A model generated the notes under the pieces. That model was not told where the DNA came from and searched no databases. It saw nothing but the letters and a program-made list of their open reading frames with translations. DNA of 64,000 bases from Natronococcus amylolyticus DSM 10524. Lineage in GTDB: Archaea > Halobacteriota > Halobacteria > Halobacteriales > Natrialbaceae. Both the position numbers and the translations under genes were made by a program. The DNA is taken from NCBI RefSeq assembly GCF_000337675.1, contig NZ_AOIB01000013.1, positions 317,697 to 381,696 of the forward strand, in the 5' to 3' direction. How positions within the stretch are numbered: the first letter of the stretch is position 1; every line of letters begins with the position of its first letter. Below, piece after piece: positions 1-64,000 of the stretch.

Positions 1-25
1 ACCCCCGGCAAAAAACTTCGATGTC

Positions 26-121
26 GTCAGAACGCGACGCGTTCTGACTGCTGATCAGAACCGCTTTGCGGTTCTGATGATGAAAAAAGGCCGACGGCTC
101 GCCCACGGGGCTCGCCGTCGG
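26..121. repeat. Three tandem hairpins downstream of the MMPL exporter
   Basis: Three inverted repeats follow each other: 26-36 with 38-48 (11 bp arms, 1-base loop), 54-64 with 68-78 (11 bp arms, TTT loop) and 91-98 with 114-121 (8 bp arms). The first two share the core CAGAAC/GTTCTG. They lie beyond the 3' end of the minus-strand exporter gene, about 100 to 190 bases past its stop, separated from each other by short AT-rich stretches. They could be a terminator or mRNA 3' structure for a gene on either side; the gene to the left is outside the window. No gene is visible in 1-215. Confidence 0.6.
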
Positions 122-215
122 TGAAACCCCTCGCTTCGCTCGGCGTATGCTTCTCCGTTCCATTCGCAAAAAGATGTAACGCGGTGAGCCGTGACCTATT
201 CCAGACTTGTCCATC

Positions 216-2798
216 TCAGTCCTGGGTAGACACTACGACGTCAGGGTCAGCATCTTCGGTCGCCGGTTCGGTGCTCACGGAGCGCGCCCACAGGTACAGC
301 AGGCTCGGCAGGACGACCACACTCGCGACGAACGCGGCGACCATCGCCAGGACGACCAGCGTCGCGAAGTTCCCGAACGACGGATCGGGGTGAACCAACA
401 TGCCGGCGAAGGCAGCGACTGACGTCGACATGCTCCCGAGGAGGGCGCCGCCGGTACCGGTGACGGCGGTCTCGAGGGCGTCGAGATCGGTCCGGCCGCG
501 AGCGCGCTCGTGTGCGAACCGGTCGCTGAGGTGGATCGAGTAGTCGACGCCAATTCCGATCACCAGGCTCACCAGCAGCGCTGTCAGGAAGTTCAGCGGG
601 ACGTCCAGCAAGTACATCCCGCCGACGACGTACCCGAGCACGAGCGCGACGGGGACAGCCGTCAGCAGGCCGAGGGTGGCGCTCCCGTGTACCCGCCGGT
701 AGACGGCGACGAGCGTCAGGAATACCGCGGCCACGGCGACGATCATCACCCGGACGATGCCGTCGGTAATCCGCTCGATCGCCGCCTGCTCGGCGGTGGC
801 GTCGCTGACGACGGTCGCCTCCAGGTCGCCGCCCTCGGCCTCGACCGCGTCGCCGACCGCGAACAGGTTCCCCGACCGATCGCCGTCGATCGCCGGCCCG
901 TCGGCGGCCTGGGGTGGCCCGATCGCTCGCAGCGACTGGTACTCCCCGTCCTCCCGCTCGATCACCGCGCTCGCCGCCTCGGCATCGACCTCGTAGAGGT
1001 GGTCGTACACTGCCTCGAGGTCGCTGTCGGGGATCCCGTCGCCGGTCGTGTCAGCAGCCTCGACCGTGCTCGCGAACTCCTCGTCCTCGGCAGCGACCTC
1101 GTTAAGTACGGCCGTCGGCGTCTCGATAGTGTCCACGCGTCCCTCGGCGAACGTGCCACGTTCGACCCCCTCGTCGATGCCTGCCTCGAGCGCGTACAGC
1201 GCGTTGTCGTCGGTCACCGATCCCTCGACGAGGAGCTGGACGCGGTCGTCCTCGTCGGCCGCGGCGCTACGGAATTGCTCGCCGACGTACTCCTGATTCG
1301 CCATCGCCTCGTTTTCCTCCCAGCCGACGGGGCCGGGCAGCTCCTGTTTCCACTCGGCGACGTCGGGGTTCTCGGCGCCCATTGTCTCCTCGTCGAGGGC
1401 CGTCCACGCGACCGCACCGCCGGCCGCGACGAGGAGCGCAACGACGATTACGACGGGGGCCGCCCGGCGGGCCAGCGCCACCGTGCTCGAGAGGAGCGGG
1501 CCGACGTAGGCGCCGGCACCCAGCGGCCGCTTGCGACGATCCAAGCCGAGCCGCTCGAGGGCGTCGTCGATCGTGACCTTCAGTGCGGGCACCAGGGTGA
1601 CGAAGACCACGAACGCCGACACCACGCCGAGCGTGATCGCGATCCCGAGGTCCTGTAGAGTACCGACGGGGTTGACGACGTTAGCGAGGAAACCGATGCC
1701 GGCGGTGATCGTCACGAGCCCGAACGCGACCGCGACCGCACGAAGCCCGCGAGCCATCGAGGATCGGACTGGGTCGTCAGGGCCTCGTTGCTCACGGGCC
1801 GCTTCGCTCCCGGTTCGCGTATCCGAGGCGCGTAGCGCCTCGCGCTCCTCGCGGTAGCGCGTAAAGACGTGGAATCCGTAGTCGATCGACAGCCCCGCGA
1901 TCAGGACCGGGCCGATCACGACCGCGGGCCCGACCTCGACGCCGAGCCAGCCCAGGATGCCGAACATCCAGAGGATCGAGACGAGCACGCCCGTGAGCCC
2001 GACGACCACGTCGACAACGTCGCGATAGGCGAAGGCGGCGACGGCGAGGATCAGCCCGAGCACGACCGGCAGCACCAGGAAGACCGTGTTCTCCACGCTC
2101 GTCTCGGACATCTCGTCCATCGCCGGCTCGCCGAGCGTGAAGAACTCGGGGGTTTCGCGGTCGGCGGCCCCGTCGGCCAGCGCGTACTGGGCGTCGGCGG
2201 ACGCCTCGCCGTCCTCGGTGGGCTCGAACGCGAAGACGACCTGTGTGCTCTCGGCCTCGGCGGTACCGGGCGCATAGCTGTTGGGCACCAGCAACTGGGC
2301 ACGAGGATCTTCGGCGAGCGTCGCCTCGACGAGTGCGGCGACCTCGTCCTCGTCGGCCGCCTCCAGGGCGGCAATCTGTTCGTCGAGGCTGGCGTCGGGA
2401 TCACTGGCGGCCTGCGTCCCGACCAGCGAGGCGATGCTCAGGACCTCGTCGTCGGTCTGCGCGTCGGCGACGGCGTCGTCCTCGGCGACCGACTGCTGGT
2501 ACTCCAGCGTGGCGATCAACGCGTCCGTCGAGAGGGCGTTGCCGCCGTCGTCCCGCACGTAGACTGGGAAGTGCGCTGCCGGATCGTCGCCACTGTCGGT
2601 TTCGTAGTTCGCCTGGACGTATCCTTCCGCCTCGTCGACGTCGGTCTCGACGGCACCGGCGAAGCCGCCGTCGCCGCCCATCTCGGCGTTCGTGATGCCG
2701 GCGACCAGGCCCGCCGTGAGCACGAGCGCGAGGATGACGACGAGGTAGTTGTGTGTCGTTACGACGTCGGCCGTTCGATGGGGTAGCGTTCGTAGCAT
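216..2798 (-). CDS. MMPL/RND-superfamily transporter (HAE3-like exporter)
   Basis: A large integral membrane protein (about 860 aa) of the MMPL branch of the RND superfamily. It has two repeats, each with a long extracellular domain after the first membrane helix followed by a bundle of helices. The hallmark GLSIDYGFHVFTR and GIGVDYSIHLSDR motifs sit in the two halves and are expected to carry the proton-relay aspartates. Substrate unknown; the family exports lipids, isoprenoids or drugs. I start at ATG 2798, 4 bases after the stop of the upstream ABC-like gene, which suggests one transcript; GTG 2816 is a possible alternative. A low-complexity, hairpin-rich stretch (1760-1850) is inserted in frame in the loop after the first motif. 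Confidence 0.85.
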   Translation of the reverse strand: MLRTLPHRTADVVTTHNYLVVILALVLTAGLVAGITNAEMGGDGGFAGAVETDVDEAEGYVQANYETDSGDDPAAHFPVYVRDDGGNALSTDALIATLEYQQSVAEDDAVADAQTDDEVLSIASLVGTQAASDPDASLDEQIAALEAADEDEVAALVEATLAEDPRAQLLVPNSYAPGTAEAESTQVVFAFEPTEDGEASADAQYALADGAADRETPEFFTLGEPAMDEMSETSVENTVFLVLPVVLGLILAVAAFAYRDVVDVVVGLTGVLVSILWMFGILGWLGVEVGPAVVIGPVLIAGLSIDYGFHVFTRYREEREALRASDTRTGSEAAREQRGPDDPVRSSMARGLRAVAVAFGLVTITAGIGFLANVVNPVGTLQDLGIAITLGVVSAFVVFVTLVPALKVTIDDALERLGLDRRKRPLGAGAYVGPLLSSTVALARRAAPVVIVVALLVAAGGAVAWTALDEETMGAENPDVAEWKQELPGPVGWEENEAMANQEYVGEQFRSAAADEDDRVQLLVEGSVTDDNALYALEAGIDEGVERGTFAEGRVDTIETPTAVLNEVAAEDEEFASTVEAADTTGDGIPDSDLEAVYDHLYEVDAEAASAVIEREDGEYQSLRAIGPPQAADGPAIDGDRSGNLFAVGDAVEAEGGDLEATVVSDATAEQAAIERITDGIVRVMIVAVAAVFLTLVAVYRRVHGSATLGLLTAVPVALVLGYVVGGMYLLDVPLNFLTALLVSLVIGIGVDYSIHLSDRFAHERARGRTDLDALETAVTGTGGALLGSMSTSVAAFAGMLVHPDPSFGNFATLVVLAMVAAFVASVVVLPSLLYLWARSVSTEPATEDADPDVVVSTQD

Positions 2799-2802
2799 GG
2801 TG

Positions 2803-3342
2803 TTAGCGTTCGTCACCGGTGGTTCGGCTATCGGTGGGTCGCTGTCGATTCGAGTCGTCGGGTGCCGCGACGGCGAGGTCATGGATCGCGGCGCCAACGT
2901 GGGCGATCTCCTGGACGACCGTCGCCTTGGCGTCAGCGTCGGAGACGCACGCGACCAGTTGGCCGGACTGCTCGATCATCGACTCGACGCCGGGGATCGC
3001 CTCGTCGTCGATCGTTCGGCCCGTCGTCATCCGGAGGTGTTCCCACCCGGATCGCGTGCCGTCGAGGTCGACGGTCTCCCGGAGGTACCCCACGCGTTCG
3101 TTGAGCCGGTCCCGGTCGTGCCGGGGATTCAGCCCCGGAACCGTCGCGCTCCCTCTGGAGGGCCGGACGCTCCCAGCCAGCAGATCGAGCAGCGTCGATC
3201 TGCCGGCACCAGTGGGCCCGACGAGGCCGAACACCTCCCCGCGCTCGACCGTCAGGCCCAGTGCGTCGATGACCGGCCGGCCACCGTAGCGTTTCGTCAG
3301 GTCGTTTGTCTCGAGTACGCTCATCGCGTATTCGGACGTCAC
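2803..3342 (-). CDS. Truncated ABC-transporter ATP-binding-like protein
   Basis: The first ~110 residues look like the N-terminal half of an ABC ATPase: an A-loop tyrosine region (LTKRYGG), then a P-loop at 42-50 reading GPTGAGRST, where the usual catalytic lysine is arginine (R48). After a GYLRE segment where a Q-loop would be, the family resemblance ends: no LSGGQ signature, no Walker B and no switch histidine, and the last ~70 residues are polar. The protein is 179 aa, against 230-300 for a full domain. It is unlikely to hydrolyse ATP alone. The GTG start at 3342 is chosen because a TATA-like box lies about 26-30 bases upstream. It immediately precedes the MMPL gene, so it may be an accessory or decayed subunit of that exporter. 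Confidence 0.7.
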   Translation of the reverse strand: MTSEYAMSVLETNDLTKRYGGRPVIDALGLTVERGEVFGLVGPTGAGRSTLLDLLAGSVRPSRGSATVPGLNPRHDRDRLNERVGYLRETVDLDGTRSGWEHLRMTTGRTIDDEAIPGVESMIEQSGQLVACVSDADAKATVVQEIAHVGAAIHDLAVAAPDDSNRQRPTDSRTTGDER

Positions 3343-3361
3343 CCGGACTCACCCTTAACTA

Positions 3362-3375
3362 TTATCGAATAAATT
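3362..3375 (-). promoter_or_regulatory. TATA-like box for the ABC-like/MMPL pair
   Basis: An AT-rich segment, reading TTTATTCGATAAT on the minus strand, is centred 26-30 bases before the GTG at 3342. This is the usual spacing for a leaderless haloarchaeal transcript. It is the only clear promoter upstream of the two-gene unit. Confidence 0.45.
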
Positions 3376-3501
3376 ACATATGTCGCATCTGGTTCAAAAA
3401 ATGGGTTGAGTATATCCGGCGGTTCGTTGCAGGTTCGACGCGGCGGATCGGCTCACAGGGCAAAATCGCTCAACTGCTATTGAGTAACGAATCCGAGAGG
3501 A

Positions 3502-4413
3502 TCAGCGATCGCCGACCGAATCGCGTCGCACGCGTTCGGCCCGCTCGACGGACAGGTCGTCGCCGACGAGCAACCGGAGGGCGTCCTCGTCGACACGGTA
3601 GGTCACCTCGTACGTGTCCGCGGCGAGACGGTCGGTGGACCACCGCTCGTCCATGACGCGTGGTACCATCTCGAACGTGCTCAGAGACGTGGTGTCGATA
3701 CCGTGTTCCCAGTGGAAGGCGATCGAGGCGGGATGGGTGGCGAGCCACACCGATAGCGGACCGTTGAACCTGGTCCAGCAGCTCCGACAGCGTGCGATCG
3801 CGACGAACCGGAGCGACCCGGGCGCCACGTCCTCGACGTTCCTGACATCGAGGTCGTTGCGCCCCCCACAGATCGCACAGACCCCCTCGCGGAACTGCTG
3901 GAAGTAACTCGCAGTCCGCGTCTTCACGCTCTCGATCACGGCCTCGTCGTCCCGAGCAGTCACCTGCGCGGGGGTCACGGGAATGTTCCCGAAGCACTCA
4001 CCACACTCCTCACAGCGGTGCATCAACATCCTGTCCTCGACGTCGGTCACGAGCTCTTCGGCGTCACAGTGCAGACAACTCCCCTCGATTTCGAAGGGGT
4101 CGAGTTCGACGTCGCCGGCGTACGCGCCCGCGAGGTACTGTCTGACGATCGCCTCGCCGGCGTAGGTGAACTTCCAGCCTTCGTCGGTGTGCCGAAGGTA
4201 GGCCCCATCGAGCTTCTCGAGGTGATATGACAATCGTGACGTCGAGTCGATCTCCACTCGCTCGTACAGCTCCGAAAAGGACAGCTCCGGCATCGATCCC
4301 CCTGGAGTGAGCCCCTGCTCGTCCAGCGCCTCCGCGAACGCCCGCAAAATCGCGATCCGCGTGGGATCGGACAGCGTTCCGAAGGCCTCGGCCGCTGCCT
4401 CCTCGTCCGGCAT
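3502..4413 (-). CDS. ArsR-like winged-HTH regulator with two zinc-binding knuckles
   Basis: Residues 10-100 form an ArsR-like winged helix (FGTLSDPTRIAILRAF, then SRLSYHLEKLDGAYL as the recognition helix). Behind it are two cysteine sets: C113/C116 with C134/C137, and C179/C182 with C209/C212, each spaced like a zinc ribbon. The rest (about 215-303) is an uncharacterised C-terminal domain typical of long haloarchaeal DNA-binding proteins. It is transcribed toward the ABC-like/MMPL pair with a ~160 base gap and its own TATA-like box near 4436-4443, so it could control the exporter. The ligand is unknown; the cysteines could serve structure or sensing. Confidence 0.75.
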   Translation of the reverse strand: MPDEEAAAEAFGTLSDPTRIAILRAFAEALDEQGLTPGGSMPELSFSELYERVEIDSTSRLSYHLEKLDGAYLRHTDEGWKFTYAGEAIVRQYLAGAYAGDVELDPFEIEGSCLHCDAEELVTDVEDRMLMHRCEECGECFGNIPVTPAQVTARDDEAVIESVKTRTASYFQQFREGVCAICGGRNDLDVRNVEDVAPGSLRFVAIARCRSCWTRFNGPLSVWLATHPASIAFHWEHGIDTTSLSTFEMVPRVMDERWSTDRLAADTYEVTYRVDEDALRLLVGDDLSVERAERVRRDSVGDR

Positions 4414-4940
4414 GTCTCTCCTTTCGAGAACCTACGCTATTATCGTTCGGGAGGACTGCCCGATTCGCGACCGGATGACTGCTCCGAATATGCACTGTCG
4501 GATAGAGGCGGACAAACGGAGTCTTGCGGGCCCTGTCCCTAGAACGACAGCGGCTTCGAGAACCGCCAAGCTTGTATACGGCGCACGAAGTACGCCATCT
4601 CTCCGAGCGCGCCTTACTCGCGGCTTCGCCGCTCGTCTTTGTTACGGTTCTCGCCTGCACTGCTCGCTCCAAACCGACCCACGGCGCGCTCGGCCTTTCT
4701 CGCGAGTTCCGATGGAACGAGCGAGAGCTCGAGAGAGCACGTTCTTCCGGTGGTTGTTGATCGAAGTCCGCAAGCGTGGGCGCTTACGACTCCATCAGAA
4801 ATTTTCGATTTCTGAGGACGGTTTTTATGGGGGGTGAACGGATTACGGGCCGTCAGCCCGCAACCGGATGACGTGGCGACGGAACCGCCACGCGACCGGC
4901 CGTAGGCCGGTCACGATACCCCGTGAAAGGAGCGCGTTCC
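4414..4940. other. Gene-free interval with hairpins
   Basis: No convincing gene is seen here on either strand. The end near 4414-4445 holds the presumed promoter of the zinc-binding regulator (TATA-like box and an AAGGAG-like stretch on the minus strand). The middle is rich in short complementary words such as GCGGCTTCGCCGC. The end next to the TRAM gene carries four consecutive hairpins, described separately. Confidence 0.5.
4796..4912. repeat. Array of four short hairpins 3' of the TRAM gene
   Basis: Arms are 4796-4802/4808-4814 (CAGAAAT, loop TTTCG), 4846-4850/4856-4860 (CGGGC), 4873-4878/4886-4891 (GTGGCG) and 4894-4901/4905-4912 (GACCGGCC, loop GTA). All are perfect. The array starts about 30 bases after the stop of the minus-strand TRAM gene and may form its 3' UTR. 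The same design (short GC stems with 3-5 base loops in a row) appears at 26-121 and 52512-52650. Confidence 0.6.
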
Positions 4941-5381
4941 TTAGAACGTGTCCTCGATGATCTCGCCGACCGCGAAGTTCGACTTGACCTCGGTGATCTC
5001 GACCTTGACGCGCTCGCCGACGTCGGCGCCCGGAACGATGATCACGTAGCCTCGCTCGACGCGAGCGATCCCGTCGCCCTGCTTGCCGATGTCCTCGATC
5101 TCGACGTATCGAGTCTCGTTGACGTCGACCGGCGGCTGCGGTTCCGACGGCGCGGTCTTGGGCTGGGGCGTCGATGCGGACGACTCCTCGGTTGCTTCAT
5201 CACGAGAGATGAGCGCGACACGATAGACGTCACCGGCGTCGATGTCGCCGGTTTCGACCTCCTGTCGGGGCACCTCGATGACGTACCGATCCTCTTCCTC
5301 CGAGACTTCCGTACTGAACAAACACAGCAGTTTTTCAGATATTTCCACAGGTAGACCCTCGACTTTGACTCTGCGTGCCAA
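4941..5381 (-). CDS. TRAM-domain RNA-binding protein
   Basis: 146 aa. The C-terminal ~60 residues match the TRAM fold, with the typical signature EIEDIGKQGDGIARVERGY followed by PGADVGERVKVEIT. TRAM is a small beta-barrel that binds RNA; stand-alone archaeal TRAM proteins are thought to act as RNA chaperones. The N-terminal ~55 residues (VKVEGLPVEISEKLLCLFS) form a separate small domain, linked by a Ser/Pro/Glu-rich segment. It probably acts in the cytoplasm on RNA; the target is unknown. It is followed by the hairpin array at 4796-4912. Confidence 0.85.
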   Translation of the reverse strand: MARRVKVEGLPVEISEKLLCLFSTEVSEEEDRYVIEVPRQEVETGDIDAGDVYRVALISRDEATEESSASTPQPKTAPSEPQPPVDVNETRYVEIEDIGKQGDGIARVERGYVIIVPGADVGERVKVEITEVKSNFAVGEIIEDTF

Positions 5382-5447
5382 CCGTAATAGAACTACCGAA
5401 CGACTACCGTGGTGTGCCGTGGCACTCGCGGGACGTCACCGCGGTCA

Positions 5448-7202
5448 TCAGTCGGCGCGCTCGAGCGGCCGGATCGTCGCGAACCCCTCGAGATCGACCT
5501 CGCCGCCGAACTCGGCGTCGGCGACCGAGTCGTAGGGCCGGTTGACGACGATGTTTCCTGCAGTCGAACTCCCGATACCGGGGATAGTCGTCAGCTCGTC
5601 CATCGACGCCTCGTTGAGATCCAGCGGGTACGGCACGCCGGTCACCGATCGGTAGCCGTGGTCGACGACGGCGACGTCGATCGTCTCTCCGAGCGGGCGT
5701 TCGCCCGGGATGCCGACCAGCAGCGGGTAGGTTCCCAGCTGACGGCCGAACGTCTTCCCGTCCTGGTGGTACTCGAGGTGGACGTTCGGCAACACCGTTC
5801 CGAGCGGGGCGACGCGGGCAAGCATCGGGTTGTCGATCTCCTCCCGTACTTGCGTCTTGTAGCGTTTGAAGAGCTTCTTGTGGTCGTTTGCTATCTCGGC
5901 GCCCGTCTCGCTCATCTCGGTGCCGTCGAACGACATCACCTGCCGGATGTTCACCCGACGAAGCATGTACCCCTCGTCGTACACCCGGTGGAGAAACTCG
6001 AGGTTGCGCTCGTAGGTCTCCTCGCGCTCGCCCTTGAGCCCGTGTAAGAGGTTGATCCCGGGCAGGAGCTTGGGGAGACGGGTCGGTGCGTCCTTGCCCG
6101 CGCTTGCGACTGCGCCGTTCGCGCGTTCGGAGGGCCTCGGATCGTCCGGCCCTCCCGGGCGCCACCCTGCTTCCTCGTTGACAATCTTGACCGCCTCGAA
6201 GCACTCCTCTGCGGTGACGTTGAGGTTGTTCTCCTCCTGGACCAGCGGATCGGCCGACTCGAGGCCGAAGGCCGCGGTGTCGCCCGGCGTGTTGTGCTCG
6301 GCGATGATTCGGATCCCCTCCCGACTCTTCTCGGGCCACTCGACGATCGTGATGGGGTTCATGTTGTCGAGGTGAAGCGTCTCGAGGTCGGGTGCGACCT
6401 CGCGGATCCCGCCGTACAGCGAGCGCAGGGCGTCTGGGTTCGGGGCCTCGCCGTCGCCGCCGTAGGCGAGGATGTCTGCCTGGCGGCCGATTCGGAAGTG
6501 CCGAACGCCGAGATCGGAGAGGGCGTCGACCTCGCCGACGACCGACGGCGGCGGGCGGAACGTCGGATTCCCGTAGAGGGGTTCGGTACAGAACGAACAC
6601 CGGTAGGCACAGCCTCGAGAGGTCTCGAGCTCGGCGATAAGGTAGTCGGGATGATTCGGATGTTGCTCGACGATAAAGGCCCCTTCCTGGGCCCACCGCG
6701 AGACCTCGTCGACGTCGCGCATCCGGTTGTTGAAACCCTCGAGGCCGCTCTCGACCAGATCGTGGACGGCGGCCTCGACGTCGCCCTTGGCGACGAAATC
6801 GAAGTCCAGGTCCTGGCGCTCGGTTTCCGTGGCGCCGGCGTTCTCGTCGCCGACGCCGAACTTCACGGGACCGCCCATCAGACTCGTGCCGCTTGCGGTC
6901 CAGGCGAGCTTGCGAACCTCGTCAGGTTCGGCCGGCGTGCCGCCGACGTACTTCCCGGGGACGGTCATCCCACCCAAATAGATCAGGAGGTCGGCCTCGT
7001 CGACGTCACGCCACCGGTCGGGCTCGTCGCGTAGGCCGTCGATCGTGTGGTACGTGATCTTCTCGCGGGGAACGCCCGCGTCGACGAGGGCTCCCGCGGT
7101 GTAGCGGGGGTACGTCGAGATGTACGGCGGCACCCCGAAGTGAGCGGGCTCGTCGACGTAGCCGTCGACGATCGTCACCGACAGCGTCTCGGGGTCAGTC
7201 AT
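5448..7202 (-). CDS. COG1031-type radical SAM protein with C-terminal HhH
   Basis: 584 aa. The N-terminal ~190 residues resemble a cobalamin-binding-like (Rossmann) region. The radical SAM cluster motif is C198-AYR-C202-SF-C205, followed by the barrel. A helix-hairpin-helix is at about 527-557 (LNEASMDELTTIPGIGSSTA), which suggests nucleic-acid contact. This architecture matches the archaeal COG1031 family, whose reaction is not established. Around 6085-6170 a Pro/Ala/Gly-rich insertion (after GWRPGGPDDPRPSE) interrupts the barrel and is encoded by DNA holding an 8 bp inverted repeat. The gene probably stands alone. I am confident in the superfamily but not in the substrate. Confidence 0.88.
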   Translation of the reverse strand: MTDPETLSVTIVDGYVDEPAHFGVPPYISTYPRYTAGALVDAGVPREKITYHTIDGLRDEPDRWRDVDEADLLIYLGGMTVPGKYVGGTPAEPDEVRKLAWTASGTSLMGGPVKFGVGDENAGATETERQDLDFDFVAKGDVEAAVHDLVESGLEGFNNRMRDVDEVSRWAQEGAFIVEQHPNHPDYLIAELETSRGCAYRCSFCTEPLYGNPTFRPPPSVVGEVDALSDLGVRHFRIGRQADILAYGGDGEAPNPDALRSLYGGIREVAPDLETLHLDNMNPITIVEWPEKSREGIRIIAEHNTPGDTAAFGLESADPLVQEENNLNVTAEECFEAVKIVNEEAGWRPGGPDDPRPSERANGAVASAGKDAPTRLPKLLPGINLLHGLKGEREETYERNLEFLHRVYDEGYMLRRVNIRQVMSFDGTEMSETGAEIANDHKKLFKRYKTQVREEIDNPMLARVAPLGTVLPNVHLEYHQDGKTFGRQLGTYPLLVGIPGERPLGETIDVAVVDHGYRSVTGVPYPLDLNEASMDELTTIPGIGSSTAGNIVVNRPYDSVADAEFGGEVDLEGFATIRPLERAD

Positions 7203-7440
7203 GGCGCCAGGTAGCGCCTCGAGCGGTAAAACGGTGACTACACGAAAGCCCCGACGCGCCGAGCGCGGCTCGGCGCATCGCCCCTTTCAGTCCCGCCCGG
7301 CGTGGTCAGACCGAGCGGTAGAGGCCGGAGGACCACTCGGCTTTCGAAGCGACCCGGATGGCTCGACGCGCTTCGAACTGACGACGGCCTGACGTACCGT
7401 AACCCCGACGTTGATGGTCGTCGTGGCGCTACTATCGTGT

Positions 7441-7599
7441 ATGCCACCAACCGAGGAAATCGTCTGTACCGCCGAGGACTGCTTTCTCGACCTCTTCGAG
7501 AACCACTACACGTACGACGTTCCCGACGACTTCGACGTCTCCGAGCTGTCCTGTCCGGTCTGTGGCGGCACGGACTGTCTGAAACCCGTCGAGCTGTAG
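7441..7599 (+). CDS. Small zinc-binding protein (52 aa)
   Basis: I start at ATG 7441, which gives MPPTEEIVCTAEDCF; the frame is open further upstream but that part is not protein-like. Four cysteines in two pairs (C9/C14 and C39/C42 with CPVCGG) make a zinc-ribbon-like unit. Small conserved haloarchaeal proteins of this form exist; the function is unknown. It lies between the radical SAM gene (divergent) and the heat-shock gene. Confidence 0.7.
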   Translation: MPPTEEIVCTAEDCFLDLFENHYTYDVPDDFDVSELSCPVCGGTDCLKPVEL

Positions 7600-7748
7600 A
7601 TCCTCCCAGAAACGCCGTACAGTCCCGTAGTTTCCGCGCCACAATCACTAAGAACGAGCCGAGCGTACCGTTCGAATCTGACCATGATCAGGATCCCTCG
7701 GTCGTCGTGCTCGGTTCGGCTGCGTTCGCCCCGCGGGGTTGATCGCCG

Positions 7749-8216
7749 ATGAGTCTCTCGAGTTTCGCGGACGCGGTCGGCGCCGCCCTCTACCGCCAGA
7801 TCGGTCGCGCCAACGGTCGCGTACAGCGCCACCGCCCGCTGGCGGTCGACCTCCTCGAGAACGAGACCGGCTACCTCGTCGTCTTCGACGCCCCCGGTGC
7901 CGGCCCCGACGACATTCAGGTTCGGTATCTCGAGGGGACGGTCACGGTCAAGATCGACCGCTTCCGACAGTTCCACGACGGCTACGAGATGCGCTTTCCC
8001 GGCCGCGGGATGGAACTCGAGGGCGAAGCCGAACTTCCCGGCGACGCGCTCGTCGAACCCGACGCGGGGACGGCCACGCTCTCTGAAGCGGGGGCCCTGC
8101 GGATCGAGATTCCGAAACACTCGGCGATCGACGACGGCGAGATCGAGGACGCCTCGACGGCCGAGGACGCGAGCGATACCGAGCCCGGTACCGACGAGAT
8201 CCCGATCGACGACTAG
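7749..8216 (+). CDS. Hsp20/alpha-crystallin family small heat-shock protein
   Basis: 155 aa. An alpha-crystallin-type beta-sandwich covers about 30-120 (VDLLENETGYLVVFDAPG, with LRIEIPKH as the last strand), followed by a very acidic tail of about 30 residues. It probably acts as an ATP-independent holdase for unfolding proteins in the cytoplasm; a GvpH-like relative is also possible. The stop codon TAG uses the same CTAG (8213-8216) as the stop of the convergent FAD oxidoreductase gene. Confidence 0.75.
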   Translation: MSLSSFADAVGAALYRQIGRANGRVQRHRPLAVDLLENETGYLVVFDAPGAGPDDIQVRYLEGTVTVKIDRFRQFHDGYEMRFPGRGMELEGEAELPGDALVEPDAGTATLSEAGALRIEIPKHSAIDDGEIEDASTAEDASDTEPGTDEIPIDD

Positions 8217-9400
8217 TTCTCCCGAATCGTCATCCCCTCGACGACGTCGAACGCCTCGTCACCATCGAAGCGAGTCGGATCGAAGGGGTCGATCCCCTCG
8301 CCGCCGAGCACCTGGTCGGCGACGCGCTCGCCGATTGCGGGCGCACGCATGAAGCCGTGGCCCTGGAACCCGGTGGCGACGTACAGCCCGTCCTCGAGTT
8401 CGCCCACCAGCGGGTCCCGATCCGGCGTCGCCGTACACAGCCCCGCCCAAGCCCGCACGACGTCGTCGGGCTCGAGGTGGATCCCCGAAACTCGGTGATC
8501 GACGCGCTCGAGCAAGTCCGTCGCAAAGCCCGGCGAGGCGTCCCGGTCGTAGTCGTCGGGGTCGGCCTCGACGTACTCGGTGCCGTCGCCCGCCAGCACG
8601 CCGTCGGCGTGGGGCCGCAGGTAGAACTCCCCGGTGGCGTCGTAACACATCGGCTCGGCGAGCTCGCAGTCCGCGACCAGCGCCTGCACGCGGTAGGGCT
8701 TCATCGCGATCGAGACCCCGGCGTCCGCGAGCACCCGCTTCGTGTGGGCGCCCGCGGCGACGAGCACGGCGTCGACCTCGTGGGTGCTCCCGTCGGCATC
8801 GTGCACGACACGGGCGGGATCGGTCCGAACCCGAACCGGCGTCTCCGGACGCAGCGTCGCGCCGGATCCGTCGGCGGCGGCCGCGAGACAGGCCGTGTAC
8901 GTCGCCGGGTCGGTGTAGCCCGCGGCACCGGCGATCCCCGCGACCGCGACGTCGTCGGTCCGCAGGGCGCGAAACCGTTCTGCGAGTTCGTCCCCGTCGA
9001 CCTCGAGCGCGATCGTCCCGTTTTCTTGCATGCGCGTGATCTGGTCGCGAAGCGCCTCGGCGTTGCGCTCGTCGCCCTCCCGAGCGAGCCAGACGTAGGG
9101 ACACTCGACGAACGGGAACGTGTCGTCGCCCGACAGCTCCCGGAAGCGCTCGATCGCGTCGCCGCCGATCTCGGCGTCCAGCGGGTCGGCGAAGGCGTCG
9201 TAACAGACCCCCGCCGCGCGCCCGCTCGAGCCGCTCGCGATCGAGCCGCGGTCGTACAGCGTCACGTCGGCGCCCTCCCGGGCCAGGTCGTAGGCCGCGG
9301 TCGCGCCGATCGCCCCCGCGCCGACGACGGCCACCTCGAGGTCGCGACCGCGCTCGGTGAACGCATCCGCGCCGACGGCGAGTTCGGGCTCCCCGCTCAT
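8213..9400 (-). CDS. FAD-dependent (DAO-fold) oxidoreductase
   Basis: 395 aa. It begins with an FAD-binding Rossmann motif (VAVVGAGAIGATAAYDLA, about 23-40) and ends with TGFQGHGFMRAPAIGE, as in D-amino-acid/sarcosine oxidases and glycine oxidases. It would oxidise an amine or amino acid with FAD. Its ATG overlaps the stop of the upstream creatininase-family gene by 4 bases (ATGA), so the two are translationally coupled. The substrate cannot be read from sequence; coupling to an amidohydrolase suggests a shared nitrogen-containing compound. Confidence 0.85.
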   Translation of the reverse strand: MSGEPELAVGADAFTERGRDLEVAVVGAGAIGATAAYDLAREGADVTLYDRGSIASGSSGRAAGVCYDAFADPLDAEIGGDAIERFRELSGDDTFPFVECPYVWLAREGDERNAEALRDQITRMQENGTIALEVDGDELAERFRALRTDDVAVAGIAGAAGYTDPATYTACLAAAADGSGATLRPETPVRVRTDPARVVHDADGSTHEVDAVLVAAGAHTKRVLADAGVSIAMKPYRVQALVADCELAEPMCYDATGEFYLRPHADGVLAGDGTEYVEADPDDYDRDASPGFATDLLERVDHRVSGIHLEPDDVVRAWAGLCTATPDRDPLVGELEDGLYVATGFQGHGFMRAPAIGERVADQVLGGEGIDPFDPTRFDGDEAFDVVEGMTIREN

Positions 9401-10161
9401 CGCTCATCACGAGGCCAGCAGGCCTCGAGCGGGCGCTCGACGAGCCAATCGAGCAGCGCCTCCAGTTGGTCGCAGCCGGTCTCGAACAGCCGTCGGCCCT
9501 TCTCGGGATCGGCCTGGGTCGGCCGCCCGACCGCGCCGCTCTCGGAGAAGTCGATCGTGTCGAACCCAAGGACGGCGCCGTGGACCGACTCACCCCAGCC
9601 CTCGCTCGCGCCGGCCTCGGCGGCCTCGAGCGCGTCGGGCCGGACGAGGTCCTCGCGGAGGTGCCAGAGCAGACTCGACTCCGCCGCGTCGGCGTGGCCG
9701 CCGTCTTCCTCGAACAGCTCGTCGGCGAGTTCGTCGACAGCGTCCCACCAATTCCAGGGCGGGGCGAACGCCGTTCGCTCCTCGCGCAGCCGACGGGCGG
9801 CCCGCCGGAGCGCCCCCGAGTTGCCGCCGTGGCCGTTGACCACGACGGCCTTCCGGACGCCGTGGTTGGCGAGGCTCGAGATCGTTTCCCGAACATAGTC
9901 CTCGAAGGTCTCCGGGCCGACGTACAGCGTGCCGTCGAACTGGCGGTGGTGTTCGCTGACGCCGACCGGGAGCGTCGGGAGGACGACTGCGTCCTCGCGG
10001 TCGGACACTGTGTGAGCAAAGCCCTCGGCGGCCATGTGATCCATCCCCAGCGGGAGCGCGGGGCCGTGCTGTTCGGTGCTTCCGACGGGAAGGACGGCGA
10101 CGGAAGCCGCCTCGAGGTCCTCGGCGGCCGCCGTCGTCGTCCGTTCGGCGAGCAACGTCAT
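9397..10161 (-). CDS. Creatininase-family amidohydrolase
   Basis: 254 aa. Metal ligands typical of the family are present: E30 and H32 (GSTEQHGP), D41 (GMDHMAAE), H111 (VNGHGGN) and E161 in HADAAESSLL. Family members hydrolyse creatinine or act as ArfB, the formamide hydrolase of archaeal riboflavin/F420 biosynthesis. Both are possible here: ArfB is in this family in archaea, while coupling to an FAD amine oxidase fits a catabolic role better. First gene of a two-gene unit with the oxidoreductase. Confidence 0.8.
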   Translation of the reverse strand: MTLLAERTTTAAAEDLEAASVAVLPVGSTEQHGPALPLGMDHMAAEGFAHTVSDREDAVVLPTLPVGVSEHHRQFDGTLYVGPETFEDYVRETISSLANHGVRKAVVVNGHGGNSGALRRAARRLREERTAFAPPWNWWDAVDELADELFEEDGGHADAAESSLLWHLREDLVRPDALEAAEAGASEGWGESVHGAVLGFDTIDFSESGAVGRPTQADPEKGRRLFETGCDQLEALLDWLVERPLEACWPRDER

Positions 10162-10300
10162 ACCCGGCGGTGGGCACCGGAGGGACTTATTTACACGGGA
10201 CGGGATCGAAAAAGAGGGCTCGAGGAGCCCCTCGAGGGTGGTTGAACGCGTCTACCTGGGAGGAGGTGATTAGTATTTACGCCGGTACGGAATCGAGACA

Positions 10301-10391
10301 CACCACCGTTTCAGCAATTATGGGAGACGAGCCTCTTGCCGCACCCACCACCGTTTCAGCAATTATTCAGAAGCCGAAAACAGGAGACGAG
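10301..10391. repeat. Direct repeat of 21 bp plus a shared 9 bp word
   Basis: CACCACCGTTTCAGCAATTA followed by T occurs at 10301-10321 and again, perfectly, at 10346-10366. After each copy the word GGAGACGAG follows (10323-10331 and 10383-10391), with different spacing. It sits in the ~235 base gap between two minus-strand genes, just past the stop of the 10398-11177 gene. It may be a duplicated 3'-end or regulatory segment; I do not recognise it. Confidence 0.6.
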
Positions 10392-10397
10392 ACCGCG

Positions 10398-11177
10398 CTA
10401 CTCGAGCAGGGGATCCAACCCTCGAGCGGGGTAGCCGACGACGGTCGTCGCGCCGGCCTCCCGGAGGGTCTCGGTCTGCTCGCTGACCTCCCGCTCGGTG
10501 CCGACGAGCGCGTAGTCCCCTGCGGCCTTCAGCAGGACTTCGCGCGCGCGTCCGCTGGCGCTCGAGTCCGTCGCACAATCCTCGGGCAGCGCGCGGGCGA
10601 CGGGACGGCGGCGGGCGACGTAGTCGCCGACGGCGTCGAGGACGGCGTCGTCCTCGGCGGCGAACACCGCGGGCGCGTAGACCGCGAGGTCACCCTCGAA
10701 GCCGGCCGACCGGAGGGCCCGAAGCTCGCGGGGAGTCGACCGCGAGAGCAGGTCGTACTGGGTCGCGCCCGTCGCCATCGCGATGCGCTCGACGCTCTCG
10801 GAGCCGACCCAGGCGTCGGGGTCGGTCTCGAGGGCCGCACCCAGTCGGGGCGCGACGGCCCGCTCGCGTTCCTCGTCGGTGAGGTAGGCGGGGTGGCCGG
10901 CGACCAGCACGCGCCCGACTCCGGACGGCAGCTCGGCAAGCAGGGAGTCGTCACCCAGCGGATCGAAGCCGTCGGCCCGGACCGGGGTCGTCACGAAGAC
11001 GTCGGCGTCGGTCGACAGCGACTCGAGGACCGACGCTGTCGGGATGTGGTCCCGGCCCTCGTAGTCGACGGCGATCGTCTCGGCGGGGATCGATGCGGCC
11101 AGGGAGACGTCACACTCCGCGGGTTTCAGCGCGATCCCGTCCAGTCCGGCTCGGGCGACGGTGTTCGTAGTTAACAT
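10398..11177 (-). CDS. Uncharacterised haloarchaeal protein, luciferase-like C-terminus
   Basis: 259 aa. The C-terminal third (DYVARRRPVARALPE, then ALVGTEREVSEQTETL and AGATTVVGYPA) resembles the end of F420-dependent luciferase-fold oxidoreductases. The N-terminal half, with VRADGFDPLGDDSL and VGRVLVAGHPAYL, does not match that barrel clearly and has no F420-binding motif that I can see. It may be a diverged or shortened relative, possibly without catalysis. No operon partner is close (136 bases to the Nudix gene upstream). Confidence 0.55.
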   Translation of the reverse strand: MLTTNTVARAGLDGIALKPAECDVSLAASIPAETIAVDYEGRDHIPTASVLESLSTDADVFVTTPVRADGFDPLGDDSLLAELPSGVGRVLVAGHPAYLTDEERERAVAPRLGAALETDPDAWVGSESVERIAMATGATQYDLLSRSTPRELRALRSAGFEGDLAVYAPAVFAAEDDAVLDAVGDYVARRRPVARALPEDCATDSSASGRAREVLLKAAGDYALVGTEREVSEQTETLREAGATTVVGYPARGLDPLLE

Positions 11178-11313
11178 TGGGACTCACCTCGCGCGACGAA
11201 AAGGCGGCTACGATCGGTTCGGAACGCGATCACTCGTCTGCGCGATCATGGACGTGCTGGGCGGGCCGCGAGCAAAAAGCTGACGTTCCGCGCAGGACTC
11301 GTACGGGAGCGTC

Positions 11314-11904
11314 TCACAGCGTCGAACGATCGATTCGTTCGGGCGCCTCGAATCCGGTGGTCAGCTCGAGCAGCTGGACCAGAATGCGCCCCGTCGCCCC
11401 CCAGACGGTGTAGCCGTCGACGTGGAAGTAGTGGATGACGATGTCGCCGTAGTAGGGGTGGTCGCGGCGTTCGCACTCGTAGTTCTCGGGGTCGAGAAAC
11501 CCCGAGAGCGGAAGGACGACAATCTCGGCGACCTCGATCCCGTCGCGCTCGTACTCCCGGTCGGGCACCCTGGCCACGAAGGGGGTGACGGCGTACTCCG
11601 AGATCGTCCGGATATCGTCGAGCTGGCCGACGACCTCGGCCTCGTCGGGCTCGAGCCCGATCTCCTCGTTCGCCTCCCGCAACGCGGTCGCGAGGATCGA
11701 CTCGTCTTCCGGTTCGGCGCCGCCGCCGGGGAAGCTCATCTGCCCGGGGTGGTTGCCCAGATCGTCGGATCGGCGGGTAAACAGCAGGTAGTCCTCCTCG
11801 TCGCGCTCGATGACGGGGGCGACGACGGCCGCGTCGTGTTCCTGATCGTCGATGCCGATCGGGGGGTGGTCCGCGATCGGCGCGAGGTTCAGTCTCGGTC
11901 CCAT
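11314..11904 (-). CDS. Nudix hydrolase, CoA pyrophosphatase-like
   Basis: 196 aa. A complete Nudix box is at about 61-83 (GGAEPEDESILATALREANE and so on), immediately preceded by SFPGG. That extension is the mark of the CoA-pyrophosphatase subgroup (YeaB/NUDT7-like), which cleaves coenzyme A or a related diphosphate. It starts 4 bases after the stop of the upstream 11909-12406 gene, so the two are probably cotranscribed. Confidence 0.85.
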   Translation of the reverse strand: MGPRLNLAPIADHPPIGIDDQEHDAAVVAPVIERDEEDYLLFTRRSDDLGNHPGQMSFPGGGAEPEDESILATALREANEEIGLEPDEAEVVGQLDDIRTISEYAVTPFVARVPDREYERDGIEVAEIVVLPLSGFLDPENYECERRDHPYYGDIVIHYFHVDGYTVWGATGRILVQLLELTTGFEAPERIDRSTL

Positions 11905-11908
11905 CTGA

Positions 11909-12406
11909 TCACTCGAGGGCAGCCTCCAGTCGCGCGCGTTCGTCCGCGAGATCGACGGGCGCCCACGTTTCGACGTCGTAGCTCACGTCCAGCAGCGTTT
12001 CGATCCTGTCGTCGTCGCCGTCGTCGACGGCCGCGTCGGCCGCCGCGACGAACTCCTCGCGAACCGTCTCGCCGAGGGCCTCGCGATCGGGCCGTCTGGG
12101 CTCGATGTCAAGGATGTGGGGAACGTCCTCGGCGCCCTCGGGAACGGTCGGAAACGCGGTCGGCCCGGCGACCAGCAGCGGTTCGTCGGACTCGGTTCCG
12201 TCGGGGGTCGGTTGCTCGAGAGGGTCGTAGGCGACGAGGGCGAACGACTCCCGGGCCCGGTCGATCCCCGTCTCGAGGGCGTCAGAATCGACGTCGCCGC
12301 CGTCGGCGCGAAACGCCGCCTCGGAGAGGGCCCGCTCGAGTTCGGCTCGGGTAAGCCCGCCGAAGAGGTCGACGACGCCGGCGAGTTCGTCGGCGGTCGC
12401 GTTCAT
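11909..12406 (-). CDS. Conserved acidic haloarchaeal protein of unknown function
   Basis: 165 aa from the ATG at 12406 (MNATADELAGVVDLFGGLTR), which I prefer to an upstream start because the preceding residues are basic and not protein-like. It is alpha-helical and strongly acidic, with no cysteine cluster or membrane segment. LAGVVDLFGGLTRAELERAL suggests a helical N-terminal domain. No function is assigned; it is coupled to the CoA-pyrophosphatase-like Nudix gene. Confidence 0.7.
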   Translation of the reverse strand: MNATADELAGVVDLFGGLTRAELERALSEAAFRADGGDVDSDALETGIDRARESFALVAYDPLEQPTPDGTESDEPLLVAGPTAFPTVPEGAEDVPHILDIEPRRPDREALGETVREEFVAAADAAVDDGDDDRIETLLDVSYDVETWAPVDLADERARLEAALE

Positions 12407-12549
12407 ACGCCGTCCACGGTCGGTGCGCTGTTGAATGTTGCCCCGCACACGGAGACACGGGGAATCCGTCCCCCGCCGAGCGCCGGTTTCGGTCCCGGCT
12501 ACGGGGCCTCGGGGCGTTCGTCTCGCAATCCAGTACGACGGTCAAAAAG

Positions 12550-13677
12550 TCAGCCGCCTCCCGCGGAGCCGACCCGAGGTCCGTGCCACGGACGCGCCCG
12601 TTCGCGGACGGTCTCGGACTCGATCGGGACGTCGAGCCAGCGGGGCAGCCGGCGGTCCGGTCCGGGCGGTTCGATCGCAGCGGCGTAGCGCTCGAGCTGG
12701 TCGTGTTCGCGCTCTGGATCGTACGCGAGCCCGTTGAACGCCGCGTCGGCCCGGTACTGGGCGATCAGCTCCCGTCCGGTCTCCCGGTAGCGCCCCGGTA
12801 GCGTCTCGTAGTCGGGGTCGACGCCGCCGGCCTCGAGCACCCGAAGCAGTTCGGCGCCGACCGTCCGGCTCATACCCTCGAGCCCGGTCTCGCCGGCGAC
12901 CGCACGGTGGTCGTGCTCGTGGACGCCAAGATCGACCTGCGCGGTGCCCGCGAACCCGGCGTGATCGAAGGCGTCGCCGAGGGTTCCGACCTCGAGTCCC
13001 CAGGTCCGGGGCGGGCGGAGCCGTTCTGCGAGGTCGGCGGTCATCGCGAACTCGCCGGCCAGCGCGTACCGGAAGGCGCTACAGTACTCGAGGATCGGCT
13101 CGTCGTGTCGGGCCGACAGGGTTCTGAGCAGCGGCTCGTAGAACAGCCGGAACAGACGCCCGTAGAGCCGTCCGCGTTCGACGCGCGCGTAGTAGCCCTT
13201 CGAGAAAGCGAACTCCATAGTCAGGGGCGCGAGCAGCCGACGGACGTGGTCGGCCTCGTAGCTGCGGGCGTCGGCGTCGTGGACGACCACGTACTCGCCG
13301 GCCTCGGCGGCGGGGCCGAGCGCGAGCCAGACGTCCCGTCCCTTGCCGGTCTCGCCGGCGAGCCCGGCGTCCGCGAGTCGCTCCTCGAGGGCCGGCGCGT
13401 TACACCATAGCACCTCGATCGGCAGGGCGAAGGTCTCGAGCCACTCGCGGAACGGGCCGATCCGAGCGGGCGACGCCCGGACCGGAACGACGACCGCGGC
13501 GGGCTCGAGAGACTCGAGTTCGGCGAGCACGCGGGTTGCGGCCGGGCTCTCGTGTTCCCGGTCGGTCATCGGAACGACGACGGCCGTGTCGGCGACGGGA
13601 TCGCCCTCGAGACCAGTAGCGAGCGGTTCCCCGCCGAGGTCGTGGAGCGTCGCGATCCGATCCTGGACGTACTCCAT
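12550..13677 (-). CDS. GT81-type glycosyltransferase (glucosyl/mannosyl-3-phosphoglycerate synthase-like)
   Basis: 375 aa from ATG 13677 (MEYVQDRIATLHDL). It has the GT-A fold marks: a metal-binding HDADARSYEADHV motif, the acceptor loop FSKGYYARVERGRLYGR, and WGLEVGTLGDAFD near the active site. These are the landmarks of glucosyl-3-phosphoglycerate synthase and related enzymes that make compatible solutes such as glucosyl- or mannosylglycerate. The donor sugar cannot be read from sequence. No matching phosphatase gene is beside it. Confidence 0.75.
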   Translation of the reverse strand: MEYVQDRIATLHDLGGEPLATGLEGDPVADTAVVVPMTDREHESPAATRVLAELESLEPAAVVVPVRASPARIGPFREWLETFALPIEVLWCNAPALEERLADAGLAGETGKGRDVWLALGPAAEAGEYVVVHDADARSYEADHVRRLLAPLTMEFAFSKGYYARVERGRLYGRLFRLFYEPLLRTLSARHDEPILEYCSAFRYALAGEFAMTADLAERLRPPRTWGLEVGTLGDAFDHAGFAGTAQVDLGVHEHDHRAVAGETGLEGMSRTVGAELLRVLEAGGVDPDYETLPGRYRETGRELIAQYRADAAFNGLAYDPEREHDQLERYAAAIEPPGPDRRLPRWLDVPIESETVRERARPWHGPRVGSAGGG

Positions 13678-13776
13678 CGATCCACTGTTGGAGCGAGCCG
13701 GTAAAACGGCCACGACTCCGGCGAACTGGGGTTGGCGACACAGTGCGTACGGCGAGCCGAACCGGTTCGGCCGTCG

Positions 13777-14964
13777 CTACCGGCGGCTGCCCGACATCGC
13801 CTCGAAGAGCCGATCGTCGAACACCGCCCGCCCGCGACCGTCCTCGGTCTCGATCGCCTCGAGGTAGTCGACCGGGATCTGTCCGCCGCCCATTCGGGCG
13901 TGGCCGCCGGCGTTGGCCATCGGGACGTCGCTGACGGCGTGGCGAAGCGTTTCCCCCATGTGGACCCGATCGTCCCGGGACCGGCCCGAGACGTGGATCG
14001 TCCCGTCGTACTCGCCGTAGACGGCGACCGCGGTGACGCCCTCGAGCTGGAGCAGCTCGTCGGCGGCCTGAGAGATCGCGTCGACGTTGGTAACCGACTC
14101 GACGTCACAGACGGCGAACGAGCCCTCGATCCGTCGATCGGTGATCGCCCGCGCCTTCGTCTTGAGGACATCGTCGCTCACCTGCGGGTTGGCGATCCGG
14201 TCGAGCAGGTCCTCGTCGATCCCCGGGTAGAGGTAGCCACAGGCCTCGAACTCGGCCCACGAACAGCCTCGAGTCAGGTGGTTCGTATCCGACTGGATGC
14301 CGTAGAGCAGCCCCGTCGCCAGCGCCGTGGAGAGCGCGGGCTCGTCCGCCGTTTCGTCGCCATCGGGCGAGACGTCCAGCTCCTCGAAGTACGCGGCGAC
14401 GATCGTCGAAGCCGAGCCGTAGTCGCTTCGAACGTCGGTGAACTCGGTTCCGGTTCCGTTCCCGGGGTGGTGGTCGACGACGGCGACGGGTTCGACGATC
14501 TGTGCGCCGGTGAACCCCCGCGGCGTGTTGTGATCGACGAGCACGACCGCCTCCGCCACGAGCTCCGAGGCCGCCTCGATGCGCTCGAGTTCGAGCCCCA
14601 GGACCGTCCGAAAGGCCCGGTTCTCCTGGTGGCGAATCTCGCCGGGAAACTGCAGCGTCGCGTCGGTGTCGACCGACGAGGCGATCTCGGCGACCCCCAT
14701 CGCACACGCCATCGCGTCGGGATCCGGGTTCGGGTGTAACAGGACGGCGACCTCGTCGCGGCTCTCGAGGAGGTTGCGAAGGCGCACGCCCGGCGGGCGC
14801 CGAAGCCAGCGGACGAGCCACCAGACGCCGACCACCACCCCGCCGACGGCGACGACGAGCAGGGAGAGCACGAGCGGGTCGAGCGATCGGAGCGTCTCCG
14901 CGGCGGGCTCGAGGACCAACGTGTCACCTCCGATCCCGCCGCTGTCGACGCCCCGGTGTCGCAT
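13777..14964 (-). CDS. Membrane-anchored DHH-family phosphoesterase
   Basis: 395 aa. One membrane helix lies at about 32-55 (LVLSLLVVAVGGVVVGVWWL). The DHH domain follows, with HPNPDPDAMACAMG (metal ligands), VDHN and the VVDHHPGNG motif, and a DHHA1 domain at the end with GGHARMGGGQIPV. Such proteins act as nano-RNases, cyclic-dinucleotide phosphodiesterases or pAp phosphatases. The N-terminal anchor is unusual among NrnA-type enzymes and recalls GdpP-like proteins, but no GGDEF or PAS domain is present. Not obviously in an operon. Confidence 0.82.
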   Translation of the reverse strand: MRHRGVDSGGIGGDTLVLEPAAETLRSLDPLVLSLLVVAVGGVVVGVWWLVRWLRRPPGVRLRNLLESRDEVAVLLHPNPDPDAMACAMGVAEIASSVDTDATLQFPGEIRHQENRAFRTVLGLELERIEAASELVAEAVVLVDHNTPRGFTGAQIVEPVAVVDHHPGNGTGTEFTDVRSDYGSASTIVAAYFEELDVSPDGDETADEPALSTALATGLLYGIQSDTNHLTRGCSWAEFEACGYLYPGIDEDLLDRIANPQVSDDVLKTKARAITDRRIEGSFAVCDVESVTNVDAISQAADELLQLEGVTAVAVYGEYDGTIHVSGRSRDDRVHMGETLRHAVSDVPMANAGGHARMGGGQIPVDYLEAIETEDGRGRAVFDDRLFEAMSGSRR

Positions 14965-15028
14965 ACCGCACCATTACATCGGATCCCCAAGAAGTTTCCT
15001 ATCAACTGGAGAGAGACTTTCCCGACCC

Positions 15029-15913
15029 CTACCGACGGGCGTCGATCGCCTCGCGGTACCCCTCCCGGAACGTCGGGTACGCGAGCTCGTACCCCAGCTC
15101 GCGGAGCTTGCCGTTCGAACAGCGCTTGCTCGTCAGGATCCGACGGCGGGCGGCCTCCGAGAGGTCGTCCGCCTCGAGCCGTTCGGCCTTCGTCTGCTTC
15201 GGCGGCCGTTCGACGCCCGCCTCGTCGGCGAGCCAGTCGGCGAAGGCCCACTTCTCGACGGGTTCGTCGTCGACGACCTGGACGACCTCGTCGCGAGCGA
15301 GGTCCTCGCGGAGCAGGTAGCGGACAGCGCCGGCGGCGTCGTCGCGGTGGATCATGTTCAGGAAGCCCTCCGTGACCGGCCCCTCGAGGTAGCGCTCGAG
15401 ACGGTAGCGATCCGGACCGTACAGACCCGCGTAGCGCGCGACGGTCCCCTCGAACCCGTACTCGGGCGGCAGCTCGAGGGCGACCCGCTCGGCCTCGGCA
15501 AGCACCTCGGTCTTGTCGGTCGTCGGCTCGATCGGCGTCTCCTCGTCGACCCAGCCGCCATCGTGGTCGCCGTAGACGCCCGTCGAGGAGGTGTAGACCA
15601 GCCGCTCGGGCGGGTTCTCGCGCTCGCCGAACGCCTCGATCGCCGTCTCGAGCCCCTCGACGTACACCTCGCGGGCGGCGTCGGCGCCCCGACCGCCGCT
15701 GCTGGCCGCGAAGACGATCGCGTCGACGTCGGGGACGGCCTCGAGCGCCGGCGGGTCGGTGACGTCGGCCTGGACGGCCTCCAGCCCCGCCGATTCGAGC
15801 GACTCGAGTCCGTCGTCGGATCGACGGACGCCGATCGCGTCGTGGTCCCGTTCGACGAGCTGGCGGCCGAGTTCGCGGCCGACGTAGCCACAGCCGAGAA
15901 TCGCAACACGCAT
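15029..15913 (-). CDS. NAD(P)-dependent epimerase/SDR (YeeZ-like)
   Basis: 294 aa from ATG 15913 (MRVAILGCGYVGRELGRQL), which places the dinucleotide-binding loop GCGYVG at residue 8. YTSSTGVYGD is the Ser/Tyr catalytic region of the extended SDR family, although the Tyr-x3-Lys is not clear. Similar proteins are annotated as nucleoside-diphosphate-sugar epimerases; the substrate is unknown. The frame stays open upstream of 15913, but that part is low-complexity and arginine-rich. Confidence 0.8.
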   Translation of the reverse strand: MRVAILGCGYVGRELGRQLVERDHDAIGVRRSDDGLESLESAGLEAVQADVTDPPALEAVPDVDAIVFAASSGGRGADAAREVYVEGLETAIEAFGERENPPERLVYTSSTGVYGDHDGGWVDEETPIEPTTDKTEVLAEAERVALELPPEYGFEGTVARYAGLYGPDRYRLERYLEGPVTEGFLNMIHRDDAAGAVRYLLREDLARDEVVQVVDDEPVEKWAFADWLADEAGVERPPKQTKAERLEADDLSEAARRRILTSKRCSNGKLRELGYELAYPTFREGYREAIDARR

Positions 15914-16153
15914 ACGCCGACTCGGGCTCCGGGCCACATAATCGCACCGACGGACCGACCGATCGGTCAGGAGGTGCGTCGTCGAGTTCGAACTCTCGAC
16001 GCCGATCCGCTGCGAGATGGCCACCGCGCCTCGAACGTCGACGTCCCGCGTGACGCGACGCCGTTGCGAATCGCGATCGCGACGGACGACCCCACTTGAA
16101 AGGTTGGCGATCCAACCAGCGTCCTTTCACCGCTCCCGGCGATACGGGGAATC

Positions 16154-16450
16154 ATGACCTCCACGACAGCTACTCGAGAGACGGATCAGACGCCAGTGAA
16201 CTACCAGGCCGATCCCGAGCAATCGCTCAGCGAGGCGGTTCTCGAGGCGGTCGCCACGGCGACCGACGTCGATCAGATCGCGCTGGCCGACGAGTTCGGC
16301 CCGCTGTACCACGCCGTCGATCCGTCGGCGCTCGACTCGCTGTTTCACGACCGGTGCGAGACCGACCGAGCGGTCGGCTCGGTCACCTTCGAGTACGCCG
16401 GCTTCCTGGTCTCGGTCGACCGAACCAGACAGGTAACGCTGACTTCGTAG
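16154..16450 (+). CDS. HalOD1 output-domain protein
   Basis: 98 aa. The sequence from SLSEAVLEAVATATDVDQ to GSVTFEYAGFLVSVD matches HalOD1, a small haloarchaeal domain found alone or behind receiver domains in signal transduction. It has no sensor part of its own. Its binding partner is unknown. It is convergent with the 16479-16904 gene. Confidence 0.85.
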   Translation: MTSTTATRETDQTPVNYQADPEQSLSEAVLEAVATATDVDQIALADEFGPLYHAVDPSALDSLFHDRCETDRAVGSVTFEYAGFLVSVDRTRQVTLTS

Positions 16451-16478
16451 CGTCCGCCCGGCGTTCCGGCGGTATCCG

Positions 16479-16904
16479 CTACTGGGATCGGCCGACGATG
16501 ACGTGCTGTAGGTGGACGTACTCCGCGAACGACATCGGCGCACGCCGTTCGATCTTCTGTTGCACCTCCTTCGCGTCGAGATCGATCTCGAGGTGGCTCT
16601 CGACCGCGTCGACGTCGAGCACCGCCGTCGTCATGCCGAGCAGCAGGTGCTCGCAGGCCATCGTCTCGATCGTCTCGGCGTCGGGTTCATCGCTCTCGAG
16701 CGCCTGGATCTCGGCGGCCTCCTCGAGCGAGAGGTCGGGCGACTCGCCCTCGAGCAGTGCCTCGAGTTCCTCGCGGTCGACGCCCGTGCGATCGAGAGCC
16801 GTCTCGAGGCCGTGTCGGTCGGCGATCGAGGCGAGCTGATCGTCGTACTCGGCGCGGAGGTCGGCCGGCGTGTCCGGGACGGACATCCGCTGTTCGTAGA
16901 ACAT
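16479..16904 (-). CDS. DUF5791-family protein
   Basis: 141 aa from ATG 16904 (MFYEQRMSVPDTPADLR). It is helical and acidic, with EALLEGESPDLSLEEAAEIQ recalling small helix-turn-helix-like domains, and MSFAEYVHLQHVIVG at the end. It is a conserved haloarchaeal family of unknown function. There are no cysteines that suggest metal binding beyond one (MACEHLLLG). Confidence 0.75.
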   Translation of the reverse strand: MFYEQRMSVPDTPADLRAEYDDQLASIADRHGLETALDRTGVDREELEALLEGESPDLSLEEAAEIQALESDEPDAETIETMACEHLLLGMTTAVLDVDAVESHLEIDLDAKEVQQKIERRAPMSFAEYVHLQHVIVGRSQ

Positions 16905-17279
16905 ACTCGACACCACAGCGGTCGGCCACAAGTGGGTTGTCCTTCCGGCGGCGTCGGCGATATTTATACGCTGTCCGAGGTCGCTGAATCGGTCCAGACA
17001 GCTCCACGCGGGCCCTGCTAACGGTTTTCACGGGTGAGGTGACCGGTACATTTAAATTACCAGCGACAGTAGATGTGGTCACCAGAACGCCACCGGGGCG
17101 CGTATCGCTCGACGATCGATGACAGGAAATCTTATTCACCGAGGTTTCGCAGGTCGTGAGCGAACGCTGTACGCGGCGACGCGACGAGTCGGCGATCCGC
17201 CGAACGTGCGGATCACCACCGACGATGACCGCGTCCGTCTGCTCCCGGTGCGGGTATGGCACAGAGGTTTGACTAACAC
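16905..17279. other. Gene-free interval upstream of the coiled-coil gene
   Basis: 375 bases between divergent genes. There are AT-rich words at 16961-16970 (TATTTATACG region), 17050-17058 (TTTAAATTA) and 17127-17137, any of which could be a promoter. A 55-codon plus-strand frame from 17119 runs into the start of the coiled-coil gene, but it does not look protein-like. I see nothing else. Confidence 0.4.
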
Positions 17280-18161
17280 ATGGTAGACGAATCGAAAAAC
17301 ATCGAACTGACAGACGACGACCTCGAAAACGACTCCAAGGGACAGCTTATCAAAAAGGCGGGCCAGCTCCGAGATCGACGAAACGATCTCAACCAGATGG
17401 CCTCCGAGCGCGCATCCGAGCGCGACGACCTCAACGCGAAGACTCGCGAGAAGGTCGACGAGGCCCAGGAGCACCGCGAGAAACGCGACGAGCTCAACGA
17501 GCAGGTCCAAGAGCACAAGGACAAGCGAAACGAGCTCAACGCCGAGGCCAACGAGCTGTTCGACCGCGTCGAGCAGCTCAAGTCCGACATGGAGCTCAAC
17601 GAGGGCAAGGACCTGGAAGAACTCGAGGAGGAGATCGAACAGCTCGAGTTCAAACAGCAGACCGAAGTGCTCTCGAGCGAGGAAGAACAGGAGCTCATCG
17701 AGAAGATCGAGTCCAAGCGCGAGGAGTACGAGGAGCGCAAGGGCAAGCTCGAGCAGAACGACGACCTCGAGGAGCTCGTCGAGGAAGCCGAGGAAGTGCG
17801 TTCGGAGGCCTCCCAGCACCACCAGAAGGTCACCGAACTCGCTGACAAGGCCCAGGAGCACCACAACCAGATGATCGAGGCCTACCGCGAGGCCGACGAC
17901 ATCCGCGACGAGGCCGACGAGATGCACGAGTCGTTCGTCGAGGCCCAGGAAGCCGCCGACCGTCACCACGAGGACTTCGTCCGCGTCCAGAAGCGCCTGC
18001 GCGAACTGGACAAGCAGGAAGAGGAACAGCGCAAGTCCCAGCGTGACAAGAAGAAAGAAGAGGCCAAAGAGGAGGCCGAGGAGATCTATCAGAAGTTCAA
18101 GGAAGGCGAGACCCTCGACACCGAGGACCTGATGAAGCTCCAGAAGACGGGACTGCTGTAG
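17280..18161 (+). CDS. Long coiled-coil protein (COG1340-like)
   Basis: 293 aa, nearly all heptad-rich helix from about 20 to 275: Glu, Lys, Arg, Gln and Asp dominate, with no enzyme motif, membrane helix or signal peptide. The composition is basic/acidic mixed, unlike the strictly acidic neighbours. It ends with a short conserved-looking tail (EGETLDTEDLMKLQKTGLL). Archaeal proteins of this form (COG1340) are conserved and unstudied; some are wrongly labelled phosphoserine phosphatase. It may act as a structural or scaffold protein. Its own transcription unit. Confidence 0.85.
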   Translation: MVDESKNIELTDDDLENDSKGQLIKKAGQLRDRRNDLNQMASERASERDDLNAKTREKVDEAQEHREKRDELNEQVQEHKDKRNELNAEANELFDRVEQLKSDMELNEGKDLEELEEEIEQLEFKQQTEVLSSEEEQELIEKIESKREEYEERKGKLEQNDDLEELVEEAEEVRSEASQHHQKVTELADKAQEHHNQMIEAYREADDIRDEADEMHESFVEAQEAADRHHEDFVRVQKRLRELDKQEEEQRKSQRDKKKEEAKEEAEEIYQKFKEGETLDTEDLMKLQKTGLL

Positions 18162-18414
18162 GCCGATTCGTCAACCTGTGTCTGCTGCCGTTCGCTTTTT
18201 GCAGTAGCGGTCGCGTTCTCTCTCGGTTTTCGGTTCCCGTTTTCGGGCGAAACGGACGCGTACAGCCATTTTGGTTCCTGCGTTGGTCACCCGTTCGTGA
18301 GCCGATGGTTTCAACTCTCGAGCGGTCCGGCGTCGGTAACCGACACATACAGTGCCGGTAGGGCACCGCTCTCGGCCGCCGAACGACTCGTTCGGCGGTA
18401 GTTCGGCCATAACA

Positions 18415-19743
18415 ATGCCCTCGTCGCTGGGGAATTCTCGCATGCACGAGTCCAGGGACGACGTCGCCGTCTTCGTGCCGGGGATCGACGCCCCGAGTAC
18501 GGTCGCCTGTCTCCGTTCGCTTCGACCCCGCGGCATCCGGACGATTGTCGGCTCCGAGTCGACCGCTACTCCCAGTGCGGTCTCACGGTACTGCGACGAG
18601 TTCGTCCGCTTACCTGATCCGACCCGAGACCTGGCCGCCTACGGCGACGCGCTCCTCTCGATCGCTCGCCGGCCCGGCGTCGAGACGATCATCCCGGTCC
18701 GCGAGGAAGATATCTACTCGTTGGCGCGAAACCGGGAGGCGTTCGCGGCGGAAGTCGCGACGCCGTGGCCGACGTTCGAGACGCTGCGGCAGGTCCAGGA
18801 CCGTCTCGAGCTGTTCGCGGCGGCCGATCGCGCCGGCGTCGCCGCTCCCGACACCGCGCTCGTAGACGAGTGGGACGACTGGGACCGCGAAACGATCGTC
18901 AAACCTCGCTACTCGGTCGCCGCGCCGGAGTACCTCGGTTCGGGGTTCGACCGCGTCGAAGTCGGCTCGACCGCCTATCAGACGCCGGGGGAGCCCCCGA
19001 ACGTGGCCGCCTGTACCGAGGCCCGAGGCCACGTTCCGCTGGTCCAGGAGCGGATTCCCGACTCGAGGGAGTACGGGTTCTTCGCGCTGTACGACCGCGG
19101 CGAGGCGGTCGCGACCTTCCAGCACTGCCAGCGCCGGGGCTGGGAGTACTGCGGCGGACCCAGCGCGTACCGCGAGTCGATCTACCTCCCCGAACTCGAG
19201 GCCGACGGCAGGGCACTGCTGGACGAACTCGAGTGGCACGGGCTGGCGATGGTCGAGTTCCTGCGGGACCCTCGCGACGGGCGGTTCAAGCTGATGGAGA
19301 TCAACCCCCGGTTCTGGTCGTCGCTACCGTTTACCGTCCAGGCGGGGGCGGACTTCCCGTTTTACTACTGGCAGCTGGCGATGGGTGAGCCGATCCCGGG
19401 CCGGCCGACCTACGAGACCGGGCTCGGCGGCCATCTCCTGCGGGGTGAGCTGAGCTACCTCCACAGCGTACTGACCGAGGAGTATCCCGGCCTCGAGCGG
19501 CCGTCACCGTGGCCCGCACTGGTGGCGGTCGGGCTGTCGCTCGTCCGCCAGCCCCGGTTCGACTACGCGGTCGCCGACGATCCCATGCCGTTCGCCAGGG
19601 ACGGCTGGAACGTCCTCCGGGAGTGGTTCGGCGACTGGACGGCCGACCCCGACGAGGAGCTCCCCCACGCCGGCGAGGTCGAGCGAGAGGCGCGAGACGA
19701 CGGAGATACCGCTGACGCGCCCGGCGGCCTCCCGGCGGAGTAA
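18415..19743 (+). CDS. ATP-grasp family ligase
   Basis: 442 aa from ATG 18415; ATG 18442 (MHESRDDVAVFVPG) is also possible. The N-terminal part (PSTVACLRSLRPRGIRTIVGS) is the pre-ATP-grasp domain. IVKPRYS and LVQERIPD lie in the ATP-binding half, and FKLMEINPRFWSSLP is the Mg-binding motif of the ATP-grasp fold. Members join a carboxylate to an amine or thiol through an acyl phosphate. The substrates are unknown. The last ~40 residues are acidic and disordered. Confidence 0.82.
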   Translation: MPSSLGNSRMHESRDDVAVFVPGIDAPSTVACLRSLRPRGIRTIVGSESTATPSAVSRYCDEFVRLPDPTRDLAAYGDALLSIARRPGVETIIPVREEDIYSLARNREAFAAEVATPWPTFETLRQVQDRLELFAAADRAGVAAPDTALVDEWDDWDRETIVKPRYSVAAPEYLGSGFDRVEVGSTAYQTPGEPPNVAACTEARGHVPLVQERIPDSREYGFFALYDRGEAVATFQHCQRRGWEYCGGPSAYRESIYLPELEADGRALLDELEWHGLAMVEFLRDPRDGRFKLMEINPRFWSSLPFTVQAGADFPFYYWQLAMGEPIPGRPTYETGLGGHLLRGELSYLHSVLTEEYPGLERPSPWPALVAVGLSLVRQPRFDYAVADDPMPFARDGWNVLREWFGDWTADPDEELPHAGEVEREARDDGDTADAPGGLPAE

Positions 19744-19802
19744 CGGCTCCGAATCGCCAACGCTTAACGGGGTTGCGGCGTCACTCACGGGTATGACTCG
19801 AG

Positions 19803-20807
19803 GTGGCCGGAGTGGTCAGTAATGAAGGTATCGGTCGACTCGCCGTCCTCGCAGCCGGGGCCGCAGTGTTCGCCGCGATCGGCGTCGCGCTGTTCGTGAT
19901 CTACCCCGACACGCTGGCCGATCTCGTCGGCGTACTCGTCGCCCTCGCCGTGATCGTCCTCGGGGTGCGGATCGCCGGCTCGATCGCCGGCAGCCTCTTT
20001 CCCGGGTACGACGTCGCCGAGGTCGCCGTCGAGGGACCGATCACCCGCGACGGCGGTGGCGGGCGATTCCCATCGGGGCCGCGTTCGACCCCGGCCGACG
20101 ACATCGTCGAGCAGATCGACCGGGCCGACGAGGACGACAGCGTCGACGCGCTTCTCCTGAAGCTGAACACGCCCGGGGGCGAGGTCGTCCCCAGCGACGA
20201 CATCAAGCTCGCCGCCGAACGGTTCGACGGGCCGACGGTCGCCTACGCGACCGACGTCTGTGCCAGCGGCGGCTACTGGATTGCCAGCGGCTGTGACCAA
20301 CTCTGGGCGCGAGACGGCTCCATCGTGGGCTCGATCGGCGTCATCGGCTCGCGGGTCAACGCGAGCGACTTCGCCGACAAGGTCGGCCTCTCCTACGAGC
20401 GCTTTGCCGCCGGGAAGTTCAAGGACGCCGGCACGCCGCTGAAGGAGATGGACGACAGCGAGCGGGCCTACCTCCAGGGACTGATCGACGACTACTACGA
20501 GACGTTCGTCGAGCGAGTCAGCGAGGGCCGGGACCTGGAGCCGGAGTTCGTTCGCGAAACCGAGGCCCGGATCTACCTCGGCGAGCAGGCCCACGAGATG
20601 GGGCTGGTCGACGAACTCGGCACGCGCCGGGAACTCGAGGACGAACTCGCCGACCGGCTCGAGCGCGACGAGATCGCCGTCGAGGAGTTCGAGCCCGAGC
20701 GACCGCTGATGGCCCGCGTCGGCGGTGGCGCCCGAAGTATCGCCTACGCCTTCGGCGCCGGCGTCGCGAGCGTCGTCGGCGACCGGGAGTTCCGGCTGCG
20801 ATTCTAG
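19803..20807 (+). CDS. sppA: Signal peptide peptidase SppA (S49 family)
   Basis: 334 aa. Two membrane helices (about 10-33 and 39-58) precede the S49 protease domain. By comparison with the Bacillus enzyme, S155 in VCASGGYWIAS is the nucleophile and K207 in GKFKDAG, 52 residues later, the general base. LLLKLNTPGGEV and IVGSIGVIGSRV are further family marks. It should cut cleaved signal peptides in the membrane. The start is GTG 19803; an ATG at 19793 is out of frame and stops after 9 codons. Confidence 0.88.
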   Translation: MAGVVSNEGIGRLAVLAAGAAVFAAIGVALFVIYPDTLADLVGVLVALAVIVLGVRIAGSIAGSLFPGYDVAEVAVEGPITRDGGGGRFPSGPRSTPADDIVEQIDRADEDDSVDALLLKLNTPGGEVVPSDDIKLAAERFDGPTVAYATDVCASGGYWIASGCDQLWARDGSIVGSIGVIGSRVNASDFADKVGLSYERFAAGKFKDAGTPLKEMDDSERAYLQGLIDDYYETFVERVSEGRDLEPEFVRETEARIYLGEQAHEMGLVDELGTRRELEDELADRLERDEIAVEEFEPERPLMARVGGGARSIAYAFGAGVASVVGDREFRLRF

Positions 20808-20844
20808 CCGTGGTTTTATCGTTTCAGGGGATCGAACGCCTACC

Positions 20845-22119
20845 GTGACAACGCTGGTCGTCTGTCTCGACCGGACCGACGACGTCGGGCGCAAGACCGG
20901 ACTTCGGTCGCCCGTCGTCGGCTGGGAGGCAGTCCGCGCGCTGGTGACCGACGTCGGCCTCGCGGATCCGGAGGATTCGGGGGTCAACTCCTTGCTCGAG
21001 ACCCTTCGGGTCGCCCAGAGCCTCCGCGACGAGAACGAGGACGTCGTCGTCGCGGTCGTCTCGGGCGACCGGGAGTCGATGGTCTCGGCGGACCGATCGG
21101 TCGCACGGCAGGTGGACGACCTGATGGCCGCCCACGATCCCGACTCGGCGGTCGTCGTCATCGACAGTGCCGAGGACGAACGGCTGGTCCCGATCGTCGA
21201 GAGCCGCGTGCAGGTCGACTCGGTCGATCGGGTGGTCGTTCGCCAGGCCCGGGACATCGAGTCGACGTACTACCTCCTCAAGCAGTTCCTGGCCGACGAG
21301 GAGCTCCGACAGACCGTCCTGGTTCCGATCGGCCTGACGCTTCTGGTGTTTCCGATGCTCGCGTGGTTCGTCGGCCCCGCGGAGGGCGCCGCCGCGATCA
21401 CGACCGTCATCGGCCTCTTCTTGCTGTACAAGGGATTCAGCGTCGACGAGGTCGTTACCGGGCTCGCCCTCCAGATCCGCGAGTCGCTGTACTCCGGACA
21501 GGTCTCGGTCGTCACCTACGCCGTCGCAGCCGGACTGACCCTCGTTGGCGTCTTCGTCGGCGTTCTCGGCGTCTCGAACCTCGAGGAGCCGTCCGGCATC
21601 GTGCTCCCGGCCGTCCAGTTCGCCTTCGACAGCGCCCCCTGGCTCGCCGCGGCCGCCCTGACCGCCAGCGCCGGCCGACTGCTCGACGAGGCGATCGGCG
21701 AGGAGCCGATCGGCAGCTCCTACCTCAACCTCCCCTTCATCGTCGTCGCCGTCGGGCTGGTGGTTCGGGGGTTCTCGGCGTACTTCCTCGAGCAACAGGC
21801 CCTCATCGAGTCGGTTCAGGTCCCCGCGATCGAACTGGGCGTGCTCTCGATCGACACGTTCGGGATCACGGCTGGCGAGCGGCTGGCGCTGTACGTCGTC
21901 AGCGCGATCGTCGTGAGCCTCGTCGGCGCCAAGGTCGCAGCCACGTTCAGCGGCGACACCGATCGAACGGTTCTCGAGGACGTCACGCCCGAGTCGGGGC
22001 TCACCGACGGCGGGCCGCGCTCGCAGCCGGCCGACGGTCAGGACGCCAGTCGCGACGAGAGCGACACCGACTCGGGACGCGGGAACGAGGAGGACTCGGG
22101 TCCCGACTACCCCCGGTAG
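20845..22119 (+). CDS. DUF373 family membrane protein
   Basis: 424 aa from GTG 20845 (VTTLVVCLDRTDDVGRKTG). The N-terminal ~145 residues are a soluble domain of the DUF373 type with VVVAVVSGDRESMVSADRSV. After VLVPIGLTLLVFPMLAWFV come several membrane helices to about residue 380, then an acidic polar tail. It is conserved in archaea; function unknown. It follows sppA by 37 bases on the same strand and may be cotranscribed. Confidence 0.85.
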   Translation: MTTLVVCLDRTDDVGRKTGLRSPVVGWEAVRALVTDVGLADPEDSGVNSLLETLRVAQSLRDENEDVVVAVVSGDRESMVSADRSVARQVDDLMAAHDPDSAVVVIDSAEDERLVPIVESRVQVDSVDRVVVRQARDIESTYYLLKQFLADEELRQTVLVPIGLTLLVFPMLAWFVGPAEGAAAITTVIGLFLLYKGFSVDEVVTGLALQIRESLYSGQVSVVTYAVAAGLTLVGVFVGVLGVSNLEEPSGIVLPAVQFAFDSAPWLAAAALTASAGRLLDEAIGEEPIGSSYLNLPFIVVAVGLVVRGFSAYFLEQQALIESVQVPAIELGVLSIDTFGITAGERLALYVVSAIVVSLVGAKVAATFSGDTDRTVLEDVTPESGLTDGGPRSQPADGQDASRDESDTDSGRGNEEDSGPDYPR

Positions 22120-22173
22120 TCGCCCGGCGACGAAACTCGCCACCCCTTTAGCCTCGTCGCTCGAGTAATCCCC

Positions 22174-22899
22174 ATGAGCGATGCAGACGGCGCCTGGATC
22201 AGCCTCTTCTCGGGCGGGAAGGACTCCGCCTGGGCGCTGTACCAGGCCCTCGAGCGCGGACTGAACGTCGAGCGACTCGTCACGGTTCACCCGACCGGTG
22301 ACTCCTACATGTACCACGTCCCGGCGACCGAACTCGCGGGACTGGCCGCCGAGAGCATCGGCATCGAGCTGCTGGAGGTCGAACCCGACGACTTCGGAGC
22401 CGACGACGTAACGGATGCGGGCGCGCAAGGTGACGACGAACTCGAACCCCTCGAGGCCGCCCTGCGGGAGCTCGACGCCGAGCTGCCGGGTGGGATCGCT
22501 GGCGTCACCGCGGGGGCCGTCGAGAGCGAGTACCAGACGAGCCGGATCGAGGCGATGTGTGACCGCCTCGGCTGTGACCTGTTCGCGCCGCTGTGGCGCG
22601 AGGACCCCCGCGAACTCGCCGACGCGATGCTCGCCGCGGGCTTCGAGATCAAGATCATCCGGGTCGCGGCCTACGGGCTCGACGAGTCCTGGCTCGGCCG
22701 CACGATCGACGCGGACGCCCTCGCGGAGCTCGAGTCGCTCAACGAGGAGTACGGTGTTCACATCCTGGGAGAGGGCGGTGAGTTCGAGACGCTGGTGGTC
22801 GACGGCCCGCATATGGATCGACGGATCGATCTCGAGTACGAGACGGAGTGGGACGGGACTCGTGGGACGCTGCGGGTGACCGACGCGCGGCTGGAGTGA
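22174..22899 (+). CDS. dph6: Diphthine-ammonia ligase (Dph6)
   Basis: 241 aa. The PP-loop SGGKDS is at 13-18, and GVTAGAVESEYQTSRIE and GEFETLVVDGP are typical of the Dph6/MJ0570 family. It carries out the last step of diphthamide synthesis on elongation factor 2, amidating diphthine with ammonia and ATP. A TATA-like stretch (CCCTTTA) lies about 26 bases upstream of the ATG, consistent with a leaderless mRNA. Confidence 0.88.
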   Translation: MSDADGAWISLFSGGKDSAWALYQALERGLNVERLVTVHPTGDSYMYHVPATELAGLAAESIGIELLEVEPDDFGADDVTDAGAQGDDELEPLEAALRELDAELPGGIAGVTAGAVESEYQTSRIEAMCDRLGCDLFAPLWREDPRELADAMLAAGFEIKIIRVAAYGLDESWLGRTIDADALAELESLNEEYGVHILGEGGEFETLVVDGPHMDRRIDLEYETEWDGTRGTLRVTDARLE

Positions 22900-22919
22900 G
22901 AGGCGGGTCTCGAGGGGAC

Positions 22920-23282
22920 TCAGGAACCGTCGCGCTCGGAGCGCGGTTCGGGGTCGCTTTCGGAGACGATCGAGAGATACGGCTCGAGCCCGGCGAGCCG
23001 GTCGGTCGGCTCGACGAGTCCCCGATTTCGGTCGTACTCGACGAGTTCGAGATCCGCGAGCTTCGGAACGTGAACGTGGCGGAGCGAGACGAAGATCTCG
23101 CGAACGGTCTCGGCGGGGACGTCGGTGATGAGCGGGCCGGCCTCCTCGACGGCGAGCTCCCTGGTCAGATCAGTTATCGTCAACTGGCGGTCGTCGGACC
23201 TGAGTACAGTAAGGGTCCTGCGACGCCGTCGGTTCGCCAGGAGGTCGAAGACGGCATCGGTGTCCGTGAGACCGTGTTCCAT
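22920..23282 (-). CDS. DUF7344-type winged-helix protein
   Basis: 120 aa. It opens with VFDLLANRRRRRTLTVLR, the usual start of haloarchaeal DUF7344 winged-helix domains, and ends with VPKLADLELVEYDRNRGLV, the wing. It is a probable DNA-binding regulator; target unknown. A paralogue is at 27159-27518. It lies in tandem with the bacterio-opsin-activator-like gene, 54 bases away. Confidence 0.8.
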   Translation of the reverse strand: MEHGLTDTDAVFDLLANRRRRRTLTVLRSDDRQLTITDLTRELAVEEAGPLITDVPAETVREIFVSLRHVHVPKLADLELVEYDRNRGLVEPTDRLAGLEPYLSIVSESDPEPRSERDGS

Positions 23283-23336
23283 GGTCGGACGTTCACAACC
23301 CGCCCCATTGGTCGGGCGGGTTGTATGTTCAACCGT

Positions 23337-24032
23337 TCAAGTATCCGGTCGCTCGAGACGGCTCTCGGTCGGTGCCGCCTCCTGGCCCGGTGGGGTCACG
23401 GCTAAGGTGTTACCGATTAGCGCCTCGTAGCCGCGGTGGAGCCGCTCGGAGAGCGACTGCTGACTGATGTCAAGTGTGTCGGCGACGTCGGCGAGCGAGA
23501 CCGACGACGAGGAGAAGTACCCCATCTCCCAGGCAGTGAGCAGCGCCTCGTGTTGTTTCTCCGTTAGCTCGTACTGGCCGACGCCGCGGGGGTGTGCGCG
23601 GGCGAACAGCTGCGTGAGCCGATAGGGGACGTCGAAGTCGTGGCAGTACGTCTGGAACTCGTCGAGGCTGTTTCGATCCGCGAACCGCATCCGAAGCTCC
23701 CACTCGTCGTACTGCGCCGACGCCTCCAGGATTGTCGCGCCCAGTTCCGTGTACGCGTAGACCAGCGAGTCGACATTCCCCGTCCACTCCCCGCGGTACA
23801 GCATCGATCGCTCGTAGTCGTCGATGTGTTCGACGTCTCGAATCGTCGGATCGTCGGCCGTTGCTCGCTCGAACGTTCGGTGATCGACCCCGGATACCCA
23901 CAGATACGGCGTGAGCACGTCGTCCGCCGCGACGACGCGCTCGATCTCGATAACGAGATCCCGCTCCGATCGGAGGGTCTCGTGGAGCGCGAACGCCTCG
24001 GCGGGAATGCGAAACTCCCCGAAGAGACTCAT
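23337..24032 (-). CDS. Bacterio-opsin activator-type HTH regulator
   Basis: 231 aa. The N-terminal ~150 residues form a sensor-like domain of the kind found in Bat-type regulators, without a visible cofactor motif. The C-terminal HTH_10 reads LTEKQHEALLTAWEMGYF, then SLADVADTLDISQQSLSERL. Such proteins control many haloarchaeal genes; the target is not evident here. The start at 24032 is supported by an AT-rich stretch upstream (AATTATAAAC, 24051-24060). Confidence 0.85.
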   Translation of the reverse strand: MSLFGEFRIPAEAFALHETLRSERDLVIEIERVVAADDVLTPYLWVSGVDHRTFERATADDPTIRDVEHIDDYERSMLYRGEWTGNVDSLVYAYTELGATILEASAQYDEWELRMRFADRNSLDEFQTYCHDFDVPYRLTQLFARAHPRGVGQYELTEKQHEALLTAWEMGYFSSSSVSLADVADTLDISQQSLSERLHRGYEALIGNTLAVTPPGQEAAPTESRLERPDT

Positions 24033-24087
24033 AGCACCTACTTTTCCCGAGCAATTATAAACGGCTCGGCTACTGCAAGGCGGGCGA

Positions 24088-25050
24088 TCACCTGGTGATG
24101 GTCGTGTGGGCTCCGATGAGCGCGCCCGCGAGGTCGAGGTCCTCGAGTCGGGTTCCCTCGTCGATGATCGATCGCCTGACGCCGCCGTTCTCGATGGTCG
24201 CCTCCGGGAAGACGACCGCGTGGTCGAGCTCGGTGTCGATCAGCGTGACGTCGTCCATCACGTGGACGTTCTCGCCGATCGTCGCGTTCTCGAGGGTCGC
24301 CGAGTCGGCGATCAGCGACTCGCCGTCGAGGTGCCAGGCGACGGCGTCGAGGTAGCTTTCGGGGGTGCCGATGTCGAACCACGCTCCCTCGAAGGTGTAG
24401 GCATAGGTCGGCTCCCGATCCTGGAGCCACTGGACGAACCAGCCCGGCTCGTCGGGGTTGTTGTCCCCCTCGAGATAGGTGTCGAACAGCGACAGTGCAT
24501 CGCGGGGAAACGCGTAACAGGCGATCGACACCAGGGTGCTCTTGGGATCGTCAGGTTTCTCCTGGAAGTCGACGACGCGGTCGCCCTCGAGCTCGACCAG
24601 ACCGTAGGATTTGGCCTTCTCGCGGGAGCCGACGTCGTAGGCGGCAAGCGTCGGGGCCTCTCGCTCGAAGAAGTCGTCGACGAACTCGGAGAGATCGAAG
24701 CTCAGCAGGTTGTCGCCGGCGACGACCAGCAGGTCGTCGTCGACGTTCTCGCGGTCGATCAGCTGGGCGAGCGCGCCGACGACGCCGAACTTGTCGTCTT
24801 CCTCTCTCGTCTCCTCGACCGACAGCGTCGGCTTCTCGAACTTGCTGTCGGCGAGATGGGCCTCGAACTCGTCGGCGAAGCGCTCATTCGTGCTCACGAA
24901 CACTTCGTCGATCCGGTCGTCGGCCTCGAGCTCCGCGAAGATCCGATCGATAACCGTGGCGTCGCCGATCGGGAGGAACATCTTGGGGCGGTGTTTCGTG
25001 ATCGGCCACATCCGGGTCGCGTATCCGCCTGCCAGAACGACGGCTTTCAT
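24088..25050 (-). CDS. Sugar nucleotidyltransferase (glucose-1-phosphate thymidylyl/uridylyltransferase-like)
   Basis: 320 aa. The nucleotide-binding start MKAVVLAGGYATRMWPITKHRPKM is nearly canonical (GGxxTRL becomes GGYATRM). LLVVAGDNLLSF provides a metal-binding aspartate. A left-handed beta-helix at the end (ATIGENVHVMDD, LDLAGALIGAHTTI) has hexapeptide repeats. It would make an NDP-sugar for N-glycosylation, S-layer or polysaccharide. The IS1341-type element lies just upstream, divergently. Confidence 0.85.
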   Translation of the reverse strand: MKAVVLAGGYATRMWPITKHRPKMFLPIGDATVIDRIFAELEADDRIDEVFVSTNERFADEFEAHLADSKFEKPTLSVEETREEDDKFGVVGALAQLIDRENVDDDLLVVAGDNLLSFDLSEFVDDFFEREAPTLAAYDVGSREKAKSYGLVELEGDRVVDFQEKPDDPKSTLVSIACYAFPRDALSLFDTYLEGDNNPDEPGWFVQWLQDREPTYAYTFEGAWFDIGTPESYLDAVAWHLDGESLIADSATLENATIGENVHVMDDVTLIDTELDHAVVFPEATIENGGVRRSIIDEGTRLEDLDLAGALIGAHTTITR

Positions 25051-25104
25051 GGCCCGTGTTTCACCGAGCCGATGTAAGTCGTTTACGGGAGCGCGAGGAG
25101 AAAG

Positions 25105-25124
25105 CCTCGCCGTTCACGGCGGGG
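25105..25124 (+). repeat. Left-end hairpin of the IS
   Basis: Arms 25105-25112 (CCTCGCCG) and 25117-25124 (CGGCGGGG) pair with one G-T wobble around a TTCA loop. The same loop and GGCGGGGA tail occur in the right-end hairpin. Confidence 0.7.
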
Positions 25125-25211
25125 ATGAATCCGACATAACATACGGCAAGCCACCGTACTCCGTCCAGTCACATCCACACATTAACAATACTATATAGAA
25201 TACCTGTTCGT

Positions 25212-26609
25212 GTGAGCGACCGACCGCAACGGACGAACGAGTACATCGCGGAACCCGCTAGCCAACGGTACCGCAAGTGCTTGTTCGAGTGGTTGGCCGC
25301 CCACGCCCCTTTGTGGAATCAAATCAATTACCGACGCCGACAACAATACTTCGCCGAAGGCGGCGACGTCTGGGACGCCGAGTACACGGATTTATATGAC
25401 GAGTACGCACCCATCCTGGGCAAGGCAGCGTGCCAGCAAGTCGCCCGCAAGAACAGCGAGGCATGGCGAAGCCACTTCGACCTCCTCGACAAGTACCACT
25501 CCGACGACCCATCAGTCACAGAGAATCCATCTCCGCCCGGGTACTGGGGCAATCGTGACGACGGGTACGTGCTACACGGTCTCGTCCGCAACGACCTGTA
25601 CGCGTTCGACTGGGGCGAAAAATGGAGTACGCTTGAATTCGGTGTCGGTGACGTTCTCGAAGACAAATACGACTTCGAGTATCAAGAACGCGTCACGCTC
25701 GAAGTCCGCGGCAACCCGCAGTGGGACGGTGACGATAGCAGGTTAGAACTCGTCTACGACGAGGCAGTAGACACGCTTCGTGTCAAGCATCCGGTTCGCA
25801 TACGGCCAGACAAGTTGCGAGAACAGCGGCTGGATGCCTTCACTCACACACTCGACACCGAGAACACGACGCACAAGGCTGCCATCGACGTGGGCGCGAA
25901 CAACACGCTCGCCATCGTCACCAGTACGGGGGAAACCGCTGTGTACCACGCTCGCCCTGAATTCGACCAGTTCCAAGTTGTATCCGAGTTGATTGTCGAG
26001 TTGCAATCCGCGCTTCCCGGCGACCAGTATTCGAGCCAGCGGATTCAACGGGTGTACGATGAGCGGTCTCGGAAGCGCGACCATAGTCGGGATGCCGCGG
26101 TGAAACACGCCGCCGAGTGGCTGCTCGCTCGCACCGTCCACACCGTGTACGTCGGCGACCTAACCGACGTGTTGGACACCCACTGGTCGGCTGCAGTGAA
26201 CGAGAAGACGCACGCGTTCTGGTCACACCGCCAACTCGTTAACCGGCTCGAACTCACGCTCGGTGACGTCGGCATCACCGTTGAGCAAGTGAGCGAGTTC
26301 GATTCGAGTAGCGAGTGCCCCGCGTGTGGGGGAGGGGACGTGGCACGGAATGGTGATTCGTTCCGGTGCCACGACTGCGAGTTGGACGCACACAGTGACG
26401 TTGTAGGGGCGTGGAATCTGCTGCAAGACAAAGTGGGGCCGATGGCGCGGCCCGCTGCCCTATCTGCTGAACGCGATAGGGACACACCTCGAGAGGGGGC
26501 GTACTGGAAGTGGAATGGACACGAGTGGACACCCGCGAGTTTTGGGGAACAGTCGTGCCCGTTCGACCAAACCAGTGTCAGCAAACCCGCAAGTTCACGG
26601 CCGGGGTAG
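25212..26609 (+). CDS. tnpB: TnpB-like RNA-guided endonuclease homologue with altered RuvC-II
   Basis: 465 aa, GTG start. RuvC-I aspartate is D226 (AAIDVGANNT), the zinc knuckle is C369/C372 and C386/C389 (CPACGG, CHDC), and RuvC-III aspartate is D396 (HSDVVGAWN). At RuvC-II, where TnpB has a catalytic Glu (xEDL), this protein reads VYVGDLTDVL: the Glu position is G315. The nearest conserved-looking acid is D316 or E331 (NEKTHAFW). TnpB proteins use an omega RNA from the 3' end of the element to cut or nick DNA. Whether this one cuts is open (see findings). The C-terminal 55 residues continue past the usual end, partly overlapping the predicted RNA. Confidence 0.85.
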   Translation: MSDRPQRTNEYIAEPASQRYRKCLFEWLAAHAPLWNQINYRRRQQYFAEGGDVWDAEYTDLYDEYAPILGKAACQQVARKNSEAWRSHFDLLDKYHSDDPSVTENPSPPGYWGNRDDGYVLHGLVRNDLYAFDWGEKWSTLEFGVGDVLEDKYDFEYQERVTLEVRGNPQWDGDDSRLELVYDEAVDTLRVKHPVRIRPDKLREQRLDAFTHTLDTENTTHKAAIDVGANNTLAIVTSTGETAVYHARPEFDQFQVVSELIVELQSALPGDQYSSQRIQRVYDERSRKRDHSRDAAVKHAAEWLLARTVHTVYVGDLTDVLDTHWSAAVNEKTHAFWSHRQLVNRLELTLGDVGITVEQVSEFDSSSECPACGGGDVARNGDSFRCHDCELDAHSDVVGAWNLLQDKVGPMARPAALSAERDRDTPREGAYWKWNGHEWTPASFGEQSCPFDQTSVSKPASSRPG

Positions 26610-26665
26610 TCCACTGGCCGGATTGCCCACGGAGGAATCCTCGTCCTTCAGGGCGGGGAGGACGT
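26450..26665 (+). ncRNA. Predicted omega/sense-overlapping RNA of tnpB (extent uncertain)
   Basis: Established knowledge: IS200/IS605 tnpB genes give a 3'-overlapping RNA that ends at the element's right end and uses adjacent host sequence as guide; sense-overlapping RNAs have been reported for haloarchaeal IS1341 tnpB genes. By analogy the scaffold should cover the last part of tnpB and the 26639-26658 hairpin, and the guide would start near 26660-26670. I infer the position from the element layout; no promoter or end was seen directly. Confidence 0.35.
26639..26658 (+). repeat. Right-end hairpin of the IS
   Basis: Arms 26639-26646 (CCTCGTCC) and 26651-26658 (GGGCGGGG) pair with G-T wobbles around TTCA. 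AGGACGTCAA follows, the sort of end seen for haloarchaeal IS1341 elements. Confidence 0.65.
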
Positions 26666-26723
26666 CAACCCTGCACGGCGTACAGTTTCACGGACGAACC
26701 GAACACCTATCCGGATCCGGGCG

Positions 26724-27026
26724 ATGAACCCACGTATGCGGGAAGCAGACGAGACGACCCGACAACGACTCGCCGACGCGCTTCGGGCCGAGCCGGCGAC
26801 GCCGAGCGAACTCGCGGTCCAGTTCGAGCTGACTCCGGAGACGATCCTTCGACACCTCGAGCACGTCTCGCGGTCGGTCGACGGCGGCGACGAGCAGTTC
26901 CTCGCCGCGCCCCCGACCTGTCGGGACTGCGGGTTCGACGGCTTCGACGAGCTGTTGAACCGGCCGTCGCGGTGTCCCGACTGCAAGAGCGAGGCGATCG
27001 ACGAGCCGACCTACACGATCGAGTAG
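26724..27026 (+). CDS. HTH regulator fused to a zinc ribbon (COG3357-like)
   Basis: 100 aa. A winged helix (TPSELAVQFELTPETILRHLEHV, in part) is followed by a zinc ribbon with C66/C69 (CRDC) and C84/C87 (CPDC). It is a conserved archaeal predicted transcription regulator. Starts at 26724 and 26736 are both possible. It lies about 60 bases beyond the right end of the IS element, so the element may have landed in its promoter region. Confidence 0.8.
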   Translation: MNPRMREADETTRQRLADALRAEPATPSELAVQFELTPETILRHLEHVSRSVDGGDEQFLAAPPTCRDCGFDGFDELLNRPSRCPDCKSEAIDEPTYTIE

Positions 27027-27158
27027 CCACGGCCACGAACTGCGAGCGCGGTTTCGACACGCCTATCTGTCGGCACGGCGACGATCCGATATCGACGCCC
27101 CGAGCGGTCGATCGCCGGTTCTCGCCGGCCGCCGCCGGGCTCGCGACGCAACATACGC

Positions 27159-27518
27159 ATGACCACCTCCGACTCCGACTTCGACTCCCCCGGGTTCGTT
27201 CTCGCGATGCTCGACTGGCTCGAGCGCCGCGAGGAGTCCCCCGCTGCGGTCGACGAGAGCCTCGAGCTGTTGGCCGATCGGCGACGCCGGCTGTTGCTCG
27301 AGGTCATGCGCACCTACGGCGAGGAGCTGACGCTGCCCGACGCCGCCGAGGAGGTCGCAGTTCGCGAAACCGGCCGAAAGGTAACCGAGCTGTCGGCCGA
27401 GCGGGTCGCGAACGTCTACATTTCGCTGTACCACGATCACATGCCTCGGCTCGTCGAGGCCGACCTCATCGAGTACGACCAGGAGCGGGATCTCGTGATC
27501 CCCCTCGAGATGCGCTAG
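27159..27518 (+). CDS. DUF7344-type winged-helix protein
   Basis: 119 aa, with LELLADRRRRLLLEVMRTY and MPRLVEADLIEYDQERDLV, as in the 22920-23282 paralogue. A probable DNA-binding regulator. Its TAG stop shares the CTAG at 27515-27518 with the convergent Rieske gene. Confidence 0.78.
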   Translation: MTTSDSDFDSPGFVLAMLDWLERREESPAAVDESLELLADRRRRLLLEVMRTYGEELTLPDAAEEVAVRETGRKVTELSAERVANVYISLYHDHMPRLVEADLIEYDQERDLVIPLEMR

Positions 27519-27943
27519 AACTCGACGTTCGACGTCGAGGTCAGGTCGCCGTCGTCCTCGATCGGTCCTGTCGCGACGAACTCGTACTCCTCGTCGGCGA
27601 GGTAGACGTCGCCGTTCGAGACCGTCACCTCGAGTTCGGTCAGGTACGCCCCCTCGCAGGGACCGAACGTACACTCCCCCGAGTCGGTCTCGAAGTACGC
27701 GCCGTGGTTCGCACAGATCACTTCGCCGTCGCGCATCGGCGCGCCGTCGCCCTTGTCGAGTTTGATGTGGGTAAAGTGCTGACAGTAGTTCAGCCAGCAC
27801 GAGACGTCCGCGTCGGTCGACCCCGTGCCGTTCGCCACGAGAATCGCCTCCCGACGGTCGCCCAGTTCGTCGGCGACGCGAAAGAGGAAGGTCGACTCCG
27901 CGGGGACGTTCTCCAGGCTCGTGATCCGCTGTGTAGCCGCCAT
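27515..27943 (-). CDS. Rieske-type 2Fe-2S protein
   Basis: 142 aa from ATG 27943. The cluster ligands are C54-x-H56 (CQH) and C77-x2-H80 (CANH), with the GAYF turn behind. It has no membrane helix and is small, like the soluble Rieske ferredoxins that deliver electrons to oxygenases or nitrite reductase-like enzymes. No oxygenase is beside it. The upstream frame MLKLRQ... is not used in my call. Confidence 0.85.
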   Translation of the reverse strand: MAATQRITSLENVPAESTFLFRVADELGDRREAILVANGTGSTDADVSCWLNYCQHFTHIKLDKGDGAPMRDGEVICANHGAYFETDSGECTFGPCEGAYLTELEVTVSNGDVYLADEEYEFVATGPIEDDGDLTSTSNVEF

Positions 27944-28027
27944 CGGTGTCCAGTTACGAGTCAGTGTTCGTGAACGTTTCGAGACTGTCTGACGGAGTTT
28001 TAACACGCCGAACCCCTAACGGCTGGC

Positions 28028-29119
28028 ATGGACTCCCTCCTCATCTACGGCTCGTACGGCTACACCGGCCGGCTGATCGCTCGCGAGGCCGTGGCTCGCG
28101 GCGGCTCGCCGACGCTCGCGGGGCGCAACGGAGACCGGGTCGCCCGACAGGCCGAGGACCTCGGCCTCGAGGGACGGGCGATCGATCTCACGGACGGCCC
28201 GCTCGAGGACGATCTCGAGGCGTTCGACGCCGTGTTGAACTGCGCCGGTCCGTTCGAGCGAACCGCCGAACCGCTCGTGCTGGCCTGTCTCGAGGCGGGG
28301 ACGGACTACCTCGACATTACCGGCGAGTTCCCGGTGTTCGAACGCCTCCGCCAGTACGGGGAAACCGCCAGCGCGGCGGGGATCACGCTGCTCCCCGGGG
28401 TCGGGTTCGACGTCGTCCCGACCGACTGTCTGGCCGCGATGCTCCACGAGCGCCTGCCGACCGCCGATCGGCTTCAACTGGGCGTCAAAAGCGAGTACGG
28501 CTTCTCCCCGGGAACCGCCCGGACGTTCGTCGAACTGGCTGGAGAAGGAGGCGTCATCCGTCGGGACGGACGGCTACTCAGCGTTCCCGCGGCCTTCCGC
28601 AGCCGGAAGATCGACTTCGGTGAGGGTCCCGAACACGCCGTGACGATCCCGCTGGGCGACGTCGTCACCGCGGCCCACACCACAGGAATCGAGACGGTCG
28701 AGGTCTACGGCGCCGTTCCAGAGTGGAGCAAGCCGCTGCTGTCGGCGACCGACTCGCTGGGGTGGCTCCTCGAGCGGCCGTCGGTCGAACGCGCGGCGAC
28801 CCGCGCGATCGACGCCCTCCTCGACGGTCCCGACGGAACGGCCCTGGCGACCGAATCCGCGACCGTCTGGGGCGAGGTCGTCGACGACGACAGCGGCGAG
28901 CGCCACAGCGGCCGCCTCCGGACGCCCAATCCCTACGCGCTGACGGCCGACGCCGCGGTCAGCGCCGTCGAACGTCTCCTCGAGGACGGCGTCGAGAACG
29001 GGTTCCAGACCCCGGCCAGCGCGTTCGGCTCGGCGTTCGTCACGGAACTCGCGGGCGTCGAACGGGAGCTCCTCGAGGCCGACGCCGAGGGATCGGCGGT
29101 GCCCGAACCGGCCGACTGA
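28028..29119 (+). CDS. Saccharopine dehydrogenase-like / trans-acting enoyl reductase-like protein
   Basis: 363 aa. It opens with LLIYGSYGYTGRLIAREA, a Rossmann glycine motif with the GYTG form of the saccharopine dehydrogenase and trans-acting enoyl reductase families, and continues with VLNCAGPFERTAEPLV and TDYLDITGEFPVFE. It probably reduces a double bond or imine with NAD(P)H. The substrate is unknown. Divergent from the Rieske gene, 84 bases apart. Confidence 0.8.
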   Translation: MDSLLIYGSYGYTGRLIAREAVARGGSPTLAGRNGDRVARQAEDLGLEGRAIDLTDGPLEDDLEAFDAVLNCAGPFERTAEPLVLACLEAGTDYLDITGEFPVFERLRQYGETASAAGITLLPGVGFDVVPTDCLAAMLHERLPTADRLQLGVKSEYGFSPGTARTFVELAGEGGVIRRDGRLLSVPAAFRSRKIDFGEGPEHAVTIPLGDVVTAAHTTGIETVEVYGAVPEWSKPLLSATDSLGWLLERPSVERAATRAIDALLDGPDGTALATESATVWGEVVDDDSGERHSGRLRTPNPYALTADAAVSAVERLLEDGVENGFQTPASAFGSAFVTELAGVERELLEADAEGSAVPEPAD

Positions 29120-29187
29120 CCGACCTCGAAACCCTCGGCGCCGAGAACCCGAAACGGTATCGCGGACCGAATCATCCCTCGAGCCGA

Positions 29188-29355
29188 ATGATCCGTCCGT
29201 TCGCCCGTTCCGTCTTCCTCTGGTCGATCTTTGCGTTCGTGGCTCTCTCAAGTTTCGAGCTGCTGCTGTTCGGTCGGCTCGAGCCGACGCGCTCCCTCCC
29301 TAGCGTAATCGGCCTCGCCATCGCGGATCGGACCGTTCCGATCGGCAGGCCGTGA
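29188..29355 (+). CDS. Possible small membrane protein (55 aa)
   Basis: An ATG at 29188 opens a short frame with one hydrophobic segment (FLWSIFAFVALSSFELLLFG) after a basic N-terminus. It stops at 29355. It lies 68 bases after the reductase gene. No family is recognised; it could be chance. Confidence 0.3.
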   Translation: MIRPFARSVFLWSIFAFVALSSFELLLFGRLEPTRSLPSVIGLAIADRTVPIGRP

Positions 29356-29414
29356 ACGAGAGTCCGGTCCGCGTGTGGCGGTTCCCGACGGCTCGAGGCG
29401 GAGCCCCGTTCCGA

Positions 29415-29624
29415 TCAGTCGTCGCTCGCGTCTCGAGCCCCGCGGATCTCGTTGCGCAGACTGGCCGCGCTGATGCCGACGATCAGGCCGACGCCGAACC
29501 CGGGCAGGAAGTCCGCGGGCTCGCCGAGGACGGCGAGAAACGCACCCAAACCGAGTGGTGGAGCCAGGAGGAGAAACGTCATCTCCAGGACGAAGACGTC
29601 CATACTCTTTTTGGGTTTGTCCAT
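29415..29624 (-). CDS. Small membrane protein (69 aa)
   Basis: It starts with a basic stretch (MDKPKKSMDVF), then two hydrophobic segments (VLEMTFLLLAPPLGLGAFLA and FGVGLIVGISAASL), ending in a charged tail. Codon use and the two-helix layout look real. Function unknown. Confidence 0.6.
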   Translation of the reverse strand: MDKPKKSMDVFVLEMTFLLLAPPLGLGAFLAVLGEPADFLPGFGVGLIVGISAASLRNEIRGARDASDD

Positions 29625-29677
29625 GCGACCAGTGGTTAGTACAACACACTGATAGTTTCGGTCCGCGAACCGGTCGA

Positions 29678-30544
29678 TCAGTAACAGGCGTTCTCGACGC
29701 GCTCGTCGTACAGCCTCGAGAGCCGATCCGTCACCGGGCCGCCCCCGAGTTCGACCCTATCGAGCGAGGCTACCGGGCGTAGCTCCCAGGTGCGGTTCGT
29801 GAGGAAGGCCTCGTCGGCCTCGAGGACGTCGGCCAGCCCGTAGCTCCCCTCCTCGACCGGGAGATCGCCCGCTCGAGCCAGCTCGAGGACCGTCTTTCGG
29901 GTGATCCCGGGCAGGACGTCGCCGTCCGTCGTGGGGGTACAGACCGTCCCGTCGCGGACGAAAAACAGGTTGCTCGTCGCGCCCTCGGCGACGTTCCCCT
30001 CGAGATCCGAGAGCAAGGCCTCGTCGGCCTCGCCCTCGAGTTCCGCCCGGGCGATGATCCCGTTGAGGTAGTTGTGGGTCTTCGCACTCGAGGGAAGCGC
30101 CGCGTCGGGGATTCGCCGGGTCTCGACGCTGCGAACCGTCGCGGGTCCGTCCCAGACGGGCTCGCCCTCGAACCCGCCCCGGGGGAGCGGTTTGGCGTAG
30201 ACGACGACCGTGGGATCGACCTCGGGCTGGGGGGTGAGCTTGCCCGGCTGGACCCCGCGGCTGATCGACAGCCGGACGTAGGCGTCCGCGAGGTCGTTCG
30301 CCGCGAGCGTCTCGTCGATTCGATCCCGGAGTTCGCTCCCCGAGAGCCCGTGCTCGAGGGAGAGGGCGTCGCAGGTTCCCTCGAGGCGCTCGCGGTGGGC
30401 CGCCCAGTCGAGGACGGTCCCGCCGTAGGCCCGTAGGGTCTCGAAGGCGGCGTCGCCGTAGCGAAAGCCGCGGTCGTCGACGCTGACGGTCGCCTCCTCG
30501 GCGGGGACGAGTTCGCCGTCGACGTGGTACAGTCGGTCGCTCAT
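29678..30544 (-). CDS. pabC: Aminodeoxychorismate lyase (class IV aminotransferase fold)
   Basis: 288 aa from ATG 30544, overlapping the stop of pabA by 4 bases. It has the class IV PLP-fold layout: DRGFRYGDAAFETLRA, LPSSAKTHNYLNGI (PLP lysine region) and NVAEGATSNLFFV. In this context it should convert 4-amino-4-deoxychorismate to p-aminobenzoate and pyruvate. A branched-chain aminotransferase is the alternative; the pabA/pabB neighbours favour lyase. Confidence 0.82.
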   Translation of the reverse strand: MSDRLYHVDGELVPAEEATVSVDDRGFRYGDAAFETLRAYGGTVLDWAAHRERLEGTCDALSLEHGLSGSELRDRIDETLAANDLADAYVRLSISRGVQPGKLTPQPEVDPTVVVYAKPLPRGGFEGEPVWDGPATVRSVETRRIPDAALPSSAKTHNYLNGIIARAELEGEADEALLSDLEGNVAEGATSNLFFVRDGTVCTPTTDGDVLPGITRKTVLELARAGDLPVEEGSYGLADVLEADEAFLTNRTWELRPVASLDRVELGGGPVTDRLSRLYDERVENACY

Positions 30545-31197
30545 CGCCCGCCCCGCGAGTCGGACCGTTCGTGGTCGGCGGCGAACCGACAGAAGTTCTC
30601 GACCATTCGCTTGCCGACCGAGAGCGAAATTTCCCCATTGGCGTCCTCCTCGGGGTCGCGAGTGAGGATGCTCTCGGGATGGAACTGCACGCCAAGCTGC
30701 GGTTTTTCCCGGTGCCGAACCGCCATCAGGACGCCCCGCTCGTCGGCGGTCCGGGCCGTCTCCGCGAGGCTGTCGGGGAGGTCCTCGCGCTCGACGGCAA
30801 GCGAGTGGTAGCGACCGACCTGGAACCGCTCGGGGAGGCCGTCGAACAGCCCCGAACCGTCGTGGGAGATCCGCGAGGGCTTGCCGTGGACGACGTGGGG
30901 TGCGTGGACGACCGGGGCGCCCTCGGCCGCACACAGCGCCTGGTGGCCCAGACAGACTCCGAGGATGGGGTACTCCGTTTCGGCGAACAGCGGGATCGAG
31001 AGTCCCGCCTCCTGGGGGGTGCCAGGGCCGGGCGAGACGACGATCCCGGTCGGATCCAGCTCCCGGACGCCATCGATGTCGATCTCGTCGTTCCGTCTGA
31101 CTACGACCTCGTCGGCAACTTCGCCGACGTACTGAACGAGATTGTACGCGAAGGAGTCGTAGTTATCCACGACGACGATCCGCGTCGGCTCAGTCAT
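30541..31197 (-). CDS. pabA: Glutamine amidotransferase, aminodeoxychorismate (or anthranilate) synthase component II
   Basis: 218 aa from ATG 31197; an upstream ATG at 31206 is possible. The class I amidotransferase landmarks are present: [26 protein letters not shown] (nucleophile Cys) and [11 protein letters not shown] (catalytic His-x-Glu). It supplies ammonia to PabB. It overlaps both pabB (8 bases) and pabC (4 bases), so the three are coupled. Confidence 0.86.
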
Positions 31198-32728
31198 CCT
31201 CGCCACCTCCCTCCGTCGACTCGAGACCCATTCCGGCTCGCTCCCCGAGCGCGTCGTCGATGGCGTTGATCAGCGCCCGCCCCTTGTCGAGGGTCTCGTC
31301 GTACTCGCTGTCGGGATCCGAGTCGTGGACGATCCCCGCGCCCACGCGAAGGTGGTACTCCTCGCCGTGGCGGACGAGCGTTCGGATGACGATGTTCAGC
31401 GTCGCTCGCCCGTCGAAGCCGAAGATGCCGACGCTACCGGTGTACGGACCTCGCCGGGTCGCCTCGAGCTCGTCGATGATCTCCATCGTCCGGGGTTTGG
31501 GCGCGCCCGTGATCGTCCCGCCGGGGAACATCGCCGCGACAGCGTCGGCGAGCGTCGCGTCCGAACGGAGCCGGCCCGTGACGTCCGAGACGAGGTGCAT
31601 CACCTCCGAGTAGCGGTCGATCCGTCGGTACTCCTCAACATCGACGCTGCCGTACGCGCTGACCTTCCCGAGGTCGTTTCGCTCGAGGTCGACGAGCATC
31701 GCGTGCTCGGCACGTTCCTTCTCGTCGGCGAGCAGGTCGGCCTCGAGCTCGGCGTCCTCCTCCGGAGTCGCTCCCCGGGGGCGGGTGCCCGCGATGGGCT
31801 CCGTTCGAACGAACTCGCCGTCTCGCTCGAGCAGCAGTTCCGGGCTCGCGCTCACCAGATCGGCGCTGCGGAACTCGAGCAGTCCGGAGTACGGCGCCGG
31901 ATTCACCCGCCGGAGCGCGTCGTAGGCCGCGACGGGGTGGACCGCGGCGGGCGCGGTCAGCCGCTGTGAGATGTTCGCCTGGAAGGTGTCGCCGTCCCGG
32001 ACGTACTCCTTGACTCGCTGAACGCGGTCGGCAAAGGCCTCGCGGCCGCAGTCACTCTCGAAGGTCGCCTCGTCGGTCGCAACGGGTGGGTCGCCGACTT
32101 CGGGATCGCCCTCGAGACACGCCCGGGCAAGCTCGAGCGCTCGCTCCCGACCCCGGTCGTAGGCGTCCTCGAGGTCGTCGCCGGGCTCGAGGCGCGGACA
32201 GGCCGTGATCCGGAGTTCGGTCGCCTCGTCGTCGGCCGTCGGCTCCTCCCAGGCCGCCAGCCGGTCGTAGACGCCGACCTCGAGGCGGGGGAGCCCGCGG
32301 TCGTCGACCGCCGACTCGGGCAGCTCCTCGAGTTCGCGGACGATGTCGTAAGAGAGCCAGCCGACGGCGCCGCAGGGGTAGGGAACCGCGCAGTCCCCCC
32401 GAACCAGTTCCTCGTCTGCGAGGACGCCCTCGAGTGCCGAAAGCGTCGGCGACTCGCCGCTTCGGTCCCGCGCGACCGCATCCGGGCCGACGGTGAGTCC
32501 GTCGACGGGATCGGTGCCGAAGTACCCCCAGCCGGGCTGGCCGCCGGTGGTCTCGAGGTAGACACCGCCGTCGCCGTCGCGGGCGCTGCGATACGCGAGA
32601 AAGGGATCGGAGACGGAGAGACGGACGGTAACCGGAACGCGGGCGGCCGCTACCCCGTCGACGTCGAGGCCGCCGCGGGCGGCGGCGCGAAACGAGTCGG
32701 CCGTCGTGACGACGCGCGGATCGCTCAT
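31190..32728 (-). CDS. pabB: Aminodeoxychorismate (or anthranilate) synthase component I
   Basis: 512 aa from ATG 32728. The chorismate-binding C-terminal domain has [47 protein letters not shown] and GVSGIFGFDG-like [12 protein letters not shown]. It would form 4-amino-4-deoxychorismate from chorismate with PabA. TrpE is the closest alternative, but there is no other trp gene near and pabC follows, so PabB is preferred. Confidence 0.84.
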
Positions 32729-32777
32729 ACCCTCGCGGAGGGTCGTGACCCTAATCAGTGTACGGTTCTCTCCAAGA

Positions 32778-33530
32778 CTAGCGGACCTTCGCCCGGTCGA
32801 TCCAGCCCTGGATGCGTTTCTCTGCGATGTCGGTCTCGGACTCGAGGTGGGCGGCGTCGGCATCGGCGAGCTCGGCCACGGTTTCGACGCCCGCGTCGGC
32901 CAGCCGATCCGCGTACGCAGGGCCGATCCCCTTGACGACGTCGACGGGTTCGTCCGGAACGTCCGGCGTCTCGTCGTCGTCCGGCTCGTCGGTTTCGGCC
33001 TCAGCTTCCGTACCTGGGTCGTCCGGCGCCTCGCTCTCGGGCTCCGATTCGTCCAGTGTCTCAGTCTCGGACTCGGCCTCCAGTTCGGATTCGGCAGCCG
33101 CGTCGGAGTCGTCCGGAGACGTCGGTTCGGGGTCGGTCGACTCCTCGAGATCGTCAGCTTCGGCCGACTCGATCGGGTCGGCCGGTTCTGCAGACTCGGT
33201 CTCGGATTCGGCCTCGAGCGCCGGCTCGTCGTCGACGAGTTCCTCGTCGCGAACACCCTGCTCACCGGGCTCTTTGGATTCAGTCGGCGTTGCGTCCGAC
33301 TGTGTCGGCCCGGCTGCCTCGGCGGGCTCCGCCGCAGTGTGTGGTGTGTCGTTCGCCTCGGTCATCGACCCCGTCGAGGCCGAAGCCGTCGTTTCGGCGG
33401 CCGCCGACTCCTCGTCGGGATCGGCGCCGCGCTCTCGTTCGACCGTTACCCCGACGTCCCGAGCGTCCCCACGCTCCGAGCTAGAGTCGTCGAACCCCAG
33501 CAGCGACTTCAGCTTTTGGAGGATTGCCAT
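32778..33530 (-). CDS. Acidic protein with a C-terminal helix-hairpin-helix
   Basis: 250 aa from ATG 33530 ([15 protein letters not shown]). Residues 20-195 are low complexity and extremely rich in Glu, Asp, Ser and Ala, surely disordered. The last ~55 residues are an HhH domain ([20 protein letters not shown]) of the type found in DNA-binding proteins and topology factors. The short N-terminal amphipathic helix may bind a partner. It lies between aroE and pabB, with 75 and 49 base gaps. Function unknown. Confidence 0.7.
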
Positions 33531-33605
33531 TAGCTGGATATAGTTAACTCGCACCACTTAAATTCGCCTGATGCCCGCGGTGAACGACCGCTCCTCCGGT
33601 CGCGT

Positions 33606-34412
33606 CTACAATCTCGAGCGAAGCGCCTCGTTCATCGCCTCGACGGGCGCCTCCCGGTCGGTCCACAGCTCGAGCGCCTCGACGCCCTGGTAGAGCAACA
33701 TCCAGGCGCCGTCGACCGTCGTCGCGCCGACCGCCGACGCCTCTCGCAGCAGTCGCGTCTCGAGCGGGCGATACACCGCGTCGAGCACCGCCAGCTCGTC
33801 GTGGAGCGCCGCGGCCGGCACCGGCGTCGCGTCCTCCTCCATCCCGACGCTGGTCGCGTTGACGAGCACGTCGGCGTCGGCGAGGAGTGCCTCGAGGTCC
33901 TCGAGCCCCCGACCGACCGCGCCGGGCACCTCGTCGGCGAGTTCGTGTGCCGTCGACTCGGTCCGGTTCGCGATCGTCACGGCGGCGCCCGCGTCTGCGA
34001 GGCCGAACGAGATGGCCCGGCCGGCGCCGCCGGCACCAACGACCACGGCGTCGGCCCCCTCGAGCGCGACGTCGTGATCCCGAAGCGCGCGCAACGCGCC
34101 GGCTGCGTCGGTGTTGTGGCCGGTGGGTTCCTCGCCGGAGAAGTCGATCGTGTTCACCGCGCCGATCCGAGTCGCCAGCTCGTCGGCCGCGACGACCTCG
34201 AGGGCGTCCTGCTTGAAGGGGATCGTCACGTTCAGTCCCCGAACGCCGAGCGCATCGGCGCCCCGGATCGCCGCCTCGAGCTCGTCGGGAGCGGGTTCGA
34301 AGGTGACGTACCGTGCGTCGAGTGCGAGTTCGTCGTAGGCAGCCTCGTGCATCGGCGGCGACAGCGAGTGGCCGACCGGGTTGCCGATCAGTCCGTAGAC
34401 GTCCATGGCCAT
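33606..34412 (-). CDS. aroE: Shikimate dehydrogenase
   Basis: 268 aa. It has [19 protein letters not shown] (shikimate-binding start), LNVTIPFKQ (catalytic Lys region), [11 protein letters not shown] (Asp that binds shikimate) and [12 protein letters not shown] (NADPH loop). It reduces 3-dehydroshikimate in chorismate synthesis. The start at 34412 (or 34406) gives the family's normal N-terminus. It is first of a same-strand run leading to pabBAC. Confidence 0.9.
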
Positions 34413-34511
34413 ACGTCGACTCGAGCGAGCGGGCGTATAACGGGTGTGGCTCCGGCAGCGCTTCGGTCGGGTTCCGGGTCGCTTATCCCACGGTCTCGAG
34501 TAGCGACCGGT

Positions 34512-35456
34512 ATGCTGTCGGAGACCGGGGTTTCCGTGCTCCTGCTCGGAGCCGGGATCGTCGCGCTGTACGCCGGTGCGGAGCTGCTGGTCGCCGGGGC
34601 CGGCCGCCTCGCGCTCGGGATCGGGCTCCGGGCGGCGACGGTCGGCGTCACGGTGATCGCGTTCGCGACGACCGCTCCCGAACTGTTCGTCGCGACGATC
34701 GGCGCCCTCGACGTCTCGACCGATATCGGACTGGGCGCGGTCGTCGGCTCGAACATCGCGAACGTGGGGTTGGTGCTCGGCATCGCCGCGCTCATTAGGC
34801 CGCTGTCGGTCAGCGAGACCGTGATGAAGCGCCACGTTCCCTTCATGGTGTTCGCGGCGCTACTGCTCGTTGCCTTCGGGGCGAACGGCCGGATCGGCCG
34901 GCTCGAGGGAGCGATCTTTCTGCTGGTGCTGGCCGGATTCACCGCCTACCTGCTGTACTACATCAACGCCGACCCGATGCCGACCGAGGAGAAACCCGAG
35001 GCCAGCGACGGGGTCTCCTTCCGTGATCTCGCGCTCGTCGGGGGCGGGCTGCTCGCGCTCGTGGTCGGCTCGCGGTGGCTCGTCGCCGGCGGCACCGACC
35101 TGCTGCTCGAGCTGGGCTTTTCCGAGCTGTTCGTCGGGCTCACCGTGTTGGCGCTCGGGACGTCGCTCCCCGAACTCGCCGCCTCCGCCGTCGGGGCCGT
35201 CCGCGGCGAGACCGGGTTCGCGATCGGCAACGTCGTCGGCTCGAACATCTACAACGTGCTCGCGGTGCTCGGTATCGTCGCGCTGATCACGCCCATCGAG
35301 ATCGCCTCGAGCACGCTCCGGTTCGAGCTCCCGATACTGGTCGGCTTCACCGTCGTTCTGGTCGCGATGATGGGGTACGGACGGCGGCTCTCACGGCTCG
35401 ACGGCGCCGTTCTCCTCGCCGGCTACGCCGGCTTCCTCTACCTGCTCGTTCCGTAG
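34512..35456 (+). CDS. Calcium/sodium exchanger (CaCA, YrbG-like)
   Basis: 314 aa, about ten membrane helices. The two alpha-repeats are clear: [13 protein letters not shown] with [13 protein letters not shown], and [14 protein letters not shown] with [13 protein letters not shown]. These supply ion-binding Glu, Ser and Asn. It should exchange Na+ for Ca2+ across the membrane. It is divergent from aroE. A ~52 base gap separates it from the Nudix gene on the same strand. Confidence 0.88.
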
Positions 35457-35508
35457 TGCCCAAAGGATTTGGGAGTGGACTTTACGGGATGCCCCTTGTA
35501 CGAAACGT

Positions 35509-35976
35509 ATGAGCGAATCGAAAGAAACCACGTACGTCGGGAAGGCCTGTGCGTACATCACCCGGGAGACGGGCGAGTTGCTCGTCTTCGAAGGCCCGGG
35601 ACATGAGGGCCTGCAGATTCCGAAGGGTACCCTCGAGGGCGACGAGTCCCCTCGAGAGGGGGTGTTCCGCGAGGTACGCGAGGAGAGCGGTCTCGCGACG
35701 CTGCAGGGAACCGAACACCTCACGACCGATATCTGGGTTCGGCGCCAGTCCCCGCCGAAGTGTTACGTCCGCCACTTTTTCCACGCGACCGTCCACGAAC
35801 CCCGCGACCGCTGGACCCACACGGTTCGGGACGGCGGCGAGGAACACGGCTCGGAGTTCGAGTTCCGGTGGATCGAGCCGACGACCGATCGAGCGTTCGC
35901 GCTCGACCTCGACGACTACGTCGGCCTGCTGCCGTCCGGAACGACTGGCCGGAACCCGCAGGTCGCCTCCGACTGA
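35509..35976 (+). CDS. Nudix hydrolase
   Basis: 155 aa with a full Nudix box at 40-62 (GTLEGDESPREGVFREVREE). No extra motif marks the substrate. KPCHVRHFF-type features are absent; SPPKCYVRHFFHATVHE follows the box. One of three Nudix genes in the window. Confidence 0.82.
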   Translation: MSESKETTYVGKACAYITRETGELLVFEGPGHEGLQIPKGTLEGDESPREGVFREVREESGLATLQGTEHLTTDIWVRRQSPPKCYVRHFFHATVHEPRDRWTHTVRDGGEEHGSEFEFRWIEPTTDRAFALDLDDYVGLLPSGTTGRNPQVASD

Positions 35977-36036
35977 GTTCCTTCGCTGCCGATCGAAAGC
36001 GGAGCGTATTCGAGGCGCCGCCCCCGAGGAGTCGAC

Positions 36037-37356
36037 GTGATCGCAATCGTCGAGAGCCGCGCCGATCGTGCCTCCGTCCATATCTGTGAGCAGCTTCGCT
36101 CGCTCACCGACTGGATCGAACGCGAGGACCCCGACCGTCCCGCGGCCGACGGCGGCGGCACGTACTACTGCCTCGAGGGCGCCGAACTGCGCTCGTTCGA
36201 CGACCTCCACCTCGACCTCGAGCGCCCTGCCGAAGCCTTCGACTGCGACCCCGAGCTACTGGTGTTCGCCTCCCGCCACTCCGGCGACACCGGCGCCCTG
36301 CTGACGGGCCACTTCACAGGCAACTTCGGCTCCGCGGAGTTCGGCGGCGAGGACGACGCCCTCGCCGAGGCCTGCCCGAACGCCCTCGCCGAGTTGCTCG
36401 CTGCCTTCGAGGCCTACGCGCCCGAGGGATACGACGTCGGGATGGAGTGTACCCACCACGGCCCGAGCGACGTCGGCTGTCCCTCGCTGTTCGCGGAGCT
36501 CGGAAGCGACGACGAGCAGTGGGACGACCCCGACGGCGCCGCGGCCGTCGCGCGGGCGATCCTCGAGCTCCGCGGGGTCGACGCCCACCGCGACAGGCAG
36601 GTCGTCGGCTTCGGGGGCAACCACTACGCGCCCCGCTTCCAGCGGGTCGTCGAGGACACCGAGTGGGCGGTCGGCCACATCGCGGCCGACTGGGTCCTCG
36701 AGTCGATGGGCCACCCCGAGACCCACCGCGAGGTCATCGAGCGAGCCTTCGAGGCGAGCGGTGCCGACCTCGTAGTTCTCGACGGCGAGTGGCCCGTCCT
36801 CGAGGACCTTCTCGACGACCTCGACCGTCGGATCGTCGGCGAGACCTGGCTGCGCGCGGTCGGCGACCGCCCGCTCGAGCTCGTCGACGCCGTCGAGTCC
36901 GAACTCGGTCGCGTCGAGGAGGGGGTTCGCTTCGGCGACCGCCGCGAGGAGTCGTTCGTCGTCCGCGAGCTGCCGGCCGACTTGCTCGAGACCGCCCAGG
37001 GGATCGACCCCGACCGGGTCCGGAAGCTGGTCGAACGCCACGCGGTCGCCTTCGAGACCGAGAACGCCGGCAGCCGCGTCGGAAGCCGCGTCGCCCTCCC
37101 CGACTCCGGGATGAAACGGGAGCTTATCGAGGCCGTCGCCGACGTCCTCGAGGCGAAGTTCGAGCGCGTCGCGGTCGAGGACGACGCCGTCGTCGCCGAA
37201 GAGCTGGCGTTCGACCCCGAGCTCGCCCGGACCCTCGGCGTCCCCGAGGGGCCGGCGTTCGGCGCACTCTCGAGCGGGGAGGCGGTGACCGTCGACGGCG
37301 AACGGATCGACCCCGAGGTCGTCCACCGCGAGCGCACCCACCGGTTCGAGTACTGA
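36037..37356 (+). CDS. dtdA: D-aminoacyl-tRNA deacylase (DtdA, archaeal type)
   Basis: 439 aa with a GTG start. The N-terminal domain has LVFASRHSGDTGALLTGHFTG (in part) and MECTHHGPSDVGCPSLFAELGS, the DTD2/DUF516 signatures, and IGFGGNHYAPRF-like VVGFGGNHYAPRF. It hydrolyses D-amino acids from mischarged tRNA. The C-terminal ~150 residues form a second domain present in the haloarchaeal versions. It stands 157 bases before ftsZ1 on the same strand. Confidence 0.88.
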   Translation: MIAIVESRADRASVHICEQLRSLTDWIEREDPDRPAADGGGTYYCLEGAELRSFDDLHLDLERPAEAFDCDPELLVFASRHSGDTGALLTGHFTGNFGSAEFGGEDDALAEACPNALAELLAAFEAYAPEGYDVGMECTHHGPSDVGCPSLFAELGSDDEQWDDPDGAAAVARAILELRGVDAHRDRQVVGFGGNHYAPRFQRVVEDTEWAVGHIAADWVLESMGHPETHREVIERAFEASGADLVVLDGEWPVLEDLLDDLDRRIVGETWLRAVGDRPLELVDAVESELGRVEEGVRFGDRREESFVVRELPADLLETAQGIDPDRVRKLVERHAVAFETENAGSRVGSRVALPDSGMKRELIEAVADVLEAKFERVAVEDDAVVAEELAFDPELARTLGVPEGPAFGALSSGEAVTVDGERIDPEVVHRERTHRFEY

Positions 37357-37513
37357 CCGGTCCGGTTCCGGAGGGAAGTTTCCGGTTGGTCCACCGTGGC
37401 TTGCGGTGGATCGGTTCTCGACTCCCGACACGTAACCCCGCCTTATCCCGCCTCCGGGCGCCTGACGTGTAGGGGAAAGGTAATTATGCTCCATCTACTA
37501 CTGGCTCCCAGGA

Positions 37514-38695
37514 ATGGACTCTCTTATCGAAGACGCGATCGACGAGGCCGAGAACGCGGAGGGGAACGTCCCCGACGCGTCGGGGTCGGACCGGTCGAGC
37601 GCGAACGGCGTCGACAACAGCGGCACGATGACCGACGACGAACTCGAGGACGTTCTGCAGGATCTCCAGACCGACATCACGGTCGTCGGCTGCGGCGGCG
37701 CTGGCGGCAACACCGTCAACCGCATGCACGAGGAGGGGATCCACGGAGCGAAGCTCGTCGCCGCGAACACCGACGTCCAGCACTTAGTCGAGATCGAGGC
37801 CGACACCAAGATCCTGATGGGCGAGGACAAGACCGGTGGCCGGGGCGCCGGCTCGCTCCCGCAGGTCGGCGAGGAGGCCGCCCTCGAGAGCCAGGAGGAC
37901 ATCACCGGCGCGATCGACGGCTCCGACATGGTCTTCGTCACCGCCGGACTCGGCGGCGGCACCGGAACCGGCTCGGCGCCCGTCGTCGCGAAGGCGGCTC
38001 GTGAGTCCGGAGCGCTCACGATCTCGATCGTCACCACGCCGTTTACCGCGGAGGGAGAGGTCCGCAGAACCAACGCCGAGGCCGGCCTCGAGCGTCTCCG
38101 GGACGTTTCCGATACCGTCATCGTCGTCCCCAACGACCGCCTGCTCGACTCCGTGGGCAAGCTGCCCGTCCGACAGGCGTTCAAGGTCTCCGACGAGGTC
38201 CTGATGCGCTCGGTGAAGGGGATCACCGAGCTGATTACGAAGCCCGGCCTCGTCAACCTCGACTTCGCCGACGTTCGGACCGTCATGGAACGCGGCGGGG
38301 TCGCCATGATCGGCCTCGGCGAGTCCGACTCCGAAGCGAAGGCCGAGGACTCGGTCAAGACCGCGCTGCGCTCGCCGCTTCTGGACGTTGACATCTCCGG
38401 GGCGACCTCCGCGCTGGTCAACGTCACCGGTGGCAACGACATGTCCATCGAGGAAGCGGAGGGCGTCGTCGAGGAGATCTACGACCGGATCGACCCCGAC
38501 GCCCGCATCATCTGGGGGACCTCGATCGACGAGAGCCTCGAGGGCAGCATGCGGACGATGATCGTCGTCACGGGCGTCGAGTCGCCACAGATCTACGGCA
38601 ACGGTGACGAGGAGCCGACCCAGCCCGAACGCGGCTCCCAGGCTCGAGGTCGGGGCGGCGCTCGCGGCGAGGACGACATCGATTTCGTCAACTAA
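37514..38695 (+). CDS. ftsZ1: Cell-division GTPase FtsZ1
   Basis: 393 aa. The tubulin signature GGGTGTG is at 147-153; [14 protein letters not shown] and [15 protein letters not shown] are at the GTP-binding start, and the T7 loop is [14 protein letters not shown]. The long N-terminal extension (about 50 residues, starting [13 protein letters not shown]) matches haloarchaeal FtsZ1 rather than FtsZ2. It assembles the midcell ring scaffold. TATA-like TAATTATG lies near 37480, about 30 bases upstream. The C-terminus is Gly/Arg-rich and ends GEDDIDFVN. Confidence 0.93.
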
Positions 38696-39077
38696 TCGCC
38701 GGACTCCTCGAACCTTCTCCGCAGAACTCGGCGATCGACGGGGCCACCGCACGGACCGCCGTCCGTCAGCTTCGGCCACTCTAGTAGATAGTAGCGCGGT
38801 TTCGGTATTCAACCTCGAGCCCGAAACTGAAACTGGCCATTCGCTAACTACGTCTGCCCACGTACCTTTTTCCGCCTCGGGATTCCTCACTGCGTTCGGA
38901 ACCGCTCGGCGCAAAAATCTACGCTAAAAAGGCCGCTCGCTTCCCGCTGGTCGCTCGCGGGTGCTGCGCTTGTGACACTACCGCGGTGGTACCGCCTTCG
39001 CCTGTATGCAGCGCGAGTTTTCCGGGGACCTCCGAATAACGAGATCGTACTCCCAACTACTGTTACAGCAAATCGTC
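38696..39077. other. Gene-free interval between convergent ftsZ1 and ferredoxin
   Basis: 382 bases with no acceptable gene. It holds a GC-rich region with repeats of the words CGCTCGG/CGCTCG and a few A-runs (CAAAAATCTACGCTAAAAAGG near 38912-38932). It may contain the terminators of both genes. I see nothing else. Confidence 0.45.
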
Positions 39078-39404
39078 TCAGTCGTCGGCCGTCACCGGCT
39101 CGTCGCCCGCGAGGTCGTCCTCGATGCTCGGGGGATACTTCCCGCGCTCGAGTTTCAGATCCGACTGCGGCCGGGCCATGCAGGTCAGCGCGTAGTTCTC
39201 GGCTTCCTCCTCGGTGAACCCTCGCGCCGCGGGCTGGGTGACCTCCCCCTCGAGGATCTCGGCGGTACAGGCCAGACACATCCCGACCCGACAGGAGAAC
39301 TCCTGGGCGATCCCCTCCTCGAGACAGCGGCTGAGGATCGTCTCCTTGTCTGTGCAGGTGATCGTCTCCCCCGTGCCGACGAACTCGACGGTGTACTCGG
39401 TCAT
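39078..39404 (-). CDS. Plant-type 2Fe-2S ferredoxin
   Basis: 108 aa from ATG 39404. Cluster ligands: C38, C43, C46 (CRVGMCLAC) and C75. It lacks the acidic N-terminal insertion of the main haloarchaeal ferredoxin and ends with an acidic tail. It is a one-electron carrier; its partner is not evident. A TATA-like TAATAAAG stretch is upstream. It is divergent from the geranylgeranyl reductase gene, which itself uses reduced ferredoxin in some archaea. Confidence 0.88.
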   Translation of the reverse strand: MTEYTVEFVGTGETITCTDKETILSRCLEEGIAQEFSCRVGMCLACTAEILEGEVTQPAARGFTEEEAENYALTCMARPQSDLKLERGKYPPSIEDDLAGDEPVTADD

Positions 39405-39527
39405 ACGGAGCGATACGAACGACCCCGACAAAACTCTTTATTAGCTCTGTTGTGGCGGATTCGCCGTTGTCGGCCCGCCGAAGCGCACATAAAACGTTTT
39501 CTTACCCCGCAGTTCACACTGTTCCAT

Positions 39528-40931
39528 ATGAATACGCAGGAGCAGTCGGCCGTCGAGACGTCGGGGACACGATCGGCGGACGTGGTCGTCGTCGGCGCCG
39601 GCACCGCCGGCAGCTACGCCGCAGCCACCGTCGCACGCGAGGGGTACGACGTCGTCCTCCTCGAGCGCAAATCGGAGGACGAGGCGGGCCACATCGCCTG
39701 CGGGGACGCCCTGAAGGGCGCGGCGGACTTCCCCGACGCGATCCCCCGGTCCCAGATCGAGCCCGCGTTCACGAACACCGACGTCGACCACGGCCGATTC
39801 GAGATTCCCCAGGAGGACACCGTCCTCGAGATCCCGATCCCGGGAGAGCTGGCCGTCGTCGACCGCTGGGAGTACGGTAAGCTCGTTATCGAGGGTGCCG
39901 CGAACGCGGGCGCGGAGATCCACTACGACACCGTCGTCCAGAACGTCACGCAGGCCGAGGACGGCCGCGTCACGGGCGTTCGGGCGAGGCGGAAGGGCGA
40001 ACCGCTCGAGTACGAGGCCGAGGTCGTCATCGACGCGGCGGGCTCGCTGTCGGTGCTCCAGGACCACGTCGACTTCTCGGAGTCGACGTTCGATACGAAC
40101 GTCAACTACACCCACTTCTGTTCGGGCTACCGCGAGGTCGTCACCGTCGACGACCCCGTCGAGTGGTCCGACGCGCTGGTGTTCAAGCCGACCGATCGCG
40201 CGGCGGGCTACCTCTGGTACTTCCCTCGCACCGAGACCGAGATCAACGTCGGCCTGGGCTTCCAGATGACCGAGGAGCCGATGAAGCTCGTCGAGAGCCT
40301 GAAACGCGACCTCCGGAGCCGACCGGAGTTCGAGGGGGCACAGGTCGACGACAAACTCGGCGCCGCGCTCCCGACGCGTCGGCCCTACGACTCCGCGGTT
40401 CATCCGGGCTACATGGCCGTCGGCGATGCGGCTGGCCACGTCAACCCCACGACGGGCGGGGGGATCGCCGGCGCGGCCTACGCCGGCAAGTACGCCGCCG
40501 AGGCCGCCGTCGAGGGGATCGAGGCCGGCGACGTCGGCGAACGAGCCCTCTGGGAGTATAACCAGCAGGTGATGGACCACTTTGGCGCCCGCTACGCCGC
40601 GCTGGACGTCTACAACGTTCTCTCGACGGCCGTCGACGTCGACGACCTCATGGGGCTGCTCGCGGCGATGCCCGGCGACAAGCTCGCCGAGGCGCTGTAC
40701 TCGGGCAGCACGGACATCGGCACGAAACTCAAGCTCGAGGCGATGCTCAAGAGCCGCGACCACTGGGGGACGATCTGGACCCTCTACCGGACGAAACAGT
40801 GTGCGGACGACCTGCTCGAGCACTACGGTCACTACCCCTCGCATCCCGGCGCGCTCGACAGCTGGCAGGATCGCCGCGACGACCTGATGGAGGCGGTGTA
40901 CGAGACGACTGGTGCCGATCCCAAGTACTAG
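39528..40931 (+). CDS. Geranylgeranyl reductase family protein
   Basis: 467 aa from ATG 39528. FAD loop GAGTAG is at 23-28 and the second FAD motif is YMAVGDAAGHVNPTTGGGIAGAAYAG. YLWYFPRTETEINVGLGF is typical of digeranylgeranylglycerophospholipid reductase. It saturates the isoprenoid chains of archaeal membrane lipids. The divergent ferredoxin gene (124 bases away) could be the electron source; that is inference from the neighbourhood. Confidence 0.85.
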   Translation: MNTQEQSAVETSGTRSADVVVVGAGTAGSYAAATVAREGYDVVLLERKSEDEAGHIACGDALKGAADFPDAIPRSQIEPAFTNTDVDHGRFEIPQEDTVLEIPIPGELAVVDRWEYGKLVIEGAANAGAEIHYDTVVQNVTQAEDGRVTGVRARRKGEPLEYEAEVVIDAAGSLSVLQDHVDFSESTFDTNVNYTHFCSGYREVVTVDDPVEWSDALVFKPTDRAAGYLWYFPRTETEINVGLGFQMTEEPMKLVESLKRDLRSRPEFEGAQVDDKLGAALPTRRPYDSAVHPGYMAVGDAAGHVNPTTGGGIAGAAYAGKYAAEAAVEGIEAGDVGERALWEYNQQVMDHFGARYAALDVYNVLSTAVDVDDLMGLLAAMPGDKLAEALYSGSTDIGTKLKLEAMLKSRDHWGTIWTLYRTKQCADDLLEHYGHYPSHPGALDSWQDRRDDLMEAVYETTGADPKY

Positions 40932-41119
40932 AGTCGCGGCCCTTCGCTCGGCGAGCGACGCAGCTGTGACGCAGTGTTGTCGCTCCGAGGCGCTCTACTC
41001 GCTGACTCCCCTCTCGGGTAATCGTCGCGTGCTCGGGACACACGGGAAACTCGTTGCCCGCCAGATCCCACGTTAAACCGGTCTCGCGACTTCTCGTCTT
41101 CCTACCTCGTTAGGGATGA

Positions 41120-41128
41120 TCGATAATA
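41120..41128 (+). promoter_or_regulatory. TATA-like box before the DUF4397 gene
   Basis: GATAATATT lies about 26 bases before ATG 41152, the expected spacing for a leaderless transcript. It supports 41152 over the further upstream in-frame ATG at 41116, which would lie inside this box. Confidence 0.5.
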
Positions 41129-41151
41129 TTGCGAACGCCCAACATGTGTCT

Positions 41152-42126
41152 ATGTCGCAAGGACATACCCGCAGACGCACGCTAACGCTGATCGGAGCCA
41201 CCGGAGCCGGACTGGTTGCGGCCAGTTTCAGCGGGACGAGCGACGAGCACGGGGGGGACGACGACGAGTACGATGACCACGACGATCACGACGATGAGTA
41301 CGACGACCACGACGACGAAGGGGAGGTCGCGCAGGTACGAGCAGCCCATCTCTCGCCGGACGCGCCGAACGTCGACGTGAGCGTCGAGGGCGACACCGTC
41401 CTCGAGGACGTGCCGTTCCGCGCGGTCAGCGAGTATCTCGAGCTGCCGGTCGGAACCGCGAGCGTCGCGATCTCGGCGGCGGAGGATCCCGATACGGTGG
41501 TTTTCGACGAGGAGCTCGAGCTCGCCGAGGGCGCGTTCACGATCGCCGCGCTAGGCGAACTGAGCGAGGAGAACCAGCCGTTCGAACCGGCCGTTCTCGA
41601 GGACGACCTGAGCGACCCCGGCGAGGACGCCCGGGTTCGCCTCGTCCACGCCTCGCCCGACGCGCCGGCCGTCGACGTCACCGTCGACGACGGCGAGATG
41701 GTGCTGTTCGAGGACGTCGCCTTCGGCGAGGCAGGGGCGCTCGAAGTACCGCCAGGTGACTACTGCCTCGAAGTGCGACCCGCGACGGAGTGCAACGACG
41801 GCGACGTCGTCGCGACCTTCGAAGTCAGCCCCGAAGCCGGGAACGTCTACTCCGCGTTCGCGGTCGGCTACCTCGACCCCGACGCCGCGCCCGCTGACGA
41901 ACCGTTCGACCTCGAGGTCGTCCTCGACGCCGCGGCCGACGACGAGGACGAAATGGACGAGGAAGACCACGACCACGACGAAGAAGACGACTACGACGAC
42001 GAGGAGGAACACGACCACGACGACTACGACGAAGAAGACGATTACGATGACGAGGACGAAATGGACGAAGAAGACCATGACCACGACGAAGACGACGATT
42101 ACGACGACCACGACGACGACTACTGA
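41152..42126 (+). CDS. Tat-exported DUF4397 protein with Asp/His/Glu-rich tails
   Basis: 324 aa. A twin-arginine signal (HTRRRTLTLIGATGAG) starts it. Residues 34-57 are a run of Asp, His, Tyr and Glu. Two DUF4397 repeats follow (VRAAHLSPDAPNVDVSV, then VRLVHASPDAPAVDVTV). The last ~66 residues (259-324) are again almost only Asp, Glu, His and Tyr, with a duplicated EMDEEDHDHDE segment. DUF4397 is an extracellular beta-sandwich of unknown role. The tails could bind divalent metal or simply keep the protein soluble in salt. No anchor is visible. Confidence 0.8.
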   Translation: MSQGHTRRRTLTLIGATGAGLVAASFSGTSDEHGGDDDEYDDHDDHDDEYDDHDDEGEVAQVRAAHLSPDAPNVDVSVEGDTVLEDVPFRAVSEYLELPVGTASVAISAAEDPDTVVFDEELELAEGAFTIAALGELSEENQPFEPAVLEDDLSDPGEDARVRLVHASPDAPAVDVTVDDGEMVLFEDVAFGEAGALEVPPGDYCLEVRPATECNDGDVVATFEVSPEAGNVYSAFAVGYLDPDAAPADEPFDLEVVLDAAADDEDEMDEEDHDHDEEDDYDDEEEHDHDDYDEEDDYDDEDEMDEEDHDHDEDDDYDDHDDDY

Positions 42127-42286
42127 TCGGCCGACACTGACGCCGTCTTCGACCGTCTGAGACGGCCGATCGACCGCTACCGGTTCGCCCGAGGACGGTT
42201 CATCCCTGTTCCCGCGCGGACCGTAACGTCTCGCTACGGTTCGAATCGTCCCGTTCGCTTTTGTTCTCGCGTCGCTGGACTTCGGT

Positions 42287-44035
42287 ATGGGTACGAACGT
42301 TCGCCGTCGGGAGTTGCTGGCAGCGAGCGCCGGAGCCGGCGCCGCGGGTCTCGCCGGCTGTGCCGGCTTCTCGAGCGACGGACCCGAAGAACAGTCGGAG
42401 GGAGACCAGCGGGCCGTCGTCTCCCAGCACCACCTGGCGACCGAGGCCGGCCTCGAGACTCTCGAGGCGGGCGGGACAGCAGCCGATGCCGCCGTTGCGG
42501 TCGCCGCCGCCCTGAGCGTCGTCGAACCCTGGTTCTCTTCGGCGCTCGGCGGGGGGACCTGGGCGCTGTACTACGACGCCGAGGCCGACGAGGTGACCAG
42601 TCTGGACGGCGTCGGCCCCGTCGGACTCGAGGCGACGCCCGAGGACTACGAGGAGCGCGCGGACGAGGCGGGGATCCACCAGGCCGTCGTCCCTGGCGCC
42701 TGGGACGGCTGGATGCTGTGGCTCGCCGAGTACGGCGATCTCGATCTCGGGGACGTCCTCGAGCCCGCGATCGCGTTCGCCCGAGAGGGGTATCCCGCCA
42801 GCTCGGAGATGGAGGGCTGGCTCGCCGACGAGGCCGAACTGATCGTGGATCGACCCGCTGCGGCCGAGATCTACCACGACGACGGGGAGCTCCTCGAGGA
42901 GGGCGACACCGTCACCCAGGACGCGATGGCGGACACGTTCGAATCGCTCGCCGACGCCTACGCCGACGGGGACGACCGGTTGGACGGGATCCGGGCCGCG
43001 CGGGACTACTTCTATCGGGGACCGATCGCCGAGGCCATCGTCGACCACTCCGACGAACACGGCGGCTACCTGACCCTCGAGGAGTTCCACGAGTTCGAAG
43101 CCGAGATCGTCGAGCCACTCTCGATCGCGTACGACGAGGACATCGAGGTCTACCAGAACCCGCCGAACAGCCAAGGGATCACGCAGCTGCTGGCGCTGAA
43201 CGTCCTGAAGGAGTACGACTTCGACGACCTCGAGCCCGACGACGCCGACGCGGTCCATCTCCAGGCCGAGGCGATCAAGCTCGCGTTCGCGGATCGGTAC
43301 CACCACGTCGGCGACCCCGATCGGGTCGACGTCCCTGTCGCGGACCTCCTCGGGGAGGAGTACGCCGCCGACCAGCGCGACCGGATCGACCCGGACGAGG
43401 CGATGGAGTGGCCGATCGACACCGGACTCGAGGAGACCGACGACGACCACACCACCACGTTCCACGTCGTCGACGACGACGGCAACGCGGCCGCGGTGAC
43501 GACCAGTCTGGGTGCCCAGTTCCTCGTGATCGGCGACACCGGGATCCACGTCAACAACCGCATGCGGATGCTCGCCCTCGAGGACGACGACCCGAACCGG
43601 CTGACGCCCGGCTACGAGGTGCGTCACACCTCGAACCCCTATATGACGCTTCGGGACGGCGACCCGTACGTGCTGGGCGGCGTCACCGGCGTCGACACCC
43701 AGCCACAGGGCCAGACCCAGCAGTTCCTCAACGTCGCAGAGTTCGGGCTGGACGCCCAGGCGGCGGTCGACCGCCCGCGGTTCGTCAGCACCGCCTTCCC
43801 CTCGACGGAGTACCCCTACGAGGCCGACGGCACCCTCCAGATCGAAACCGAGTTCCCCGAGCCCGTCCGCGAGGACCTCGAGGACAGAGGCCACGACCTC
43901 GAGGAGGGTGCCGGCATGTTTGGCACCGGGAACGCGATCGTCGTCGAGAACGACGACCTCCAGGTCGGCGCCGAGCCGCGACACTCCACCGCCGAGGGAG
44001 CGGTCTCGCGGGGGAGCGACAACGACTCGAGCTAA
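42287..44035 (+). CDS. Gamma-glutamyltransferase family lipoprotein
   Basis: 582 aa. RRRELLAAS (Tat-type) and LAGC (lipobox, C25) suggest an exported lipoprotein. The proenzyme landmarks are TAADAAVAVAAALSVVEPW and the N-terminal nucleophile threonine in DDHTTTFHVVDDDGN (self-cleavage site). NRLTPGYEVRHTSNPYM and YVLGGVTGVDTQPQGQ are weakly conserved substrate regions. It would transfer or hydrolyse gamma-glutamyl groups outside the cell, but the family also includes acylases and other hydrolases. Confidence 0.85.
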   Translation: MGTNVRRRELLAASAGAGAAGLAGCAGFSSDGPEEQSEGDQRAVVSQHHLATEAGLETLEAGGTAADAAVAVAAALSVVEPWFSSALGGGTWALYYDAEADEVTSLDGVGPVGLEATPEDYEERADEAGIHQAVVPGAWDGWMLWLAEYGDLDLGDVLEPAIAFAREGYPASSEMEGWLADEAELIVDRPAAAEIYHDDGELLEEGDTVTQDAMADTFESLADAYADGDDRLDGIRAARDYFYRGPIAEAIVDHSDEHGGYLTLEEFHEFEAEIVEPLSIAYDEDIEVYQNPPNSQGITQLLALNVLKEYDFDDLEPDDADAVHLQAEAIKLAFADRYHHVGDPDRVDVPVADLLGEEYAADQRDRIDPDEAMEWPIDTGLEETDDDHTTTFHVVDDDGNAAAVTTSLGAQFLVIGDTGIHVNNRMRMLALEDDDPNRLTPGYEVRHTSNPYMTLRDGDPYVLGGVTGVDTQPQGQTQQFLNVAEFGLDAQAAVDRPRFVSTAFPSTEYPYEADGTLQIETEFPEPVREDLEDRGHDLEEGAGMFGTGNAIVVENDDLQVGAEPRHSTAEGAVSRGSDNDSS

Positions 44036-44061
44036 GCGCTGACGGGCCCGCGGGCAGGTCC

Positions 44062-45729
44062 CTACGTGCGAATCCGGAGCCGATCGATCCGTCGCTCGGT
44101 CGCGGGGTGGGTCCCGAACAGTCCGCGAGCCACGAGGCGTCGCGTCCGATCGAAGAATCGCTGTTCCTCCCACGGCGGCGGAACGATCGAGAACGCCGCC
44201 GTTACATCCCGCTCCCGCAGATCCGACTCCGGGCGGCGCTCGAGGTCGGTGTCGAGCGTCTCGAGCGCGCTCGCCAGCCCCGCCGGATCGCCCGTGATCG
44301 CGACGGCCGCGTCGTCGGCCGCGTACTCCCGGCCGCGGGCGACGAACGCGACGGCGGCGCGGCTGACCGCGTTCGTAAGCATCGCCAACGGCTCGAGGAC
44401 GGGATTGAACCCGTACCGACCGGTCGCCGTCCGCGCGACGCTGCCGGGCGCCGACAGCGCGGTCAACACCGCCGCGTCGCGGTTCGCGACGTGGGCGAGC
44501 TCGTGAGCCAGCACGGCCTCGAATTCCCGGCCCTCGAGTGAGTTGACGATCCCTCGCGAGAGCACGATCGTCGACGTCGCGGGTCGGTAGCCGACGGCGA
44601 GCGCGGTCGGCGTCCGCCGATCGACGAGTCGGAGGTCGGGAACCGGAACGTCCGCCTGCCCGGCGAGGCGCGCAACGGTGGTCCGGATGTCGGCCAGTTC
44701 GCGGTCGTCCACAGTCGTTTCGGCGACCGAGTCGCGGTCGAGATCGCCCTCGAGCTCGAGGTTCCGGAGGACGGCGGCGTTGCCACCGAACTCGCCGCGA
44801 ATTGCGCCGACGAAGTGACCGCCGACGAACGCCGACGCGGCGACCGCGCCGACGGCGACGGCCAGCGCTTCGAACGGCCAGATCGTCGTCGCCGCGTAGC
44901 TTCCCAAGAGGAGGGCAGCGCCGACGAGCGCGACGAGAAGTGTCGGCCGCGGGCCGGGCGCGCGCTCGAGACCGGCGGCGATCTGTCGCGCCTCCTCCGC
45001 GATCCCGTGGTACGCCTTCTCCGGATCCACATCCTCGTCCCCGTCCTCAACGTACGCCACGAGCCGATTCCGGGCGACGTCGAGCGCGCCGGGGGCGAGT
45101 ATGGCGCCCAGACCGATCGCGACGAGGGCGACCACGAGCACGACGGCGAACAGCTCCGAGTACGCGAGACTCATGTAGCCGACGGCGAGGACGGCGACGA
45201 GCAGCTGGTCGCCCGCGGCGCTTCGTTCGAGTCGATCCGCGTCGTCGCTTCGCGAGCGGACCCAGACTCGAGCGGCCCAGACGTACGAGATCGTAAGCAG
45301 ATAGAAGGCACCGAACACGACGAGCGCGGCGAAGACGGGCGCGGGGAGGACGCCGGCCGCGAACGGCAGGACCGCGAGGGCGACGAGCAGCGAGGAGAGC
45401 AGGAGGACGTACGCGCCCAGCTCGACGACGCCCTCCGCGATCGGGTCGGATCGCACCGAATCCGCGTTCTCCCGGGCCGTCCGAAGCGATCGAAGAGCCA
45501 GCTCGACGGCGAACAGCGAGAGGGCGACGGCGGCGACCGCGAGGACCGTCGCGACTGGGACAGGGAGGACGAACGCGAGGACGTCGACCGCGTACCAGAC
45601 GAAGCCGGCGACCGGGACGGCGACGAGCACCAACCCGGCGCCGACGACGACGCCGACTAGCAGGAGACAGAGTGCCGAGGCGAGGGCCATGCGTGCCCAG
45701 AGACCGAGCCGGATGCGGGTCGAACTCAC
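44062..45729 (-). CDS. M48 family metalloprotease with a large membrane domain
   Basis: 555 aa. Many membrane helices occupy about the first 330 residues. The active site is AVLAHELAHVANRDA (HExxH) and the third ligand is in EYAADDAAVAITG. It belongs to the M48/HtpX-like group but is twice the HtpX length because of the N-terminal membrane part. A second M48 gene (htpX) is at 55502-56326. Convergent with the gamma-glutamyltransferase gene, 26 bases apart. Confidence 0.84.
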   Translation of the reverse strand: MSSTRIRLGLWARMALASALCLLLVGVVVGAGLVLVAVPVAGFVWYAVDVLAFVLPVPVATVLAVAAVALSLFAVELALRSLRTARENADSVRSDPIAEGVVELGAYVLLLSSLLVALAVLPFAAGVLPAPVFAALVVFGAFYLLTISYVWAARVWVRSRSDDADRLERSAAGDQLLVAVLAVGYMSLAYSELFAVVLVVALVAIGLGAILAPGALDVARNRLVAYVEDGDEDVDPEKAYHGIAEEARQIAAGLERAPGPRPTLLVALVGAALLLGSYAATTIWPFEALAVAVGAVAASAFVGGHFVGAIRGEFGGNAAVLRNLELEGDLDRDSVAETTVDDRELADIRTTVARLAGQADVPVPDLRLVDRRTPTALAVGYRPATSTIVLSRGIVNSLEGREFEAVLAHELAHVANRDAAVLTALSAPGSVARTATGRYGFNPVLEPLAMLTNAVSRAAVAFVARGREYAADDAAVAITGDPAGLASALETLDTDLERRPESDLRERDVTAAFSIVPPPWEEQRFFDRTRRLVARGLFGTHPATERRIDRLRIRT

Positions 45730-45900
45730 GGCTCGATCACGCTCCGGGAACGCGCTCGAGGGTCAGGGAACGAACAGCGGGGCTGCGGGCGAGGTCGCAT
45801 CACTACTCGACTGTTTCGATCGAGTGGCAATAAAGTTCATCCGGTAGACAGGTTCGTTTCGATCCGGCGTCGTAGTCAGCCGATTGCGGGGGGTGCGTCG

Positions 45901-47178
45901 TCAGGGACGGTCCCGGCCGATCCGCTTGATCGCGCCGGCGACCGTCTCGATTCCGTGGCCGAGGCTCGCCTCGTCGACGTCGAACGTCGAGGTGTGGTGG
46001 CCGCCGGGGTGGTCGGTGCCGACACCGACGTAACACGCCAGCCCGCCGTTTTGCTGGACCTCCTGCATGAGGAAGGTGGCGTCCTCGCTGCCGCCGAGTT
46101 CGTCGCGCTCGAGGACGGTTTCGACGCCGTCGACGCTACCGGCGACGTCGGCGACGACATCGACGAGCGCCTGGTCGCTCGTGGCGCTTGGCGCAGCCGC
46201 GCCGATCTCGAGGTCGACCTCGCAGTCGTGCATCTCGGCTGCCGATCGCATCACGCGCTCGGCTTTTTCGTACATGTACTCCATGAGTTCGGTCGTCTCG
46301 CCTCGCACCTCGGCGACGATGCGGGCCTCCTCGGGGATGACGTTGGCCGCGCTGCCGCCCTCGACGACGCCCGCGTTGATCCGCGTGGGACCGTCGCTGT
46401 GGCGCGGAATGCCGTAGCAGTTCTGGACGGCCGTCGCCATCGCCTGGACGGCGTTGCGGCCCTGCTCGGGGTGGCCGCCCGCGTGGGCCGGCTCGCCGGT
46501 GAACGTCGCCTCGAGGTGTCGCACTGCGAGGAAGCCGTCGATGCCGGCGACGATCTCGCCGGTGGGGTGGTCGAGGCCGACGTGGAGTCCGAGCAGGTAG
46601 TCGACGTCGGCGAGGTGCTCGCTTTTCGCCATCGACTTCCCGCCGCCGACGACCTCCTCGGCGGGCTGGAAGAATACCTTCAGCGTCCCCTGAAAATCAC
46701 TGTCCGCAATCGTCTCGAGGACGCCGATCCCGATTGTCGCGTGGGCGTCGTGGCCGCAGGCGTGCATCGCGTCGTCGTGTTCGGAACGGAAGCCCTCCGC
46801 GACGGGCAGGTGGTCCGGGTCCTCGGATTCGGGCTGGGGAAGGCCGTCGATGTCGACCCGCAGGCCGACCGTCGGCCCCTCACCCTTCCGGAGGACGGCG
46901 ACGGCGCCCGTGTACCCGCCCTCGAGGGACTCGAGGACGGCCTCGTCGGCACCGTGCTCGCGGGCCTGCTCGTACCACGTCCCCAGTTCGGCCTCGTCGG
47001 GGACGCCCATGCGGTGTTCGGCCGCGATGGCGTCGGGGCCGACGTGGAGTTCGTCGAGGTCGACGCGGGACTCGAGTTCCTCGACGATCCGCGCGGTGGT
47101 GTAGAACTCCCGCCAGGCGGGTTCGGGTTTGCGGTGGAGGTCTCGGCGCAGCGAAACGAGGTCCGGATCGGTGGACAT
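45901..47178 (-). CDS. M20 family amidohydrolase (AbgB-like)
   Basis: 425 aa from ATG 47178 (MSTDPDLVSLRRDLHRKPE). Metal-binding landmarks are HACGHDAHAT and FQPAEEVVGGGKS, and the dimerisation (lid) domain follows. It hydrolyses an amide of an amino acid or aminobenzoyl conjugate. The AbgB-like subgroup is my best guess; the pab genes elsewhere in the window are not linked to it. Confidence 0.84.
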   Translation of the reverse strand: MSTDPDLVSLRRDLHRKPEPAWREFYTTARIVEELESRVDLDELHVGPDAIAAEHRMGVPDEAELGTWYEQAREHGADEAVLESLEGGYTGAVAVLRKGEGPTVGLRVDIDGLPQPESEDPDHLPVAEGFRSEHDDAMHACGHDAHATIGIGVLETIADSDFQGTLKVFFQPAEEVVGGGKSMAKSEHLADVDYLLGLHVGLDHPTGEIVAGIDGFLAVRHLEATFTGEPAHAGGHPEQGRNAVQAMATAVQNCYGIPRHSDGPTRINAGVVEGGSAANVIPEEARIVAEVRGETTELMEYMYEKAERVMRSAAEMHDCEVDLEIGAAAPSATSDQALVDVVADVAGSVDGVETVLERDELGGSEDATFLMQEVQQNGGLACYVGVGTDHPGGHHTSTFDVDEASLGHGIETVAGAIKRIGRDRP

Positions 47179-47247
47179 AGCGCCGTATTGGGAGTGGGTT
47201 CCCAAAGCAGTGGCGGGTTCGGTCCGTTGGTCCGCAAGACGGCGGCG

Positions 47248-47724
47248 TCAGTCGCGGTCGGTCCCCGGCTCCGTGTTCGCCGCTCGAGCGACAGGGGCGT
47301 CCAGCTCGCGAAGCGCCCGCGTGACGACGTGGGCCTGGATGAGGTCGCGATCCGACGGCGGGTACTCGGTGTCGCCGGCGAGAACGCGTCGACTCTCCCG
47401 CCAGAACCGCTCCTCGACCGGCTGTTGATCCGGCTCCTCGCGCGTGCGGCCGGTGAACGCCTCGAAGTCCGCCCGGAGATCGAACGAGGCGCGGGCGACG
47501 TTACAGCGGGGCAGCGGCGACATCCCCGTCTCGAGGACGAGCGTCCGAACCGTCTCCCAGTCGGACGCACAGAAGTGGATCGACACCTCGCCGACGACGT
47601 CCCGCCAGGCGACGGCCTCGCTGTACCGCAGCCGCTGGATGAGCCGCGGCGGCAGGTCGATCCGACGGTGGATCTCGGGGTCGTCACAGAGACAGCAGGG
47701 TTTCTCGACCTTGCCCGTGTACAT
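47248..47724 (-). CDS. Uncharacterised protein with a CCLC motif
   Basis: 158 aa from ATG 47724 (MYTGKVEKPCCLCDD). Three cysteines near the start and one at FCASDWE suggest a small metal site. The body is helical and contains LIQRLRYSEAVAWRDVVGEV. I do not recognise a family. The frame continues far upstream but is not protein-like there. Confidence 0.6.
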   Translation of the reverse strand: MYTGKVEKPCCLCDDPEIHRRIDLPPRLIQRLRYSEAVAWRDVVGEVSIHFCASDWETVRTLVLETGMSPLPRCNVARASFDLRADFEAFTGRTREEPDQQPVEERFWRESRRVLAGDTEYPPSDRDLIQAHVVTRALRELDAPVARAANTEPGTDRD

Positions 47725-47813
47725 CGCTCGAGCGTTCGACCGTGCGGAGAAAAGCCCCTCGATCGCGGCGACCCCGTCCGGATCGGCCGTCCCGTTTCGA
47801 GACCCGGTTGGCC

Positions 47814-48149
47814 TCAGTTTCCGCGGCCCGCGCCGTGAATCTGTTCTACCTCGGCCTCGATGTGGACCGAGTCCGGGAAGTCGTGTTCGGCGATGTTGCG
47901 CGCGAGGTCGTCGTGACCGTGGATCTCGAGTTCGCGCGTGAAGACGGTGTAGTTCCAGGAGTCGAACCGTCGGTCGTCGTCGCCGTGCAGGCGAGCGTGC
48001 TGGGGAACGGTCAGCTTCTCGGGCGGATGAGAGTGGGGTCCCTTCAGCGCGGCGCCCTTGCGCTCGGCGGTGGATTTGATGTCGTCGACGATGCCGTCGA
48101 GTGCGGCTCGATCGCCGCTCTGAAGCGTGAGCCGGGTGACGAAGGTCAT
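47814..48149 (-). CDS. uS10/mL48-family ribosomal-protein-like
   Basis: 111 aa from ATG 48149 (MTFVTRLTLQSGDRAALDGIVD). The strand-loop pattern KGPHSHPPEKLTVPQH matches the S10 family (KGPxPLPT, with the extended loop). The main haloarchaeal uS10 lies beside the EF-1A gene elsewhere, so this is a paralogue, weakly conserved outside the fold. Its role is unknown. Confidence 0.8.
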   Translation of the reverse strand: MTFVTRLTLQSGDRAALDGIVDDIKSTAERKGAALKGPHSHPPEKLTVPQHARLHGDDDRRFDSWNYTVFTRELEIHGHDDLARNIAEHDFPDSVHIEAEVEQIHGAGRGN

Positions 48150-48259
48150 GCTGGTACTGTACAACTGTGAACGGTCGGCGCGTAAAAACCTGCTGAGATG
48201 CGGTGCCGGCGGATACACAGTCCGATATTCTCTTAACGTCCCGCACGTTACTCGAGGTA

Positions 48260-48700
48260 ATGGCAGTCGAAGCTACGAGCGCAGGCGCGATCCTCTTCCG
48301 CGATACGCGGGGCCGGCGCGAGTATCTTCTACTCAAGAGCCGCCCGGGTGACTGGGAGTTTCCGAAGGGCGGTGTCGAGGGAGATGAAGAACTTCAGCAG
48401 ACGGCGATCCGCGAAATAAAGGAAGAGGCAGGTATCGATCAGTTCCGACTACTCGACGGCTTCCGCGAGGACTACGACTACGTCTTTGAGGCCAACGGCA
48501 AGACGATTCACAAGACCGTTCACCTCTTCGTCGCGAAGTCCTTCGAGGCGAGCGCGGAGCTCTCGAACGAACACCGCGACCTCCAGTGGCGCGACTACGA
48601 GCAGGCGGTCAACACCGTCACGCAGGACGGGCCGCGAGAAATCCTGGAGGAGGCCCACGTCTATCTCGACGAGATCTTAGAAGAGGACGACGAGGAGTAA
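48260..48700 (+). CDS. Bis(5'-nucleosyl)-tetraphosphatase (Ap4A hydrolase, Nudix)
   Basis: 146 aa from ATG 48260. A Nudix box is at about 37-59 (GGVEGDEELQQTAIREIKEE). SAGAILFRD at the start and WRDYEQAVNTVT near the end are typical of archaeal Ap4A hydrolases. It splits diadenosine tetraphosphate into ATP and AMP. The TATA-like TCTTAACG region is about 30 bases upstream. Confidence 0.86.
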   Translation: MAVEATSAGAILFRDTRGRREYLLLKSRPGDWEFPKGGVEGDEELQQTAIREIKEEAGIDQFRLLDGFREDYDYVFEANGKTIHKTVHLFVAKSFEASAELSNEHRDLQWRDYEQAVNTVTQDGPREILEEAHVYLDEILEEDDEE

Positions 48701-48832
48701 GGCGAGCGACGAGCGGACGCGCAGAACGGATCTGGCGTCGACAGCTCCAGCTGTGGCCTCAACTCGGACTCCGATTCCAGAACCGGCGGCGGACCACAGC
48801 GCACTTGTCGCCGATCACCCTACGGACGGCCA

Positions 48833-49891
48833 GTGACGCGAACGCGAGCGACCGACAGCGAGTTCGCCTTCGAGCTGCGGAGCTGTCGCTGGGCCGAGCG
48901 GGAGTGGCCGCCGGCCGAGACCCTCGCGGACGACCGCGCGGTCCTCGTCGCCCGCCAGCTCGGGACGAAGCGCCGACGCTGGGACACGATCGTCCTCGAG
49001 TGCGACCGCGACGCCCTCGAGGCCCGTGCGAACTTCGGCCCGAAGCGACTCGACGGCGACCTCCTGCACGTCGTCCGGAACGCGCCCGCCGACTGGGCCT
49101 ACTACCGCGACGCGCTCCCGGATCCGGGCTACCCCTGGCGGTACGTCCGCGAGGCGATCCACGAGGCCGACGACCGGGGGATCCTCGAGACCCGAAAGCG
49201 GGGGAACCGCATCGAGATCCGCCGGAAGTGGGCCTATCCGGCGTGGATCGACCGAATCGTCGCCATCGAGAACAAACCTGACCTCGACGCGAGCGCCGCC
49301 CGAACTCTCGCAACCCAGCTCGAGTACGACGTCGCGCTGGGGCTCGCCGACGAGGTCTGGGTCGCAACCCGGAAGACGGGCGAGCGCGTCGAGCCCGTGC
49401 TGTTCGAGGATCTCCCGGTCGAGGCGGGCGTGCTCGCGCTCGAGTCCGAGTCGCTGTCGACCGAGGTCGCGTGGTACCCCCGCTCGCTGTCGGTCGACGA
49501 GCCGGGAACCCGGATCCTCGAGCGACCCGACGGCGGCGAGCGGGACGGCTCGGCGGCCCGGTTCGAGTACGTCGACCCCGAACGGAAGGCCGAGAAGCGC
49601 CTCGCGATCGCGGAGCGGGCCTACGAGCGTGGCTGGCGCTCGTTCGTCGAGACGATGCGTCCCGACTGTCGGCACTTCGCGCTGCGCGGAACGGACGGCA
49701 CGCAGCTGCAACCTCACTGCGAGGCCAAGGGGCGCTGTCAGACGGCCGCGGAGTGTTCGGGCTCCTGTCCCGAGTTCGAACCGGAGCCCCCGGTCTGGCG
49801 AACGCGAGGGTGGCCGATCGAGGGCGGGCCGGGGACTCGGCTCTCGGCGCTGCTCGAGGGGCGGCGACGCCATCGACGGCCCGGATTGTGA
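48833..49891 (+). CDS. DUF5787 protein, possible Fe-S PD-(D/E)XK nuclease
   Basis: 352 aa, GTG start. RRWDTIVLECD (D51) and IVAIENKPDL (E146-x-K148) give the D...ExK order of PD-(D/E)XK nucleases, and TQLEYDVAL (Q162, Y165) follows as in RecB-type enzymes (there usually QxxxY). Between them is a winged-helix-like segment. C18 and C279, C296, C302, C308, C312 in the C-terminal 75 residues could hold an Fe-S cluster, as in Cas4 and AddB. The assignment is mine by inspection; the family is otherwise described only as DUF5787. Confidence 0.75.
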   Translation: MTRTRATDSEFAFELRSCRWAEREWPPAETLADDRAVLVARQLGTKRRRWDTIVLECDRDALEARANFGPKRLDGDLLHVVRNAPADWAYYRDALPDPGYPWRYVREAIHEADDRGILETRKRGNRIEIRRKWAYPAWIDRIVAIENKPDLDASAARTLATQLEYDVALGLADEVWVATRKTGERVEPVLFEDLPVEAGVLALESESLSTEVAWYPRSLSVDEPGTRILERPDGGERDGSAARFEYVDPERKAEKRLAIAERAYERGWRSFVETMRPDCRHFALRGTDGTQLQPHCEAKGRCQTAAECSGSCPEFEPEPPVWRTRGWPIEGGPGTRLSALLEGRRRHRRPGL

Positions 49892-49909
49892 GACTCCGCT
49901 CGAGGCGAT

Positions 49910-50410
49910 TCAGTCGGTCGTCGTGACCTCGAGTTCGTCGCGCTCGACGGCCAGCCGGAACGTCGGGACGGTGCGGTACTCGATCTCGACGACGCCCTTC
50001 CGGCGCAGGCTCTGCAGACCCGAGCGGACGTCCTCGGAGTCGGGATCGACGTCGTAGGCGTCCCGGAGCTTGTGTAACACCGAGACGACGCTCTCCGATT
50101 CCTCGTCGGGGCCCGCGAGCACCCCGACGATTCGCGCCTGGAGTTCGGGAACCCGGATCTTGGAGGGGGTGCCGTCGTCGGGATCGCTCTCGACGCCCGG
50201 CTCGACGTCGACCAGGTCCGCGGCCTCCGCGGTCGCCCGGATCAGGCTGTTGTCATCGCGGAAGTAGTAGTCGCCGAGCTCGTTCTCGAGATACTGGTGG
50301 ACTTCGCTGCCGCTTTCTAACCCCCACCGATCCTGCAGCTCCGAGTTCTTCGTCGGCTGTAGTTCCACCACGTCGGCCAACCGTTCCGTGGCCTCGTCCG
50401 AGAGCGTCAT
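49910..50410 (-). CDS. DUF5797-family winged-helix protein
   Basis: 166 aa from ATG 50410 (MTLSDEATERLADVVELQPT). NSELQDRWGLESGSEVHQYLE is the likely DNA-binding helix-turn-helix, and VLHKLRDAYDVDPDSEDVRS a second helical unit. Conserved in haloarchaea; role unknown, probably transcription or DNA binding. Confidence 0.78.
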   Translation of the reverse strand: MTLSDEATERLADVVELQPTKNSELQDRWGLESGSEVHQYLENELGDYYFRDDNSLIRATAEAADLVDVEPGVESDPDDGTPSKIRVPELQARIVGVLAGPDEESESVVSVLHKLRDAYDVDPDSEDVRSGLQSLRRKGVVEIEYRTVPTFRLAVERDELEVTTTD

Positions 50411-50474
50411 CGCTCGGAGATACGCGGATCCGGTACTTTTGCGTTGTGTCCCGCCGCGGCGGGTCGCGATTCGA

Positions 50475-51761
50475 TCAGTCACCGAGTACCGGCACTGGAG
50501 CGGTCGTCTCGAGGGTTTCCTCGACCTGGGTGTAGACGAGGATCGCCCCCAGCGCGGCGAGCACGGTGCCGAAGGCGAAGGGAACCCAGAACCCGTAGCC
50601 GATGAGCGCGCCCGAGGAGAACGGGCCGATCGCGATCCCGAAGCCGAAGGCCATCGTCAGCACCGAGAGCTTCGACCCCGACTCGCCGTCGCCCGCGAGG
50701 TCGCCGGCCAGCGCCAGCGCGGGTGCGAACACCATCGCGCCGGCGATTCCCTGGACGAGACGGGCCAGGAACATGGTCTCGGAGGTCGTGACCAGCCCCT
50801 GGGCCATCGTCGCGGGGACGAGGACGATCATCCCGGCGAGGATGAACGGCCGCCGACCGTACTGGTCACAGGCCCGGCCGATCGGCGTCTGCAGAAGGAT
50901 CTGGGCGAGGATGAACGCCGCGAACTGGAGGCCGAACCAGGTCGATCCCTGGTCGAGGTGGTCGTTGACCTGTGGCTGGATCGTCGCGAACAGGGCGATC
51001 GCCGCCGCCATGAACAGGGAGACGACGCCCAGGGTGAAGATCGGATCGAGCAGGTTCTTTCCCGACGAATCGAAGACGTCGATCGAGAGATCCGCGCCCG
51101 CGGTCGCGCCCGTCGACTCGGGGTCCGTAATCAGGATCGTCACCAGCAGGTAGCTCAACGTGGCCGTGATCGCGGCGACGTAGAAGGCGGCGTCGAAGCC
51201 GCTGATCGCCAGCCCGCCGGGAAGCGGGTAGGGGCCGGCGCTGACGACCGCACCGGCGGCGACGGGGCCCGCGCCGAAGCCGACCAGCCGGAACGTGTTG
51301 TAGACGCCCATGTTCCCGCCCCGATCGCCTGTCGTCGCGAGTTCGTTGACCAGCGCGACCGACGCGGGGATGATGAAGGCGACGCTGATCCCCTGGAGGC
51401 CGCGGATCACGAGCAGGGAGACGTAGGTCTCGGCGAAGACGTACGCCAGGTTCGTCAGCGCGAGTCCGCCGAGGCCGACCAGGATGAACGTCTTTCGCCG
51501 CCTCGTTCGGTCCGAGAGGCGCCCGGTGAGTGGCTGGAAGGAGCTGTTGAGAAAGCCAAACAGCGACAGGATAACGCCGATGATCATCGCCTCGCTGAGG
51601 CCGAACGTCGGCCCGCCGACGACGTCGTCGGCGACGTACAGCGGGATCACGATGATCAGAAAGGAGTTACCGACCCCGTCCGCCATTCGGGCGAACGCCA
51701 GCGCGAGCACGCGCCTGTCGACGGCGAACTGCGCGAGAATCCAGTGAACGAGACGCCGCAT
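50475..51761 (-). CDS. Major facilitator superfamily transporter
   Basis: 428 aa with 12 predicted membrane helices. The loop between helices 2 and 3 is GRLSDRTRRRKT (the A-motif), repeated weakly at GRACDQYGRRPF in the second half. It is an exporter or permease of unknown substrate. The start MRRLVHWILAQFAVDRR fits. Confidence 0.84.
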   Translation of the reverse strand: MRRLVHWILAQFAVDRRVLALAFARMADGVGNSFLIIVIPLYVADDVVGGPTFGLSEAMIIGVILSLFGFLNSSFQPLTGRLSDRTRRRKTFILVGLGGLALTNLAYVFAETYVSLLVIRGLQGISVAFIIPASVALVNELATTGDRGGNMGVYNTFRLVGFGAGPVAAGAVVSAGPYPLPGGLAISGFDAAFYVAAITATLSYLLVTILITDPESTGATAGADLSIDVFDSSGKNLLDPIFTLGVVSLFMAAAIALFATIQPQVNDHLDQGSTWFGLQFAAFILAQILLQTPIGRACDQYGRRPFILAGMIVLVPATMAQGLVTTSETMFLARLVQGIAGAMVFAPALALAGDLAGDGESGSKLSVLTMAFGFGIAIGPFSSGALIGYGFWVPFAFGTVLAALGAILVYTQVEETLETTAPVPVLGD

Positions 51762-51875
51762 CGCCTCGAACTGCGTAACCCACCCCGATTATCGTTTCGA
51801 ATCGAAATGGCTGTCGGGCTGACAGTCAGATTTGGTTGCATCGCTCTACAAGACCCTGGCGCGCGTCTCCCTCGC

Positions 51876-52130
51876 ATGGAGGAGGTCAAACTCAGTCGAA
51901 TCGACGACGCGTTCGAGCGCCTCGAGTACCCGATCGAGGCCGAGACGGCAGCGACCGAACTCGAGGGCGTCACTCTGCTGCTGGCCGATGGCGAACGCAA
52001 CCTGGGCGAACTCGTCGGCCGAACCAACAGCGATCGGTTCGAGTCGGCCGACGATCTCGAGACCGAACTGCACAACGTCCTGCCGCGGGAGGCCGTCGGC
52101 GAGCCGTACCAGTCGGAGGGCGAGGGCTAG
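51876..52130 (+). CDS. DUF5789-family protein
   Basis: 84 aa from ATG 51876 (MEEVKLSRIDDAFERLEYPI). It is acidic, with RTNSDRFESADDLETELHNV, a conserved haloarchaeal small family. Function unknown. It precedes the TFS gene by 51 bases on the same strand. Confidence 0.72.
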   Translation: MEEVKLSRIDDAFERLEYPIEAETAATELEGVTLLLADGERNLGELVGRTNSDRFESADDLETELHNVLPREAVGEPYQSEGEG

Positions 52131-52181
52131 CCAGCCCAAACGGGTCGTTTAAGTCGCTCCACCGACGTATGCCGGACAACG

Positions 52182-52490
52182 ATGGAATTCTGCGACGAAT
52201 GCGGTTCGATGATGAAAGCCGACGACGGCATCTGGGAGTGCGGGAGCTGCGGCTTCACGAAGCCCCAGGGCGACGCCGCCGAGTACACGCTGACCGACGA
52301 CCAGGAGGCGTCCGAGGTCATCGAGTCCTCCGAGGAGACGTCGCTGCCCGAAACCGACGCGCACTGTCCCGAGTGTGGTCACGACCGCGCGTACTGGTAC
52401 ATGCAACAGATCCGCTCGGCCGACGAGTCCGAGACGCGGTTTTTCATCTGTAGCGAGTGCGAGTACAAGTGGCGCGAGGACGACAACTAA
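52182..52490 (+). CDS. tfs: Transcription factor S (TFS)
   Basis: 102 aa. An N-terminal zinc ribbon (C4/C7, C20/C23) and a C-terminal one (C62/C65, C90/C93) flank a linker. The acidic hairpin D81-E82 enters the RNA polymerase active site and makes backtracked RNA cleavable. It matches TFS/RPB9-C11 proteins fully. A TATA-like GTTTAAGT is about 26-34 bases before the ATG. Confidence 0.93.
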   Translation: MEFCDECGSMMKADDGIWECGSCGFTKPQGDAAEYTLTDDQEASEVIESSEETSLPETDAHCPECGHDRAYWYMQQIRSADESETRFFICSECEYKWREDDN

Positions 52491-52561
52491 CGAAATTTTA
52501 CGCTGCAGTCTGTCGCGGCCGCGGTATCGCCGCGGCCGCGACGTCCCTCGGTAAAATTTCG
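52491..52561 (+). terminator. Nested perfect palindromes 3' of the TFS gene
   Basis: Outer arms 52491-52501 (CGAAATTTTAC) and 52551-52561 are perfect complements, and inside them a 13 bp hairpin has arms 52512-52524 and 52530-52542 (GTCGCGGCCGCGG, loop TATCG). It begins at the base after the TFS stop. A transcription terminator or a stable mRNA 3' end is likely; the outer AT-rich arm also gives a T-run on both strands. Confidence 0.5.
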
Positions 52562-52802
52562 ATCAAAAGCACTCCTCCCTCCGTTCCGAACGCGTGGCGT
52601 TCTCAGCTCACGGCTTCGCCGTTCGCTCGATCGCGGCGCGTAGCGCCGCGCTCTCCACGTCAGTCGTCGGCCCGCTCGCTCACCCTCAGGGTTCGCTCGC
52701 GGGAAGTGTCGGTAAACAGCCTGCCCTCCCCCGAGTCGCGGACTCCTCGCAGTGCTCGGCGTCCGTTCCCGGCCAGTTTCCCTCGAGAGTGGTAGAACAG
52801 AA
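52562..52802. other. Gene-free stretch with three further hairpins
   Basis: 52588-52593/52597-52602 (GAACGC, loop GTG), 52610-52614/52618-52622 (ACGGC, loop TTC) and 52632-52639/52643-52650 (CGCGGCGC, loop GTA). Together with the nested palindromes this fills 52491-52802, between convergent TFS and trmI. No gene. Confidence 0.55.
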
Positions 52803-53537
52803 CTACTCGTTCCGGGCGAGCACCAGGTATCCCGTGTGGCCGACCGGAGCCGTCGAGGGTCGGGACCCTCGGTCGTCGAACTGCATCTCCCGCTGGATCG
52901 TCTCTCGGGTACGGACGTCCGACAGCTCGGCCGCTCGAGCGGCCTCGACGACCTCGCGGGTCGACTCGACGAACGGACTGTACACCGCGAGGAACCCACC
53001 CTCGACGAGCAGTTCGGGAACGCTCTCGACGACGTCGGGCGCGTCGCCCGTATCGAGGGTGACGACGTCGAACGACGACGGCTCGAGGCCGTCGAGCTCC
53101 TCGGTCAGATCGCCGGTTCGGACGTCGACGTCATCGGCGACGCCGCCCAGTCGCATGTTCTTCCGGGCGACGTCGGCGAACTCGGGGTCGCGCTCGTAGG
53201 TGACGACCGACGCGCCCGCACGGGCAAGTAGCGCCGCAAGCACGCCCGTGCCGGTGCCGGTGTCGAGCACCCGATCGCCCCGTGCGACGCCGGTCTCGCC
53301 GATCACCAGTCCAATGTCTCGGGGCACCATCGGGGCGCCCGTTCGATCGAAGTGGTGGAAGAGATCCGGCCCCCGGAGCCGGCGTACCCTGAACTTGTCG
53401 CCGAGATGCGTCTCGAGGGTCTCGCCGGGCTCGACGTCCTCGGGAACCTCGAGCACACCGAGGTCGGTCCCCTTCTCCTCGCCGGGTTCGACGAGGTATT
53501 CGCGGTCGCCCCGAACCAGTAATACCGGGACAGTCAC
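52803..53537 (-). CDS. trmI: tRNA (adenine-N1)-methyltransferase TrmI
   Basis: 244 aa, GTG start. An N-terminal beta-domain (VRGDREYLVEPGEEKGTDLG) precedes the SAM-binding domain with RVLDTGTGTGVLAALLAR. It methylates A57/A58 of tRNA in archaea. The start lies 3 bases after the stop of the NAC gene, so the two are translationally coupled. Confidence 0.88.
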   Translation of the reverse strand: MTVPVLLVRGDREYLVEPGEEKGTDLGVLEVPEDVEPGETLETHLGDKFRVRRLRGPDLFHHFDRTGAPMVPRDIGLVIGETGVARGDRVLDTGTGTGVLAALLARAGASVVTYERDPEFADVARKNMRLGGVADDVDVRTGDLTEELDGLEPSSFDVVTLDTGDAPDVVESVPELLVEGGFLAVYSPFVESTREVVEAARAAELSDVRTRETIQREMQFDDRGSRPSTAPVGHTGYLVLARNE

Positions 53538-53540
53538 GCG

Positions 53541-53930
53541 TTACTCGAGGGCCTCGACCGCCGCGGCGAGGTCGCCGTCGTGCTCCTCGAGGGCCTCTCG
53601 GGCCTCGTCCTCGCTGACGCCCGTGCGGGTGGCGACGATCTCGACGTCGGCGTCGGGGATCGCGCTCCCGGCGTCCTCGCTGGCTCCGGCGTCGGCGCCT
53701 TCCACGGCGCCCGCCGCGCCGGACTCGACCTCCTCGGGCGAGCCGATGACCTGGTAGGTCTCCTGGCCGCGGGCGTCCATCTTCGTGACCTCGGCGTCGT
53801 CGAAGACGAGGTCGTACTCCGAGGTCCGGATGATGACCTCCTCGGCGTCGACGTCCTCGACGTCGATCCCCATCTGTTCCATCATCTGTTCCATCTTGCG
53901 CGGGTTCATGCCGCCGCCTCCTCCAAACAT
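53541..53930 (-). CDS. nac: Nascent polypeptide-associated complex protein (archaeal NAC)
   Basis: 129 aa. It starts with a glycine-rich stretch ([21 protein letters not shown]), then the NAC core, with [25 protein letters not shown] matching, and an Ala/Gly/Asp-rich linker. The UBA domain ([19 protein letters not shown]) closes it. It forms a homodimer at the ribosome exit tunnel. TATA-like sequence (AGTAAAAGAC) is about 26 bases upstream. It is coupled to trmI and near the PUA protein. Confidence 0.9.
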
Positions 53931-54113
53931 ACCCGAAACGTCGCCGTCAGCCGTCTTTTACTCTGCGGTCTCTTCCGAGCGACGCCGGCCCCGAAATCCG
54001 GACGGAGCGTACACAGCGCCCTCCGCGTCGATCGAGAGCCCGCTCGAGCAACCCCGACGGGTTCTACGCGGCGGTGAGACGTCGGCGTCGGAGAACAGGG
54101 ACGACGGTTGCCG

Positions 54114-54602
54114 TCAGTGCTCCGGGGGCACGCCCTCGCGAACGGAGACGGCCATCCCGGTCTCGAAGTCGCCCATCGCCGCGCCGTCGAGTTCGGCCGT
54201 GCCGACCGCGAGCACCTCGCCGCGTTCGTGGACGACGACCACCTCGTCGCCCGGGCGGATCTCGGAACCGGCCTCGAGGACGAACTTCGCGAAGACGTTC
54301 TTCTCCTCGCGGACGAACGGCTCGCTCTCGTCGTCGACGACGACCCGGTAGGCCGGTCGCTCGAGAGCAGCGTCGAGCCGCCGTCCGCCCTCGATCCCCA
54401 GCGTGAATCTGCCGTCGATTCCGAACGAGACGAGGCGGCCGTCCCTGCAGTGGATCTGCTGGGGTCGCCCCGAAGAGGTGCGTTTGACCGTCAGCGACTC
54501 CGTCGGCGGGAAGAGGCTCTCGCCCGCGTCGGCGCCGAACTGGTAGTCGGCGATCGTCCGCAGCGCCGGCAGTCCCGCGTTTCCGTCGGCTGGATCGCTC
54601 AT
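54114..54602 (-). CDS. PUA-domain RNA-binding protein (COG1370-like)
   Basis: 162 aa from ATG 54602. The C-terminal ~75 residues (NVFAKFVLEAGSEIRPGDE, then VVVHERGEVLAVGTAE) are a PUA domain. The N-terminal part (IADYQFGADAGESLFP) is the companion domain in this archaeal family, which is known to cluster with NAC. It probably binds tRNA or rRNA. It lies upstream of NAC with about 180 bases between. Confidence 0.82.
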   Translation of the reverse strand: MSDPADGNAGLPALRTIADYQFGADAGESLFPPTESLTVKRTSSGRPQQIHCRDGRLVSFGIDGRFTLGIEGGRRLDAALERPAYRVVVDDESEPFVREEKNVFAKFVLEAGSEIRPGDEVVVVHERGEVLAVGTAELDGAAMGDFETGMAVSVREGVPPEH

Positions 54603-54701
54603 AGCCCGCGTTCGGCGCGGGCGGTCGAAAGCCCTTCGACCCGCTGGCGACGGCGTTCGTGATCCGCTGACAACCACCGTCCCACGACTGTCATCAGGAC
54701 C

Positions 54702-54710
54702 ATTATATAG
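54702..54710 (+). promoter_or_regulatory. TATA-like box before the small membrane protein
   Basis: ATTATATAG lies 24-32 bases before ATG 54734, the spacing of a leaderless transcript. Confidence 0.5.
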
Positions 54711-54733
54711 GTCGGTCCCGATTCGACGAGCGA

Positions 54734-54907
54734 ATGGATTTTACGCAGGTCGTCCTGGGACTGGTGGTGCTCGCGGTGAGCAGCCTCACGTTCGCCGGCC
54801 CGTCCGCGCTCGAGTCGCACGTCCTCGTCTACGCGCTTACGGGGTCGGCGCTGGTGATCGGCGCGGGCGCACTGTGTGTCGATCGTGCCCGCGACGCCCG
54901 CGTCTAG
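54734..54907 (+). CDS. Small two-helix membrane protein (57 aa)
   Basis: The frame from ATG 54734 gives MDFTQVVLGLVVLAVSSLTF, then a second hydrophobic segment (VYALTGSALVIGAGALCV) and a basic end. A good TATA-like box at 54702-54710 supports a leaderless mRNA. The TAG stop shares the CTAG (54904-54907) with the stop of the convergent NYN gene. Function unknown; probably real. Confidence 0.6.
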   Translation: MDFTQVVLGLVVLAVSSLTFAGPSALESHVLVYALTGSALVIGAGALCVDRARDARV

Positions 54908-55401
54908 AGCAGGAACGTCTCGCGGCGCGAGTCGAGATCCAGAAACGAGTCGGCCTCCGCGATGAGCTCCTCGGCGGTCGAGGACTCGAAGGCCATTACC
55001 TCGACGCGGACGCCCTCGTGACGCAGGTGTGAGCAGAGCCGCGAGAAGTCGCCGTCGCCCGTACAGAGCACGAGCGTATCGATGTGGTTCGCGAGCGTCA
55101 CCGCGTCCAAGCTCATTCCGACGTCCCAGTCGGCCTTCTTCGAGCCGTCGGCGAACGTCTTGATATCCTTGATCTTCGTCTCGAAGCCGATGTCGATCAG
55201 CGCCTCGAAGAAGCTCTCCTCCTCGGGCGAGTCCGCGCGGATGACGTAGGCGATGGCACGGGTAAGCTGGCGGTCCTGTACCGCCTTCTCGAGCAGCGAG
55301 GAGTAGTCGATGTTTCGGCTGTGGAGGCTCTGTGCGGTGTGATAGAGGTTCTGCGCGTCGACGAGAACCGCGACGCGCTGCCCCGAATGAATCTCGGTCA
55401 T
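54904..55401 (-). CDS. NYN-domain (LabA/DUF88) protein
   Basis: 165 aa. The PIN-like fold is marked by VAVLVDAQNLYHTA (D15, N18) and LVLCTGDGDFSRL (acidic TGDGD). These residues bind metal in NYN RNases, so it may be an endonuclease for RNA. No extra domain. Start 55401 (MTEIHSGQRVAVLVDAQN). Confidence 0.85.
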   Translation of the reverse strand: MTEIHSGQRVAVLVDAQNLYHTAQSLHSRNIDYSSLLEKAVQDRQLTRAIAYVIRADSPEEESFFEALIDIGFETKIKDIKTFADGSKKADWDVGMSLDAVTLANHIDTLVLCTGDGDFSRLCSHLRHEGVRVEVMAFESSTAEELIAEADSFLDLDSRRETFLL

Positions 55402-55501
55402 GTCCTACCCGTGACGGTCGATCGTGAAAACCCTTCTCACAACGGGCGGCCCTCCGGCAATCCGTGGCTACCTGTCGCGGAAAAAACGTGCTGACGCCCG
55501 A

Positions 55502-56326
55502 TCAGCTGCGAAGCTTCTCGATGCGCTTCTCGGTCGGCGGATGGGTGGCGAACACGGTCGCGAGCAGTCCGCGCTCGGAGTTGAAGATACAGAGCGCGGC
55601 CTGTCCCTCGTCGACGGTCGACTCGCGGTTCTCCGCGCCCTTCGAAATCTTCTCGAGAGCCCGAGCGAGCGGGTCGCCGCTGCCGATGTACTGACGCGCG
55701 TCGTCGTCGGCGACGTACTCGCGGTACCGCGAGATGGCCATCACGAGGATCGTGACGAGCATCTGGGCGAAGATCGAGAGGATCCAGCCGACGATGAACC
55801 CGCCGGGGTTGTCCTCGCCGCCGAAGACGTAGACGAAGTAGACGGCGTAGCCGACCATCATCCCGATGGAGCTGCCGACGGTCATCATCAGCACGTCGCG
55901 GTTCTTGATGTGGGCCAGCTCGTGGGCGATGACGCCCTCGAGTTCGTCGCGGTCGAGCAGCCGGATGAGCTCCTCGCTGACGACGACGACGCCGTCGCCC
56001 TTTCGACCGGTCGCGAACGCGTTCGGGACGCCCATCTGCTGAACCATCAGCGTGGGCTTTTTGATCCCCATGTCGCGGGAGAGCGACTCGGTCATGCGGT
56101 GGATATCGGCGTACTGTCCCTCCTCGGGCATCTCCTCGGCTTTCCTGGTCGCCATCCACTTGCCGAGTTTGTACTGGAGGAACGGGAACGTCACCAGCAA
56201 CACCAGGACGATCGGCCAGCCACCTGTCCCCAGGAACGCGAGGCCGACGGCCCCGACGAACAGGTAGAGCGCCGCCAGCATCGAGCCGACGACGAACATT
56301 CGTACTTTCAGTCCGAAGTCTGTCAT
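55502..56326 (-). CDS. htpX: HtpX-type membrane metalloprotease
   Basis: 274 aa from ATG 56326 (MTDFGLKVRMFVV). Four membrane helices flank the protease domain with VIAHELAHIKNRDVL (HExxH) and REYVADDDARQ (third ligand). VPNAFATGRKGDGVVVVSE is typical. It degrades misfolded membrane proteins. A TATA-like box is at 56351-56358. The second M48 gene of the window (44062-45729) is not in the same operon. Confidence 0.9.
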   Translation of the reverse strand: MTDFGLKVRMFVVGSMLAALYLFVGAVGLAFLGTGGWPIVLVLLVTFPFLQYKLGKWMATRKAEEMPEEGQYADIHRMTESLSRDMGIKKPTLMVQQMGVPNAFATGRKGDGVVVVSEELIRLLDRDELEGVIAHELAHIKNRDVLMMTVGSSIGMMVGYAVYFVYVFGGEDNPGGFIVGWILSIFAQMLVTILVMAISRYREYVADDDARQYIGSGDPLARALEKISKGAENRESTVDEGQAALCIFNSERGLLATVFATHPPTEKRIEKLRS

Positions 56327-56662
56327 ACCCCGAGGTAAGGGGTCGTGATGTATAAATTTCGCGGGTTGATTCGACAGACGGCGTGGCGGAGCCTGTCTCA
56401 TCTCGGCTCGTCCACCTCGAGTTGCCGCAAGAATCGCAGGACAACGAAATCCATAAGTTCGTCCCGGTTGCCCTTCCGGGTATGCCACGCACCGCTCGCG
56501 CGATCGTCGGACCCATCGTGAGCGGAGCGAGCGCGGCCCCCTTCTCGAAAAAACGCGTCTGAGAGTGCTCGTGGCGAGCGTGGCGACCTCGTCTCGGGCG
56601 CGCTCCGGTGTGCGGTTTCCCAGAATCGTTCGACGAACGTACGACCACCACACGACACAGAC
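56327..56662. other. Divergent intergenic interval between htpX and dapA
   Basis: 336 bases. It holds the htpX TATA-like box. On the minus strand a frame of ~88 codons ends at 56398 with a locally protein-like tail (HTRKGNRDELMDFVVLRFLR), possibly a gene remnant; the rest of that frame is not convincing. I saw no clear promoter for dapA by eye. Confidence 0.4.
56351..56358 (-). promoter_or_regulatory. TATA-like box of htpX
   Basis: Minus strand AATTTATA, centred about 28 bases before ATG 56326, as expected for a leaderless transcript. Confidence 0.5.
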
Positions 56663-57586
56663 ATGACATCCAACATCGACTTCAGCGGCGTCTTCCCGGC
56701 TATGTGTACGCCGTTCGACGAGGACGAACAGATCGACTTCGAAACACTGCAGACCGACGCCCAGCGACTCGAGGAGGCGGGCGTCGACGGGCTCGTTCCC
56801 GTCGGCTCCACGGGGGAGTCGGCGACGCTGACCCACGACGAACACGTCGAGGTCGTCGAGGCCGTTATCGACGCCGTCGACGACGTGCCCGTCATCGCGG
56901 GCTCGGGCTCGAACAACACCCGCGAGGCCCTCGAACTCTCCGAGCGCTCGGCCGACGCCGGCGCCGACGGCCTGCTGCTGATCTCGCCGTACTACAACAA
57001 GCCCGAACAACAGGGCTTCGTCGACCACTACGAGACGATCGCCGACGCCGTCGACCTGCCCCAGATCGTCTACAACGTCCCCTCGCGGACAGGCCAGAAC
57101 ATCGAGCCTGACGCAGCCGTCGAGCTGGCGAGTCACGAGAACATCGCGGGCTACAAGGCCGCGAGCGGCGACCTGGGCCAGATCGGTGAGGTCGTCGAGC
57201 GCACACGCGACGAGGACTTCGCAGTCCTCTCGGGCGACGACGCGCTCACCCTGCCCGTCCTGTCGGTCGGCGGCACCGGCACGATCAGCGTCTCGGCGAA
57301 CGTCGAACCCGAACGAACGTGTGCGATGGTCGGCGCCGCCCTCGAGGGAGACTACGAACGCGCCCGCAAGCTCCACCACGAGCTCGGACCGCTGTTCCGG
57401 ACGCTGTTTATCGAGACGAACCCGATCCCGGTCAAGGAGGCCATGGAGATCCGCGGCTACGGCCCCGCCCGGATGCGCTCGCCGATGACCCGCCTCACCG
57501 ACGAAAGCCGAGAGCTGCTCGAGGACGTCCTCGCCGAGCTCGAGGACGAGCCGGCGGCGGTCGCCGACGCAGAGGCCAGTCCATGA
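56663..57586 (+). CDS. dapA: 4-Hydroxy-tetrahydrodipicolinate synthase
   Basis: 307 aa. Residues matching the family active site: Y137 (IVYNVPSRTG) and the Schiff-base lysine K165 (AGYKAASGD), with GSTGESATL at the pyruvate-binding loop. It condenses pyruvate and aspartate semialdehyde in lysine synthesis. It overlaps dapB by 4 bases. Confidence 0.92.
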   Translation: MTSNIDFSGVFPAMCTPFDEDEQIDFETLQTDAQRLEEAGVDGLVPVGSTGESATLTHDEHVEVVEAVIDAVDDVPVIAGSGSNNTREALELSERSADAGADGLLLISPYYNKPEQQGFVDHYETIADAVDLPQIVYNVPSRTGQNIEPDAAVELASHENIAGYKAASGDLGQIGEVVERTRDEDFAVLSGDDALTLPVLSVGGTGTISVSANVEPERTCAMVGAALEGDYERARKLHHELGPLFRTLFIETNPIPVKEAMEIRGYGPARMRSPMTRLTDESRELLEDVLAELEDEPAAVADAEASP

Positions 57587-58350
57587 CGGTCGGGATCGGC
57601 GTCACCGGAGCGACGGGACGGATGGGCCGCGAGGTCGTCGCCGCCGTCGCCGATCACGAGGACTGCGAGGTCGCCTTCGCCGTCAACCGCGACCCCGACG
57701 GCGAGCGCGTCGACGGCGTCGAACTCGAGCCCGCGGCGCGGTTCGACGCGCTGCTCGCGGAGCGCGAGCCCGACGCCGTGATCGACTTCACCGGACCCGA
57801 GTCAGCAGCGGACTACGCCCGAGCCTGCGCCGAGATCGGCGTTGCTTTCGTCACGGGCACGACCGGGTTCGGCGACGACGGGCTCGCGGCGCTCGAGGAC
57901 GCCGGCGACGAGGTTCCGGTGCTCCACGCGCCGAACTTCGCCCGCGGGGTTCAGGCGCTGGTCAACGTCGTCGGCCAGGCGGTGCGGAACCTCCCGGGGT
58001 ACGACGTCGAACTCGTCGAGACCCACCACAACGGAAAGCGCGACGCACCCAGCGGCACCGCGAACCGGCTGCTCGACGAGATCGAGGCGAACGGCGAGTT
58101 CTCGGGGCGCACGCACGGCCGTGAGGGCGAGGCCCCCCGCGAGGACGGCGAGATCGGCGTCCATGCGCTTCGTGCTGGCAATATCACCGGTGAACACGAG
58201 GTCGTCCTCGCGGGCAACGACGAGGAAGTTCGCCTGACCCACCGCGCCGAGGACCGCGGCGTGTTCGCCGCGGGCGCGGTCGACGCCGCGGTCTGGATCG
58301 CAGGACGGAAGGCGGGGAACTACAACTTTGCGGACGTGATCGACGAATGA
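57583..58350 (+). CDS. dapB: 4-Hydroxy-tetrahydrodipicolinate reductase
   Basis: 255 aa from ATG 57583, which overlaps the dapA stop (ATGA). The dinucleotide loop is GATGRMG at 9-15, and ETHHNGKRDAPSGT is the substrate-binding signature. It reduces the DapA product. It in turn overlaps dapD by 4 bases. Confidence 0.92.
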   Translation: MTVGIGVTGATGRMGREVVAAVADHEDCEVAFAVNRDPDGERVDGVELEPAARFDALLAEREPDAVIDFTGPESAADYARACAEIGVAFVTGTTGFGDDGLAALEDAGDEVPVLHAPNFARGVQALVNVVGQAVRNLPGYDVELVETHHNGKRDAPSGTANRLLDEIEANGEFSGRTHGREGEAPREDGEIGVHALRAGNITGEHEVVLAGNDEEVRLTHRAEDRGVFAAGAVDAAVWIAGRKAGNYNFADVIDE

Positions 58351-59183
58351 GCACGCTCGAAAGCGAGATCGGCGAGCTGTGGGATCGCAAGCAAAACGGC
58401 GAGGTCGACGCGGCGTCGGCCGGCGAGGACGAGTTCGCGACCCTGGAGGCCTTTCTCGAGGCCCTCGAGGACGGCGAGGTCCGCGCCGCCGAGAAAAACG
58501 GTGACGAGTGGGAGGCAAACGAGTGGGTCAAGCAGGGAATCCTGCTGAACTTCGGCCTGCGCCAGAATCAGGCCTACGACTACGGCGGCGTCGACCACTA
58601 CGACGTCCTCCCCCTCCGGGAGACCGACGACCTCGGCGAGCGCGGGACCCGGAACACGCCCGACGGGACGACGATCCGACGGGGCGCCTACCTCGGCTCG
58701 GACTGCATCATGATGAGCCCGAGCTTCGTCAACGTCGGCGCCTACGTCGACGACGGCACCCTCGTCGACTCCTGTGACACGGTCGGCTCCTGTGCTCAGA
58801 TCGGCGCGGACGTCAAGCTCGGCGCGAACACCCTCATTGGGGGTGTACTCGAGCCCGTCGAGTCGGCGCCCGTCGTCGTCGAAGACAACGTTTCGCTCGG
58901 TGCCGGCTGCCGAGTGACCTCCGGATTCGTCGTCGGCGAGAACAGCGTCGTCGGCGAGAACACGCTCCTGACGCCGCGCATCCCCGTCTACGACCTCGTC
59001 GAGGAGGAGGTCGTCTACGGCGAACTGCCCGCGAACCGGCGCGCTTTCACGCGGTTCGTCGAGTCCTCGGTCAGCGACCACGACCTCTTCGAGGGCGGCG
59101 CCTACAAGCCCGCCGTCGTCGCCACCGACCTCGAGACCGAGACCCTCGAGGCGACCGAGCGCGAGGACGCGCTCCGGGAGTAA
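58347..59183 (+). CDS. dapD: Tetrahydrodipicolinate N-succinyltransferase
   Basis: 278 aa. A left-handed beta-helix of hexapeptide repeats covers about 105-225, from GAYLGSDCIMMSPSFVNVG to GFVVGENSVVGENTLL. It belongs to the succinylase branch of lysine synthesis. Last gene of the dapABD run; lysA, dapF and dapE, which usually follow or lie near in haloarchaea, do not follow here. Confidence 0.88.
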   Translation: MSTLESEIGELWDRKQNGEVDAASAGEDEFATLEAFLEALEDGEVRAAEKNGDEWEANEWVKQGILLNFGLRQNQAYDYGGVDHYDVLPLRETDDLGERGTRNTPDGTTIRRGAYLGSDCIMMSPSFVNVGAYVDDGTLVDSCDTVGSCAQIGADVKLGANTLIGGVLEPVESAPVVVEDNVSLGAGCRVTSGFVVGENSVVGENTLLTPRIPVYDLVEEEVVYGELPANRRAFTRFVESSVSDHDLFEGGAYKPAVVATDLETETLEATEREDALRE

Positions 59184-59689
59184 GACTCGACCACCGTTTC
59201 GTTCGCGGTCGTTCTGCGACGGCTGTCGGTTCGATAGGCACCCGACCGTTAGCCTTCTCCGGAAGTACCAGATTAGCATATATCTAAATAGGTGGAGAGT
59301 AGTGTGAAACCCTCTCGATCGAACAGCTCAGAATCGAACCGCCAGCCACCGGGGTGAAACCACCCTATTGTGGATTTGTAGGCCCTATTCAGCTGGTCAC
59401 CGAATCGGTCGGTTATCACTCCTAGATCGGTCACCGATATTCGATATTCTCTCAGAATGCAGGTTCTCGTCGCTTAGCAGCCCCAAGTCGCTCGAGCTTC
59501 GAAGGTATCTCGATACCGGAGATACCCTGCCGAGACAAGGTTAGAACCTGTTTGGAAGAATAGATTAAGTCCGAATACTACTAATTCTGCCATTCGCACG
59601 GCCTCGAGCACTGCCGTACGTTCCCGGACGGACGCGATCGACGGAGCGAACATGAGAATCGTTATTATACTCGGTACTGTCGCGGGCGT
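59184..59689. other. AT-richer gene-free interval after dapD
   Basis: 506 bases of visibly lower GC than its surroundings, with TATA-like and purine-rich tracts (for example TAGCATATATCTAAATAGG near 59274-59292). A 59-codon minus-strand frame (59474-59653) contains LVVFGLNLFFQTGSNLVSAG, but I recognise no family. It may be old insertion-sequence or plasmid debris. The dap operon stops at its edge. Confidence 0.5.
59662..59670 (+). promoter_or_regulatory. TATA-like box of the enoyl-CoA hydratase gene
   Basis: TTATTATAC, 20-28 bases before ATG 59690, fits a leaderless transcript. Confidence 0.45.
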
Positions 59690-60439
59690 ATGCGCACCGA
59701 CGACGAGAACGGAGTCCGAACGATCACCTTCGACCGGCCCGAACAGCTGAACGCGTTTACGGCAAGCGAAGCCAGGAAGTTGGCAGCGGCCATCGAGGAG
59801 GTCGACGAGGAGGAGTACGACGCGATAGTGCTCACCGGCGAGGGCGAGGCGTTCAGCGCCGGGGGCGACCTCGAGGCGATGGCCGAACGCGAGGAGACGC
59901 CCAAGGAGTCGTACGAGCGGACGACCGAGACGCTGGGACGGGTCGTCGAGACCGCGCTCACCTCGCCCGTGCCGATCGTCGCGAAGGTAAACGGCGACGC
60001 CGTCGGCGCCGGCCTGGCCGTCACTGCGGTCAGCGACTTCGCCTACGCCGCGGAATCGGCCGCGTTTAGCTGCGCGTTCGTCCGCGTCGGGCTCGTCCCC
60101 GACACTGGCGGAACCTTCCTGCTCCCGCAACTGATCGGACTTCGGGACGCCAAGCGACTGGCGCTGACTGCCGAGTTCGTCTCCGCCGAGGAGGCAGCGG
60201 AGCTGGGGCTCGTCAACGAGGCCGTCCCGGACGGGGAACTGGACGACGTGGTCGCCGACCTCCTCGAGACCTTGCGGAAGCGACCGACGGCGACCCTCGG
60301 GCTCACCAAGCGGGCGATCCACGAGAACATGGGCAGGTACTGGCAGGAGGCGCTGGACCACGAGCTGCTCACCCAGTCGATGGCGTACGGAACGCCCGAG
60401 CACGAGGACGGCGTTCGGACGTTCCTGGAGCGACGCTGA
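59690..60439 (+). CDS. Enoyl-CoA hydratase/isomerase family, probably PaaG-type
   Basis: 249 aa. The crotonase landmarks are SAGGDLEAMA and the oxyanion loops VNGDAVGAGLAV and VGLVPDTGGTFLLPQ. Next to paaABC, the 1,2-epoxyphenylacetyl-CoA isomerase PaaG is likely, but a beta-oxidation hydratase is possible. It has its own TATA-like box and faces paaC convergently. Confidence 0.8.
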   Translation: MRTDDENGVRTITFDRPEQLNAFTASEARKLAAAIEEVDEEEYDAIVLTGEGEAFSAGGDLEAMAEREETPKESYERTTETLGRVVETALTSPVPIVAKVNGDAVGAGLAVTAVSDFAYAAESAAFSCAFVRVGLVPDTGGTFLLPQLIGLRDAKRLALTAEFVSAEEAAELGLVNEAVPDGELDDVVADLLETLRKRPTATLGLTKRAIHENMGRYWQEALDHELLTQSMAYGTPEHEDGVRTFLERR

Positions 60440-60679
60440 ACGGAGACGTGCGACGCCCGCTCGGGACGAGATCCAAGATACCCGGTTGAGGCCTCGCTAC
60501 GGGATACTCTCGACTCAGCACCAATCTCGGGAGCTTTTCCGACGGGAAACCGTACCGGAATTTCAACAAGTTCTCAACCGCGGTACGCGCACGGCTATTT
60601 ACACGAGTACGTCTGTATTTGAGTCTGCCGGCAGCTCGTCTTTTCACCGGCGACCCGGACTAACCCACCTCAGAAACGG

Positions 60680-61537
60680 CTATTCTGGTTTCTCCATGAT
60701 TTTGGTGGTCTCGCTGCGCCCGAGGTCGCGATAGGTGTGGGTTAGCTCGTCGTGGAGGTCGGCCCACGCGTCGGTGTGGCTCCCATCCCGGCCGCGCTTC
60801 TCGGGAAGCATCTCCTCGGTGATCTCGAAGGTGTCGTCGTCGACCTGCGGGCTGACCGGCAGCTCGAGTTCGAGGGACTCGAGGTACGGCACCACGATCG
60901 AGAGCCACTCCTCGCCCAGTTCCTCGAGGCTCGCGTCCCGCAGCCTCAGTTCGACGATAGCCTCCTCGAGGTCGGGATCGACCGGCTCGAACAGCGTCAA
61001 CGCGTGGGGGAACAGCCGATCGAGGGCGTTCTGAAGGCGCTGGTGGCCCTCTTCCCCCTCGGCCAGGCGTTCGACCCAGTTCTGGGCGTGCTCTAAGTGG
61101 TAGTCCTCCTCGCTCTGGATCTTGCCGACGCGATCGGCGATCTTCGGGTACGTCGACTCCTCGAGGGCCTCGAGTCGGAGCTCCTCGGCGGCGTCATAGA
61201 GGTACGACCGGAGGACGGCGTCGGCCCAGTCGCCCTCCTCGAAGGGGAGTTCGACGAGCGTACTGTGGCGGAAGTCGTCGGGATCGCGCTCGTAGATCAG
61301 CTCCTGCTCTTCGAAGCCAAGATCCTCGAGGACGTCGTACCACAGGCGAGCGTGGCCGAGTTCGTCCTGGGCGTTGTTCGCCAGCGCGAGATCCGACTCG
61401 AGGCTGGGTGCCCGAACCTGCCACTCGGTGTACCGTTCGGCGAGCACGAACTCGTCGTCGGCCAGACGCTTGAGCAGCGTCTCGAGGGCCTCGCGCTCGC
61501 GGGCGTCGAGGTCGTCCGGGTTCTCGAGGGCCGCCAT
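60680..61537 (-). CDS. paaC: 1,2-Phenylacetyl-CoA epoxidase subunit PaaC
   Basis: 285 aa. It has the ferritin-like helical bundle with ALANNAQDELGHARLWYDVL, which supports the structural subunit role. It pairs with PaaA in the (PaaAC)2 core. It starts at the base where paaB stops (TGATG overlap). Confidence 0.88.
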   Translation of the reverse strand: MAALENPDDLDAREREALETLLKRLADDEFVLAERYTEWQVRAPSLESDLALANNAQDELGHARLWYDVLEDLGFEEQELIYERDPDDFRHSTLVELPFEEGDWADAVLRSYLYDAAEELRLEALEESTYPKIADRVGKIQSEEDYHLEHAQNWVERLAEGEEGHQRLQNALDRLFPHALTLFEPVDPDLEEAIVELRLRDASLEELGEEWLSIVVPYLESLELELPVSPQVDDDTFEITEEMLPEKRGRDGSHTDAWADLHDELTHTYRDLGRSETTKIMEKPE

Positions 61538-61854
61538 CAGTCGTCACCTCGCTGTCGCTCGGCGGTGGCCTGTTCGTCCTCGCTCTCGACGACCTCGCGG
61601 GCGTCCTCGCCGGTGGTGTTGTAGGCGGTCGCCCACCGGTAGCTCCTGTCGGTGGCGCCACCGAAGGCGACGTCCTCGCTGTCGATTTCGCCGATCTCCT
61701 CGCGGGGGACGACCCAGAGGCTGTTCGTGGGTTTGCGCCGACCGTGCTGGATGGCCGCGAACTGCTTGGCCATCTCGCGGTCGGGTGCGTGAACGTTTCC
61801 GCAGTGGGCGTGGTACCCACCCGTCTTCTCCTGGCGAAACACTTCCCAGATCAT
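61537..61854 (-). CDS. paaB: 1,2-Phenylacetyl-CoA epoxidase subunit PaaB
   Basis: 105 aa. WEVFRQEKTGGYHAHCGNVH at the start and SLWVVPREEIGEI are typical of PaaB, the small subunit that links the PaaAC units. It follows paaA by 2 bases and overlaps paaC by 1 base. Confidence 0.88.
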   Translation of the reverse strand: MIWEVFRQEKTGGYHAHCGNVHAPDREMAKQFAAIQHGRRKPTNSLWVVPREEIGEIDSEDVAFGGATDRSYRWATAYNTTGEDAREVVESEDEQATAERQRGDD

Positions 61855-61856
61855 GG

Positions 61857-62798
61857 TCAGTCGGCCGCCTGCGGCGCGTGGCCGCCGGCGGTGGTAGCGT
61901 CGTTTTCGATCGTGTCACGGACCCACTGGACCGCGTCCTGTGCGTGTTTCCGGCCGTTGATCTGTCCGAGGCCGGGCTCGTAGTCGTTTTTGGCGATCGT
62001 GAAGAACTCGTCCCAGTCGAGGTCACCTTCCTCGACGGCGTAGGTGCCGTCGTCGCGCTCGCGAATCCGGGGTTCGTCGGGGATCTCGAGGCCGTGCTTG
62101 CGAGCTTTGGGGATGTACTGGTCGAGGAAGGCGTCCCGAAGTTGGTCGTTGGACTGCTGTTTGAGCCCCACCGAGGCGGCGAAGTCGTGGTGGGTGCTCT
62201 TGTCGTCGGTCGGGCCGAAGAACTGGATGATGCGGGGCCACCACTCCTCGAAGGCCTCCTGGGTCATCTGCCGTTCCTTCCGCGAGCCGGTCATCAGCTC
62301 CTTGAGGATGTCCTCGCCGTGTTTGACGTGAAATCCCTCCTCGAAGCAGACCTTGTCCATCGCATGGGCGTAGGGCTCCCAGCTGGTCCGTCGCAGCGTC
62401 GCCTGTCGGCGCATCGCCGCTCCGTCGACGAAAAACGAGATCATCGGCACGTCGACCCAGCTCTTCAGCGGGTAGTGAAAGCAGTTGAGGAACTTCCCGT
62501 CGCCGTTCGCCAGGTCGTCGAGCATCTCCTCGCGCGTTTTGACGCCCAACGACTCGGCGGCACGGTACAGCAGTTGTCCGTGGCCGATCTCGTCCTGGAC
62601 TTTCGCCGAGAACGCCAGCTTGCGGTCGATGCTCGGCGCCTGCCGGATGAACGGCCGCTCGAGGTAGGCGCCCATGATCTCACTGTTGGCGTGGAACTCG
62701 ATCATCCGCGTTGCGGCCTCCCGGTACTCCCGCGGCAGGTCGTCCGCGGGGCTGAACTCCCGGGGCCCCGCGCGTTTCGTGACTGCGTCGACGTTCAT
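61857..62798 (-). CDS. paaA: 1,2-Phenylacetyl-CoA epoxidase catalytic subunit PaaA
   Basis: 313 aa from ATG 62798. The di-iron ligands are in VQDEIGHGQLLYRA (ExxH) and CFEEGFHVKHGED (ExxxH-type). It carries out the O2-dependent epoxidation of the phenylacetyl-CoA ring. First gene of paaABC. A perfect inverted repeat lies at the predicted transcription start. Confidence 0.9.
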   Translation of the reverse strand: MNVDAVTKRAGPREFSPADDLPREYREAATRMIEFHANSEIMGAYLERPFIRQAPSIDRKLAFSAKVQDEIGHGQLLYRAAESLGVKTREEMLDDLANGDGKFLNCFHYPLKSWVDVPMISFFVDGAAMRRQATLRRTSWEPYAHAMDKVCFEEGFHVKHGEDILKELMTGSRKERQMTQEAFEEWWPRIIQFFGPTDDKSTHHDFAASVGLKQQSNDQLRDAFLDQYIPKARKHGLEIPDEPRIRERDDGTYAVEEGDLDWDEFFTIAKNDYEPGLGQINGRKHAQDAVQWVRDTIENDATTAGGHAPQAAD

Positions 62799-62801
62799 TA
62801 C

Positions 62802-62817
62802 TCTACTGCAGAGTAGA
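62802..62817. promoter_or_regulatory. Perfect inverted repeat at the predicted paaA start: candidate operator
   Basis: TCTACT at 62802-62807 and AGTAGA at 62812-62817 are perfect complements, with GCAG between. The paaA TATA-like box (minus strand AAATACTA, 62826-62833) puts transcription start near 62803, so the repeat covers about -14 to +2. A repressor bound there would block transcription. No regulator gene is seen in the window. Confidence 0.5.
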
Positions 62818-62825
62818 TTCCTCCA

Positions 62826-62833
62826 TAGTATTT
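62826..62833 (-). promoter_or_regulatory. TATA-like box of paaABC
   Basis: Minus strand AAATACTA, about 28-35 bases before ATG 62798. Confidence 0.5.
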
Positions 62834-62979
62834 CACCCCCATATGACGCGGTTTTAAATACTCCCGAAGGCGTCCGTAACAGCCGCTGAAGCCAAAACGG
62901 CGTTCTCGGGCGGAAAGACGTCTCAATCCGATCGATCCAGCTCCGGTGGGTTGGCCATACCCCTCGAGGAGTACGACCG

Positions 62980-62998
62980 CCAGTAGTTTCTTTACTGG
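62980..62998. promoter_or_regulatory. Inverted repeat over the paaI promoter
   Basis: CCAGTA at 62980-62985 and TACTGG at 62993-62998 flank a TTCTT spacer that overlaps the TATA-like stretch (62986-62994) of paaI. ATG 63018 is about 26 bases downstream. It may be an operator; the sequence differs from the paaA site. Confidence 0.4.
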
Positions 62999-63017
62999 TC
63001 GGCACACGGGTAGCGGT

Positions 63018-63416
63018 ATGACGTCTATCGACGCCATCAGGGAGCACGTCGAGAACGACCCCTACTGTGAGACGCTCGGTATCGAACTCGTCGCACTCGA
63101 GCCCGGATACGCACGCACGGAACTCGCGGTGACCAGTGATCTGACCAACTTCCACGGGACCCCCCACGGCGGAGCCATCTATTCGCTGGCCGATGCGGCG
63201 TTTGCCGCCGCATCGAACTCTCACGGCGACACCGCGGTCGCACTCGAGACGAACGTCTCCTATCTCGAGGCCGTCGACGTCGGCAGCGTCCTGACTGCAA
63301 CCGCCGAAGAGACACACGTCGGCGGCCGAACTGCCGAGTACGAAGTAACCGTTACCGACGAGGCCGACGACCGGGTCGCGACGTTTCGCGGACGCGTCTA
63401 CGTCCTCAAGCAGTAG
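63018..63416 (+). CDS. paaI: Hotdog-fold thioesterase PaaI-like
   Basis: 132 aa from ATG 63018. HGTPHGGAIYSLADAAFAAA is the active-site signature of the PaaI family, which releases CoA from ring-hydroxylated phenylacetyl-CoA and prevents CoA depletion. It lies divergently beside paaA. Confidence 0.86.
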   Translation: MTSIDAIREHVENDPYCETLGIELVALEPGYARTELAVTSDLTNFHGTPHGGAIYSLADAAFAAASNSHGDTAVALETNVSYLEAVDVGSVLTATAEETHVGGRTAEYEVTVTDEADDRVATFRGRVYVLKQ

Positions 63417-63501
63417 TCTCGCAGTCGGAACAGGAGGCGTCGGCCATCGACGGCGACGAGGTCGTCGCTGCCGTCAAAAGAAGGTGCCGTCGCGGTCCCC
63501 G

Positions 63502-64000
63502 TCAGCGGTGATCGTAGACTCGCTTTACCTTCCCGACCTTGGTGCGCTCGATCCCGCCGGGCTCTGCGATCGTCAACGTGTCTGGCGTGAACGACAGCAC
63601 GTTCTGCAGTCGCGTCATGACTCGATCGCGCAGGTCGTCGACGGAGCCGTCGAACTCCGGTTCGCGCTCGATCGTGACCTCGAGGGTGTCGAGATTGTCC
63701 ACTCGATCGAGATCGATCCGGTAGTAGGGAGCGACCTCGTCGAACTCGAGGACGACGTCCTCGATCTCGCTCGGATAGAAGTTGACGCCCCGAACGATGA
63801 CGAGGTCATCGGCGCGACCAGTGACGTTGTCCATCCGGACCATCGTCCGACCACACTCGCAGGTCTCGTAGGTAAGCGACGTCAGATCTCCGGTTCGGTA
63901 TCGGAGTACGGGCAGGGCTTCCTTCGAGAGCGTAGTGAGAACGAGTTCACCCTCTTCACCCACCGGGAGGGGCTCGCCCGTTTCCGGATCAATAACCTCG
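63502..64000 (-). CDS. paaK: Phenylacetate-CoA ligase PaaK, C-terminal part (runs off the window)
   Basis: The last ~165 residues of an ANL-superfamily adenylating enzyme: LRYRTGDLTSL (core motif), then GRADDLVIVRGVNFYPSEIED (hinge and C-terminal domain) and ERTKVGKVKRVYD with the catalytic lysine near the end. The frame is open up to position 64000. PaaK makes phenylacetyl-CoA, the substrate of PaaABC. The rest lies beyond the window. Confidence 0.88.
   Translation of the reverse strand, partial: EVIDPETGEPLPVGEEGELVLTTLSKEALPVLRYRTGDLTSLTYETCECGRTMVRMDNVTGRADDLVIVRGVNFYPSEIEDVVLEFDEVAPYYRIDLDRVDNLDTLEVTIEREPEFDGSVDDLRDRVMTRLQNVLSFTPDTLTIAEPGGIERTKVGKVKRVYDHR

What the first reader, a model, noticed from the sequence alone, without database searches (positions are those of the whole stretch)
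25212..26609. TnpB-like protein without the usual RuvC-II glutamate
RuvC-I (D226), the zinc knuckle and RuvC-III (D396) are intact, but where TnpB has Glu-Asp-Leu this protein reads VYVGDL with Gly at 315. Either the acidic residue has moved (D316 or E331, in NEKTHAFW), as has been described for some TnpB clades, or the protein no longer cuts DNA and works as an RNA-guided binder or repressor, as reported for nuclease-dead TnpB relatives. It is an intact 465 aa gene. I recall similar haloarchaeal proteins, so this may be a whole clade.
Basis: partly seen in the sequence, partly recalled or inferred. Interest (0 to 1): 0.6.

Follow-up and report, generated by a model that had tools for sequence, protein, structure and literature searches.

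The report
TnpB nuclease with relocated catalytic glutamate
This salt-loving archaeon's jumping-gene protein has not lost its DNA-cutting glutamate but carries it 47 residues further along, an arrangement already described for Fanzor-like proteins, and its gene also hides a second folded RNA of unknown job.

Summary
The 465-aa TnpB at 25212-26609 has Gly at 315 where canonical TnpB has Glu, with D226, the zinc ribbon and D396 intact. The missing acid is neither D316 nor E331: it is E362, six residues before the first zinc-ribbon CxxC, the published 'alternative glutamate' (Ealt) of Fanzors and a large group of TnpBs. Among 47 haloarchaeal TnpBs, 36 have only Ealt, 11 only the canonical Glu, none both, none neither. 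E362 is kept in 71 of 73 relatives; D316 and E331 vary. The gene is under purifying selection (dN/dS 0.13-0.20) inside an intact IS200/IS605-type element (25087-26668) inserted after TTTAC, with an exact empty site in congeners and an omega-RNA overlapping its 3' end. A nuclease-dead repressor is therefore unlikely; activity itself is untested. Unexpectedly, the coding sequence holds a second conserved RNA, a three-way junction (25778-25869) just before the RuvC-I codons, with strong covariation in two diverged subclades and no Rfam match; its model hits 42 of 61 family genomes. Its function is unknown. The protein is a new member of a known kind; the embedded RNA is the new part.

The parts
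25082..25086 (+). Target site / predicted TAM, TTTAC (core TTAC), outside the element
   Evidence: Element boundary from the gap-free empty site in G005 and G006; paralogues and relatives also have TTAC before the left end
25087..26668 (+). Whole single-gene IS200/IS605-type (IS1341-like) element, 1582 bp
   Evidence: Empty-site comparison; no tnpA inside
25101..25124 (+). Left end: AAAG followed by a subterminal hairpin (CCTCGCCG TTCA CGGCGGGG)
   Evidence: Sequence; same layout in paralogues and, by a strict pattern, in 18 of 80 relatives; IS608-like role recalled
25212..26609 (+). tnpB ORF, 465 aa, Ealt type
25778..25869 (+). Second conserved RNA inside the coding sequence: three-way junction; P1 25778-25783:25864-25869, P2 25787-25799:25826-25837, P3 25851-25854:25859-25862; J1/2 CAA, J2/3 CTTCACTCACACA
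   Evidence: Low four-fold divergence; covariation with shuffled and slid controls; independent support in a second subclade; whole-ORF scan; coordinates
25887..25889 (+). RuvC-I Asp, D226
   Evidence: 72 of 73 relatives
26154..26156 (+). G315, at the canonical RuvC-II Glu position
   Evidence: 73 of 73 relatives
26295..26297 (+). E362, alternative RuvC-II glutamate (Ealt)
   Evidence: Published Ealt regular expression matched; 71 of 73 relatives; exclusive with the canonical Glu in 47 of 47; after strand 356-361 in the model
26316..26378 (+). Zinc ribbon, C369-x2-C372 ... C386-x2-C389
26397..26399 (+). RuvC-III Asp, D396
   Evidence: 71 of 73 relatives, 2 gaps
26424..26668 (+). Predicted omega-RNA scaffold (5' end approximate), overlapping the 3' end of the ORF
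   Evidence: Four-fold divergence falls to 0.0-0.35 from codon 391 on; consensus fold with compensatory pairs
26635..26668 (+). Right end: GAAT, subterminal hairpin, terminal GTCAA
   Evidence: Pattern in 69 of 80 relatives; empty site
26669..26688 (+). Predicted guide, read from host DNA to the right of the element (length of 20 nt assumed)
   Evidence: Boundary; TTAC plus the first guide bases occur at the empty sites of 3 of 9 genus genomes and nowhere in the own genome

Best explanation
An ordinary, probably active RNA-guided DNA nuclease of the alternative-glutamate (Ealt) TnpB type. Its RuvC site is D226, E362 and D396. E362 sits after the fifth RuvC strand, just before the zinc ribbon, and replaces the canonical Glu that is Gly315 here. 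The gene is the only gene of a 1582-bp IS200/IS605-type element with IS608-like ends. The 3' part of its transcript is the omega-RNA, whose guide is read from the DNA flanking the right end. With a TTAC TAM it would cut the empty site left after excision and so favour retention of the element. Shown here: residues, conservation, purifying selection, ends, empty site, RNA constraint. Inferred: metal binding by E362, cleavage, TAM, guide use, mobilisation in trans by a Y1 transposase elsewhere in the genome.
For: Published Ealt regular expression matched from D226 to D396. E362 invariant in 16 of 16 and 46 of 46 rows and kept in 71 of 73. Exactly one of the two Glu positions filled in 47 of 47 TnpBs. 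AF2 model puts E362 directly after strand 356-361 and before the zinc domain, the place PMC11423790 gives for the Fanzor Glu; SpuFz1 D383/E541/D606 hold Mg2+. Fold matches to Cas12f, ISDra2 TnpB and mimivirus Fanzor2. dN/dS 0.13-0.20. Intact ends and exact empty site. omega-RNA signature.
Against: No activity data. The model is of middling confidence (pTM 0.56) and side-chain distances could not be measured. One full-length relative, L117, has lost D226, so inactive copies exist. No tnpA in the element; one of three genomic Y1 genes has an internal stop.
Confidence: 0.87

Rival explanations
1. Nuclease-dead, TldR-like RNA-guided binder or repressor: it keeps RNA and DNA binding but cannot cut.
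For: The canonical RuvC-II Glu is Gly. TldRs arose several times by RuvC inactivation (PMC13418256 passages).
Against: An acid at the published Ealt site is present and near-invariant together with D226 and D396. The element is mobile and recent, absent from all 8 congeners, while TldRs are described as tied to non-transposon genes; the neighbours here, an NTP transferase and a PF0610-like protein, are the collinear empty-site flanks.
Confidence: 0.05
2. The acid moved to D316 or E331.
For: D316 is D in 67 of 73 and E331 is E in 64 of 73.
Against: Both vary to non-acids in full-length relatives that keep D226, E362 and D396: 316 to N, G, R, A, K and 331 to A, T, Q. Residue 331 was part of the search pattern, so its count is biased.
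Confidence: 0.03
3. An Ealt-type protein whose particular copy is inactive for a reason not visible in the sequence, so it is only a relic.
For: Decayed copies are common in the set: 8 of 80 loci had an ORF under 380 aa and the own genome has a damaged cluster on contig 25.
Against: Intact frame, all catalytic and zinc residues, both ends and omega-RNA present; purifying selection against close homologues.
Confidence: 0.05
4. For the embedded RNA: the three-way junction is not RNA-level but a single-stranded-DNA structure used in transposition, or a by-product of protein-level constraint.
For: IS200/IS605 elements move as single-stranded DNA ('peel-and-paste', PMC10711439), and the structure is on the strand that carries the end hairpins. 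The single-sequence fold of the window copy is only mildly better than shuffles (z -1.64).
Against: Synonymous third-position pairs covary (A6 columns 42-75: CG 15, UA 13, UG 6, other 1 of 35). G-U cells exceed A-C cells 32 to 12 and 30 to 7, as expected of sense RNA, though G-T in DNA is not excluded. Protein constraint alone does not make two codon positions covary as Watson-Crick pairs.
Confidence: 0.15

Closest known systems
Ealt TnpBs, D-Phi-G clade (PMC10711439)
   Same: D at RuvC-I, Glu six residues before the zinc CxxC, Asp at RuvC-III; regular expression matched
   Different: DVG rather than the listed Phi residues (I, L, F, W, Y, M), a trivial change; extra RNA inside the coding sequence not described there in what I read
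Fanzor1/Fanzor2 and pro-Fanzors
   Same: Alternative Glu position; SpuFz1 D383/E541/D606; fold match to mimivirus Fanzor2 9b0l, Z 14.7
   Different: DVG, not DPG; IS200/IS605-type element, not IS607 or a eukaryotic transposon
ISDra2 TnpB (canonical)
   Same: Fold (8h1j Z 17.1), single-gene logic, 3' omega-RNA, guide from the right flank
   Different: RuvC-II Glu at the canonical site, here Gly315; target TTAC rather than TTGAT (recalled)
Haloarchaeal sotRNA families RF02656/RF02657
   Same: Sense RNA at the 3' end of IS1341-type tnpB, processed from the tnpB transcript (PMC8303175)
   Different: Only weak, below-gathering matches here; the mid-gene three-way junction is a separate RNA
IS608-type end recognition (recalled)
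   Same: TTAC target, AAAG and GAAT 5' of the end hairpins, right end TCAA
   Different: No tnpA in this element

Membership tests
TnpB (OrfB_IS605) | OrfB_IS605 and TNB zinc-ribbon domains above curated cut-offs | tested here: met
   77 bits (cut-off 30.5) and 50.2 bits (cut-off 26.3)
TnpB (OrfB_IS605) | RuvC D-E-D triad | tested here: met
   D226, E362 at the alternative site, D396
TnpB (OrfB_IS605) | RNA-guided DNA cleavage | not testable with these tools
   needs a cleavage or interference assay
Ealt TnpB (PMC10711439) | D{P}G-x(120-160)-E-x6-CxxC-x(12-18)-CxxC-x(4-8)-D | tested here: met
   regex match 226-396
Ealt TnpB (PMC10711439) | canonical Glu absent | tested here: met
   G315
Fanzor / pro-Fanzor | DPG at RuvC-I together with Ealt | tested here: not met
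   DVG at 226-228; definition from PMC10711439
TldR (nuclease-dead repressor) | RuvC domain inactivated by mutation | tested here: not met
   all three acids present and conserved; definition from PMC13418256
TldR (nuclease-dead repressor) | association with a non-transposon gene (described for many TldRs) | tested here: not met
   recent insertion between genes that are adjacent in the 8 congeners; element ends intact
IS200/IS605 element, IS608-like ends (recalled) | insertion 3' of TTAC without target duplication, subterminal hairpins, right end TCAA | tested here: met
IS200/IS605 element, IS608-like ends (recalled) | Y1 transposase tnpA in the element | tested here: not met
   none in the element; 3 elsewhere in the genome; tnpB-only members are called IS1341-type
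Known RNA family (for the mid-gene RNA) | Rfam 15 match over 25778-25869 | tested here: not met
   no match at E<=1 over that stretch; same for relative L112

The most novel reading that the evidence does not exclude
tnpB genes of a large haloarchaeal Ealt clade carry two conserved structured RNAs: the known 3' omega-RNA and a previously undescribed three-way junction in the coding sequence at the boundary between the WED/REC half and the RuvC half, with fixed junction bases (about CAA and UUCACxCACU) and freely covarying stems. It probably acts in cis on the tnpB transcript, for example as a site where TnpB or a host factor binds to limit its own synthesis or steer processing, or as a programmed ribosome pause between domains.
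Probability: 0.8. Interest if true: 0.6.

Novelty: new variant of a known kind. Interest (0 to 1): 0.45.

Why it matters
It corrects a tempting reading: absence of the textbook RuvC-II Glu does not mark a dead TnpB, and in this genome the moved-Glu form outnumbers the canonical one (11 to 6 of the 17 counted). It offers an archaeal system (E362, predicted TAM TTAC, predicted guide, natural empty targets in relatives) for testing whether the Fanzor-type active site lowers collateral cutting, as PMC10711439 suggests. The embedded RNA, if functional, means tnpB genes can hold a second conserved RNA inside the protein-coding part, which anyone who recodes tnpB would destroy without noticing.

Tried and rejected
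Nuclease-dead/TldR reading: rejected on active-site conservation, selection and mobility. D316 and E331: rejected on conservation. Register error: rejected by alignment to solved chains. Direct geometry of the carboxylates: not possible, no model coordinates reach the Python box. Single versus double origin of Ealt: unresolved. Embedded RNA in canonical or in the other Ealt haloarchaeal TnpBs: single-sequence folds of the same place showed no such junction by eye, which is a weak test. Embedded RNA outside tnpB: none found with confidence. R1 in 9 genus genomes gave four strong hits, all in tnpB of the window's subclade, one at 1.3e-5 in a sister-clade tnpB, and only weak ones (E 0.046 or worse) elsewhere. 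R2 was sought in 61 family genomes (42 with a match at E<=0.1) and 120 phylum genomes (10 with a match at E<=0.001, all within the same order; the stricter filters used there can lose weak matches). Of the 30 fetched R2 loci, 25 passed an automatic test for an Ealt tnpB frame of over 300 codons, 2 (L182, L184) were shorter Ealt frames, 2 (L166, L175) are tnpB with variants of the GAN motif, and 1 (L177) has the motif at the right place but no zinc ribbon in frame. A self-cleaving ribozyme or an archaeal bulge-helix-bulge intron was considered by eye only and not favoured.

Rows left out; 8 of 80 loci with an ORF under 380 aa; the damaged contig-25 cluster (L002, L003, L020), L017 and L021 (the window itself), fragments L028, L033, L044, L047, duplicates L030, L039, L048; 8 of 80 collection loci used. 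A3: 45 of 80 collection loci used. A6 includes rows from damaged copies. A7: L120 and L136 dropped for their divergent or shifted sequence, identical rows removed. In one search the group-B window 1-96 scored z 7.3 with almost no fold energy (-1.3 kcal/mol), which I take as N-terminal misalignment.

Papers: PMC10711439, passages and section 23; PMC10432273, PMC11423790, PMC13418256, PMC12558985 and PMC8303175, passages only. Three further papers that I recall on TnpB classification, Fanzors and TldR were not held. That the embedded RNA is unreported rests only on the listings and on Rfam.

Full report
WHAT WAS CHECKED. Pfam places it in the TnpB family. The register is correct: profile alignments to solved Cas12f/TnpB-type chains put their catalytic E of MEDL under this protein's G315. 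The window lies in a 4.4-Mb genome with 20 TNB zinc-domain matches; its relatives are all haloarchaeal by their record titles.

WHERE THE GLUTAMATE WENT. PMC10711439 (passages; section 23) defines two states of TnpB-family RuvC-II: canonical Glu about 50 residues before the zinc finger, and alternative Glu (Ealt) six residues before it, the latter in Fanzors and in a D-Phi-G TnpB clade. The window protein matches that paper's regular expression from D226 to D396, with E362 as the alternative Glu. In 16 genus-level rows and in 46 wider rows D226, G315, E362 and D396 are invariant. Among 73 proteins (the window plus 72 of 80 fetched loci, those with ORFs of at least 380 aa), E362 is E in 71; the exceptions are L092 (K, ORF of 385 aa) and L094 (gap, sequence diverges there), both apparently damaged. 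Residue 316 is D 67, N 4, E 1, G 1, and residue 331 is E 64, A 4, T 3, Q 2, with further changes at 316 to R, A and K. The motif search that fetched these loci selected on the D226 region and on residue 331, not on 315, 316, 362 or 396.

MUTUAL EXCLUSION. Of 47 TnpBs aligned together (17 own-genome, 22 genus, 8 collection), 36 have Glu only at the alternative column, 11 only at the canonical column, none both and none neither. In the window's own genome the split is 11 to 6 of 17. The tree puts the window protein in a 25-row all-Ealt clade (100/100); whether Ealt arose once is unresolved, because L011 and L015 sit among canonical rows on long branches.

STRUCTURE. AlphaFold2 from 46 rows gives mean pLDDT 78.8 and pTM 0.56; strand 309-316 ends at G315-D316, strand 356-361 is followed by E362, and helix 395-408 holds D396. 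PMC11423790 (passages) describes the Glu of the Fanzor catalytic site as lying on the loop between the fifth beta strand and the TNB domain, which is where E362 sits; SpuFz1 D383, E541 and D606 coordinate Mg2+. Foldseek and VIA-align match AsCas12f (E 2.2e-18; Z up to 19.2), ISDra2 TnpB (8h1j, E 1.1e-11, Z 17.1) and mimivirus Fanzor2 (9b0l, E 4.2e-11, Z 14.7), with large whole-chain rmsd of about 10 Angstrom. I could not measure side-chain distances.

THE ELEMENT IS INTACT AND RECENT. Joining the window flanks at 25086|26669 gives a sequence that aligns without gaps to G005 (478 nt, 97%) and G006 (477 nt, 95%), and collinearly, with some gaps, to the other six congeners. The element is thus 25087-26668, inserted after TTTAC without duplication. 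Left end: TTAC, AAAG, hairpin; right end: GAAT, hairpin, TCAA. The right-end pattern occurs in 69 of 80 relatives and a strict left-end pattern in 18 of 80. This is the logic I recall for IS608. The junction TTAC+CCCTGCACGG is present in 3 of 9 genus genomes (their empty sites) and absent from the window's own genome, so a nuclease guided by this copy would spare its own genome and attack the empty allele. No tnpA lies in the element; three Y1 transposases are elsewhere in the genome, one with an internal stop. Two close paralogues (77-79% identical) sit elsewhere in the genome. dN/dS against five homologues is 0.13-0.20.

OMEGA-RNA. Four-fold-site divergence in 20 close sequences is mostly 0.45-0.65 along the ORF but 0.35 or less from codon 391 to the end, reaching 0.07 and 0.0 in the last two windows. 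The 3' region has a consensus fold with compensatory pairs. Haloarchaeal sotRNAs at this place are processed from tnpB transcripts (PMC8303175 passages) and have been called omega-RNAs (PMC12558985 passages). Rfam similarity is weak and below gathering scores.

A SECOND RNA IN THE CODING SEQUENCE. Two further dips of synonymous divergence, codons 171-200 and 211-220, led to a three-way junction at 25778-25869. On 35 distinct sequences 95.5% of cells pair (shuffled 90.7%), and 41 cells have both sides changed (shuffled 10.6, sd 5.0, 0 of 500 as high; slid controls 1-8). In a second subclade (41-46% identical to the window protein in A3) the same plan stands at the same place with different stems: 95.9% paired (shuffled 88.2%), 54 cells with both sides changed (shuffled 12.3, sd 2.9, 0 of 500; slid 0-5), for example a P2 pair AU 33, UA 9, CG 7 and a P3 pair UA 38, CG 11, GC 1 of 50. 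The shuffles do not keep relatedness, and the structures came from these sequences, so the slid controls and the second subclade weigh more. L103 (47% identical) keeps P1 and a P2 hairpin with most stem bases changed. A RNAalifold scan of the whole ORF peaks at this junction and at the omega-RNA in both subclades (z 4.3 and 4.0 against a median of 0.3 in 87 windows; 9.9 and 5.9 against 0.4 in 79), plus one N-terminal window in the second subclade that I take as an artefact. G-U exceeds A-C 32 to 12 and 30 to 7, favouring sense-strand RNA. Single-sequence stability is only mildly unusual for the window copy (z -1.64) and clearer for L112 (-2.86) and L103 (-2.34). Model R2 hits 42 of 61 family genomes and 10 of 120 phylum genomes, all in the same order; the 30 fetched loci lie just before RuvC-I codons, 29 of them in recognisable tnpB frames and one in a frame without zinc ribbon. 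In the window protein this stretch includes a low-confidence linker (201-211). Neither Rfam nor two paper searches (listings only) named such an element. Its function is not known; cis control of tnpB expression or a translation pause between domains are my leading guesses.

VERDICT. The RuvC puzzle has a known answer: an Ealt TnpB, most likely an active nuclease in the usual transposon-retention cycle; on that count alone it is a new member of a known kind. The surprise is the embedded RNA, which is strongly supported as a structure and open as to function, and which is why I rate the whole as a new variant.

Noticed in passing
window 25778-25869; equivalent places in L071-L150 and R2 hits L164-L193: Conserved three-way-junction RNA inside the tnpB coding sequence, separate from the omega-RNA, with covariation in two subclades.
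   Followed up: yes
group B relatives (L105-L150), codons aligned to window codons 81-90 and 321-340: Further dips of four-fold divergence (0.158 and about 0.28 against 0.45-0.6) that neither RNA explains.
   Followed up: no
L117:836-2107: Full-length Ealt TnpB (424 aa, Halobiforma haloterrestris) with the RuvC-I Asp replaced by Gly while E362 and D396 equivalents remain: a natural candidate dead TnpB, or a sequencing error.
   Followed up: no
own genome C39:11717-11917 (L010): TnpB with SWPED in place of E/G-DL at the canonical site, Ealt intact: the canonical site seems free to drift once Ealt is in place.
   Followed up: no
own genome L011 (C43) and L015 (C14), both next to Y1 transposase genes: Ealt TnpBs that group with canonical rows in the tree, so Ealt may have arisen twice; long branches leave it open.
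   Followed up: partly
own genome C25:33887-34448 (L002, L003, L020): Three overlapping or adjacent TnpB zinc-domain matches, apparently damaged tandem copies; left out of the counts.
   Followed up: no
window 25049-25144 and 26545-26681; L112:3689-3837: Weak Rfam HgcC (RF00062) matches at both ends of the element and at the omega-RNA of a relative; HgcC may itself be an IS200/IS605 end RNA.
   Followed up: no
L110:2498-4690: TnpB ORF of 731 aa in Natrinema versiforme; the extra C-terminal part has no Pfam match, probably read-through past a lost stop.
   Followed up: partly

Follow-up and report, generated by a model that had tools for sequence, protein, structure and literature searches.

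The haloarchaeal DUF5787 family: a predicted pair of PD-(D/E)XK nucleases with an MmcB-like core

The 64,000-nucleotide stretch of Natronococcus amylolyticus DSM 10524 DNA analysed here (the window) carries a gene of the DUF5787 family. That its product is a PD-(D/E)XK nuclease carrying an inserted winged helix is supported by a fold model, by invariant active-site residues and by a collinear profile match to the MmcB family. Taken as a whole, the observations are probably best explained if the two DUF5787 paralogues found in nearly all haloarchaea, A (the window type) and B, are repair nucleases built on an MmcB core, B being docked on the clamp. An earlier note on this DNA had suggested that a DNA-repair or recombination nuclease may be hidden behind the DUF label; the predicted fold, the invariant residues and the MmcB match all support a hidden nuclease, probably one acting in DNA repair. 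DUF5787 was named in no paper found by our literature search. What is new is the combination of an MmcB-type core, an embedded winged helix, a Cys4 module and a sister paralogue that bears a PIP motif.

Predicted fold and active site

The gene (48833..49891, plus strand) starts with GTG and encodes a protein of 352 aa that matches PF19100 (DUF5787) at 2.1e-124; its nearest homologues are from Natronococcus. In the comparison of the ORF with its nearest homologue, substitutions at the first, second and third codon positions numbered 13, 7 and 36 (GC3 0.89). As the substitutions fall mostly at the third position, the reading frame is coding. An antisense ORF of equal length lies opposite this frame; such long antisense ORFs are usual in G+C-rich DNA. 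The ORF, its strand and its family are thus confirmed, and the residue numbers given in the earlier note are correct.

Conservation was assessed in 125 sequences, 95 of paralogue A and 30 of paralogue B. D51, E146, N147, Q162 and D166 are invariant in both paralogues, and K148 is kept in 124/125, a single B sequence carrying N instead. The reading of D51, E146 and K148 as active-site residues in PD-(D/E)XK order therefore stands, since all three are kept across the family (125/125, 125/125 and 124/125) and the AlphaFold2 model places them in the right order. D51 (48983..48985, plus strand), a predicted metal ligand, opens strand beta-2; the E146-N147-K148 motif (49268..49276, plus strand) closes strand beta-3; and Q162-x3-D166 (49316..49330, plus strand) lies on the helix that follows. 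The proposed Q162/Y165 pair held for its first member only: position 165 is a tyrosine in 52% of A sequences and rarely in B, and the invariant partner of Q162 is D166, four residues further on, so that a QxxxY motif is absent from DUF5787. Helix alpha-1 (residues 10-24; 48860..48904, plus strand) displays E10, E14, C18 and E22 on one face; its three glutamates are invariant and C18 is near-invariant.

Modelling of A with AlphaFold2 on the family alignment gave a mean pLDDT of 89.7 and a pTM of 0.88. The model comprises a helix (10-24), two strands (35-44 and 49-58, the second with D51), a winged helix (59-131), a strand (139-147) with E146 on it and K148 just after, a helix (153-169) with Q162, and a strand (174-180). 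Modelled on a B-only alignment, paralogue B showed the same order of elements (pLDDT 83, pTM 0.72). Both models thus present the alpha-beta-beta-beta-alpha-beta order of the PD-(D/E)XK core. The winged helix lies between core strands 2 and 3 (49007..49225, plus strand) and consists of helices 59-68, 75-83 and 102-114 and strands 118-123 and 126-131. The earlier note had seen a winged-helix-like insertion between D51 and E146, which is borne out by AlphaFold2 and by Foldseek, where the insertion resembles ArsR-type winged helices with a probability of up to 0.98. When the models were compared with the PDB, Foldseek returned no match at E<=1e-3 for A or B; the restriction enzyme PaqCI matched A weakly (probability 0.51), and the top meaningful matches were winged helices, probably because the insertion of ~70 residues splits the core, so that local alignment favours the winged helix. 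A PDB search by sequence likewise gave no meaningful match. In the mechanism that we propose, D51, E146 and K148, with Q162 and possibly a glutamate of helix alpha-1, would bind the metal needed for catalysis and activate a water molecule; this centre would cut DNA with Mg or Mn, and the embedded winged helix would bind the DNA.

The MmcB relationship and the four-cysteine site

MmcB (PF06319), known from Caulobacter and phages, is a repair endonuclease under SOS control. For the comparison, MmcB sequences were gathered from phages and plasmids; cellular relatives were found with an approximate MmcB-like bait sequence, and the analysis used the retrieved real sequences only. Aligned with DUF5787 by hhalign, the MmcB profile reached a probability of 51% (range 45-51%) at an E-value of 1.5e-4. 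With the insertion removed, it scored 33.2, a value reached by 0/100 block-shuffled profiles (mean 13.5, maximum 19.8), and unrelated neighbour families used as controls scored at most 21.4. The alignment is collinear over the shared PD-(D/E)XK core: the R-x-D motif of MmcB (R-A-D-L) falls on R-W-D51, its E-x-K motif (E-I-K) on E146-N-K148, and its CDR-FFAT ... P..xG pattern on ADEVWVAT ... LPVEAG, with CDRLFFAT on ADEVWVAT and FPEECGLM on LPVEAGVL. Most of the score comes from residues 173-268. This region includes P195-V-E-A-G199 (49415..49429, plus strand), a loop-strand signature that hhalign places on FPEECG of MmcB; P195 and G199 are invariant, and so is G108 in MmcB. Among viral models, Foldseek ranked an MmcB-like DNA repair protein first (E 1.5e-3, probability 1.00) and another protein of the MmcB family third.

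On this moderate profile match the DUF5787 core is best described as MmcB-like, with PF06319 as the nearest known family among those compared by sequence. We do not file DUF5787 under PF06319, because hmmscan did not match the nuclease core to this model at E<=10 and because the invariant D73 and D77 of MmcB, which follow its E-x-K motif, have no clear counterpart in the alignment. The two families also differ in architecture: MmcB proteins are of about 150-200 aa and have neither the winged-helix insertion nor the Cys4 module nor a PIP box.

The four cysteines of the Cys4 module, C279-x16-C296-x11-C308-x3-C312 (49667..49768, plus strand), are invariant in 125/125 sequences. The earlier note had counted six cysteines as a set. 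Its four module cysteines are confirmed, but C302, inside the module, varies (a cysteine in 47% of A sequences, Val in B), and C18 (codon 48884-48886, plus strand) is dispensable, as the 3/125 sequences without it still carry C279, C296, C308 and C312. In similarity searches the module region gave two weak matches: a recurrent one of 19 bits to the Zn-knuckle of archaeal MetRS, with all four cysteines aligned, and one to the small family DUF7140. The resemblance to the zinc knuckle leans towards zinc, which appears at least as likely a ligand here as an Fe-S cluster, and the site would be structural or serve as a grip on DNA. That the C-terminal site carries an Fe-S cluster in a protein otherwise MmcB-like, and not Cas4-like, is a serious possibility, if not the one that we would expect. 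Fe-S clusters are common among nucleases of the PD-(D/E)XK superfamily, and in DUF5787 four cysteines but not a single histidine are invariant, both of which speak for a cluster; against it, a Cys4 site by default more often holds zinc, and the MetRS knuckle and DUF7140 are the only similarities to be found.

Two paralogues and a proposed role in repair

DUF5787 was found in 387/391 Halobacteria genomes, almost always in two copies, and is thus a core gene pair that has so far been listed only as a DUF. The four genomes that lack it are small and come from two families; their lack of the gene was upheld by a search with a profile built for this analysis. No real homologue was found elsewhere in the phylum sample, nor in viral contigs or phage records, and among plasmids the family was present on one large plasmid only. 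Weak PF19100 matches in methanogens proved to be methionyl-tRNA synthetases aligned at their Zn-knuckle, and were judged not to be homologues: the resemblance would be due to chance or to a metal-knuckle pattern common to both. Paralogues A and B are 27-39% identical. Each is monophyletic (support 100/100) and each largely recovers the sampled families, which makes the duplication older than those families; a single duplication before the sampled haloarchaeal families split would have given rise to two chromosomal paralogues that were then kept almost everywhere.

The paralogues differ at their C-termini. The motif QxxLxx[FWY] lies at most 9 residues from the C-terminus in 30/30 B proteins, drawn from seven families; the usual ending is Q[SA]GLDRF plus one residue, and the B protein of the same genome (L076:1396-2379, minus strand) ends in QAGLERFR, which is PIP-box-like. 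A C-terminal PIP motif (QxxhxxA) was found in 0/95 A proteins and in 0/545 neighbour genes, and among 5395 ORFs of at least 150 aa the strict motif occurred in the last 17 residues of 38, the B proteins counted in. Fen1 is a known client of PCNA, and 25/25 Fen1 proteins of these archaea, used as a control, end in QTGLDRWT or a sequence close to it. As the motif is present in all 30 B proteins and is Fen1-like, paralogue B is predicted to dock on PCNA through it. PCNA would thus bring B to the DNA, on which B would act while docked. A carries a basic tail of its own, WRxRGWPIEGGPG...RRRRRRPGL (49796..49885, plus strand), which is kept in A only and holds no PIP box.

In repair linked to replication, the pair would most likely serve to cut DNA that is damaged or branched. 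MmcB has been described as a PD-(D/E)XK endonuclease that protects from mitomycin C and cisplatin (PMC9578287), and Haloferax volcanii NreA confers mitomycin C resistance through PCNA (PMC7776575); the roles of these two proteins make the processing of crosslinks or stalled forks the first candidate. We tentatively put forward DUF5787 as an unrecognised, nearly universal haloarchaeal repair pair, with a PCNA-guided B and a Nudix-linked A that each combine the MmcB core with a winged helix and a Cys4 site, in a pathway such as crosslink or stalled-fork processing. To our knowledge, H. volcanii is without HerA-NurA and such a pathway has no assigned enzyme in haloarchaea. Haloarchaea withstand heavy DNA damage and provide genetic models of archaeal repair. 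Placement with MmcB, together with the Fen1-like PCNA tag of one paralogue, makes two proteins so far listed as hypothetical testable candidates for replication-coupled repair, and it connects repair in archaea with a bacterial nuclease that confers resistance to crosslinks.

Two other readings of the function were weighed. DUF5787 might be a DNA-binding protein or regulator that has retained the PD-(D/E)XK fold and lost the ability to cut, as might be suggested by the embedded winged helix, which is like that of ArsR-type regulators, and by the B sequence with N in place of K148. We think this unlikely: degenerate nuclease copies usually lose their active-site residues first, but here D51 and E146 are invariant, and K148 nearly so, over two ancient paralogues. 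A nuclease that processes RNA or tRNA, and has no part in DNA repair, appears a little less likely still. B lies near aIF2-gamma, PIN-domain and RNA polymerase genes, and the weak resemblance to MetRS could be read in the same sense; however, these informational genes form a general syntenic block, the PIP box of B points at PCNA, and MmcB works in DNA repair (PMC9578287). A DNA-cutting repair nuclease remains the preferred reading.

Other nuclease families and the neighbourhood of paralogue A

The earlier note had also likened the cysteines to the split Fe-S cluster of Cas4 and AddB, in which an N-terminal cysteine supplies one of the four ligands (PMC3466216). The order of elements is indeed shared (a cysteine in the first helix, D, E-x-K, Q and then C-terminal cysteines), but the spacing in DUF5787 is Cx16Cx11Cx3C and not the Cx2Cx5C of the Cas4 sequences compared. 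Because of this spacing, and because the N-terminal cysteine, a ligand position in Cas4 and AddB, is dispensable in DUF5787, the split-cluster idea is unsupported. Kinship with Cas4, AddB and RecB also failed in profile comparisons controlled with shuffles and unrelated families: the Cas4 profile scored 12.8 against DUF5787, a value reached by 35/100 shuffles, and the PDDEXK_1/AddB-like profile 11.3, whereas Cas4 against PDDEXK_1 gave 99.3%. With scores at the level of shuffles, a different cysteine spacing, D in place of the tyrosine of QxxxY and three sequences that lose C18 yet keep the other four cysteines, there is little chance that DUF5787 is a nuclease of the Cas4/AddB/RecB family with a split [4Fe-4S] 'iron staple'.

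Two further PD-(D/E)XK nucleases were considered as nearest relatives and rejected. Hjc (PF01870), an archaeal nuclease of this class present in 39/39 haloarchaeal genomes searched, showed no similarity (profile score 14.7), and NucS/EndoMS (PF01939) scored 14.9, under the shuffle mean. PDDEXK_7 was unmatched in 80 genomes and also in controls, and so says nothing either way. NucS of other archaea binds PCNA through a C-terminal PIP motif (PMC4929162), which it has in common with paralogue B; however, its partner domain is not as in DUF5787, and the 25 listed NucS/EndoMS proteins of haloarchaea all lack a C-terminal PIP box. One group of haloarchaeal NucS proteins ends in AKLTDF, without the glutamine.

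Directly upstream of the A gene in the window lies a gene for a Nudix hydrolase (48260..48700, plus strand; PF00293, 7.3e-19). A Nudix gene is found upstream on the same strand at 60/68 A loci and, outside the family of the window, at 20/24, the gap being 11-22 nt in six of them. With gaps this short, co-transcription of the Nudix gene and A is likely in these six loci. A would act with its own basic tail and may perhaps be tied to the cleaning of the nucleotide pool by the Nudix enzyme. A DUF5797 gene (49910..50482, minus strand; PF19110, 3.1e-83) is convergent with A, an arrangement seen at 60/68 A loci, and a uS10-like gene (47814-48218, minus strand; PF00338, 1.7e-14, under the uS10 equivalog cut-off) is present at 49/68; its product is apparently a paralogue of ribosomal S10. 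The linkage of Nudix genes to A and to phage mmcB is no more than suggestive, as part of A's wider neighbourhood is conserved as well. The phage arrangement, with mmcB beside a Nudix gene, occurs in some large phages: fHe-Yen9-02, JA11 and Afa-NA1 carry a cluster of Nudix hydrolase, mmcB and dTMP kinase genes that echoes the Nudix-DUF5787 pair.
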